33,928 nt of DNA. Source: Alphaproteobacteria bacterium. GTDB lineage: Bacteria; Pseudomonadota; Alphaproteobacteria; ATCC43930; Allostellaceae. Positions within the stretch are counted from its first letter, which is position 1. The number at the start of each line of letters is the position of its first letter. Below are positions 1 to 33,928 of this stretch, in pieces. Location: contig JADZBA010000162.1 of NCBI GenBank assembly GCA_020852355.1, positions 1-33,928 of the forward strand. The letters are read 5' to 3'. The translations under genes and the position numbers were made by a program. The notes beneath the pieces were generated by a model. The model was not told where the DNA came from. It searched no databases and saw only the letters and a program-made list of their open reading frames with translations.

Positions 1-95
1 ACGTCGCCCGAGATCTGCGCCGCGGCACCGCCGGTCAATCCGAGCGGGGCGAGCGCAAGGGCGGCGCTCGCGAGCAAGGCATGTTTCATGGTCAT
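1..95 (-). CDS. ABC transporter substrate-binding protein, N-terminal fragment (signal peptide)
   Basis: The 31 visible codons read as a classical Sec signal peptide: a short basic start (MTMKH), a long Ala/Leu hydrophobic stretch and an AAA-Q cleavage-type site, followed by the first mature residues (QISGDV). The gene continues beyond the left edge. Two in-frame ATGs exist, at 95 and 89. A GGAAGG ribosome-binding site about 7 bases upstream favours 95. It lies 35 bases downstream of livF on the same strand, so it is most likely the periplasmic binding protein of the same branched-chain amino-acid-type (Liv) system. The QISGDV-like mature start is typical of that family, but the ligand cannot be told from this fragment. 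Confidence 0.75.
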   Translation of the reverse strand, partial: MTMKHALLASAALALAPLGLTGGAAAQISGD

Positions 96-130
96 GGCGA
101 GTTTCCTTCCCGATTGTCGGTTGAAGCCGA

Positions 131-827
<697 letters not shown>

Positions 828-835
<8 letters not shown>

Positions 836-1583
836 GTCCGGTGCCCATGTACGCCTCGATGACGGCGGGGTTCCTGGAGATCTCGGCGTACGGCCCTTCG
901 GCGAGGATCTCGCCGCGCTGCAGGACGGTGATGGTGTCCGAGAGCTGCGAGACGACGTTCATGTTGTGCTCGACCATCAGCACGGTGCGGTTCGCCGACA
1001 CCCGGCGGATCAGGTCGCTGATGCGTCCGATGTCCTCCTGGCCCATGCCGGCCATCGGCTCGTCGAGCAGCATCATCTCGGGCTCCAGGGCCAGCGTCGT
1101 GGCGATCTCCAGCGCGCGCTTGCGGCCGTAGGGCAGCTCGCCGGCCACCGCCTCGCGGAAGGTCGAGAGGCCGACCGCCTCGATCAGCTCCTCGGCGCGG
1201 CCGTGCAGGCGCTCCAGCGAGCTCTCCGGGCGCCAGAAATGAAAGGAGGTGCCGAGTGCCCGCTGCAGCGCGACCCGGACGTTCTCGCGCACCGACAGGT
1301 GCGGGAAGACCGCGGAGATCTGGAAGGACCGCACCATGCCGCGGCGCGCGATGGCGGCCGGTTTGACGTAGGTGATGTCCTCGCCGTTGTAGAGGATGCG
1401 GCCGGCCGACGGCGTCAGGAATTTCGTCAGCAGGTTGAAGACGGTCGTCTTGCCGGCGCCGTTGGGTCCGATCAGGGCATGGATCGAATGCCGACGAACC
1501 TTGAGGCCGACGCCGCGCACGGCGACGAACCCTTTGAATTCCTTGGTGAGATCCTGGGTCTCCAGGATGAATTCGCCCGCCAT
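828..1583 (-). CDS. livG: Branched-chain amino-acid-type ABC transporter ATPase, LivG
   Basis: This 251-residue ATPase is the first gene of the leftward liv operon. Walker A (GPNGAGKT) is at residues 39-46. The signature region has the LivG form YGRKRALEIA instead of the usual LSGGQ, and Walker B is MLLDEP with the following MAGM typical of LivG. The C-terminal EAYMGTGHG also fits the family ending. The start codon has only a weak ribosome-binding site, but no better in-frame start precedes it. It diverges from an IclR regulator across a 231-base region, so that regulator may also control this operon. This is an inference from position only. Confidence 0.93.
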
Positions 1584-1752
1584 GCCCCGGCCGTCTCGCC
1601 CCGTTCGCTTCCCTGGCGGCCGGCCTTCACTGGTTCCCGGCTCATTGCATCGCGGAAACTACTGATTGGCACGGCGTCACGCAAGCGACCATGGGTTGGG
1701 CACGGAAGCCCGCGTTCCCTGCGGGGCCGTCGTGGTCTCTACCGTAGGTCCG

Positions 1753-1768
1753 GGACGGCACGTCGTCC
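1753..1768. promoter_or_regulatory. Inverted repeat upstream of the IclR promoter, possible operator
   Basis: GGACG-N6-CGTCC is a perfect 5-base inverted repeat 11 bases upstream of the -35 box at 1780. Its place between the divergent livG and iclR-type genes would suit autoregulation. It is short and GC-rich, so chance is a real alternative. The rest of 1584-1814 shows no gene or RNA that I recognise. Confidence 0.25.
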
Positions 1769-1779
1769 TCACCTTCTCA

Positions 1780-1808
1780 TTGTCAGGACGCAAGCAACAT
1801 AGTATAGG
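1780..1808 (+). promoter_or_regulatory. Sigma70-type promoter for the IclR regulator
   Basis: TTGTCA (1780-1785; 5 of 6 to the -35 consensus) is followed by a 17-base spacer and TATAGG (1803-1808; 4 of 6 to the -10 consensus). The surrounding CAACATAGTATA is an AT-rich island in GC-rich DNA. Transcription would begin near 1815, the same place as the first ATG of the regulator. The mRNA would then be leaderless, or translation begins at a later codon. Confidence 0.5.
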
Positions 1809-1814
1809 CGCAAT

Positions 1815-2774
1815 ATGGGCGGCGGACGACGCGCAACGGAGGGACAAGGGGGGGCACGGGCCGTCCCCCGTCCGGTGCTTGCCCGCGGAATCGAAGCAGC
1901 GTCCGCCCGCGCCGTCCCGGCGGTCACGCGGGGCGTCTCAATCCTGAAGCTGCTGGCCCGCAGCCACGAGCCGCTGGGCGTGATCGCGATCGCGCGCGCG
2001 CTCGCGATCGTCCCGAGCACGGCGCTGCATATCCTGCGCGCGCTCGTCGCCGAGCAACTCGTCGCCTTCGATGCGACGACCAAACGCTACACCCTGGATG
2101 CCGGCATCCTCGCGCTCGCGCGCAGCCTTCTGCGCCAGGACAGGTTCTCCGTCCTTGCCCAACCCCATCTCGACGCGATCGCCGAGACCCACGGCGTAAC
2201 CGCGATTGGAACGCGCGTGCTCGGGCTGGCGCACATGATCGTCGTCGCGATCTCTCGATCGGAGCTCATGCTGCGCCTGCACGTCGACATCGGCAGCCGC
2301 TATCCCGCGCTGATCAGCGCCACCGGACGCTGCCTCGCCGCGTTCGGCGGCCTCCCGGAGCCGGCGTTGCGACGCGCCTTCGAGCGACTGCGCTGGCACA
2401 ACGCGCCGGACTTCGCGCGCTGGAAGCGCGAGGTCGAGCAGGCGCGTCGCATCGGATACGGCGTTGATGACGGCGACTATATCGGTGGGATCACGATCGT
2501 CGCGGCACCGGTCTTCCGCATCGACGGCCGCATGACGCACGCTCTGGCGGTCGTCGCCTTGCACGACCAGACGCGCAGCGATCGCATCGATGCGATCGGA
2601 CAGGCCACCCGGACGGCGGCGCTTTCCATCTCCGCGCAACTGGGATTCGCACCGTCGCAACCGATGCCGACCGAGGCGACGGGGTACAAGAGGCCGGGGC
2701 TCCAACCGGCCGTTTCGAGGAAGCGAACGAGCGGGACGGGAAATGGCGCAAGGCGGAGCTCTGCAGGGACCTGA
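1815..2774 (+). CDS. IclR-family transcriptional regulator
   Basis: The N-terminal winged helix-turn-helix spans about residues 37-87 (RGVSILKLLARS, then the recognition region PSTALHILRALV). The C-terminal effector domain ends near ISAQLG, residue 276. IclR proteins usually have 250-280 residues; this frame gives 319, with low-complexity extensions at both ends. The predicted promoter suggests that translation may begin after 1815, for example at the in-frame GTG 1875. The last 40 or so residues are Arg/Ser/Gly-rich and overlap the next gene by 32 bases, so the original stop may have been lost. It most likely senses a small organic acid and controls the downstream CoA-transferase/TRAP genes, and perhaps the divergent liv operon. 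Confidence 0.88.
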   Translation: MGGGRRATEGQGGARAVPRPVLARGIEAASARAVPAVTRGVSILKLLARSHEPLGVIAIARALAIVPSTALHILRALVAEQLVAFDATTKRYTLDAGILALARSLLRQDRFSVLAQPHLDAIAETHGVTAIGTRVLGLAHMIVVAISRSELMLRLHVDIGSRYPALISATGRCLAAFGGLPEPALRRAFERLRWHNAPDFARWKREVEQARRIGYGVDDGDYIGGITIVAAPVFRIDGRMTHALAVVALHDQTRSDRIDAIGQATRTAALSISAQLGFAPSQPMPTEATGYKRPGLQPAVSRKRTSGTGNGARRSSAGT

Positions 2775-3942
2775 GCAGAGGCACGAGGAGCGGTGGCTGC
2801 CCCTCGACGGGGTGCGGGTCGCCGACTTCTCGCTGCTGCTGCCGGGGCCCTTCGCGACCGTGATCATGGCGGATCTCGGGGCCGACGTGATCAAGGTCGA
2901 GCCGCCCCAGGGCGATTTCGCCCGCCGGATGCCGGTGGCGATGTTCCGGATGGCCAATCGCGGCAAGCGCAGCATCGCCATCGACCTCAAGCATCGGGCG
3001 GCCTCCGACGTGGTGGCCCGGCTGGCCCGCTGGGCCGACGTCGCGATCGAAGGGTTCCGGCCGGGCGTCGCCGATCGGATCGGCATCGGCTACGCCGCGC
3101 TGTCGGCGATCAACACGCGCATCGTCTACTGCTCGCTCTCGGGCTACGGCCAGACGGGCCCCGACCGGCTGCGCCCCGGCCACGACCTCAACTACCTGGC
3201 GGCTGGCGGCGCCATGGCGCTGCCCGGCCATTGGCTGGAGCCAGCCAAGCGGTCGGGTCTTCCCGTCGCCGACCTCGTCGCAGGAAGCTACGCGGTGATC
3301 GCCATCCTGAGCGCCCTGCAGCAGCGTGCCCGGACCGGTCGCGGTGCCTATCTCGACCTCAGTCTGGCCGAGACCGCGCTGTCCCTCGCCGCCGTTCGCC
3401 ACGGCCCGATGCTCGACCACCTCACGCGCGACCACATGTACCCGACCAACGACCTGTTCGAGACCGCCGACGGCAAGCGGCTCGCCTTCGGCATCGTCGA
3501 GCAGCATTTCTGGCAGGCGCTGGTCGACGCGGTCGGGCATCTGGCGCCCGATCTTCGCGACCCCCGCTACGCCGACGAACCTGGGCGGCGAGGCCACGGC
3601 GACGAGCTGTCGCGCCGCCTGGCCGATCTCTTCCGGTCGCGCCCTGCCGCCGAGTGGATGGAGATCTTTGCCGGCCACGACGTTCCCGTGAGCATCGTCC
3701 TGATGCCCGCGGAAGCCGTCGAAACGCCGCAGATGCGAGCGCGCAAGATGATGGTCGAGCATGACGGGGAGGCGCATGTGCCGTTCCCGCTGTGGGCGAA
3801 CGGCGCGCGCGGCGGCGCGGTGCGATGGAATGCCCCGACGACGGGGGCGCATACCGACGAGATACTCGCCGATCTCGGCTATTCCGATGGCGAGCGCCGC
3901 GACCTCCGCGGCAGCGGCATCTTCGACTCCATCCCGGCATAG
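2743..3942 (+). CDS. Family III CoA-transferase/alpha-methylacyl-CoA racemase-like protein
   Basis: This is a CaiB/BaiF superfamily protein of 399 residues acting on acyl-CoA thioesters in the cytoplasm. The N-terminal LPLDGVRVADFS and LGADVIKVEPP are the family's CoA-binding signatures. Residues H147 (in GHDLNYLA), D177 (in LPVADLVAG) and E253 (in GIVEQHFW) match in kind and context the His/Asp/Glu catalytic set described for alpha-methylacyl-CoA racemase. The His-Asp spacing of 30 equals that of the mycobacterial enzyme (His126/Asp156). Classical family III transferases keep the Asp but lack that His. The start at 2743 was chosen because the conserved domain begins at residue 20; the upstream in-frame sequence lies inside the regulator gene. 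The protein is longer than the usual 360-residue racemase, so a transferase role is not excluded. Confidence 0.85.
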   Translation: MAQGGALQGPEQRHEERWLPLDGVRVADFSLLLPGPFATVIMADLGADVIKVEPPQGDFARRMPVAMFRMANRGKRSIAIDLKHRAASDVVARLARWADVAIEGFRPGVADRIGIGYAALSAINTRIVYCSLSGYGQTGPDRLRPGHDLNYLAAGGAMALPGHWLEPAKRSGLPVADLVAGSYAVIAILSALQQRARTGRGAYLDLSLAETALSLAAVRHGPMLDHLTRDHMYPTNDLFETADGKRLAFGIVEQHFWQALVDAVGHLAPDLRDPRYADEPGRRGHGDELSRRLADLFRSRPAAEWMEIFAGHDVPVSIVLMPAEAVETPQMRARKMMVEHDGEAHVPFPLWANGARGGAVRWNAPTTGAHTDEILADLGYSDGERRDLRGSGIFDSIPA

Positions 3943-3960
3943 GGCGCGGGGAACGGCGCG

Positions 3961-4149
3961 ATGGCTGGTTCGCTCTCCGATGCCCGGGTTCTCGCGCTGC
4001 CGGTGGAGCGTGCCGACGTCGTGCTGCGCACCATGCGGCCGCGGGCGCTCGACCGGCACGTCGCCGCTGAGATCGATGCGTGGCCGTCGTCGGGTGCGGT
4101 GATCGCCGCGCGACGGGGCGAGCGCGCAGCCCGGATGGACAGGCGGTGA
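3961..4149 (+). CDS. Possible small ORF between CoA-transferase and TRAP genes (62 aa)
   Basis: I do not recognise this 62-codon ORF. It begins 18 bases after the CoA-transferase stop with a GGGGAA ribosome-binding-type sequence. It ends in a TGATG that overlaps the ATG of the TRAP small-permease gene, as in translational coupling. Third positions are mostly G or C, as in neighbouring genes. The opening residues SLSDARVLAL faintly resemble the start of a family III CoA-transferase (compare LPLDGVRVADF in the gene before), so it could be a remnant. It may equally be an untranslated leader. There is no signal peptide, membrane segment or known motif. Confidence 0.3.
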   Translation: MAGSLSDARVLALPVERADVVLRTMRPRALDRHVAAEIDAWPSSGAVIAARRGERAARMDRR

Positions 4150-4667
4150 TGGCGATCGCCACCGGCCAACGATCCGCGACGCGGCCACTCGTCCTTCTCG
4201 AGGACGCGCTGCACTGTGCCGGCTGCCTGTGCCTGGCGAGCGTCCTGCTGCTCGTTGCCGGCGACACGCTGCTGCGCTTCGCGGTCAACCGCCCGATCGC
4301 GTTTCAGTTCGAGCTGACCGAGATGTACCTCATGCCGGCCATGGCGACGCTGTCGCTGGCGCGTGTGCAGCGCTTGGGCGGCCATCTCTCCATCGATTTC
4401 GTCCAGATGAGCTGGTTCGGTGGCCTGGCGCCCCTGGTTGGCCGCCTGAACAGCCTGTTGCCGGCCGTATTCTTCGCACTGGTGACGTGGCAATCGGGCA
4501 AGTACGCCTGGGCGGCCTATCTGCGCAACGACACCTACATGGGCGTCATCGACTGGCCATCGTACGTCGCCTACGCGAGCATTCCACTGGGGACCGCCAC
4601 CCTGACCATGCGGCTGCTCGTGGATGCAGTCTGGCCTCCGTCGCCCGAGCGGAACACCGCCGGGTAA
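4149..4667 (+). CDS. TRAP transporter small permease subunit (DctQ type)
   Basis: This 172-residue membrane protein has four hydrophobic segments: an N-terminal CAGCLCLASVLLLVAG helix, YLMPAMATLSLA, LLPAVFFALVTW and a C-terminal AYASIPLGTATLTMRLLV. That is the DctQ layout. The sequence ELTEMYLMPAMATLSLARVQRLGGHLSIDF matches the conserved E(L/I)..Y..........R.G.H..(V/I)D pattern of the family. It forms the membrane complex with the large permease at 5794 to drive Na+- or H+-coupled uptake. Its ATG overlaps the stop of the preceding small ORF (TGATG). The binding-protein gene follows 26 bases later, so the order is Q-P-M. Confidence 0.9.
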   Translation: MAIATGQRSATRPLVLLEDALHCAGCLCLASVLLLVAGDTLLRFAVNRPIAFQFELTEMYLMPAMATLSLARVQRLGGHLSIDFVQMSWFGGLAPLVGRLNSLLPAVFFALVTWQSGKYAWAAYLRNDTYMGVIDWPSYVAYASIPLGTATLTMRLLVDAVWPPSPERNTAG

Positions 4668-4693
4668 GGCAACAGGAGAGGAGAGGAGACACC

Positions 4694-5722
4694 ATGAGCG
4701 CACTTGCCCATCGTATCGGCGGGGCGATCTGCATCGCCGCCCTGCTGTCCGCGGGAGCCGGCAGCGCCAGCGCACAGCCGATCGAGCTGAAGCTCGGCGA
4801 CTTCCAGTCGCTCCAGCACGTGCAGTCCAGGGAAGGCACGCAGTGGTTCATGAAGGAGGTCGAGCGGCGCACCAACGCGAAGGTGAAGTTCGTCCACTTC
4901 CCCGCCGAGCAGGCCGCCAAGGCCAGGGGCCTGCTCGACGCGGCCAAGAGCGGGGTGGTCGACATCGCGCTGGTCGGCACGCTCTACAACGCCGACCGGC
5001 TGCCGCTGAATTCGGTCATCGGACTGCCCGGCCTGGGTGAATCCGCGGCCGCGGCTTCGAAGGCGCTCGACAAGCTCGTCGAGAAGGGACCTCTCCACGA
5101 CGAGTTCGCCGCTGAAGGCGTGGAGCCCCTCTTTGCCTATGCGCTCACGCCCTACCAGATCCTGCTGCGCAACAAGCCCGTGTCGATGCCCAAGGACTGG
5201 AACGGGATGAAGATCCGCACCGGCGGCACGACCCAGGCGCTCACGGTTCGCGCGTTCGGCGCGGCCGGCATCAACCTTCCGGGGCCCGAGGTCTACACCG
5301 CCGTCGAGCGAGGCACGGTCGACGGTGTGCTGTTTCCCATCCCTTCCGTGCCCGGCTACAACCTGCAGGAGGTCGTGAAGTACATCTCGACCAACGGTTC
5401 GTTCGGGAACTTCGGCATGACGGTCGTGATGAACAAGGCGGCCTACGCCAAGCTGCCCGACGACGTTCGCAAGGTCATGGCGGAAGTGGGCGACGAGACC
5501 TCCCAGCGCGTCGCCAAGGCGCAGGACGATTCCACGAACGCGCTCCTTTCCGAATGGAAGGCGAAGGGGATCACCCTGATCGCGTTCAGTGCGGCGGAGC
5601 AGAAGGCCTACGTCGACGCGATGCGCTCCGTGGGTGACGACTGGGTCAGCCGCATCGGCAAGCAGCATCCCGGCGCCAAGCAGGTGCTCCAGTCCTTCGA
5701 GGAAGCTGTCGAAGCCAAGTGA
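4694..5722 (+). CDS. TRAP transporter substrate-binding protein (DctP type)
   Basis: This is a periplasmic solute receptor of 342 residues, including a signal peptide of about 29 residues ending in SASAQP. The start follows a strong GGAGAGGAGA ribosome-binding stretch. DctP-family landmarks are a first strand LKLGDFQS, the LPLNSVIGLPG region, the WNGMKIRT block whose Arg normally binds the ligand carboxylate, and the AVERGTVDGVLFP motif. The ligand is therefore probably a monocarboxylate or other carboxylated compound. Together with the CoA-racemase and dehydrogenase genes, a branched or hydroxylated organic acid is plausible, but this is inferred from context. Confidence 0.93.
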   Translation: MSALAHRIGGAICIAALLSAGAGSASAQPIELKLGDFQSLQHVQSREGTQWFMKEVERRTNAKVKFVHFPAEQAAKARGLLDAAKSGVVDIALVGTLYNADRLPLNSVIGLPGLGESAAAASKALDKLVEKGPLHDEFAAEGVEPLFAYALTPYQILLRNKPVSMPKDWNGMKIRTGGTTQALTVRAFGAAGINLPGPEVYTAVERGTVDGVLFPIPSVPGYNLQEVVKYISTNGSFGNFGMTVVMNKAAYAKLPDDVRKVMAEVGDETSQRVAKAQDDSTNALLSEWKAKGITLIAFSAAEQKAYVDAMRSVGDDWVSRIGKQHPGAKQVLQSFEEAVEAK

Positions 5723-5726
5723 CGCC

Positions 5727-5768
5727 GCGGGGACCGGCGCGTCGACGCGGTGGCGTGCCGGTCCCCGC
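5727..5768 (+). other. Strong intercistronic RNA hairpin between TRAP P and M genes
   Basis: GCGGGGACCGGC (5727-5738) and GCCGGTCCCCGC (5757-5768) are perfect 12-base complements around an 18-base loop. A few extra inner pairs are possible. The stem starts 4 bases after the binding-protein stop and is not followed by a T-run, so it is not a standard intrinsic terminator. It could stabilise the 3' end of the upstream message or partly attenuate transcription, giving more binding protein than permease. Confidence 0.7.
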
Positions 5769-5793
5769 ATATTCCTGAGAGGTCCGGAATCCC

Positions 5794-7080
5794 GTGACGC
5801 TGACGCTCGTCGTCGTCCTGCTCTTCGTGCTCCTCCTCGGCCGCATGCCGGTGGCCTTCGCCATGGGCATCACCGGGACCGTGGCGCTCGTCGCCCAGAT
5901 GGGCGCTCCGGCCGCAACGTCGATCCTCGAGCGCATCGTCTTCGAATCGACATCGGCGTTCATTCTCGTGGCGATCCCGCTCTTCATCCTCATGGCGGAG
6001 CTGCTGACCGCCGGCGACCTGACACGACGGACGGTGATGGCCTGCCAGGCCTGGCTCGGCCACCTGCGGGGCGGGCTGGGACTGGCGACGGTCGGGACGG
6101 CCGTGATCCTGGCGGCGCTGGTCGGCTCCAGCACGGCGTCGAGCGCCACCATGGCGTCGTCGGCCTATCCGGAGATGAAGAAGCACGGGTACGACGACCG
6201 TCTGTCCACGGCGATCGTCAGCGTCGGGGGCACGCTGGCGATCCTGATCCCGCCGAGCATCATCCTGATCGTCTACGGCGTGATGACCGAGACCTCGATC
6301 GGCAAGCTGTTCCTGGCCGGCGTGGTACCCGGGCTGCTGACTGCGGCGGCGCTTGCGACGACGATCATCGTGCTCGCCCGGCGCCGCGGCATGGCACCGG
6401 CAGCCTCGCCCTTCCACCTGCGCAGCGCAGTCGCCTCCTCGATCTCGGTATGGCCGGTCGTCGCGCTGCTGGTCGGCCTGATGGTGGTGATCTATGCCGG
6501 CGTCGCGTCCCCGACGGAGGCCGGCGCGCTCGGCGCCGCCGGCGCACTGCTGCTCGTGTCCGCCCAGCGCTCGGTCACCTTCGGCGGGCTCTCGCGCAGC
6601 TTCGGTCGCGCGGTCCAGACGACGGTGATGATCGTGACGATCATCTACTGCTCGCAGATCTTCTCCAGCTACCTCGTATTCACGCGGATCACCCAGGACT
6701 TCATCGCCGTCATTCAGACGTCCGGGCTGCCGCCGGAGGTTATCCTCGTCGCGGTCCTCGCGGTCGTGCTCATCCTCGGATTCTTCCTCGACCAGCTTGC
6801 GATCCTCTCGCTGACGCTGCCGCTGCTCTTTCCGCTCATGATGGCCCTGAAGTATGACCCGATCTGGTTCGGCATCATCATCACCAAGACGGTCGAGATC
6901 GGCCTGCTGACCCCGCCCCTCGGGCTGAACGTATACGTGACCGCGAGCCAGACGGGCGTACCGCTCCAGACGGTGTTCCGCGGGGTCGTGCCCTTCCTCG
7001 TCGCCGAGATGATCGTGTTGGCCTTGCTGGTGACCTTCCCCGAGATCTCGCTGTGGCTCCCCGGGCAGATGGGCCCGTGA
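5794..7080 (+). CDS. TRAP transporter large permease subunit (DctM type)
   Basis: This is a 428-residue, highly hydrophobic protein of the DctM family, the ion-coupled transport channel, with about 12 membrane segments. The family's opening GRMPVAFAMGITG is present, as are SSTASSATMASSAYPEMKKHGYD (the conserved GSSxAtaaamg-type region), ILIPPSIILIVYG and the C-terminal IGLLTPPLGLNVYV motif, which is nearly invariant in DctM. The start is a GTG at 5794 preceded by GAGAGG. No ATG in the first membrane segment would preserve the conserved N-terminus. Seventy-one bases with a strong hairpin separate it from the binding-protein gene. Confidence 0.94.
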   Translation: MTLTLVVVLLFVLLLGRMPVAFAMGITGTVALVAQMGAPAATSILERIVFESTSAFILVAIPLFILMAELLTAGDLTRRTVMACQAWLGHLRGGLGLATVGTAVILAALVGSSTASSATMASSAYPEMKKHGYDDRLSTAIVSVGGTLAILIPPSIILIVYGVMTETSIGKLFLAGVVPGLLTAAALATTIIVLARRRGMAPAASPFHLRSAVASSISVWPVVALLVGLMVVIYAGVASPTEAGALGAAGALLLVSAQRSVTFGGLSRSFGRAVQTTVMIVTIIYCSQIFSSYLVFTRITQDFIAVIQTSGLPPEVILVAVLAVVLILGFFLDQLAILSLTLPLLFPLMMALKYDPIWFGIIITKTVEIGLLTPPLGLNVYVTASQTGVPLQTVFRGVVPFLVAEMIVLALLVTFPEISLWLPGQMGP

Positions 7081-7109
7081 CGCGACACACGAGCGACTGA
7101 ACGGAGCAG

Positions 7110-8006
7110 ATGATGATGCGTGTCGGCTATGTCGGCCTGGGAAACATGGGCGGCGCCTTGGCCAAACGGCTTCAGCTCAACATCCCGCTTCATGTCTACG
7201 ACATCAATCCCGATGCGGTTGCGCGCCTCGTCGCGGCGGGGGCCAGGGCGTGCCGGTCGGCGTGCGAGGTCGCCCAGAAGTCGGACATCGTGCTGACCTG
7301 CCTGCAGACCTCCCGCCAGGTGCGTCAGGCGGTGTTCGGTGCCGACGGCATCGCCGCCGGCCTGGCGCGCGATGGCATCATCGCGGACCAGACGACGGGC
7401 GATGCCTTCGAGACCCGCGCCATGAGCCGGGAGCTCACCGAGCGCGGCATCCATCTCGTCGACGCGCCCGTCAGCGGCGGCCCGCCCGGAGCGGAGGCCG
7501 GCACCATTGCGATCATGGCCGGCGCGCCGGACGATATCTTCGCGCGGATCGAGCCCGTGCTGCGCGCGATCAGCAGCAACGTGTTCCACACCGGCGACAT
7601 CGGTACCGGACATGTGATGAAGGTCGCGAACAATCTGCTCGCCGCCGCGCAACGGATGCTGACCCACGAGGTCATGTGCCTGGCCGTCAAGAACGGCGTC
7701 GCGCCGCAGAAGGCGGTCGAGGTCATGCAGCGCAGCTCGGGCCGGAACTACACGCTCGACGTCACCTATCCGCGCCACATTCTGAAGGGGGAGCTATTCC
7801 AGGGCTTCACCCTCGCTCTCATGCACAAGGACGTGACGTTGGCCAACGACCTCGCTCAGAGCGCCGGCGTACCGCTCTTCCTCGGGTCGCTCGTCAAGCA
7901 GCAGTACCAGGCCGCGATCAACGAGTTCGGTGCGGAAAGCGACGTCAACGAGGCTGTCCGCTTGTTCGAGCGGCTGGCGAACACCCGGGTCCGTCCGGCG
8001 GACTGA
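7110..8006 (+). CDS. 3-hydroxyisobutyrate-dehydrogenase-like NAD(P) oxidoreductase
   Basis: This 298-residue beta-hydroxyacid dehydrogenase begins with the Rossmann motif GYVGLGNMG (residues 6-14). It carries the substrate-binding DAPVSGGPPGAEAGT signature at 118-132 and the catalytic lysine K171 in GHVMKVANNLL. Three consecutive ATGs mark the start, after ACGGAG. The family oxidises 3-hydroxyisobutyrate, tartronate semialdehyde, 6-phosphogluconate-like and related beta-hydroxyacids, and the exact substrate cannot be read off. Its place 29 bases after the TRAP M gene suggests that it oxidises the imported acid or a product of it. Confidence 0.9.
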   Translation: MMMRVGYVGLGNMGGALAKRLQLNIPLHVYDINPDAVARLVAAGARACRSACEVAQKSDIVLTCLQTSRQVRQAVFGADGIAAGLARDGIIADQTTGDAFETRAMSRELTERGIHLVDAPVSGGPPGAEAGTIAIMAGAPDDIFARIEPVLRAISSNVFHTGDIGTGHVMKVANNLLAAAQRMLTHEVMCLAVKNGVAPQKAVEVMQRSSGRNYTLDVTYPRHILKGELFQGFTLALMHKDVTLANDLAQSAGVPLFLGSLVKQQYQAAINEFGAESDVNEAVRLFERLANTRVRPAD

Positions 8007-8114
8007 CGGAGCTGGCCGCGACGTTCGCCGGGCGCTTCGCGACCCCGGCGGTGTTCGCGCCGGCAGCCGCATCTCCGCCGCGTGGCGCCTTCAATCAAAG
8101 CGAGGAATGCAACG

Positions 8115-8495
8115 ATGTCCAAGCAGGAAACCGGCCGGCAGATCATGCGCGAGGTGCTGGGTACGAGCTACATGGAGCGCCGGGACCAGTCGACGAACGA
8201 CTTCAACGCGCCGCTGCGCCGCTTCTCCGAGGAGAGCTGCTTCGGCGAGGTATGGTCGCGGCCTGGTCTGCCGCGCACGGTGCGCAGCCTCTTGTGCGTC
8301 GTCATGCTGACGGCGCTCGGCCGCACCGCCGAGTTCCGCATCCATGTCGGTGCGGCCCTCAACAATGGCTGCACCCCGGAGGAGATCCAGGAGGCGATCT
8401 ACCAGGCCGCGGTCTATTGCGGCCTGCCCGCCGCCAACGAGAGCTTCCGCATCGCCGAGGAAGTGCTGCGTGAGCGGAACGCCCTGCCCGCGTAG
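8115..8495 (+). CDS. Carboxymuconolactone decarboxylase family protein
   Basis: This 126-residue alpha-helical protein has the length of PcaC-type gamma-carboxymuconolactone decarboxylases. It has the conserved core LGRTAEFRIHVGAALNNGCTPEEIQEAIYQAAVYCGLPAANES, where the His and the following NNG.T..EI pattern are typical. There is no CxxC pair as in AhpD peroxidases. The ATG at 8115 has a GAGGAA ribosome-binding site; an earlier in-frame GTG at 8082 would add 11 unconserved residues. It is the last gene of the rightward organic-acid group and is followed by a convergent gene. Whether it works on a lactone or is a general 4-carboxymuconolactone-like decarboxylase is unknown. Confidence 0.88.
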   Translation: MSKQETGRQIMREVLGTSYMERRDQSTNDFNAPLRRFSEESCFGEVWSRPGLPRTVRSLLCVVMLTALGRTAEFRIHVGAALNNGCTPEEIQEAIYQAAVYCGLPAANESFRIAEEVLRERNALPA

Positions 8496-8550
8496 CCGGG
8501 CCGCTGCGCCGCCACCGTGCCGGAAGCGCCTCGCGTGAGCCGACGCGACT

Positions 8551-9657
8551 CTAGGCCGCGTACTTCTTCACCTTGTCCCAGTCGACCGCGATGCCGAGGC
8601 CGGGCGCCTCGGTGAGGCGCACCTCGGCCGGGTGGGGCGGCAGCGGGTCGACCAGGATGTCGTCGATCGCGCGTGCCAGTGGCGAGGCATGGCAGCCCCG
8701 CGCGGCGTCGATCGAGGCGGCGAAGTGGTGGGCGGCGGCCAGCCCGATGCCCGACGCCGTCGAGCAGCCGGGCAGCACCTCGAGCGCGGCGGCGGCGCAG
8801 ATCTGGGCGATCTCGCGGCACTTGCTGATGCCGCCCAGCATGGCGAGCTTCACATGGATGCCGTCGGCGGCACCCATCGCGGCCACCGTCAGGATGTCCT
8901 GGGGGCCGCCGATGCTCTCCTCCAGCGCCAGCTTGTTGGGCGTGCGCCGGCGCAGCTCCGCCAGCCCCTGCAGCTCGTGGCGCGGCAGCGGCTGCTCGAC
9001 CCAGTCGACGCCGGCGGCGGCGAAGCGGGGCAGCGCGTTCAGCGCGTCCTTGAAGGTGTAGCCCTCGGTGCAGTCGATCTTGAGGCTGACCGCGGGCCCC
9101 AGCGCCTTGTGCACCGCCTCGACGACGGCGAGGTCGTGGGCCGGGCCGGCGGGATGGCCGCACTTGATCTCGATCTGGCGGCAGCCGTCGGCGACGCCCC
9201 GCACCGCCATGTCGACGGCGCGCTCGGGCGACATGAAGCCGATGCCGTAGCCCGGCCCCTCGACGATGACCGGCGCGTCGGTGCCGCCCAGATAGCGCCA
9301 GACCGGGATGCCCAGCGCGCGGCCGATCAGGTCGTGCAGCGCGATGTCGACCGCCCCCTTGGCGGGAAGCTGGCCGTTGACGACGCCGTCCATGCGCCGC
9401 CAGACGTCCCGGATCGAGAACGGGTCCGCGCCGATGATCGCGGGCGCCAGGTACTTCTCCAGGATCGCCGCGTGCGCCTCCATGACGGTCGAGTTCCACT
9501 TCGCCTCGGTCACGCATTCGCCGACGCCCTCGACGCCGTCGTCGGTGCGGATGCGCACGATGACGTTCTCCAGCGCCGTCAGCGTCAGCGTCGCGATGTG
9601 GTGCACCTCGCGGTTGGGGATGCGGTAGGGGATGATGTCGACCCGGGTGATCTTCAT
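8551..9657 (-). CDS. Enolase superfamily enzyme, mandelate racemase/muconate lactonizing type
   Basis: This 368-residue protein has an N-terminal capping domain (MKITRVDIIPYRIP) and a TIM barrel. Metal-ligand positions are D195 (KIDCTEGY), E221 (WVEQPLP) and E246 (LALEESIG), with catalytic lysines K165 (IEIKCG) and K270 (GIHVKLAMLGGI). The lysine pair places it in the muconate-lactonizing-enzyme subgroup, which holds cycloisomerases, dipeptide and N-acylamino-acid epimerases and proline-type epimerases/dehydratases. Two departures are visible: the first Lys of the KxK motif is Glu163, and the third metal ligand is Glu rather than Asp. It is the last gene of the amino-acid ABC operon, so an amino-acid-derived substrate is likelier than a sugar acid or muconate. 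Confidence 0.9.
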   Translation of the reverse strand: MKITRVDIIPYRIPNREVHHIATLTLTALENVIVRIRTDDGVEGVGECVTEAKWNSTVMEAHAAILEKYLAPAIIGADPFSIRDVWRRMDGVVNGQLPAKGAVDIALHDLIGRALGIPVWRYLGGTDAPVIVEGPGYGIGFMSPERAVDMAVRGVADGCRQIEIKCGHPAGPAHDLAVVEAVHKALGPAVSLKIDCTEGYTFKDALNALPRFAAAGVDWVEQPLPRHELQGLAELRRRTPNKLALEESIGGPQDILTVAAMGAADGIHVKLAMLGGISKCREIAQICAAAALEVLPGCSTASGIGLAAAHHFAASIDAARGCHASPLARAIDDILVDPLPPHPAEVRLTEAPGLGIAVDWDKVKKYAA

Positions 9658-9687
9658 GACGGCGCCGCTCCTCGCGGATGCGTGGGA

Positions 9688-10368
9688 TCAGGTGGCGCGC
9701 ACGCCGCCGGTCGTCGCGTCCTCGAGACGGCGGCTCAGCAGCGACAGCGCGTAGTTGATGGCGAAGTAGACGACGGCGACCAGCACGTAGACCGGCAGCG
9801 GCCGGTAGGGCGGGCTGGTCGTGATCAGGATCGCGCGCTCGAAGAACTCGTGCACGCCGATCACGACGACCAGCGAGGTCGACTTGATGAGGGCGATGAG
9901 CTGGCTCAGGAGGGCCGGCACCATGCGGCGCAGCGCGATCGGGAAGCGGATCAGCAGGAACACCTGCGGCGGCGCGAAACCCTGGGCCTCGGCCGCCTGG
10001 ATGACCCCGCGATCGACCGAGAGGATGCCCGCCCGCATGATCTCCGCCACCACCGCCGCGGTGAAGCCGGAGAGCGCGATGACGGCGGCGGGGAACGGGT
10101 CGAGGTTGAGGTCGAGCAGCGGCTTGGAGGCGAAATAGACGGTGAAGATGATCAGCAGCAGCGGCAGGCTGCGGATGACGTCGATGTAGAGGGCCGCCGG
10201 CCAGCGCACCGCACGCAGCCGCGACATCCGCGCCAGCGCCAGTGCGGTGCCCAGCACGAAGGCGAGCACCGCGGAGAGCGCGGTCAGCGCGAAGGTCATC
10301 GCCAGGCCGCCGGCGAGCAGCCGCATGACGCCGGCGTTGAGCAGCCAGCCGAGGTCGAGCGCGCTCAC
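9688..10368 (-). CDS. Polar amino-acid ABC transporter permease (HisM/GlnP family)
   Basis: This is a 226-residue inner-membrane permease with an N-terminal GVMRLLAGGLAMTFALTALSAVL segment. The conserved EAA loop reads IQAAEAQGFAPPQVFLLIRFPIALRRMVPALLSQLIALIKSTSL, which is diagnostic of the polar amino-acid uptake family. The YIDVIRSLPLLLIIF segment is also typical. It overlaps the next permease upstream by 4 bases, so the two subunits are likely made in equal amounts and act as a heterodimer. Thirty bases separate its end from the enolase-superfamily gene. Confidence 0.93.
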   Translation of the reverse strand: MSALDLGWLLNAGVMRLLAGGLAMTFALTALSAVLAFVLGTALALARMSRLRAVRWPAALYIDVIRSLPLLLIIFTVYFASKPLLDLNLDPFPAAVIALSGFTAAVVAEIMRAGILSVDRGVIQAAEAQGFAPPQVFLLIRFPIALRRMVPALLSQLIALIKSTSLVVVIGVHEFFERAILITTSPPYRPLPVYVLVAVVYFAINYALSLLSRRLEDATTGGVRAT

Positions 10369-11012
10369 CGTCGCGCCAGCCGGCGCTCGAGCGCGTTGAA
10401 GGCGGCCGCCGTGGGCAGCGTCAGCGCGAGATACAGCACCCCGGCGCCGACGAAGACGACGACGTAGGCGAACGTGCGCGAGCCGACCAGGTTGGCGGTG
10501 CCGAGGATCTCGCCCATCGACACGGCGGCGCCGAGCGAGGTGTTCTTGATGATGTTGATCGTCTCGGTGCCGAGCGGCGGCACCACCAGCCGCAGGGCCT
10601 GGGGCAGGATCACCAGGCGCATCGCCTGGACGAAGGACATGCCCTGCGCGGTCGCCGATTCGTACTGGCCGCGCGGGATCGCGGAGATCCCGCTGCGGAT
10701 GATCTCGGCGAACATGGCACCGCCGTAGAAGCCGACGCCGGCCACCACCGCGGCGAACGGCGACAGCTCGACGCCGAGGTTGGGCAGGGCGAAGTAGGCG
10801 AAGAAGACGATGACGATGGGCGGCACGTTGCGCGTGAACTCGACGTAGGCGGTTGCCGCCGCGCGTAGCGCGGCGAGCGGCGCCACGCGCAGCGGCGCCA
10901 CGACGATCGACAGGGAGGCGGCGACCGCCCAGCTCGCCAGCGCCAGCAGCAGGGTCGTCTGGAAGCCGTGCCAGAAGAGGCCGGCGTTGTCGGCGAGGAC
11001 GTCCCAGCTCAT
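10365..11012 (-). CDS. Polar amino-acid ABC transporter permease (HisQ/GlnP family)
   Basis: This 215-residue permease is the partner of the one at 9688. It carries YVEFTRNVPPIVIVFFAYFALP, the family's typical (E)-(F/L)-x-RNxPxxVQ-like segment, and an EAA loop ESATAQGMSFVQAMRLVILPQALRLVVPPLGTETINIIKNTSLG. It begins 37 bases after the binding-protein stop. That gap contains the repeated GGCGCC at 11023 and 11035, which could form only a short stem. Confidence 0.93.
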   Translation of the reverse strand: MSWDVLADNAGLFWHGFQTTLLLALASWAVAASLSIVVAPLRVAPLAALRAAATAYVEFTRNVPPIVIVFFAYFALPNLGVELSPFAAVVAGVGFYGGAMFAEIIRSGISAIPRGQYESATAQGMSFVQAMRLVILPQALRLVVPPLGTETINIIKNTSLGAAVSMGEILGTANLVGSRTFAYVVVFVGAGVLYLALTLPTAAAFNALERRLARR

Positions 11013-11049
11013 CGCGCGCAGGGGCGCCTTCGCCGGCGCCGGCCGGCCT

Positions 11050-11937
11050 TCATCGGGCCGTCGATTCCGCGAAGAGGCGGGCCGCCTCCGCCGCCGGCAT
11101 GCCGTACCAGCTCGCGAGGTCGTCGGGCACCGCGGTGCCGATCCACTTCTGGTACAGCTTCGCGTAGAGGCCGGTGTCGCGAATCTTCAGCAGCGCGGCG
11201 TTGACCGCGTCGACCAGCGCCTTCTCACCCGTCTTGATGCCGAGGCCCCAGGCCTCGAAGGTGAAGTTTCCGCCGACCAGCTTGGTGTTGGCGGGGTCGG
11301 CCTCGTGCATGTCCATCAGCAGCATGTAGCCGGTGGTCACCGCCTGCGTGCGGCGGTTCTGCAGCGCCAGGAAGCATTCGGGATAGGTGTTGAAGGTCAG
11401 CACGTCGGCGGTCGGCACCATGCGCCGGATCGTCTGCTCCGGCGTCGAGCCGACCACCGTGCAGACCTTGCGCCCGGCGAGATCCTTGTAGCCGGCGATG
11501 TCGGAATCCTTGCGCACGAGCAGCGACTGGCCGACGCGCAGGTAGACGTCGGAGAAGGCGATCTCGCGCATGCGCGGCTGCGAGATCGTCAGCGTCGCGG
11601 CGAGCACGTCGACGCGGTCGGTGTTGAGCTGGGTGATGCGGTTCTGCGAGGTGACCGGGACCAGCACGGCCGGCTTGGCCGTGCCGAGGATCTCGGCCGC
11701 CACCGCGTTGACGATGTCGACGTCGAAGCCGGTGATCTGGCCGGTCTGCGGCGAGAGGCCGCCGAAGCGCGGGGAATCGACGCGCACGCCGGCGATCAGA
11801 TGGCCGCGCTGGCGGATCTCCTGGAGCTTGTCGGCCGCCCGTGCCGGACCGCCCGCCACGAGCAGCGCGGGACGCAGGAAGGCGAGGGCGAGGAGGCGCG
11901 CGGCGGCGCACCGGTTCGGGGTCGGTCGGTCTGTCAC
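11050..11937 (-). CDS. Polar amino-acid ABC transporter substrate-binding protein
   Basis: This is a 295-residue periplasmic receptor of the SBP_bac_3 family. A signal peptide of about 34 residues ends at ARAADK. The mature start DKLQEIRQRGHLIAGVRVDSPRFGGLSPQTGQITGFDVDIVNAVA contains the conserved 'G-x-I-T-GFDVDI' region of amino-acid receptors. The R-x-x-x-I-x-FSDVY block follows (REIAFSDVYLRVGQSLLV), then the KDLAGRKVCTVVGSTPEQTI second-lobe motif. The ligand is expected to carry alpha-amino and carboxyl groups. It sits between the ATPase and the permeases. Confidence 0.93.
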   Translation of the reverse strand: MTDRPTPNRCAAARLLALAFLRPALLVAGGPARAADKLQEIRQRGHLIAGVRVDSPRFGGLSPQTGQITGFDVDIVNAVAAEILGTAKPAVLVPVTSQNRITQLNTDRVDVLAATLTISQPRMREIAFSDVYLRVGQSLLVRKDSDIAGYKDLAGRKVCTVVGSTPEQTIRRMVPTADVLTFNTYPECFLALQNRRTQAVTTGYMLLMDMHEADPANTKLVGGNFTFEAWGLGIKTGEKALVDAVNAALLKIRDTGLYAKLYQKWIGTAVPDDLASWYGMPAAEAARLFAESTAR

Positions 11938-11968
11938 GCGGGCTCTCCCTCGTCCGGTGGATGGTGGA

Positions 11969-12742
11969 TCACAGGATCTTCGACAGGAACGCCTTGGTGC
12001 GCTCGTGCCGCGCGTCGTCGAAGAACTCCAGCGGCGGCCGTTCCTCGACGATCATGCCGTCGTCGACGAAGACGATGCGGTCGGCGACCTCGCGCGCGAA
12101 GCCCATCTCGTGGCTGACGACCACCATCGTGATGCCGGTGTGCGCCAGGCCGCGCATGACGTCCAGCACCTCGCGGATCATCTCCGGGTCGAGCGCGCTG
12201 GTCGGCTCGTCGAACAGGATGATCTCCGGCCGCATCGCCAACGCGCGGGCGATCGCCACGCGCTGCTGCTGGCCGCCGGACAGCGCGGCCGGGTAGGCGC
12301 CGTGCTTCTCGCCGATGCCGACCCGCCGCAGCAGCTCGCGGGCCCGCTGCTCGGCCTCCCCGCGCGGCACGCCGGCGACCTTGACCGGCGCCAGCATGAC
12401 GTTCTCCAGCGCCGTCTTGTGCGGGTAGAGGTTGAACTGCTGGAACACCATGCCGATGCGCCGGCGCAGCGCGCGGATGTCCGTGCCGCGTGCCGCCACC
12501 GGCACGCCGAGGACGGTGATGTCGCCCGCGTCGATCGCCTCGATGCGGTTGATGCAGCGGATCAGCGTGCTCTTGCCCGATCCCGAGGGGCCGACGACCA
12601 CGACGACCTCGCCGGCGGCGACGCGCAGGTCGATGCCCTTCAGGACGTGGAGATCGCCGTAGCGCTTGTGGACGTCGCGGAACTCGATCGCCACGGGCCC
12701 CGCGGCGCCGATCCCGGCCCCATGCATTTCGGGCTGGCCCAT
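11969..12742 (-). CDS. Polar amino-acid ABC transporter ATPase (GlnQ/HisP family)
   Basis: The chosen start at 12742 gives 257 residues. It has a GGAGAC site about 8 bases upstream and begins 17 residues before the ABC domain ([11 protein letters not shown]). An upstream in-frame ATG at 12835 would add 31 Arg/Ala-rich residues that overlap the regulatory region. Walker [11 protein letters not shown]-loop [17 protein letters not shown], signature [15 protein letters not shown] and Walker [15 protein letters not shown] are all intact. The FNLYPH.T..ENV sequence is diagnostic of the polar amino-acid subfamily. It is the first gene of the five-gene leftward operon (ATPase, receptor, permease, permease, enolase-type enzyme). 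Confidence 0.92.
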
Positions 12743-12835
12743 TCCGCCGGTCTCCGTACCGTCGCCCTGCGCGGGTGCCGCGTCGCCTCGCCGCAGCCGG
12801 TCGATCCGGCGCACGATGCACGCGAAAGCATGCAA

Positions 12836-12861
12836 ATTCGTATACCAGCCTGTGTATGATG
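12836..12861. promoter_or_regulatory. AT-rich imperfect inverted repeat in the divergent promoter region
   Basis: ATTCGTATAC (12836-12845) and GTGTATGATG (12852-12861) form an imperfect inverted repeat around CAGCCT, with 6 of 10 arm positions complementary. TATGAT (12855-12860) matches 5 of 6 bases of the -10 consensus on the plus strand. This is the only AT-rich patch in the region between the ABC operon and the oxidase group, and it fits a regulator (for example GntR type) acting on both. No regulator gene for this locus is in the window. Confidence 0.35.
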
Positions 12862-12921
12862 GAACAAGATTGGTGCGGACAATTGCCGGGACCGGCGCAG
12901 GCCCCGGGGGTGGCGGCGGAC

Positions 12922-14100
12922 ATGGCCAGGGCGTTCGATCTCTGCATCGTCGGTGGCGGCATCATCGGCTGCGCGACGGCGTACTACGCAGCGCGCGCCG
13001 GGCTCTCGGTGGTGCTGTGCGAGCGCGGCACGCTGGCGGGCGAGGCGTCGGGCCTCAATCCCGGCACCGTCGCGCTCGCGACCAAGGCGCCGGGCGAGCA
13101 CGTGCTGATGGCACGGGCCAGCATGGCCGAGCTGGCCCGCCTCGACGCCGCCCTCGGCCACTGCTTCGACTATGTCCGTGCGGGATCGCTGGTGATCTTC
13201 GAGGACGCGGACGAGCGCGCCTTCGCCGTCGATCATGCCGCGGCGCTGCGCGGCCACGGCGTCGAGATCACGGTCATCGACGCCGCCGAGGCGCGGCGCA
13301 TCCAGCCGATCCTGGAGGGGCCGATCGCCGGTGCCCTGTGGTCGCCTCGCGACGTCCTGGTCGGCTCGCGCGCGCTGACGCTCGCACTGGCGCAGGCCGC
13401 GCGCACGGCCGGGGCGGACCTGCGCGAGGGAACCGCGATCGGCGCGTTCGTGCGGAACGGCGAGGCATGGGACGTCGTCGCGGGCGAGACGTCGCTGCGC
13501 GCGCGCTGGCTGGTCAACGCGGCCGGCGTCGGCGCGCCCGCGGTCGGGGCCCGCGTTGGTCTCGATCATCCGATCGCGCCGCGCAAGGGTCAGCTCATGG
13601 CGACGACGCCGATCCCCGATGTGGCGCCGGTGCGGGTGACCTCGGTGCAGGAGCTGCTGCGCAAGCAGGGCCGTCCGGTCCGCGCCCATGCCGGCCCGCC
13701 GGTCGAGGTCGGCTTGACGCCGCAGCCGGGCGGTGTCGTGTTCCTCGGCGGAACCCAGGAGATGGTCGGCCTCGACGCCACCCTCGACCCGCCGACCCTG
13801 GGGACCATCGCGATGCGGGCCGTCAGGCTCTTCCCGCGGCTGGGCGAGGCGGCGATCGTGCGGGCGTGGAGCGGGTTCCGCCCCTTCGCGCCCGGCGGCC
13901 GGCCGATTGTCGGGGCCGTCGCCTCGGTGCCGGGCTACGTCGTGGCGGGCGGCCATGGCGGCGACGGGGTGGCGCTGGCGCCGATCACCGGTCGCTACGT
14001 GGCGGACCTCGTGCGGCGCGGCGGCCGCGCGCCCGCCTTCGCCGACTATGCCGCGGGACTGGCCGACGGCAGCGACGCCGGCGCGGCGGCCGCGCGATGA
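12922..14100 (+). CDS. FAD-dependent D-amino-acid oxidase/dehydrogenase-like protein (DAO family)
   Basis: This 392-residue flavoprotein has an N-terminal dinucleotide fold, [22 protein letters not shown]. It has the [18 protein letters not shown] segment seen in DadA/glycine-oxidase/opine-oxidase-B relatives, and the C-terminal FAD-binding [20 protein letters not shown] and [15 protein letters not shown] motifs. The family oxidises the C-N bond of D-amino acids, glycine, sarcosine, proline or opines. The start at 12922 has a weak GGGGGTGG site. ATGs at 12856/12859 would add about 22 unconserved residues and lie inside the putative regulatory repeat. Its stop overlaps the next start by 4 bases. 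Confidence 0.88.
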
Positions 14101-15086
14101 CACAGGCGACGCCGGCGCGCCCGCGCGACCCGGCCGCCTGGCGAGCCGGCGACTTCCGCTCGCCCGCCGACTGGACCGTGACCCTGCCGACGCCGGTGCT
14201 GGACGAGCTCGCGGCCGAGGCCCGCCGCATCGACGCCGCGTCCGACGACGCCATCGCCGCCCATGCCGTCGACCCGGCGCGGCTGCCCGCCGCCGCCGCG
14301 GCGATGCGCGACCTCGAGCGCGAGGTGATGGCCGGGCGCGGCTTCGTCCTGGTCCAGGGGCTCGATCCCGACGCCGACGACGGCGCGCTGAAGGCCGCCT
14401 ACTGGGTGATGTCCTGCCTCCTCGGCCGGCCGGTCAGCCAGAACTCCTACGGCGAGCGCCTCTGCGATGTCATGGACCTCGGCCGCAAGATCGGCGAGAA
14501 GCGGGTGCGCGAGTACCAGACCAATGCGCATCTGCGCTTCCACACCGACCGCTGCGACCTGGTCGGCCTGCTCTGCGTGCGCAAGGCCCGCAGCGGCGGC
14601 CGCAGCTCGATCGCCAGCGCCGTCGCCGTGTTCGAGGAGATCGCCCGTGCCCGGCCCGATCTCGTGCCGCCGCTGCTGGGCGGCGTGCCCTACATGAACG
14701 TCGAGGAGGGCGGCGATTCCGGCTTCGCGCGCTACCCGGTGTTCGCCGTCGAGGACGGCATCGTCTCCTGCCGCTACCAGCGCAACACCATCGAGACCGC
14801 GATCCGCCACGGCGCGCCGTGCACGCCGGCCGAGCGCGCGGCGCTCGACGCGGTGGATGCGCTCGCCGAGAGCCCGGCCTTCCGCCTCGACATGGACCTC
14901 CGGCGCGGCGACGTGCAGCTCATCAACAACTACGCGACGCTGCATTCGCGCACCGGGTTCGAGGACTTCCCCGAGCCGCACCTGAAGCGGCGCATGACGC
15001 GGGTGTGGCTGGAGACCCCGACCCGCCGCCCGGTCGGCCCCCATTTCGCCGACTATCGCGGCGTCCCGGTGACGCTGGCGCGCTGA
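14097..15086 (+). CDS. TauD/TfdA-like Fe(II)/2-oxoglutarate dioxygenase
   Basis: This 329-residue cytoplasmic oxygenase has the iron-binding H149-x-D151 (LRFHTDRCD) and distal H283 (NNYATLHSRTGFED). The basic RRMTRVWL segment, which holds the 2-oxoglutarate-binding Arg in this family, follows. The region NAHLRFHTD...GLLCVRKARSGGRSSIAS is typical of the TfdA-like members found beside amino-acid uptake genes rather than of taurine TauD itself. It starts at an ATGA overlap with the flavoprotein gene, so the two are translationally coupled and probably act in one pathway. Hydroxylation or oxidative dealkylation of an amino-acid-like compound is the likely reaction type. Confidence 0.88.
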   Translation: MTQATPARPRDPAAWRAGDFRSPADWTVTLPTPVLDELAAEARRIDAASDDAIAAHAVDPARLPAAAAAMRDLEREVMAGRGFVLVQGLDPDADDGALKAAYWVMSCLLGRPVSQNSYGERLCDVMDLGRKIGEKRVREYQTNAHLRFHTDRCDLVGLLCVRKARSGGRSSIASAVAVFEEIARARPDLVPPLLGGVPYMNVEEGGDSGFARYPVFAVEDGIVSCRYQRNTIETAIRHGAPCTPAERAALDAVDALAESPAFRLDMDLRRGDVQLINNYATLHSRTGFEDFPEPHLKRRMTRVWLETPTRRPVGPHFADYRGVPVTLAR

Positions 15087-15157
15087 CGCTCCCGCGAGCG
15101 GTTGACGCGGCCCGGTGCCGCCTCGACGATGGCGCCCGCCACCCCGCCGGAGGATCG

Positions 15158-16639
15158 ATGCGCGCCGTCGTCGCCATGATGAAGCACGAGACCAACACCT
15201 TCTCGCCCGTGCCGACGCCGCTCGCCCGCTTCGGCCGCGGGTCCGGCGAGCCGTGGTACGGTGCCGCGGCGAAGGCGGAGTTCCGCGGCACCAACACGGG
15301 ATTCGGCGCCTTCCTGGCGCTGGCCGAGGCGGCCGGGCATGAGGTGGCGACGCCGATCGCCGCTTCCGCCGCGCCGTCCGGTCCGGTCGAGGCCAATGCC
15401 TACGAGGCGATGTCGGCCGCTATCCTGGAGGCGGTCGACCGCGGCTGCGACGTGCTGTTCCTCGACCTCCACGGCGCCATGGTGGCGGAGACGACCGACG
15501 ACGGCGAAGGCACGCTGCTGGAGCGCATCCGGCGGCTGAAGCCCGACCTGCCGATCGCCGTGGCGCTCGACCTGCACGCCAACATGACCGATCGCATCGT
15601 GCGCCACTGCACGGCACTGGTCGGCTACAAGACCTATCCGCACATCGACATGGCGGCAGCGGGCGACCAGGCCGGCCGCATCGTGCTCGACGCCATGGCG
15701 GGCAAGGTGGCGCCGGCGATGGCCTGGGGCAGCCGGCCGATGATCCCGCACACGCTGCGCATGGGCCATGACGAGGCGCCGATGGGCCCGCTCATCGAGC
15801 GCGCGCGGGCGCAGGAGAAGGAAGGGCTCCTGGCGGTCAGCGTCTTCGGTGGCTTTCCGATGGCGGACATCCCGCAGCCCGGGCTCAGCGTCGTCGCGGT
15901 CGCCGATCGCGACGGGCCGCGCGCGGCCCGCGCCGCGCTCGAGCTGCTGGACCAGGCATGGGAGCGGCGGGCGGACTTCGTCTACAAGGCCGAGCCGCTC
16001 GCCCGGTCCGTGGCGCGCGCCAGGGCGATGACCGACGGCCCGGTGCTGCTGATCGACCATGCCGACAACTGCGCCTCCGGCGGCACGCAGGACACGATGG
16101 CGGTCATCGCGGAGGCGATGCGCCAGGGGCTGCAGGACGTCGCGGTCTTCGCCGTCGTCGATCCCGGCGCGGTGGCGGCGATGGTCGCGGCCGGGGTCGG
16201 TGCCAAGGTCACGCTGCCGCTCGGCGGCAAGACCGACATGCCCGCGATCGGCCGGTCGGGAGTGCCGCTGGAGGTGACGGGCGTGGTGCGCGCGATCACC
16301 GACGGCCAGTTCACGGTCACGGGGCCGATGTCGACCGGCACGCGCGCCCATATGGGCCGCTCGGCGGTGCTCGACACCGGACCGATGCAGATCGTCGTGA
16401 TCGAGCAGCACCACGAGCCCTTCGACCTCGGCGCCTTCCGCTCGGTCGGGATCGAGCCGACGCAGAAGCGCTATCTCATCCTGAAGAGCCGTATCCACTA
16501 TCGCGCCGGCTTCAAGCCGATCGCGCGGGCGATCGTCGAGTGCGACGGCGAGGGCGTCACCAGTTCCGACTACTCGCTGTTCCGCTTCCGCAAGCTCAAC
16601 CGCCCGACCTACCCGCTGGTGGCCGACGCGCAGCCCTGA
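15158..16639 (+). CDS. MlrC-family (M81) metallohydrolase
   Basis: This 493-residue protein has the full two-part MlrC architecture, an N-terminal DUF1485-type catalytic half and the C-terminal MlrC domain. Likely zinc and catalytic residues are E11 (KHETNTFSP), D138 and H140 (ALDLHANM) and H162 (TYPHIDMA). The DHADNCASGGTQDT motif begins the C-terminal domain. The named member, Sphingomonas MlrC, cleaves linear microcystin products. Most relatives sit in amino-acid catabolic operons and have unknown substrates, so it should not be taken as microcystin degradation. The ATG follows GGAGG. It lies 71 bases after the dioxygenase gene. Confidence 0.9.
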   Translation: MRAVVAMMKHETNTFSPVPTPLARFGRGSGEPWYGAAAKAEFRGTNTGFGAFLALAEAAGHEVATPIAASAAPSGPVEANAYEAMSAAILEAVDRGCDVLFLDLHGAMVAETTDDGEGTLLERIRRLKPDLPIAVALDLHANMTDRIVRHCTALVGYKTYPHIDMAAAGDQAGRIVLDAMAGKVAPAMAWGSRPMIPHTLRMGHDEAPMGPLIERARAQEKEGLLAVSVFGGFPMADIPQPGLSVVAVADRDGPRAARAALELLDQAWERRADFVYKAEPLARSVARARAMTDGPVLLIDHADNCASGGTQDTMAVIAEAMRQGLQDVAVFAVVDPGAVAAMVAAGVGAKVTLPLGGKTDMPAIGRSGVPLEVTGVVRAITDGQFTVTGPMSTGTRAHMGRSAVLDTGPMQIVVIEQHHEPFDLGAFRSVGIEPTQKRYLILKSRIHYRAGFKPIARAIVECDGEGVTSSDYSLFRFRKLNRPTYPLVADAQP

Positions 16640-16650
16640 GGCGCGGGCGG

Positions 16651-19047
16651 TCAGGCGGCGACCCGGGTCCAGATCGCCATGCCCGGGTAGGGCTCGGGGA
16701 AGACTTCGGCGTCCCACCCGTCCATCGCCTGCTCGATCATGGCGCGCAGTCCGCTTTCCGCACGCCATACCGGCGACCGCCAGAGGTGGGTGTTGTTGAC
16801 GACCAGCCGCCCGCCGGGTCGCACCGCGGTGGTCAGCAGCGGCCACAGGCGCGTCCAGACATCGGGTCCGTTGCCATGCAGGTCGACCACGACGAGGTCG
16901 AAGCGGCGGTCGCCGACAGCGAGGAAATCGGCGCCATCGGCGATCCGCACATCGACCCCCATGTCGGCGAGATTGTCGCGGGCGCCGCGGTCGGCCGCGT
17001 CGACGGTGGTGACCCGACAGCCGAGGGCGGCAAGGACCGCGGCAAGATGGCCACGCGACGTGCCGATCTCCAGGGCGTCGCCGCCGGCGTAGCGGCGTGC
17101 CGCCGCGACGGTGCGGGCGACGAACGCATCGGTCGCCGACCAGCCGGGCTCGCCCCACTGGCCGCGGTTGGCGAGCCAGCGGAAGCGTTCTTGCTCCGGC
17201 GGCTCGCGGCTGCAGTCGGGGATCATTCCCGCCGTCACCATGCGCTCGAAATGGCGGTTCGGACCGCGGAAGGCGAAGGAGAAATGGAATCCCCAGGCGC
17301 AGCCGCGGTCGCCGGCCATGCCGAAGTCGAGCGTCCTCTCGGGGCCGCGCGCGAAGGGAAGCTCGTACAGCGGGATCGGCAACGCGCCGGCGTTCTGGAA
17401 GGCCACCGCGACGACGCCCTGCTCATCCATGTGGAGGCGACCGTCGTGGCCCGGCTGGAGGCCGGGCGCGGCGAGCGCGGCCTCGAAGGCTGCGCGATAG
17501 GAATGGCCCGGCGGCAGCGAGATCAGGCCCGAGTAGAGACCGAGGCGGCGGTCGACCTGGGCGTGGAAGGCGCCGTACATGGTCCATGGATGCGGCCGGT
17601 CGTCCTGGGTGACCCGCACGCCGTCGCGTCCATCGCACCAGGCGGCGAACCAGGGCGGGGCACCGGTCACCACCATGTCGCCGTCGAGGATCCATTCCGG
17701 TGCGTCGGGTCGCACGCGCTCCGGGAACCATTTCCACCAGTAGCCGAATCGGTCGGGATAGCAACCGGCCGTCGCCAGCCGGCGGGCCAGCCACGGATTG
17801 TCGGCGGCGGTGAGCGGCCACAGCTCCACCGGCTCGCTGGCGTGGGCCAGCACGGCACGGGCACGTGCGCCGGAGATGCCGTTGGTGCACAGGCAGTAGT
17901 CGACGCGGTTGCCGAACAGCCGCGTCGCCTGCGCGATCGCCGCGCGGGTGACCACGTCATCCTGTCCGTCGCCCTTGATCCAGCGGATCACCGGCCGCGT
18001 CCCGCGCGCGAAGGGGCGCGGCCCTTCCGGCTCGCACCGGGCTCGATCGTGGTCCGCCATTCTCTCGGCCAGCGGGCGCGCCGGGACCGGCCGGGCGGCA
18101 CGGATCGCCTCCGCTTCGTCGATCACTGCCTGCGGCGGCCGGACGGGCAGGGTCCACCGGCTCACCATGGCGCGCGCTCCGTCGCTTCGGATGTCGACGG
18201 GGACGAGGGTGACGCCAGCCCGCGCGTCTGCCCCAGGCCAGATGCCGTCGGCAGGGATCAGGCAGAGCTGGAGGAGATGGCGACCCGCTTCCGCCGGCGT
18301 GTCGATCGCGAGCGGCATCCAGAAACTGCCGCCTGCGGCGATCTCGACCGGTACCAGGGTGCGCCGGCCCCCGGCCGGCGGATGCCCGTCGCCCGGCAGC
18401 CAGCGCTGCCCGATCACCGGCGGTGCCGCGCGCCGAGGCGACCAGGGTCCATCGGACGTGTTGTCGAGGCGCAGCGGAAGCTCGATCCGCGCATGGGTCG
18501 CGAGCGGACCCGGCGAGCGCAGCACGACGACCCGGCCGAGCGGCTCGAACGGCCGACCGGCACGGCCGGCGAGGTGGTGGGCCAGCGGGTTGACCCGGAC
18601 GCCGTCGATGCCGGGGTGCGCGGCGAGATAGGTACGAGTCGAGAAGAACGGACCCGGGTCGCGACCTTCCGCCGCGCCATGGCGCAGGAAATGCCAGAGC
18701 GGATCGAGGTCGGCCCAAGCGACGTCGGCATAGCGCGCGAGGTACCAGCCGGGATCGAACTGCGGATGCGGCGTACGCTCCTGCGGCCGGCGCGCGAGGA
18801 AATGCAGCAGCGGGTTGCCGCCGGCCAGTTCGGGATGCTCGCTGCGGTACCAGGCGAGATGGAAGACCGGGTGCGGGGCGATGCCCCGCGCTCCACCCTC
18901 GTCGAGATAGTGCCGCGCAGCCTCCAGGCGGCTGGCGAACGTCCGGCCGACCGAGGCCGCGTAGCCGCGCGCGTGGAAGAGGATGCTCTGCGCGACGGAG
19001 GCGACCGCGGCCGCTTCGTCGCGGGAAAGGCCCGATGGCGCGGGCAT
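16651..19047 (-). CDS. 798-residue multidomain protein: repeats, beta-sandwich, glycosyltransferase-like and methyltransferase domains
   Basis: Residues 59-163 contain three copies of a repeat of the type F(D)..WYL..Y(P)DVA...NPL.H(F/Y)L..G (61-84, 97-122, 134-159), as found at the N-terminus of surface-polysaccharide glycosyltransferases. Residues 165-300 look like an all-beta module (LPLRLDNTSDGPW; AAGGSFWMPLAID). Residues 350-610 resemble a GT-A glycosyltransferase, with CLCTNGIS and a DxD-like metal motif D455-G-D457. Residues 640-798 are a class I SAM methyltransferase fold (ALEIGTSRGHLA 658-669; FDLVVVDLHGNG 716-727). Domain assignments are by motif only. It begins 33 bases after the VOC gene, on the same strand as the GST. 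It is out of place among catabolic genes, and I do not know its role. Confidence 0.75.
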   Translation of the reverse strand: MPAPSGLSRDEAAAVASVAQSILFHARGYAASVGRTFASRLEAARHYLDEGGARGIAPHPVFHLAWYRSEHPELAGGNPLLHFLARRPQERTPHPQFDPGWYLARYADVAWADLDPLWHFLRHGAAEGRDPGPFFSTRTYLAAHPGIDGVRVNPLAHHLAGRAGRPFEPLGRVVVLRSPGPLATHARIELPLRLDNTSDGPWSPRRAAPPVIGQRWLPGDGHPPAGGRRTLVPVEIAAGGSFWMPLAIDTPAEAGRHLLQLCLIPADGIWPGADARAGVTLVPVDIRSDGARAMVSRWTLPVRPPQAVIDEAEAIRAARPVPARPLAERMADHDRARCEPEGPRPFARGTRPVIRWIKGDGQDDVVTRAAIAQATRLFGNRVDYCLCTNGISGARARAVLAHASEPVELWPLTAADNPWLARRLATAGCYPDRFGYWWKWFPERVRPDAPEWILDGDMVVTGAPPWFAAWCDGRDGVRVTQDDRPHPWTMYGAFHAQVDRRLGLYSGLISLPPGHSYRAAFEAALAAPGLQPGHDGRLHMDEQGVVAVAFQNAGALPIPLYELPFARGPERTLDFGMAGDRGCAWGFHFSFAFRGPNRHFERMVTAGMIPDCSREPPEQERFRWLANRGQWGEPGWSATDAFVARTVAAARRYAGGDALEIGTSRGHLAAVLAALGCRVTTVDAADRGARDNLADMGVDVRIADGADFLAVGDRRFDLVVVDLHGNGPDVWTRLWPLLTTAVRPGGRLVVNNTHLWRSPVWRAESGLRAMIEQAMDGWDAEVFPEPYPGMAIWTRVAA

Positions 19048-19080
19048 GGCGCGCCGGGATCGCGGCGCGCCGCCCGGCTT

Positions 19081-19584
19081 CTAAGGAGTGCTGTCCGCCG
19101 GGGCGACGGCCTTCGCCGCCTGCCAGGCGTCGAGCGTCGCGCGGGCGGCCCCGCCGGCCGGGTCCATCGCGGCGTCGTGGCCCGGGCGCCTGGCCGTGAG
19201 CTCGATGACGTAGCCGTTGGGGTCGCGGAAGTAGATCGAGTCGATGAAGCCGTGGTCGGCGATGCCGCGGCTCTCGATGCCGGCCGCGCGGCCCTTCGCC
19301 AGCATCGCCGCCAGGTTTTCGTGGGCCACCTCGAGCGCGATGTGCAGGTCGAAGTCGTGCTGGTCCTTGAACTCGAACGGCTGGTCCGGCACCTCGAAGA
19401 AGGCGAGGAAGGATCCGTCGTCGAGCCGGTAGAAGGTGTGCAGCGCGCTGGTCGCCCGGCCGCTCTTGGTCTGGCGGATCTCGAAGGAATGCACCAGCGG
19501 CAGGCCGAGGAAGCCTTCGTAGAAGCGCCGCGTCTCCTCGGAATCGCGGCAGCGGTAGGCGTTGTGGTGCAGCCCCTTGATCAT
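19081..19584 (-). CDS. VOC (glyoxalase/bleomycin resistance/dioxygenase) family protein
   Basis: This 167-residue protein has the two beta-alpha-beta-beta-beta modules of the vicinal oxygen chelate fold. Likely metal ligands are His6/His7 in GLHHNAYRC, the His in FDLHIALEV and the Glu in YVIELTARR. The RDPNGYVIEL motif is a family hallmark. A variable tail of about 35 residues (DPAGGAARATLD...) follows the domain. It lies 12 bases downstream of a glutathione S-transferase gene, so it may act on a glutathione adduct, or it may be an extradiol-type dioxygenase. The sequence does not decide between these. Confidence 0.87.
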   Translation of the reverse strand: MIKGLHHNAYRCRDSEETRRFYEGFLGLPLVHSFEIRQTKSGRATSALHTFYRLDDGSFLAFFEVPDQPFEFKDQHDFDLHIALEVAHENLAAMLAKGRAAGIESRGIADHGFIDSIYFRDPNGYVIELTARRPGHDAAMDPAGGAARATLDAWQAAKAVAPADSTP

Positions 19585-19596
19585 CCGGCAGCTCCC

Positions 19597-20271
19597 CTAG
19601 ATCGCGCGGTAGGTACCGGCGGAGAACGCGGCAACCATGCCGTCGAAGACACCATGCACCTTCGGCCAGTTCGGCAGGGCGCGCATGTTGGCGAGCCACC
19701 GCTGGACATTGGGATAGTCGGCGAAGGTGCAGCCGATCGTGTCGCCGAGCGTCAGGATCCCGGCGCCGAGATAGTCCGCGATGGTGATCTGCTGCCCGCA
19801 CAGGAAGGGCGAGTCCGGCCCGATGATGTGCCGGTCGAGAACCTCGAGCCAGCGCCGGCTGCGCTCCTCGCCGACGGCCACCGTCTCGTCCTGGCTCTCG
19901 GCGGTCCGGCGCTTGTAGTGCGGGAAGATCTGCGGATAGACGAGGTTGTAGCCGTACTCGCGGTAGAGGTTGGTGTTGAGCCAGTCCATCACCTCGTTGA
20001 CGCGCGCCCGCTCCCGCAGGCCGGTCGGGTAGGTGGGCGAGCCGACCTTGTCGGCGAGGTACTTGAGGATCGCGGAGGATTCGCCCAGGCGGAAGTCGTC
20101 GTCCTCCAGCATCGGCACGATCCCGCTCGGATTGATCGCCCGGTAGGCCGGCTGCATGTGCTCGCCGGTCATCAGGTCGACGACCTGCTCCTCGACCTCC
20201 AGCCCATGATCGGCGATGAACAACAGGACCGGCCGGCTGGTCGTCGAAACCGGGTGCATGTAGAGCTTCAT
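19597..20271 (-). CDS. Glutathione S-transferase family protein
   Basis: The chosen ATG at 20271 gives 224 residues, the usual length, and places the thioredoxin-fold first strand MKLYMHPVSTTSRPV at the N-terminus; the same frame continues upstream but has no homology-like features. Ser9/Ser12 occupy the catalytic N-terminal position. INPSGIVPMLEDDDF has the cis-proline, and GESSAILKYLA is the glutathione gamma-glutamate-binding motif. The C-terminal helical domain has ITIADYLGAGIL, with the conserved N-cap Asp. It probably conjugates or isomerises an electrophilic catabolic intermediate. It is the first gene of the leftward GST-VOC-multidomain group. Confidence 0.9.
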   Translation of the reverse strand: MKLYMHPVSTTSRPVLLFIADHGLEVEEQVVDLMTGEHMQPAYRAINPSGIVPMLEDDDFRLGESSAILKYLADKVGSPTYPTGLRERARVNEVMDWLNTNLYREYGYNLVYPQIFPHYKRRTAESQDETVAVGEERSRRWLEVLDRHIIGPDSPFLCGQQITIADYLGAGILTLGDTIGCTFADYPNVQRWLANMRALPNWPKVHGVFDGMVAAFSAGTYRAI

Positions 20272-20330
20272 CGGCGCCTCTCTGCTGCGGGGCCGGAAGA
20301 TACCGCGGCGCGCCGATACGGTCGATGGGC

Positions 20331-20356
20331 GGCCTCCGGCGCGCGTGCCGGAGGCC
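20331..20356. repeat. Perfect 10-base inverted repeat in the GST/antitoxin divergent region
   Basis: GGCCTCCGGC (20331-20340) and GCCGGAGGCC (20347-20356) are perfect complements with a GCGCGT loop. The element lies between divergent genes, 60 bases upstream of the GST start and 54 bases upstream of the antitoxin start. A terminator role is therefore unlikely, as no gene ends here and no T-run follows. It could be an operator or a leftover of an insertion event. Confidence 0.5.
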
Positions 20357-20409
20357 GAAGAGGCCCAGGGTGTGCCAGGTTTTCGCCGTGGAGGGCACTG
20401 GAGCGGGCG

Positions 20410-20655
20410 ATGGACGATCGGATCTCGTCGCTGACCAAGCACCCGCGGATCTCCCAGGACCCCGCGGTGATGTACGGGAAGCCGGTGGTGCGGGGAACGC
20501 GGATTCCCGTCGAGCATGTGCTGCGCCTGCTCGGCGAGGGCATGCCGGAAGCGGAGCTGCTGCGCCAGTATCCGGCGCTGGTTGCCGAGGACGTGCTGGC
20601 GGTGCAGCTGTTTGCCGCCGATTTCCTGGCGAACTCGGATGTGCTGGTGGTCTGA
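20410..20655 (+). CDS. DUF433-family antitoxin
   Basis: This 81-residue protein has the DUF433 pattern ITKHPRI(S)QDP.VM.GKPVVRGTRIPVEHVLRLLGEGMPEAELLRQYPALVAEDVLAVQ. This family has a Spo0A-like winged helix fold and is the usual partner of DUF5615 PIN-like toxins. It starts at the ATG 20410 after a weak GGAGCGGG site. The toxin gene begins 6 bases after its stop. Antitoxins of this kind normally repress their own promoter. A long open frame extends upstream through other genes but is not coding there. Confidence 0.88.
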   Translation: MDDRISSLTKHPRISQDPAVMYGKPVVRGTRIPVEHVLRLLGEGMPEAELLRQYPALVAEDVLAVQLFAADFLANSDVLVV

Positions 20656-20661
20656 CGGCGC

Positions 20662-21027
20662 GTGATCGGTCTCTTCGCGGACGAATGCGTCCGGGCCGAC
20701 CCGATCGCTGCCCTGCGCCATGCCGGCTTCGACGTGCGCCTGCTCGACGACGATCAGCGAGCCGCGCGTGACGAGGATGTCCTGGCGACGGCCAACGCGC
20801 TGCGGCGAGTCCCGATCACGGAGGACAAGGATTTCGGCGAGCCGACGATCCGCTTTCGGCGCCGTGCCATGGGCATCGTCCTGCTGCGGATCGACTGGCG
20901 TGGCGGAAGCGATGGGGTGCGCGCCATTGCCGACCGGCTGTGGACCGTCTCCCACCGGCCGGCGGGCAACTATACGACCGTCGGGCCGGCCGGCATCCGC
21001 TTCGCTCCGCTGCCCGCTGCGCTCTGA
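20662..21027 (+). CDS. DUF5615 PIN-like toxin
   Basis: This 121-residue protein starts at GTG 20662 and has the PIN-like features of DUF5615: an N-terminal acidic site FADECV (residues 5-10), the central ITEDKDFGE with conserved acidic residues, and the strand GIVLLRI. The expected activity is that of a ribonuclease toxin, neutralised by the DUF433 protein encoded just upstream. That pairing is well known by genomic association, but its cellular target is not. It is followed by 52 bases before the convergent isomerase gene, with no clear terminator. Confidence 0.87.
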   Translation: MIGLFADECVRADPIAALRHAGFDVRLLDDDQRAARDEDVLATANALRRVPITEDKDFGEPTIRFRRRAMGIVLLRIDWRGGSDGVRAIADRLWTVSHRPAGNYTTVGPAGIRFAPLPAAL

Positions 21028-21079
21028 CGGCGCCTTCTCCCCGCCCCTGCATGAAGGGCGGCCGCGCGGACGCCGGCAT

Positions 21080-21910
21080 TCAGCACACGGCGCGATGGCG
21101 CTCCTTGCAGATCGCGACCACCTCGTCGGGGTCGCGCTTCCACCAGTTGCCGGCGGAGAAGATCTCGACCTCGTGCAGGCCGGTGTAGCCGGCCGCCTCG
21201 ACCAGCCCGCGGATCGCCCTTATGTCGATGACCCCGTCGCCCATCATGCCGCGGTCGAGCAGCAGGTCGGTGGTCGGCACCAGCCAGTCGCAGATGTGGA
21301 AGGCGAGGATCCGCTCCGCGCCGGCGCGCGCGATCGCCCGGGCGAGGTTCGGGTCCCACCAGGTGTGGTAGACGTCGACCGCCACGCCGACGCCGGGACC
21401 CAGCGCGTCGCAGAGATCGAGCGCCTGGTCGAGCGTGTTCACGCAGGCGCGGTCGGCGGCGTACATCGGGTGCAGCGGCTCGATCGCCAGCGCCACGCCG
21501 GCGGCGCGCGCGTCGGGCAGGATCGCGGCGATGCCGTCGCCGACCATCGCCCGCGCGCCGGCGATGTCCCTCGATCCGGCGGGCAGCCCGCCCGCCACCA
21601 GCACCAGGCAGCGCGCGCCCAGCACCGCCGCCTCCTCGATCGCCCGGCGGTTGTCGGCGATGGCGGCCGCGCGGCCGGCCGCGTCGGACGCGGGGAACAG
21701 GCCGCCGCGGCACAGACCGGTGACCGCGAGCCCGGCGTCGCGGATGCGCCGTGCCGCCTCGCCGAGGCCGAGCTCGGCGACCTTGTCGCGCCACGGCGAG
21801 ATGCCGCCGAGGCCGTGGCGGGCGCAGCCCTCGATCGCCTGGGCGAGCGTCCAGCGCTCGCGCACGGTCGCGGTGTTGAGCGACAGGCGGGACGTCTCGG
21901 GGACGGCCAT
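21080..21910 (-). CDS. Sugar phosphate isomerase/epimerase family protein (AP endonuclease 2-like TIM barrel)
   Basis: This 276-residue TIM-barrel protein belongs to the xylose isomerase-like family. Probable metal ligands are the Glu in ALAIEPLHP, the Asp in VAVDVYHTWWD, the His in LAFHICDW and the Glu in GLHEVEIFS. These four are the usual Glu-Asp-His-Glu site. The start ATG overlaps the stop of the DUF993 gene (TGATG), so it is translationally coupled. It is the last gene of the six-gene leftward operon. The family isomerises or epimerises keto-sugars and related polyols, and some members lyse 3-keto-glycosides. The operon context points to a sugar-like or cyclitol-like intermediate, but this is an inference. 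Confidence 0.88.
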   Translation of the reverse strand: MAVPETSRLSLNTATVRERWTLAQAIEGCARHGLGGISPWRDKVAELGLGEAARRIRDAGLAVTGLCRGGLFPASDAAGRAAAIADNRRAIEEAAVLGARCLVLVAGGLPAGSRDIAGARAMVGDGIAAILPDARAAGVALAIEPLHPMYAADRACVNTLDQALDLCDALGPGVGVAVDVYHTWWDPNLARAIARAGAERILAFHICDWLVPTTDLLLDRGMMGDGVIDIRAIRGLVEAAGYTGLHEVEIFSAGNWWKRDPDEVVAICKERHRAVC

Positions 21911-23073
21911 CACGCGATCCCGTGCACCGCCATCACCTTGCGCATGCGGTCGGCCGCGACCTCGGGGTCGCGCAGCAGGCCGGCCTTGTCGGCGAGGCGG
22001 AACAGCTCGGCCAGATGGCCGATCGAGCGCGCGCTCTGCTGCCCGCCGACCATGGTGAAATGGTCCTGCAGCCCGTTCAGCCAGGCCATGAACACCACGC
22101 CCGTCTTGTAGAAGCGGGTCGGCGCCTTGAAGATGTGGCGCGACAGGGGCACGGTCGGCGCGAGGATGTCGTGGAAGTCCTGCCGCCGGTCGGCGGCGAG
22201 CGCGGCCAGCGCGGCAGAGGCGGCCGGTGCGATCGCGTCGAAGATGCCGAGCAACGCGTCGGAATGGCCCTCGCCGTCGCCGTCGATCAGCTCCGCGTAG
22301 TTGAAGTCGTCGCCCGTGTACATGCGCACGCCGGCCGGCAGGCGGCGGCGCATGGCGATCTCCTTGTCCTTGTCGAGCAGCGAAATCTTGATGCCGTCGA
22401 TCCTGGCGGCGCAGTCGCGCAGGATCGCCAGGCAAACCTCCATGCCCCGGTAGTGGTCCTCGTGGCCCCAGTAGCCCCTGAGCGCCGGGTCGAACATCTC
22501 GCCCAGCCAGTGGATGATCACCGGCTCGCGGACCTGGCGCAGCACCCGGGCGTAGACCCGGTGGTAGTCGTCGGGCGAGCGCGCCGCCGCCGCCAGCGCG
22601 CGGCTGGCCATCAGGATGATGCGGCCGCCGGCCGCCTCGACCGCGCCGACCTGCTCCTCGTAGGCGGCGATGACGTCGTCGATCCCGACGCCCGGACCCG
22701 GCATCAGATGGTCGGTGCCGGCGCCGCAGAACAGCACGGCGCCGGGCCGCCCCGAGGCCGCCTCGACCGAGCGGCGGATCAGCTCGAGCGAGGTCTTCCA
22801 GTCCAGCCCCATGCCGCGCTGGGCGGTGTCCATCGCCTCGGCGACGCCGAGGCCGAGGTCGAACAGGCGCGAGCGGAAGGCCAGCGTGCGGTCCCAGTCG
22901 ATCGCCGTGTCGACCCAGGGATCGTGCTCGGCGCGCGGATCGGCGACGACGTGGGCGGCCGCCAGCGCCACGCGGTTGAAGGGCACGTTGCTGCGTTCGG
23001 GGAAGCGCCGCGGCGCGCCCGTGGTGTAGCGGGCGAGGCGGCCATCGGCGGTCGGAAGGTCGAGGGTCGGCAT
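21910..23073 (-). CDS. DUF993 family protein (dihydrodipicolinate-synthase/aldolase-like barrel)
   Basis: This 387-residue protein carries the DUF993 signature blocks: an N-terminal FPERSNVPFNRVALAAAHVVADP, a central PVIIHWLGEMFDPALRGYWG and a barrel strand DGIKISLLDKDKE, whose Lys may correspond to the Schiff-base lysine of class I aldolases. FNYAELIDGDGEGHSDALLGIFD follows. The family is assigned to the class I aldolase/DHDPS-like superfamily. As far as I know its reaction is not established. It begins 23 bases after the oxidoreductase gene with a GGAGGT site and is coupled to the isomerase gene. Retro-aldol cleavage of a keto-acid or keto-sugar made by its neighbours is a reasonable guess. 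Confidence 0.85.
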   Translation of the reverse strand: MPTLDLPTADGRLARYTTGAPRRFPERSNVPFNRVALAAAHVVADPRAEHDPWVDTAIDWDRTLAFRSRLFDLGLGVAEAMDTAQRGMGLDWKTSLELIRRSVEAASGRPGAVLFCGAGTDHLMPGPGVGIDDVIAAYEEQVGAVEAAGGRIILMASRALAAAARSPDDYHRVYARVLRQVREPVIIHWLGEMFDPALRGYWGHEDHYRGMEVCLAILRDCAARIDGIKISLLDKDKEIAMRRRLPAGVRMYTGDDFNYAELIDGDGEGHSDALLGIFDAIAPAASAALAALAADRRQDFHDILAPTVPLSRHIFKAPTRFYKTGVVFMAWLNGLQDHFTMVGGQQSARSIGHLAELFRLADKAGLLRDPEVAADRMRKVMAVHGIA

Positions 23074-23096
23074 GGATGCACCTCCAGGGGGCGGGC

Positions 23097-24242
23097 CTAC
23101 AGCGCCGGCACGTCGATCCAGCGGCGCTCCCGCCAGCTCTCATGGCCGAGCATGGCGAGCTGCACGCCCTTGGCGCCGGCCTTCAGGTCCCAGGGGAACG
23201 GCGTGCCGTCGTAGAGGTGGCGGATGAACAGCTCCCACTCGACCTTGAACGCGTTGTCGTAGGCGATGTTGTCCGGCACCTCCTGCCAGGTCCGGTAGAA
23301 GTCGATCGCCTGCGGCACGTCCGGGTTCCACACCGGCTTGGGCGTGGCGATCCGCGCCTGGCTGTGGCAGCGCTGCAGGCCGGCGACCGCCGAGCCGAGC
23401 GTGCCGTCGACATGGAAGGTGACGAGGTCGTCGCGGCGCACGCGTGTCGCCCACGAGCTGTTGATCTGCACCACCACGCCGTCGCCGGCGACGAAGGTCG
23501 CGTAGGCCGCGTCGTCGACGTCGCAGTCGTAGGGCCGCCCGTCCTCGTCCCAGCGCCGGGGGATGTGGGTGGCGCCGAGGCACGACACGCTCTTCACCTC
23601 GCCGAACAGGTTGTCGACGACGTAGCGCCAGTGGCAGAGCATGTCGAGGATGATGCCGCCGCCGTCCGCCTTGCGGTAGTTCCAGGACGGGCGCTGGGCC
23701 GGCTGCCAGTCGCCCTCGAACACCCAGTAGCCGAACTCGCCGCGCACCGAGAGGATGCGGCCGAAGAAGCCGCTGTCGATCAGCATCTTCAGCTTGCGCA
23801 GGCCGGGCAGCCACAGCTTGTCCTGGACGACGCCGTGGCGGATGCCGGCCGCCTCGGCGCGCCGCCACAGGTCGACGGCGTCCGCCAGCGAGTCCGCGGT
23901 CGGCTTCTCGCAGTAGACATCCTTGCCGGCCGCGATCGCCTTGCGCACGAGATCGGCGCGCATGTTGGTCGAGGCCGCATCGAAGAAGAGCGTGTCCTCC
24001 CGGTTCGCGATGGCGGCGTCGATGTCGGTCGTCCAGCGCGCGACGCCGTGCGCCCTGGCCAGCGCCTCGACCTTGGCGGCGTTGCGGCCGACCAGGATCG
24101 GGTCGGGCATCACCCGGCTGCCGTCGGCCAGCGCCACGCCGCCCTGGGCGCGGATCGCCAGGATGGAGCGCACGAGGTGCTGGTTGGTCCCCATGCGTCC
24201 GGTGACGCCGTTCATGATGATGCCGAGGCGCTTGGTCGCCAT
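23097..24242 (-). CDS. Gfo/Idh/MocA family NAD(P)-dependent oxidoreductase
   Basis: This is a 381-residue two-domain dehydrogenase. The N-terminal Rossmann fold has [15 protein letters not shown], a form unlike the common GxGxxG and closer to a dihydrodipicolinate-reductase start. The catalytic EKP motif is in [14 protein letters not shown]. The C-terminal domain has the [23 protein letters not shown] signature, with the Asp and His expected near the substrate. [11 protein letters not shown] replaces the more usual ATPNxxH segment. It follows the ABC ATPase gene by 3 bases. The family oxidises sugars, inositols or their glycosides at a hydroxyl group; the substrate is unknown here. Confidence 0.9.
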
Positions 24243-24245
24243 GCG

Positions 24246-25010
24246 CTACTCCATGCCCAGGAGATGGTAGATCCGCCGCGAGTAGTCCCCGAATGCGGCC
24301 GTCGTCTTCATGTCCAGCGTGCGCGGGTAGGGCAGCTCGATGCGGATATGGTCGGCCATGCGCGCCGGGCCGGCGGTCAGCACCACCGTGCGGGTGGCCA
24401 GGAACACCGCCTCGGCGATGCCGTGGGTGACGAAGAGGATCGTCTTGCGGCTCTCGCGCCAGATGCGCAGCAGCTCCAGGTTCATCTTCTCGCGGGTCAG
24501 CGCGTCGAGCGCGCCGAACGGCTCGTCCATCAGCACCAGCTTGGGGTCGTGGACGAGGGCGCGGGCGATCGCCGTGCGCTGCTGCATGCCGCCCGACAGC
24601 TCGTAGGGGTACTTGTCCTCGGCCCCGGCCAGCCCGACCATGGCCAGGAGGTCGCGGGCGCGCTCGCGGCTGGCCTTCGCGGGCAGGCCGAGAATCTCGG
24701 CCGGCAGCATGACGTTGTCGAGGATGCGCCGCCATTTCAGCAGCAGCGCCTGCTGGAAGACCATGCCGATGTCGCGCGACGGATCGAACGGGTTGGCCTG
24801 GTTGCCGATCCGGACCGAGCCGCCGTCGTGCGGGTGCAGGCCGGCCAGGATCTTCAGCAGCGTCGACTTCCCGCAGCCCGACGGGCCGACCATGGTGACG
24901 AGCTCGCCCGCCTCGACGTCGAAGGTCACCTCGGATACCGCCAGGAACTCCTGCCCGCGCGTGCGGTAGACCTTGCGCACGCCCTGGAGGCGGATGAAGG
25001 GCTCGGTCAT
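24246..25010 (-). CDS. ABC transporter ATPase (nitrate/sulfonate/taurine type)
   Basis: This 254-residue ATPase belongs to the SsuB/TauB/ThiZ-like family. Walker A GPSGCGKST, Q-loop MVFQQALLLKWRRILDNVMLPAEILG, signature LSGGMQQRTAIARAL and Walker B LVLMDEPFGALDALTREKMN are complete. The LSGGMQQR and FGALDALTR forms are characteristic of this subfamily. It lies 10 bases downstream of its permease gene. The operon holds no binding-protein gene. The NMT1/THI5-like receptor at 29796, linked by a shared operator-like sequence, is the best candidate partner. Confidence 0.93.
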   Translation of the reverse strand: MTEPFIRLQGVRKVYRTRGQEFLAVSEVTFDVEAGELVTMVGPSGCGKSTLLKILAGLHPHDGGSVRIGNQANPFDPSRDIGMVFQQALLLKWRRILDNVMLPAEILGLPAKASRERARDLLAMVGLAGAEDKYPYELSGGMQQRTAIARALVHDPKLVLMDEPFGALDALTREKMNLELLRIWRESRKTILFVTHGIAEAVFLATRTVVLTAGPARMADHIRIELPYPRTLDMKTTAAFGDYSRRIYHLLGME

Positions 25011-25020
25011 GCGGGCGGGG

Positions 25021-25785
25021 TCAGGAGACGCGGGCGTCGCGCACGACGACCAGCCGCTCCAGCACGATCACCAGGGCGTAGAGCAGCACGCCGAGCAGGC
25101 TGATCAGGATGACCGCCATGAACATCGCCGCGGTGTCGAGCGTCACCTGCACCTGCAGCATGAGGTAGCCCAGGCCCTTGTCGGAGCCCAGGAACTCGCC
25201 GACGATGGCGCCGGCGACCGCCAGGATCGCCGCCACCTTCATGCCCGAGAAGATGTAGGGGAGCGCACCCGGAAGCTGGATCTTCACGAAGATCTGCCAC
25301 TTCGAGCCGCGCAGCGAGCGCACGAGATCGAGCAGGTCCGGCTCGACCTCGCGCAGGCCGCGCGCCGTCGTCAGCACGATCGGGAAGAAGGCGATGGAGA
25401 AGGCGATCAGCGCGTTGGGCAGCAGGCCGTAGCTGAACCACACGATGAACAGCGGCCCGAGCGCCACCTTCGGGATCATGTTGAAGCTGACCAGCACCGG
25501 CATGAAGGCGGCGTCGAGCCAGCGCGACCAGGTGAAGACGAGCGCCGCCAGCACGCCGCCGCCGACCGCCAGCAGGTAGCCGCCGTAGATCTCGGCCGCG
25601 GTGACGAGGATGTTGTCCCACCAGCGGTACTCCGGCTGGATCAGCGCCAGCACGGTGTCCCACGGCGTCGGCATCACGAACTTCGGCACGTTGCCGAGCG
25701 TCGTGAACAGATGCCAGGCGAGGATGACCGCGACGTGCGCCAACGTCGCGAGCCCGATCCGCCACGCGCTTTCCCCCGCCGTCAT
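25021..25785 (-). CDS. ABC transporter permease (nitrate/sulfonate/taurine type)
   Basis: This is a 254-residue integral membrane protein of the SsuC/TauC-like family with six predicted segments. The cytoplasmic EAA-type loop is LDLVRSLRGSKWQIFVKIQLPGALPYIFSGMKVAAILAVAGAIVGEFLGSDKGLGYL, whose GA.VGEFLGS.KGLGYL ending is typical. It begins 34 bases after the PhyH gene. With the ATPase at 24246 it forms an importer that lacks a receptor within the operon. Confidence 0.92.
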   Translation of the reverse strand: MTAGESAWRIGLATLAHVAVILAWHLFTTLGNVPKFVMPTPWDTVLALIQPEYRWWDNILVTAAEIYGGYLLAVGGGVLAALVFTWSRWLDAAFMPVLVSFNMIPKVALGPLFIVWFSYGLLPNALIAFSIAFFPIVLTTARGLREVEPDLLDLVRSLRGSKWQIFVKIQLPGALPYIFSGMKVAAILAVAGAIVGEFLGSDKGLGYLMLQVQVTLDTAAMFMAVILISLLGVLLYALVIVLERLVVVRDARVS

Positions 25786-25819
25786 CGCCGCCCCGTCGTC
25801 CCCCTCGGCCCGGTCGTCG

Positions 25820-26563
25820 TCAGCTCACGCGCAGGAACGCCGCCTCGTCGTAGGGCAGGGCGGCGTTCGTGAAGGCGTTTCCGTCGCCAACATAGTGGAA
25901 GGCGACGGCGCGGCGCCACCGGGTCGAGCGGTTGGCGCCCGACTGGTGCAGCGTGCCGCCGTGATGGAACGACACGCCGCCCTTGGGCACCGGTGCCGGC
26001 GTCATCTCGATGCCCCGGGCGATCTCCGCGGGGACCTGCAGGTTGAACGGCTCGTCGGGCGGTGCGGCGTGGGGCAGCAGCGGCCGCCGGTGGCTGCCGT
26101 GGCCGAAGGCGAGGCAGCCATTGTCGACGGTGGCCGTGTCGAGCGCGACCCAGGCGGTGACGAGGCGCTCAGGGTCGTCGGGGCCGAAGTAGACGTTGTC
26201 CTGGTGCATGGGCTTCGGCCCACCGCCCTCGGGCGGCTTGAAGAATATCTGGCTGAAGGAGAGGGTGACGCCGGGGCCGATGATCTCCTCGACCAGGCTC
26301 ACGAGGCGAGGGTCGGTCGCGAGCGCGCGGAAGACCGGCCGCGCGGCGTGCGGGTTGTCGAGCTTGCGCAGCACGGTGCGCGCGGTGACGCCGCCGTCGA
26401 CGTACCAGCGCCGCTGCTCGGGGGCGAGGTGGGCGAGGAAGGTCTCGCCCCACGCCTCGGCGTCGGCGATGGCGGCGTCCATCTCGGCCGCGGTGAACAC
26501 GGCAGGCACGGTCAGGTGACCGGCGGCGGCGTAGAACCGCCGCTCGACCTCGGCCAGGCCCAT
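25820..26563 (-). CDS. Phytanoyl-CoA dioxygenase (PhyH) family Fe(II)/2-oxoglutarate oxygenase
   Basis: This 247-residue oxygenase has a double-stranded beta-helix iron site H120-x-D122 (KPMHQDNVYFG) and the distal H206 in HHGGTLHQSGANRS, followed by an Arg-rich 2-oxoglutarate-binding strand. LDTATVDNGCLAFGHGSHR is the typical PhyH central motif. The ATG at 26563 is preceded by a GGAGGAAA site. It is the first gene of the six-gene operon, immediately behind an operator-like inverted repeat (26579-26594). Bacterial PhyH proteins hydroxylate many non-CoA substrates, so it probably starts breakdown of the imported compound by hydroxylation. Confidence 0.9.
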   Translation of the reverse strand: MGLAEVERRFYAAAGHLTVPAVFTAAEMDAAIADAEAWGETFLAHLAPEQRRWYVDGGVTARTVLRKLDNPHAARPVFRALATDPRLVSLVEEIIGPGVTLSFSQIFFKPPEGGGPKPMHQDNVYFGPDDPERLVTAWVALDTATVDNGCLAFGHGSHRRPLLPHAAPPDEPFNLQVPAEIARGIEMTPAPVPKGGVSFHHGGTLHQSGANRSTRWRRAVAFHYVGDGNAFTNAALPYDEAAFLRVS

Positions 26564-26578
26564 GGTTTCCTCCCCTTA

Positions 26579-26594
26579 GTAACTATGTGGTTAC
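26579..26594. promoter_or_regulatory. GTAAC-N6-GTTAC operator, copy 1 (PhyH operon promoter)
   Basis: GTAAC (26579-26583) and GTTAC (26590-26594) are perfect inverted arms around TATGTG; with flanking A and T the arms extend to AGTAAC/GTTACT. The site sits 16 bases upstream of the PhyH start codon and overlaps the predicted -10/transcription start of that operon. The same arms and spacing occur at 29702-29717 beside the TetR gene. In this GC-rich DNA, that repetition strongly suggests the TetR operator. Confidence 0.72.
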
Positions 26595-26622
26595 TTAATG
26601 GCGAGGGCCGCACACCTGTCAA
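26594..26622 (-). promoter_or_regulatory. Promoter candidate for the PhyH-ABC operon
   Basis: A perfect -35 hexamer TTGACA lies on the minus strand at 26622-26617. With a 17-18 base spacer, the -10 falls on ATTAAG or TTAAGT (26599-26593), a weak match in an AT-rich patch. Transcription would start inside the operator at about 26587, which suits repression by steric block. Confidence 0.5.
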
Positions 26623-26691
26623 GCCGGCGGCTTTCGCCGCGCACCGCGAGCGGCTACCTTCCGCCGCCGCCGCCGCTGTCGGAGTGATCCC

Positions 26692-28281
26692 ATGACGACC
26701 ACCGCCACCCTCGCGCTGGAAGGCCGCATCGACCGGCTGGCCGCCGCCGTGGCGCGGCCCGATGGGCCCGGCTGCGCCCTGGGCATCGCCCGTGGCGGCG
26801 AGGTGCTGCTGCGCAAGGGGTACGGCCTGGCCAGCGTCGAGCACGGCGTGGCGATCGGTCCGGGCACCGTCTTCCGCATCGCCTCGGTGACCAAGCAGTT
26901 CACCTGCGCCGCCGTCCTGATGCTGGTGCTGGAGGGCCGCCTCGGCCTCGACGACGAGGTGCGCACGCACCTCTCCTGGCTGCCCGACTACGGCACGCCG
27001 GTGACGCTGCGCCATCTCCTGCACAACGTCAGCGGCCTGCGCGATTTCCTGGAGCTGACGCGCTGGGGCGGCATGAGCCTCGACCGGCCGGTGGGCGAGG
27101 ACGATCTCGTCGCCGCGATCGGCCGGGCCGGCGGCCTGAACTTCGCGCCGGGCAGCCGCTTCCTCTACAGCAACACCAACTTCCTGCTGCTCGGCCGCAT
27201 CGTCGAGCGGATCGAGGGCATGCCGCTGGAGAGCGTCCTGGAGCGCCGCTTCTTCGCGCCGCTCGGCATGGCGGCGACCCTGCTGGTGCGCGATCCGGCG
27301 ACCGTCGTGCCGCGGCTGGCGACGGCGTACCTGCGCCAGCCCGACGGGACGGTGGTGCGGGCGCACCAGGCCTATCCGACGGTGGGCGAGGGCGGCATGG
27401 TCTCGACGGTCGACGACCTGCTGCGCTGGGCGCGCCATTTCGACCGGCCCTTCGTCGGCGGCGGCCACCTCGTCACGGCGCTGCAGGTCGAGCTGGCACT
27501 GACCGGCGGCGCCGCGCAGCCCTATGCGCGCGGGCTGGAGGTCGGACGCTGGCGCGGCCTGCGCACCGTCGGCCATGGCGGGTTGTGGCCGGGCTACCGC
27601 ACGGAGCTCCTGCTGGTGCCCGAGCGCGATCTCGCCGTCGTCGCGATCGCCAATGTCGACGCGATCGATCCCCACCGGCTGGCGCGCCGCGCGGTCGACG
27701 CCGCGCTGGCCGAGGAAGGGCTGCCGGCCGAGCCCGCGCTGCCGGGCTGGGTCGCCGGCCACGCCGGGCGCTGGGTCGACTCCGAGGAGCTGGCCGTGCT
27801 CGACCTGGCCGTCGCCGGCGGCGAGGCGACGGGGCGGATGAACGGCGCCGGCTTCGGCTTCCTGCCGGCCGCCGACGGCTGGCTGCGCGCCTTTCGCGGC
27901 GCCTTCGAGCTGGCGGTGCGCGCCGACGGCGACGGGCTGCTCGCCGACACGGGCGCCGGCCGCACGGTGCGCATGGCGCGGGTCGTCCCCGTCGCGCCGC
28001 CGGCGGGCCTCGCCGGCACCTACCATGCGGCGGAGCTCGACACGACCTGGACGGTGGCGCCGCATGGCGACGGCCTGGCCGTGCGGGCGCGCGGGCCGCT
28101 CGCCGCCGCGGGTCCCTGGCCGGTCACGCCGGTCGCAGCCGACGTCGTCGAGATCGTCATGCCCAACCGCTGGCTGACCGCGACCGTCGTCGCCCATGTC
28201 CTGCGCGGCGCCGGCGGCATCACCGGGCTGCGCGTCTCCAGCGGCCGCATCAAGAACCTGCGCTTCGCGCGCACGGCGTAG
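26692..28281 (+). CDS. Serine beta-lactamase-like hydrolase, D-aminopeptidase (DAP) type
   Basis: This 529-residue protein has a class C beta-lactamase/DD-peptidase-fold domain at residues 10-330. Its catalytic S65-V-T-K68, Y159-S-N161 and H295-G-G motifs are intact. About 200 further residues contain beta-rich modules (LDLAVAGGEATGRMNGAGFGF; TWTVAPHGDGLAVRARG). Length, motif positions and two-part C-terminus resemble the Ochrobactrum D-stereospecific aminopeptidase (about 520 residues; Ser62, Tyr153, His287), which releases D-amino acids from peptide N-termini. No signal peptide is seen, so it is cytoplasmic. It diverges from the PhyH operon across 128 bases holding an operator-like site, and is 2 bases from the MBL gene. 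Confidence 0.82.
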   Translation: MTTTATLALEGRIDRLAAAVARPDGPGCALGIARGGEVLLRKGYGLASVEHGVAIGPGTVFRIASVTKQFTCAAVLMLVLEGRLGLDDEVRTHLSWLPDYGTPVTLRHLLHNVSGLRDFLELTRWGGMSLDRPVGEDDLVAAIGRAGGLNFAPGSRFLYSNTNFLLLGRIVERIEGMPLESVLERRFFAPLGMAATLLVRDPATVVPRLATAYLRQPDGTVVRAHQAYPTVGEGGMVSTVDDLLRWARHFDRPFVGGGHLVTALQVELALTGGAAQPYARGLEVGRWRGLRTVGHGGLWPGYRTELLLVPERDLAVVAIANVDAIDPHRLARRAVDAALAEEGLPAEPALPGWVAGHAGRWVDSEELAVLDLAVAGGEATGRMNGAGFGFLPAADGWLRAFRGAFELAVRADGDGLLADTGAGRTVRMARVVPVAPPAGLAGTYHAAELDTTWTVAPHGDGLAVRARGPLAAAGPWPVTPVAADVVEIVMPNRWLTATVVAHVLRGAGGITGLRVSSGRIKNLRFARTA

Positions 28282-28283
28282 CG

Positions 28284-29021
28284 ATGGTGCGCCTGCGCTT
28301 CCTCGGCTGCGGCGACGCCTTCGGCTCGGGCGGGCGGTTCCAGACCTGCTTTCTGGTGGCCTCTCCCTCGGCGACCTTCCTCGTCGACTGCGGCGCCTCC
28401 TCGATGATCGCCATGCGCCGCTTCGCGGTCGATCCCAACGCCGTCGACGCGGTGTTCGTGACGCATCTCCACGGCGACCATTTCGGCGGCCTGCCCTTCC
28501 TGCTGCTCGACGCCCAGCTCGTCAGCCGGCGGACGCGGCCGCTCGTACTGGCCGGCCCGCCCGGCCTCGGCCAGCGCCTCAGCGAGGCGATGGAGGTGAT
28601 GTTCCCGGGGTCGTCCACCGTGCGCCGCTCCTTCCCGGTCGAGATCGTCGAGCTGCCGGCGCGCGTCGCCACGACGGTCGGCGCCGTGACGGTGACGCCG
28701 TTCGAGATGGTGCACTGGTGCGGGGCGCCGCCCTACGCGCTGCGCCTGGAGGTCGACGGCAAGGTGCTCGCCTACACCGGCGACACGGAATGGGTCGACG
28801 CCATTGTGTCGGCCGCCCGCGGCGCCGATCTCTTCGTGGCCGAGGCCTACTTCCACGACAAGCGGATGAAGTACCACCTGGACTGGGCGACGCTGGCCGC
28901 GCACCTGCCCGAGATCGCCGCCCGGCGCGTGGTGCTGACCCATCTCTCGGCGGACATGCTGGGCCGCCCGCCGCCATCGGGCGTCGAGGTCGCCGAGGAC
29001 GGCCGGGAGATCGCGCTGTAG
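28284..29021 (+). CDS. MBL-fold metallo-hydrolase (RNase Z-like subgroup)
   Basis: This 245-residue metallo-beta-lactamase-fold protein begins with VRLRFLGCGDAFGSGGR, typical of the RNase Z/arylsulfatase-like branch. It has the zinc motif THLHGDHFGG, then YTGDTEW (the bridging Asp), FVAEAYFHD and the C-terminal VLTHLSADM His. It lacks the exosite arm of tRNase Z, so a small-molecule esterase, lactonase or phosphodiesterase role is likelier than tRNA processing. It starts 2 bases after the D-aminopeptidase-type gene and is certainly co-transcribed with it. Its end converges on the TetR gene 7 bases away. Confidence 0.88.
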   Translation: MVRLRFLGCGDAFGSGGRFQTCFLVASPSATFLVDCGASSMIAMRRFAVDPNAVDAVFVTHLHGDHFGGLPFLLLDAQLVSRRTRPLVLAGPPGLGQRLSEAMEVMFPGSSTVRRSFPVEIVELPARVATTVGAVTVTPFEMVHWCGAPPYALRLEVDGKVLAYTGDTEWVDAIVSAARGADLFVAEAYFHDKRMKYHLDWATLAAHLPEIAARRVVLTHLSADMLGRPPPSGVEVAEDGREIAL

Positions 29022-29028
29022 CGTCCGG

Positions 29029-29685
29029 TCACGGCCGCAGGAAGCGCAGCACCACGTCGACGTTCTGGGCCGAGCGCGCCGCCGTCGCCGCCGGGTCGGC
29101 GAGGTCGCGCCCGAACACCACCGACAGCGTGTGGATGTTCGAGAAGTAGAAGTAACCGAGTGCCGCGATGGTGATGTAGAGGTCGAGCGGGTCGACGCCG
29201 CGGCGAAACGTGCCGTCGGCGGCGCCGCGCTCCAGCAGCCGGCCGATCGTGTCGATGACCGGCAGGTTGACCGCCCGGACCTTGCCCGAGCGGGCGAGGT
29301 GCCGGGCGCGGTGCAGGTTCTCGTTGGCCAGCAGATGGATGAAGCCGGGATTGTCGCGGCAGAAGGCGAAGTTGTAGGCGACCAGCCGGGCGATTCCTTC
29401 GGCCGGCGGGCAGTCCTCGACGGCCAGCGCCCGCTCGTGGCCGCGGATGCGGTCGTAGGCCTGCTCCAGCACCGCGAGGTAGAGCCCGGCCTTGCTGCCG
29501 AAATAGTGGTAGATCATGCGCTTGTTGGTCGCCGCCCGGGCGGCCACCGCGTCGACTCGCGCGCCGCCCAGCCCCTTGGCCGAGAACTCCGTCCAGGCCG
29601 CCTCCAGCAGCCGGGCGCGGGTCTCCTCCGGGCGCCGCGCGCGCGGCGCCGGCGGCCGGCGGCGTCGATTGACAGGGGGCGACAC
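29029..29685 (-). CDS. TetR-family transcriptional regulator
   Basis: The helix-turn-helix is near the N-terminus: EETRARLLEAAWTEFSAKG, then GGARVDAVAARAATNKRMIYHYFGSKAGLYLAVLEQAY, with YHYFGSK typical of the family. The GTG start at 29685 gives 218 residues, a normal TetR length. An in-frame ATG at 29772 would add 29 residues encoded by DNA that contains the operator-like repeat at 29702-29717, so I prefer the later start, though its ribosome-binding site is weak. It diverges from the NMT1/THI5-like receptor gene. Autoregulation and control of the receptor and the PhyH operon are inferred from the shared inverted repeat. Confidence 0.87.
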   Translation of the reverse strand: MSPPVNRRRRPPAPRARRPEETRARLLEAAWTEFSAKGLGGARVDAVAARAATNKRMIYHYFGSKAGLYLAVLEQAYDRIRGHERALAVEDCPPAEGIARLVAYNFAFCRDNPGFIHLLANENLHRARHLARSGKVRAVNLPVIDTIGRLLERGAADGTFRRGVDPLDLYITIAALGYFYFSNIHTLSVVFGRDLADPAATAARSAQNVDVVLRFLRP

Positions 29686-29701
29686 GCGCGAATACCGTCC
29701 G

Positions 29702-29717
29702 GTAACCAACCGGTTAC
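29702..29717. promoter_or_regulatory. GTAAC-N6-GTTAC operator, copy 2 (TetR/receptor divergent promoter)
   Basis: GTAACC-AACC-GGTTAC is a perfect 16-base palindrome centred 94 bases before the receptor start and 17 bases before the preferred TetR start. It shares both GTAAC/GTTAC arms and the exact six-base spacing with 26579-26594; the merged consensus is GTAAC(C/T)-N4-GGTTAC. Position beside a divergent TetR gene is the classical arrangement for autoregulation. Confidence 0.75.
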
Positions 29718-29795
29718 AGCGATAGCGGAAAGGCGCCGGCAAGGCGAGACCCGCGGCGGGCCGGTCGCTCACAGCGCAACGTAGGGAGGTCTGGG

Positions 29796-30806
29796 ATGCG
29801 GATCGTGATGGGTGCCGCGGCCGCGGCGGTCGCGCTGGCCGGGTTCGCCGCGCCGGCGGGCGCGCAGAAGCTGGAGAAGATCGAGCTCTTCCTCAACTGG
29901 GTGCCGGGCGGCGACCACGCGCCCTACTATTATGCCCGGAAGATGAAGCGCTACGAGGCGGTGGGGATCGACCTCGACATCCAGCCCGGCAAGGGCTCGG
30001 CCGTCGCCATCCAGCGCGCCGCCGCCGGCGCCAGCCAGCTCGGCCTCGCCGACATGGGTGCGGCGCTGATCGCCCGCGGCAAGGGGGCCGAGACGGTGGC
30101 GGTGATGAACGTCTACGCCAACTCGCCGCAGGGCCTCTATTGGCTGAAGAGCTCAGGCATCAGGTCGGCCAAGGATCTCGCCGGCAAGAAGATCGGCAAC
30201 CCGCCGGGCGATGCCGCGCGCGTCGTCTTCCCGGCGCTGGCCAAGGCGGTCGGCATCGACCCGGCCAGCGTCACCTGGGTCAACATCGACGCCAACGCCA
30301 AGCTCGCCGCACTGAAGTCGAAGGCGATCGACGCGACGACGTCGTTCTACAACATCCACCACATCTTCCAGCGCGAGCTGGGCGACGACATGGGCTTCCT
30401 GCCGTGGCGCGAGGCCGGCGTGAACCCCTACGGCAACTCGATCCTGGCGAACGCCAGGTTCTTCGCCGAGAAGAAGCCGCTGGTCGCCGCCTTCACGAAG
30501 GTCACCCAGAAGGCCTTCGCCGACTGCGTCGCCGACCCCAGGCCCTGCGTCGAGGCGCTGGTCGAGGCCAACGGCGCCCTCAAGCTCGACAACGAGATGG
30601 TGAACTGGAGCCTGGTGACCGTCCTGATGAGCGACGAGATCTCGCGCTCCGTGGCGCTCGGCTGGCACGACGACAAGCGCATGGCCGCCGACTACGAGCT
30701 GGCGGCGACCTACTTCAAGCTCGACCAGGCCTTCGACGTGAAGACCGTCTACACCAACGAGTTCCTCGACAAGTCGATCAAGATGACCCAGCCGAAGACG
30801 AACTGA
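29796..30806 (+). CDS. ABC transporter substrate-binding protein, NMT1/THI5-like
   Basis: This 336-residue periplasmic receptor has a signal peptide ending APAGAQ at about residue 24. The mature start IELFLNWVPGGDHAPYYYARKMKRYEAVGIDLDIQPGKGSAVAIQRAAAG is characteristic of the NMT1/THI5-like group, which binds pyrimidine and thiamin precursors and many other small molecules. KDLAGKKIGNPPGDAARVVFP is the second-lobe motif. A strong GGGAGGT site precedes the ATG. No permease or ATPase gene is adjacent, and the receptor-less ATPase/permease pair at 24246-25785 is of the matching type. A REP-like palindrome follows the gene and may end or protect its transcript. Confidence 0.92.
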   Translation: MRIVMGAAAAAVALAGFAAPAGAQKLEKIELFLNWVPGGDHAPYYYARKMKRYEAVGIDLDIQPGKGSAVAIQRAAAGASQLGLADMGAALIARGKGAETVAVMNVYANSPQGLYWLKSSGIRSAKDLAGKKIGNPPGDAARVVFPALAKAVGIDPASVTWVNIDANAKLAALKSKAIDATTSFYNIHHIFQRELGDDMGFLPWREAGVNPYGNSILANARFFAEKKPLVAAFTKVTQKAFADCVADPRPCVEALVEANGALKLDNEMVNWSLVTVLMSDEISRSVALGWHDDKRMAADYELAATYFKLDQAFDVKTVYTNEFLDKSIKMTQPKTN

Positions 30807-30812
30807 GACGGT

Positions 30813-30909
30813 CGCGTCCCTCGGCAGGCTCGGGACGAGGACGCCTTCTTTCTTGGTACGAGTAGCCGTGAAGAAGACGAGGTTCGCCCTGAGCTCGTCG
30901 AGGGGCGCG
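30813..30909. repeat. 97-base imperfect palindrome, REP-like element
   Basis: CGCGTCCCTCG (30813-30823) pairs with CGAGGGGCGCG (30899-30909) with one G-T wobble. The inner arms GGCTCGGGACGA and TTCGCCCTGAGCTC, then CCTTCTT and AAGAAGA, continue the stem to a loop at about 30851-30870. The motif (C)TCGACGAGCTCAGGGCGAA on the minus strand resembles intergenic REP-type hairpins common in alphaproteobacterial genomes. It lies 7 bases after the receptor stop. The rest of 30910-31008 shows no gene. Confidence 0.65.
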
Positions 30910-31008
30910 TCGGGGGCCGCGCAAGGCGTCCTTGGTCGGCCGATCCCCTCCCTTGCCTGACCGCCGCCGGGCCGAGCACAATGCCGGCCGCCGTCGGGAG
31001 GGCGGTCG

Positions 31009-32580
31009 ATGAACGAGCCACGAGAGCCGCACACGCCGGCCGCCGCCGCACAGGTGGGCATGACGATCGCGGTGCATGCCGCCACGGCACCGGACCGGAT
31101 GGCGATCGATGGGCCGCTCGGGCGCCGGACCTTCGGCGAGCTGAACGCGGCCTGCAACCGGCTCGCGCGGTTCCTCAGGAGCCGCGGCCTCGGGGCCGGC
31201 GACTCGGTCGCCATGCTGGTGCCGAACCGGCCGGAGTTCGTCGAGGTCGTCTATGCCGGCCTGCGCGCCGGCATCCGCGTGACGCCGCTCAACTGGCACC
31301 TCGTGCCGGAGGAGGCGGCCTATGTCGTGCGCGACTGCGAGGCCAAGGCGCTCATCGCCGACACGCGCTTCGCCGCCACCGCGCGCATCGTCGCCGATAC
31401 GCTGCCGCTCGCCACGCGGCTCTGCGTGGGCGGCGCCATCCCCGGCTTCGATTCCTATGACGACGCATTGGCGGGACAGGCCGCGCGCGATCTCGACGAC
31501 CCCGTCCTCGGCTCCTCGATGCTCTACACCTCGGGCACCACTGGCCGGCCCAAGGGCGTCTATCGGCTGAACGCGCCGCTCGACCTGCTGGCGGCGATCG
31601 TCGGCTCGGCCGCGCTCGAGCCGGGAGTCGACCTCGCGCTCAATACCGGGCCGCTCTACCACGCGGCGCCGCTGCGGCTGAACCTGCAGCTCTTCCTCAA
31701 CAACGGCGTCGGCGTCCACCTCATGGACCGCTGGACGCCGGAGGAGACGCTGGCCCTCATCGAGCGCCTCGGCGTCACCCACACCCACATGGTCCCGACC
31801 ATGTTCCACCGTCTGCTCGCGTTGCCGGAGGCCGAGCGCGCGCGCTATGCCCTGGGCTCGTTGCGCTGGGTGCTGCACGGGGCGGCACCCTGCTCGGTCG
31901 CGCTCAAGCGGCGGATGATCGAGTGGCTGGGACCGGTGCTCTACGAGTACTACGCGGGCACCGAGGGCGGCGGCACGTTCATCGCGTCCTCCGAGTGGCT
32001 GGCGCGGCCCGGCAGCATCGGACGGCCGGCGCCGGGCTGCCGCATCGAGGTGCGGGACGATGCCGGCGCCCCGCTGCCGGCCGGCGCATCGGGGCGCGTC
32101 TTCGTCCACACTCCGGCGGCGTACCGCTTCGAGTACTTCAAGGACCCGGCGAAGACGGCCGCCGCCTGGGACGGCGACTGGTTCACCATGGGCGACATCG
32201 GCTACGTCGACGCCGAAGGCTATTTCTACCTCTCGGGACGCAGCGCCGAGACGATCATCTCGGGCGGCGTCAACATCTACCCCGCCGAGATAGACGCGGT
32301 GCTGCACCAGCACCCCGCCGTCGACGACGTCGCCACGGTCGGCGCACCCAACGAGGAGTGGGGCGAGGAGGTGGTGGCGGTGGTGCAGCCGGCCGCCGGC
32401 CACGCCCCGTCCGCCGCGCTGGCGGAAGATATCCGCGCCTTCTGCCGCGGCCGCATCGCCGACTTCAAGGTGCCGCGCCGCATCGACTTCGTGGCGGCGC
32501 TGCCGCGCCTGGAGACCGGCAAGATCCAGCGCCGCCTCGTGCGCGACCGCTACTGGCAGGGCCACGCCCGCCAGATCTGA
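31009..32580 (+). CDS. AMP-forming acyl-CoA synthetase
   Basis: This 523-residue member of the ANL superfamily activates a carboxylic acid to its CoA thioester with ATP, in the cytoplasm. The AMP-binding P-loop-like motif YTSGTTGRPKGV, the A5 motif YEYYAGTEGGG, the A7 region FTMGDIGYVDAEGYFYLSGR and the C-terminal catalytic lysine in LETGKIQRR are all present. SGGVNIYPAEID marks the acyl-CoA synthetase branch rather than adenylation domains. It starts after GGGAGG. It lies 26 bases upstream of the PEP-mutase-family gene, so they form a two-gene operon. The acid it activates cannot be predicted; medium-chain or aromatic acids are typical for relatives. Confidence 0.92.
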   Translation: MNEPREPHTPAAAAQVGMTIAVHAATAPDRMAIDGPLGRRTFGELNAACNRLARFLRSRGLGAGDSVAMLVPNRPEFVEVVYAGLRAGIRVTPLNWHLVPEEAAYVVRDCEAKALIADTRFAATARIVADTLPLATRLCVGGAIPGFDSYDDALAGQAARDLDDPVLGSSMLYTSGTTGRPKGVYRLNAPLDLLAAIVGSAALEPGVDLALNTGPLYHAAPLRLNLQLFLNNGVGVHLMDRWTPEETLALIERLGVTHTHMVPTMFHRLLALPEAERARYALGSLRWVLHGAAPCSVALKRRMIEWLGPVLYEYYAGTEGGGTFIASSEWLARPGSIGRPAPGCRIEVRDDAGAPLPAGASGRVFVHTPAAYRFEYFKDPAKTAAAWDGDWFTMGDIGYVDAEGYFYLSGRSAETIISGGVNIYPAEIDAVLHQHPAVDDVATVGAPNEEWGEEVVAVVQPAAGHAPSAALAEDIRAFCRGRIADFKVPRRIDFVAALPRLETGKIQRRLVRDRYWQGHARQI

Positions 32581-32606
32581 ATTCCTCCGGAAGGGAAGCA
32601 TCGGGA

Positions 32607-33479
32607 ATGTCGAAGCGCGCCACCTTTCGCGCCAAGCTGCAGCAGAAGCCGCTGACCGCCATCATCGGCGCGCACAACCCGCTGGGCGCGCGGCTCGCCG
32701 AGGAGGCGGGCTTCGACGGCATCTGGGCGAGCGGCTTCGAGCTCTCGGCCTCCATGGCGGTGCCCGACGCCAGCATCCTCACCATGACGCAGCATCTCGA
32801 GATGACGCGCGCCATGGATGCCGCCATCGCCATCCCGGTGGTGGCCGACATCGACACCGGCTTCGGCAACGCCACCAACGTCATCCACGCGGTCCGCCAG
32901 TACGAGGCGGCGGGCGTCGCCGCACTGGTGATCGAGGACAAGACCTTCCCCAAGGACACCAGCCTGCTCGCCGGCGGCCGGCAGGAGCTCGTGCGGATCG
33001 CCGAGTTCGAGGGCAAGCTCGCCGCCGCGGTGGCGACGCGGCGCGACCCAGACCTGCTCGTCGTCGCCCGCACCGAGGCGCTGATCGCCGGCCTCGGCCA
33101 GGAGGAGGCGCTCGCCCGCGCACGGGCCTACGAGAAGGCCGGCGCGGACGCCATCCTGATCCATTCCAAGCGCAAGACGCCGGACGAGATCGTCGCCTTC
33201 GTCGAGGCGTGGGACGGCGCCATCCCGCTCGTCCTGGTGCCGACCGCCTATCCCGACCTGACGGAGGCGCGCATCCGCGATCTCGGCAAGGTCCGGCTCG
33301 TCATCTACGGCAACCATGGCGTCCGCGCCGTCGCCCAGGCGCTGGCCGACACCTTCCGCCGCATTCGCGCCGACGGCGGCGTGCTGGGCGTCGAGAAGGC
33401 CATCGCGCCGACCGAGCGCGTGTTCGCGCTGCAGGGGGTCGAGCAGATGAAGCGCGAGGAGGAGAAGTTCCTGCGGTGA
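32607..33479 (+). CDS. pphA: Probable phosphonopyruvate hydrolase (PEP mutase/isocitrate lyase superfamily)
   Basis: This 290-residue TIM-barrel enzyme has the Mg-binding region ADIDTGFGNATNV (residues 80-92) and a gating loop E110-D-K-T-F-P-K-D-T118-S119. PEP mutases have EDKxFPKxNS with Asn at the position occupied here by Thr118. Thr at this place is the feature reported for phosphonopyruvate hydrolase of Variovorax sp. Pal2, which cleaves the C-P bond to pyruvate and phosphate. GRQELVRI, ARTEALIAGLGQ, ILIHSKRKTPDEI and IYGNHGVRA also agree with that enzyme as I remember it. No transaminase or phosphonate transporter is nearby. An oxaloacetate- or dimethylmalate-acting relative is the alternative, but the EDK..PK loop argues against it. 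Confidence 0.8.
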   Translation: MSKRATFRAKLQQKPLTAIIGAHNPLGARLAEEAGFDGIWASGFELSASMAVPDASILTMTQHLEMTRAMDAAIAIPVVADIDTGFGNATNVIHAVRQYEAAGVAALVIEDKTFPKDTSLLAGGRQELVRIAEFEGKLAAAVATRRDPDLLVVARTEALIAGLGQEEALARARAYEKAGADAILIHSKRKTPDEIVAFVEAWDGAIPLVLVPTAYPDLTEARIRDLGKVRLVIYGNHGVRAVAQALADTFRRIRADGGVLGVEKAIAPTERVFALQGVEQMKREEEKFLR

Positions 33480-33510
33480 TCGCCGGCGGACCGAAGGATC
33501 CGACGCCCGG

Positions 33511-33928
33511 TCAACCGAACTCCGGCCCCGCCAATGCGTAGAGCCGGTCGATCCGGTCGAGGGCCGGATCGTCGCCCAGGACCATGCGGGTGAAGCCGCG
33601 CTCGGCGGCGAAGCCCGCGGCCTCGAGGAACGCGCGGATGCCCGGCGCGTCGTCGCGGATGTCGATGACCGTCGGGCCGGCGATCGTTCGTCCTGCCGCG
33701 GCCGCGAGGGCCGCAGCGAGGGCCGCATCGTCGGCCACCACCGGACCGATGCTCGCGGCCTTCGTCCCGTCGCGGCCCATGGCGTAGCCGACGATGCGGC
33801 CGCCGCGCGTGGCGACCCACGCGGCACGCGGCAGGCGCGTGCGCAGATGCGCCAGGAGGAACGCGCGATCGCCGCCGGCCGCCGCCGCGTCGTAGGCGGC
33901 GACGGCGTCCATGTCGGTCGCCGTCATG
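33511..33928 (-). CDS. GNAT-family N-acetyltransferase, C-terminal part (cut by window edge)
   Basis: The visible 138 codons correspond to the second half of double-domain GNAT proteins (about 280 residues). TATDMDAVAAYDAAAAGGDRAFLLAHL starts the second domain; GYAMGRDGTKAASIGPVVADD and the C-terminal RMVLGDDPALDRIDRLYALAGPEFG are typical of it. An ATG at 33927 exists, but the match to the middle of the family pattern suggests that it is internal and the first acetyltransferase domain lies beyond the right edge. It converges on the phosphonopyruvate-hydrolase gene with 31 bases between them. The substrate is unknown. Confidence 0.75.
   Translation of the reverse strand, partial: MTATDMDAVAAYDAAAAGGDRAFLLAHLRTRLPRAAWVATRGGRIVGYAMGRDGTKAASIGPVVADDAALAAALAAAAGRTIAGPTVIDIRDDAPGIRAFLEAAGFAAERGFTRMVLGDDPALDRIDRLYALAGPEFG

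Follow-up and report, generated by a model that had tools for sequence, protein, structure and literature searches.

A putative TetR regulon links a separately encoded NMT1-type receptor to an ABC transporter and DUF993 operon in Stella

Regulators of the TetR family typically sit as dimers on promoters and are released by a ligand of the pathway they control. The named member to which the regulator described here bears most resemblance is RutR, the TetR-family regulator of pyrimidine use in Escherichia coli, which recognizes a TTGACC-type box. RutR is the best-scoring named regulator for our TetR protein, both by NCBIfam profile and among its PDB matches (4x1e, 3loc), and both regulators sit with uptake and catabolic genes. 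As RutR proper, the protein falls well below the cut-offs, with 59.4 bits against 368 for TIGR03613 and 46.3 against 230 for PRK15008. On the side of transport, importers of the SsuABC, TauABC and NMT1 type have the same composition as the system considered here, that is an NMT1 receptor, one BPD_transp_1 permease and one TauB-like ATPase. Finally, DUF993 clusters of Proteobacteria, to which PDB entries 4dnh and 3oqb belong, contain the same core of Gfo, DUF993 and isomerase genes.

In the window, the whole 33,928-nucleotide stretch of DNA analysed here, the minus strand carries an operon that begins with a PhyH-family gene (2-oxoglutarate/Fe dioxygenase-like; 25820-26563; PF05721, 1.7e-32). 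It continues with an SsuC/TauC/NtrB-like ABC permease of the BPD_transp_1 family (25021-25785; PF00528, 7e-31), a TauB/SsuB-like ABC ATPase (24246-25010; PF00005), a Gfo/Idh/MocA oxidoreductase (23097-24242; PDB 3oqb, an unnamed oxidoreductase, 1e-175), a DUF993 protein (21910-23073; PF06187, 7e-186; PDB 4dnh, uncharacterized) and a xylose-isomerase-like TIM barrel of the AP_endonuc_2 family (sugar phosphate isomerase/epimerase; 21080-21913; PF01261, 1.2e-39). The plus strand then holds a beta-lactamase/D-aminopeptidase-like gene (bla; 26692-28281), assigned by a profile match and seen at this place only in Stella, and an MBL-fold hydrolase gene (28284-29021), its family read from sequence alone. 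Next come a TetR gene on the minus strand (29029-29685), with recognition helix NKRMIYHYFG and with TetR_N (PF00440) and TetR_C_29 (PF17938) domains above cut-offs, and an NMT1/THI5-type periplasmic receptor gene on the plus strand (29796-30806; PF09084, 7e-41), a relative of PDB 3ix1. The gene content is as proposed by the first-pass annotation, including the operon with permease and ATPase and the receptor encoded apart from it. Receptor, permease and ATPase are of matching type (NMT1, BPD_transp_1 and TauB-like, respectively), and none of the three scores above the cut-off of an NCBIfam equivalog model, the permease being subthreshold.

A pattern scan of the window finds GTAAC-N6-GTTAC at 26579-26594 (GTAACTATGTGGTTAC, operator 1), some 16 bases ahead of the PhyH start codon (ATG), and at 29702-29717 (GTAACCAACCGGTTAC, operator 2), in the divergent gap between the TetR and receptor genes. 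Both sites lie where they had been reported, and no third copy is found in the window, as had been noted, even when one mismatch is tolerated. The listed TetR reading frame (GTG 29772) overruns the site at 29702, and a start at GTG 29685, which we adopted, leaves operator 2 intergenic. The pair had been called unlikely by chance. This holds for the window, in which 0.03 copies are expected and two copies were reached in 0 of 100 shuffles, but a plain estimate from composition (about 70% GC, 5.7 Mb) predicts about one exact copy per genome. The rarity of the motif is therefore modest, and the weight rests on placement and conservation. A search of the entire 5.74-Mb genome returns only these two copies, so that the motif is not scattered at unrelated loci, and the reversed-pattern control returns 0 copies in the same genome. 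The looser core TAACY-N4-RGTTA matches three to four times per Stella genome, yet only the two operators are at shared places. Although the expectation of one copy per genome would allow for chance palindromes, this explanation is negligible for two copies that both lie at promoters and that four genomes and many relatives share at orthologous places.

The three congeners, other genomes of the family, encode proteins 71-92% identical to those of the window and carry exactly two operators each, at orthologous places: one just before PhyH and one in the gap that separates TetR from the NMT1-type receptor gene. They are G001, G002 (Stella sp. ATCC 35155; AP019701.1) and G003; for the genus, the replacement name Allostella is given as proposed in 2025 (PMC12488387). 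What differs is the interval between TetR and PhyH. It contains bla and MBL in the window, bla without MBL in G001, and bla with a truncated MBL in G002 (L019, 10903-11178). In G003 it contains bla and MBL together with an AraC-type regulator, an O-methyltransferase-like gene and a FecA/FecR/FecI-like set, names that were read by eye from translations; this extra block (L020, 6943-12766) sits between bla and the PhyH operon. Thus, insertions at this spot vary from genome to genome while both operators stay put, and MBL, truncated in one congener and absent from another, is dispensable in the genus. On the far side of the receptor, the window encodes an AMP-binding acyl-CoA ligase and an isocitrate-lyase/PEP-mutase-like protein (31009-33479), a pair that also lies beyond the receptor in G002 and G003 and that is not found within 3.4 kb past the receptor in G001.

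The sequences around the operators suggest what the sites could do. On the minus strand, TTGACA (26617-26622), the likely -35 box of the PhyH operon promoter, is separated by 17 bases from ATTAAG (26599-26594), the likely -10 box, whose last base is the first base of operator 1. The earlier statement that the operator overlaps this promoter can be kept with an adjustment, as the operator abuts the -10 box and overlap starts at its last base. Alignment of upstream regions (footprinting) shows TTGAC kept on the PhyH side in six genomes (the four Stella genomes, Desertibaculum [L037, with L136 as an identical locus] and SI072_bin164 [L035]), with 16-17 bases between it and an (A/C)TTAAG/GATAAG-like box touching the operator. 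On the receptor side, TTGACA (29669-29674, plus strand) is the likely -35 box of the receptor promoter, with operator 2 just beyond the expected -10 region; it is present in the window, G001, G002 and L035, G003 lying outside the aligned stretch. A TTGAC box is conserved 16-18 bases upstream at both sites. A strict sigma-70 consensus scan found no promoter, and the -10 boxes are poor. From the conservation of the boxes we infer two promoters, 3.1 kb apart, at which each operator would cover the expected transcription start.

It is possible that TetR is an activator, or that it regulates only its own gene and the PhyH-side site is a relic. This seems very improbable, since operator 1 abuts the -10 box, which is a repressor position, and since it is conserved over several families, standing directly before Gfo in many relatives. 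Operator 1 could also, or even primarily, control the divergent bla/MBL pair, which would then be part of the regulon. The site does reside in the divergent gap between PhyH and bla; in the window, 97 bases separate it from the bla ATG. However, it is on the PhyH promoter side of that gap, relatives without any bla have it in front of PhyH, TctC or Gfo, and in G003 the Fec/AraC-like block leaves about 6 kb between bla and the operator, making control of bla unlikely.

Relatives outside Stella clarify how the receptor belongs to the operon. DUF993 is widespread, and in all non-Stella genomes retrieved (17 of 17) no more than 10 kb separates a receptor orthologue (48-70% identity) from the genes for the same permease and ATPase, which lends comparative support to the proposal that these components form a single transporter. 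In two loci (L140 and L141), permease, ATPase and receptor genes are consecutive in one run, which is good evidence for one transporter. Desertibaculum and other relatives have the receptor gene divergent from TetR, followed by PhyH, permease, ATPase, Gfo, DUF993 and isomerase genes, with the operator at both places; in L037, L035, L143 and L149, which share this order as far as DUF993, operators flank TetR on both sides without bla or MBL. Since TetR stands between receptor and permease in most relatives, the split appears to be ancestral and to predate Stella. The first-pass annotation had attributed it to insertion or rearrangement of the bla/MBL pair. That pair is indeed a Stella-specific insertion, but it merely widened an existing gap: on the gene orders compared, TetR probably already lay between receptor and permease before Stella, and the bla/MBL insertion came later. 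In a separate locus (L151, G000:C382, 3898-5652), the same genome has a receptor paralogue (54%) with a PhyH paralogue (53%) immediately after it, and no permease, TetR or operator is found on that 9-kb contig. This adjacency suggests that receptor and PhyH act on one compound.

The association of the operator with TetR extends further. Across 84 loci that surround DUF993 orthologues, we count the palindrome 46 times, compared with a mean of 1.6 over all half-site permutations (the motif's own 46 included) and 11 for the next highest, and most orthologous operons have the motif in their upstream region. The first-pass annotation had named its absence there, like its scatter at unrelated loci, as grounds for rejection, and neither is seen. 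The consensus is (A)GTAACY-N4-RGTTAC(T), mostly immediately upstream of presumed targets. TetR proteins with recognition helix NKR..Y[HAQE], Stella included, accompany the exact site in 43 of 46 cases and the core in all 46, and those with other helix classes never accompany the exact site (0/36): it is lacking with NKR..YYY (0/9, six of them with TTAAC or another outer-base variant), with NKRMLYYHV, mainly from Bradyrhizobium (0/21), and with NKQ or NRR types (0/6). Bradyrhizobium-type clusters keep TetR, and neither the exact operator nor the looser core is found in them; the Bradyrhizobium and Tardiphaga loci L056-L110 have helix NKRMLYYHV and no GTAAC palindrome. Clusters of these two genera probably use another operator. 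Because the TetR tree contains only about three changes of helix class, the association of helix with operator is not statistically independent, and we take it as consistent with TetR binding rather than as independent statistical proof. Two loci (L139 and L142) each contain two TetR paralogues, with YHYFG and YYYF helices, and nearby operators that differ in the outer base, offering a natural comparison with which to test helix/operator specificity.

A simple palindrome of this kind might be bound by a GntR-, LacI- or MarR-type regulator encoded elsewhere, with TetR a mere neighbor. The distance of about 16 kb between the operon and the TetR orthologue in G013 could be read in this sense. However, TetR is the regulator that accompanies site-bearing clusters, and the sites track its presence and helix class across several orders. 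Where the exact site occurs with no TetR in view (three loci), a TetR orthologue is encoded elsewhere in the genome, and the remaining TetR-less loci, including the receptor-bearing L140, L146, L147 and L152, are without the exact site. Another regulator is thus improbable.

The two palindromes are therefore very probably operators of the TetR protein encoded at 29029-29685, which would co-repress both promoters until a ligand binds. Comparative data largely uphold the first-pass reading of one transporter and pathway with a shared TetR and two operators. The protein combines a helix-turn-helix with a ligand domain, and the palindromes lie at predicted promoters, including the gap beside its own gene, and are conserved with it. 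Given the standard behavior of the family and the position of the sites, a repressor mechanism fits. In the mechanism we infer, GTAACY-N4-RGTTAC is occupied by a TetR dimer both where the PhyH-permease-ATPase-Gfo-DUF993-isomerase operon begins and in the TetR/receptor gap, and this would shut off both promoters and probably that of the TetR gene as well. A substrate or intermediate would then bind the TetR_C_29 domain, the dimer would leave the DNA, and receptor, importer and catabolic enzymes would be made together, the operon presumably degrading the imported compound.

The same core and operator come with an NMT1-type ABC transporter in Stella and Desertibaculum, with a TctC-type tripartite transporter in L040 and L052, and with an SBP_bac_1/8-type, sugar-like ABC transporter in L057 and other rhizobia, pointing to a shared core pathway with different entry routes. 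Enolase-like, DHDPS-like and extra Gfo genes vary among clusters. Plasmid records, consulted for annotation, mostly carried none at the matching position. In rhizobia, a second, ATAAC-type site upstream of TetR faces the divergent transporter, again a two-operator layout. It is likely that a TetR subfamily with operator GTAACY-N4-RGTTAC governs a DUF993/Gfo/isomerase pathway with swapped transporters (NMT1 ABC, tripartite TctC or sugar-type ABC) widely across Alphaproteobacteria and in a Marinobacterium, the outer base shifting with the helix. As to the substrate, the receptor is distantly like a formyl-aminopyrimidine binding protein and THI5 (PDB 3ix1, 4h6d), PhyH resembles many dioxygenases, and Gfo resembles sugar and inositol dehydrogenases. 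Since the named relatives of all three are distant, we assign no substrate. The TetR ligand and the pathway substrate could be found by screening for compounds that release TetR, and the operator offers an annotation handle for the pathway in many genomes, whatever the transporter.

A literature search on DUF993, on the operator half-site with TetR and on the gene set returned nothing relevant, and in the literature searched we found no earlier description of what appears to be a new regulon, though of a familiar kind. It gathers an orphan receptor, an orphan permease and ATPase, and DUF993, which has a structure (4dnh) and no function, into a single regulated unit whose operator is defined. 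Compared with RutR, the half-site is GTAAC instead of a TTGACC-type box, and the operon contains no rut genes. Unlike SsuABC, TauABC and other NMT1-type importers, the system has its receptor encoded apart, across TetR and bla/MBL. DUF993 clusters share the enzymatic core and differ in the transporter attached to it, be it an NMT1 ABC, a TctC-type tripartite or an SBP_bac_1/8-type ABC system.

Follow-up and report, generated by a model that had tools for sequence, protein, structure and literature searches.

The gene at 32607-33479 on the forward strand of the window analysed here, a stretch of 33,928 nucleotides from an alphaproteobacterial draft genome (566 contigs, hereafter G000), raises two questions: is its product a phosphonopyruvate hydrolase (PPH, PalA), and, if so, where would such an enzyme obtain its substrate beside an acyl-CoA synthetase gene? 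Variovorax-type palA genes are described in clusters with a LysR regulator, a transporter and palB (PMC10574752). Such palAB clusters are known but uncommon, with 50 reported in 19,425 complete genomes (PMC8154272), and palA is reported in 201 genomes (PMC10574752). The available portions of the palA/PPH literature yielded no counts of PPH genes lacking PalB. We found no literature on Stella vacuolata and phosphonate, and no link between palA and an acyl-CoA synthetase appeared in any title or abstract among the matches listed.

Identity of the gene product

The open reading frame at 32607-33479 is intact, with an ATG start, 290 codons, a stop within the span and codon use of the coding type. 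Its closest relatives are found in Stella vacuolata (90%) and Stella sp. ATCC 35155 (88%), and G000 and three other genomes form one genus, Stella. Among these four genomes the gene evolves under purifying selection, with dN of 0.05-0.08 against dS of 0.37-0.48 over the six pairs. Within G000 it is one of 13 matches to the protein; the other 12 all fall short of E 1e-60, a threshold that PEP mutases in other genomes do reach.

The predicted protein aligns with the PPH of Variovorax (2DUA) without a single gap, residues 1-290 on 1-290, with 178 of 290 positions identical (61%). This is its best match among solved structures (376.5 bits, E 6.6e-112), the second being a PEP mutase at 298.3 bits. 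Moreover, it scores 406.6 bits on the NCBIfam PPH equivalog TIGR02321, above the cut-off of 374.4. Since this equivalog match and the ungapped identity are accompanied by a conserved set of active-site residues and by the absence of the lyase-type loop (see below), the reading as PPH is well supported. Thus the proposal of the first-pass annotation, a PPH that cleaves the C-P bond, is upheld: the product is very probably an enzyme of this known kind, predicted to free phosphate from phosphonopyruvate. Stella would thereby be one more organism that has a specific phosphonopyruvate hydrolase.

Gating loop and active site

The gating loop reads EDKTFPKDTS in the translation, with Thr at residue 118, just as it had been read at first. 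Codons 108-120 (VIEDKTFPKDTSL, 32928..32966, forward strand) cover the start of the loop region, as placed by the alignment and by the PPH loop printed in PMC7916636. Because the alignment with 2DUA is ungapped, residue numbers in the window protein are those of the Variovorax enzyme, and the earlier remark that the number of this Thr coincides in the two proteins is correct. PMC7916636 gives 117-DTSLRTDGRQELVR-130 for the PPH loop and 121-TNSLHDGRAQPLAD-134 for that of PEP mutase; residues 117-130 of the window PPH are DTSLLAGGRQELVR.

We compared 97 PPH-type rows. Three pairs among them are duplicates owing to overlap between collections (L009/L090, L010/L091 and L042/L092), and the overlapping copies L001 and L126-L129 had been excluded at the outset. 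At residue 118, 91 of the 97 carry Thr and the remaining 6 Ser (85 and 6, respectively, of the 91 non-Stella rows), and residue 44 is Phe in all. We checked 16 active-site positions, assigned partly after PMC7916636, and all 16 are invariant across the 97 rows. The window PPH shares these positions, as well as its length and Thr118, with PalA of Variovorax sp. Pal2 (2DUA, 2HJP, 2HRW). The metal- and substrate-binding residues Asp54, Asp81, Asp83, Glu110, Lys116, Arg155 and His186 are likewise unchanged in 97/97 rows, most of their roles being taken from PMC7916636. Relative to the Variovorax protein, the window PPH has Thr156 for Val156, the common state in the family (64/91 non-Stella rows). 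At positions at least 93% constant outside Stella, all Stella rows differ at residue 269 only, where Thr replaces Val.

Phylogenetic position

The main tree was built from 106 rows, after removal of one row of each duplicate pair. In this tree the Stella sequences belong to an 11-row clade (97/93) together with MAG sequences, and none of the 11 rows has a PalB relative in its fetched flank. The characterised PPH belongs to a 42-row clade (100/98), in which 8 rows are PalB-linked, and a further 35-row clade, mostly alphaproteobacterial (99/93), contains 16 PalB-linked rows. The Stella branch is therefore separate from that of the characterised enzyme and not nested within it, which counts somewhat against the PPH reading, as does the position of the PEP mutases among the PPH rows in a smaller tree of 49 rows, for which two distant lyases served as the root. 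All 94 PPH rows group together with no more than 92/52 in the 106-row tree. The 49-row tree test rejects neither a single clade of PPH (p-AU 0.316) nor a grouping of PEP mutase with the Stella branch (p-AU 0.21). The trees thus leave the branching of PPH relative to PEP mutase unsettled; they neither prove nor harm the assignment, which is carried by the residues and the HMM.

The acyl-CoA synthetase pair and other neighbours

Immediately upstream of the PPH gene lies an AMP-binding acyl-CoA synthetase gene (31009 or 31054..32580, forward strand; PF00501 and PF13193 above cut-off), which is probably co-transcribed with it. The pairing noted in the first-pass annotation is real. The two genes are 26 nt apart in the window, and the gap measures 13, 17 and 19 nt in the remaining three genomes of the genus; the pair is kept in 4/4 Stella genomes while the flanking genes change. 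The synthetase was found at 4 of the 90 PPH loci searched, all from Stella (L009 and L132 being one genome), and the pair is absent from every non-Stella locus among the 90. The only solved structure matched at 1e-60 is FadD5. Among 289 genomes of the class, the closest relative of the synthetase outside the genus (57%) occurs in G051, where the adjacent genes are SDR-like and acyl-CoA-dehydrogenase-like, as judged by eye from their N-termini; this genome has no PPH match at 1e-60. The synthetase is probably a fatty-acid-type enzyme.

Farther upstream are a gene for an NMT1/THI5-like solute-binding protein (29796..30806, forward strand; PF09084) and, divergent from it, one for a TetR-family regulator (29029..29772, reverse strand; PF17938 and PF00440). 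Both are near the pair in 3/4 Stella genomes and are missing from the G002 stretch. The solute-binding protein was rejected as a member of the unit on account of this absence, of its variable distance to the synthetase, and of a carbonic-anhydrase-type gene lying between the two in L010.

No PalB, LysR or Pal-type transporter gene was recognised beside the window PPH, nor any other phosphonate gene among the window proteins scanned, which represent part of the window's genes. The description of the gene as lying outside a phosphonate gene cluster is thus true locally. A PhyH protein encoded at 25820-26563 was considered as a methylphosphonate hydroxylase and discarded, with 39.7 bits against a cut-off of 500. 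It is part of an apparent operon on the reverse strand (21080-26563) comprising genes for the PhyH dioxygenase, an ABC permease, an ABC ATPase, a GFO/IDH/MocA oxidoreductase, a DUF993 protein and a 277-aa protein; this run has no binding-protein gene, and the NMT1-type protein at 29796-30806 could serve it. The DNA is 71% GC, and genes were called with a model trained on the PPH codons, a self-trained caller having chosen shadow frames. The forward-strand frames at 28196-29146, 24973-25869, 23076-25100 and 29131-29781 were set aside as such shadow ORFs, with no convincing family.

PPH genes in other genomes

Of the loci compared, 80 came from genome contigs and were the best 80 of 318 confirmed relatives, so that weaker PPH relatives lie outside the survey. 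Flanks of up to 8 kb were fetched, less at some loci, and the window itself is short on one side. A PalB relative (at least 45% identity) lies within the fetched flank at 26 of the 90 loci, one of which (L042) probably concerns a housekeeping aspartate transaminase. As only these 26 flanks contain one, PPH without an adjacent PalB is common, and the origin of phosphonopyruvate at most of the PPH genes surveyed becomes a fair and testable question.

A same-strand gene stands immediately upstream (<150 nt) at 50 of the 86 callable loci: it is PalB in 22, a gene of an Achromobacter setting in 18, the Stella synthetase in 3 and another gene in 7. The plasmid loci L102, L104 and L106 were left out of this count (86/89) and read from the deposited annotation, and for L150 the longest ORFs were used, with names given by eye. 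According to deposited annotation, the classical arrangement occurs on Variovorax, Tistrella and Pseudosulfitobacter plasmids; PalB also adjoins PPH in Sinorhizobium meliloti, and Bradyrhizobium sp. 4 has a PalB-free arrangement.

The 19 Achromobacter loci (e.g. L018, L019 and L021) share a conserved PalB-free setting: upstream of PPH stand genes resembling those for penicillin-binding proteins and hemerythrins, and downstream one for a SulP-type transporter (named by eye). On rhizobial plasmids, an alkaline phosphatase family gene and transporter genes are found near PPH (L102, 3059-4573; L104, 1-831).

Phosphonate genes elsewhere in Stella

Phosphonate catabolism is encoded elsewhere in G000. 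PhnW, PhnA and PhnY genes stand side by side, their products all above the respective cut-offs; PhnC and PhnE also pass theirs, and a binding protein exceeds the cut-off of the phosphate/phosphite/phosphonate subfamily. A phosphonate role for the window PPH is plausible because of these genes, and Stella would hold a specific hydrolase beside PhnW-PhnA-PhnY in the same genome. L013 belongs to the 11-row clade of the Stella sequences, and its PPH gene adjoins PhnE-PhnE-PhnC-PhnD-like genes in tail-to-tail orientation. Three of these were tested: PhnE and PhnC pass their equivalog cut-offs, and the binding protein, at 185.6 bits, is above the subfamily cut-off of 112.05 and below the PhnD cut-off of 261.1. 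PhnJ (C-P lyase) was found in the three other Stella genomes (G001-G003) and not in the draft G000.

The first-pass annotation had also suggested, from the pairing with a synthetase, that the physiological role of the PPH may differ from the known one. This suggestion is not needed, because the pairing is limited to Stella, PalB-free PPH is common and other phosphonate-catabolic genes are present in the genome. The data do not support a different role and do not refute it either, the pair being conserved in 4/4 genomes.

Proposed reaction and its alternatives

Membership of the PPH family and possession of its residue set are properties of the predicted protein itself, and a reaction can be proposed from them. 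Asp81, with Asp54, Asp83 and Glu110, would hold the bound 2-oxo acid together with a divalent metal, and the phosphonyl group would be held by Arg155 and His186. Cleavage of the C-P bond would then be dissociative, as the literature describes for the Variovorax enzyme and PEP mutase. With Thr rather than Asn at position 118, water would take the phosphoryl group to give pyruvate and phosphate. The change from Asn to Thr is usually seen as steering the reaction to water. The role of residue 118 is nevertheless disputed: PMC7916636 doubts that this change alone decides the chemistry, which weakens the PPH reading to that extent. The window copy is predicted to be active and to act on phosphonopyruvate in the cell.

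The strongest alternative is that an enzyme of the PPH fold in the Stella branch has come to use a different 2-oxo acid, for instance by C-C hydrolysis or decarboxylation of an oxaloacetate-like acid, with the product activated by the synthetase. The constancy of the pair amid changing flanks would fit such a shift, as would the lack of PalB relatives in the 11 rows of the Stella branch, some of whose flanks, like that of the window, are short on one side. L134, a lone relative from a genome of the same taxonomic order, offers a further point in its favour: an MmgE/PrpD family gene (8597-9904, reverse strand) lies 18 nt upstream of PPH, in a single case. However, Stella retains the loop and all metal- and phosphonyl-binding positions, residue 269 alone being different among the sites at least 93% constant elsewhere, and the synthetase relative in G051 does without any PPH. 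We therefore consider a change of substrate improbable.

It is far less credible that the protein is a PEP mutase making phosphonopyruvate from PEP for phosphonate synthesis. PEP mutase (1M1B, 5UNC) belongs to the same superfamily, with the same metal site and equivalents of Arg155 and His186, and the branch order is unsettled, as described above. Yet the window protein scores 276.2 bits on the PEP mutase model TIGR02320, below the cut-off of 319.55, and no phosphonopyruvate decarboxylase was recognised among the window proteins scanned. Where the window protein has Thr118 and Phe44, Asn and Leu are found in all five PEP mutase rows, of which two are solved and three come from genomes; this is in line with the Asn first given for PEP mutase, and a mutase was rejected on these residues and the score.

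The loop Cys of 2-methylisocitrate lyase and its relatives is catalytic. A lyase of the 2-methylisocitrate, dimethylmalate or oxaloacetate acetyl hydrolase type has next to no likelihood: these enzymes share the fold and the metal-binding acids and give weak HMM matches, but the window PPH lacks the Cys loop (KKCGH or KRCGH) present in 7/7 aligned lyase-type paralogs of its own genome (7 of the 12 paralogs), reaches 162.8 bits against a cut-off of 354.4 on the methylisocitrate lyase (PrpB) model TIGR02317, and is placed well apart from the lyase rows by the tree (100/100). A placement with such lyases was what the first-pass annotation had named as refuting its reading.

Possible sources of phosphonopyruvate

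A point against the PPH reading is that, unlike in the Variovorax cluster, the neighbour is a synthetase and PalB is not adjacent. The substrate might come from phosphonoalanine through a non-adjacent transaminase, or from another oxidation, and the synthetase would then be an operon partner of separate function. A candidate transaminase is a PalB-like or AspB-like protein (G000:C150), the closest G000 relative of rhizobial PalB (57% identical), which could perform the phosphonoalanine transamination. This protein may also be a plain aspartate transaminase, because it scores 589.3 bits on that model (cut-off 617) and is encoded apart from PPH.

Alternatively, the Stella branch could be a PalB-free PPH lineage fed by another route, either from phosphonolactate via a dehydrogenase or, in Stella itself, from a compound linked to the acyl-CoA synthetase. 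We regard this as rather unlikely; if true, it would represent an undescribed entry into C-P bond hydrolysis.

2-hydroxyacid dehydrogenase-like genes, a possible route from phosphonolactate to phosphonopyruvate, lie directly 3' of PPH in L014 (1488-2429, the only one scanned) and L056 (8977-9942), and two genes downstream in L061 (9897-10853). A DUF1932 dehydrogenase gene (6-phosphogluconate dehydrogenase-like) is found near PPH at 5 of the 90 loci, in different branches (L011, 8879-9778; L012, L036, L058 and L077).
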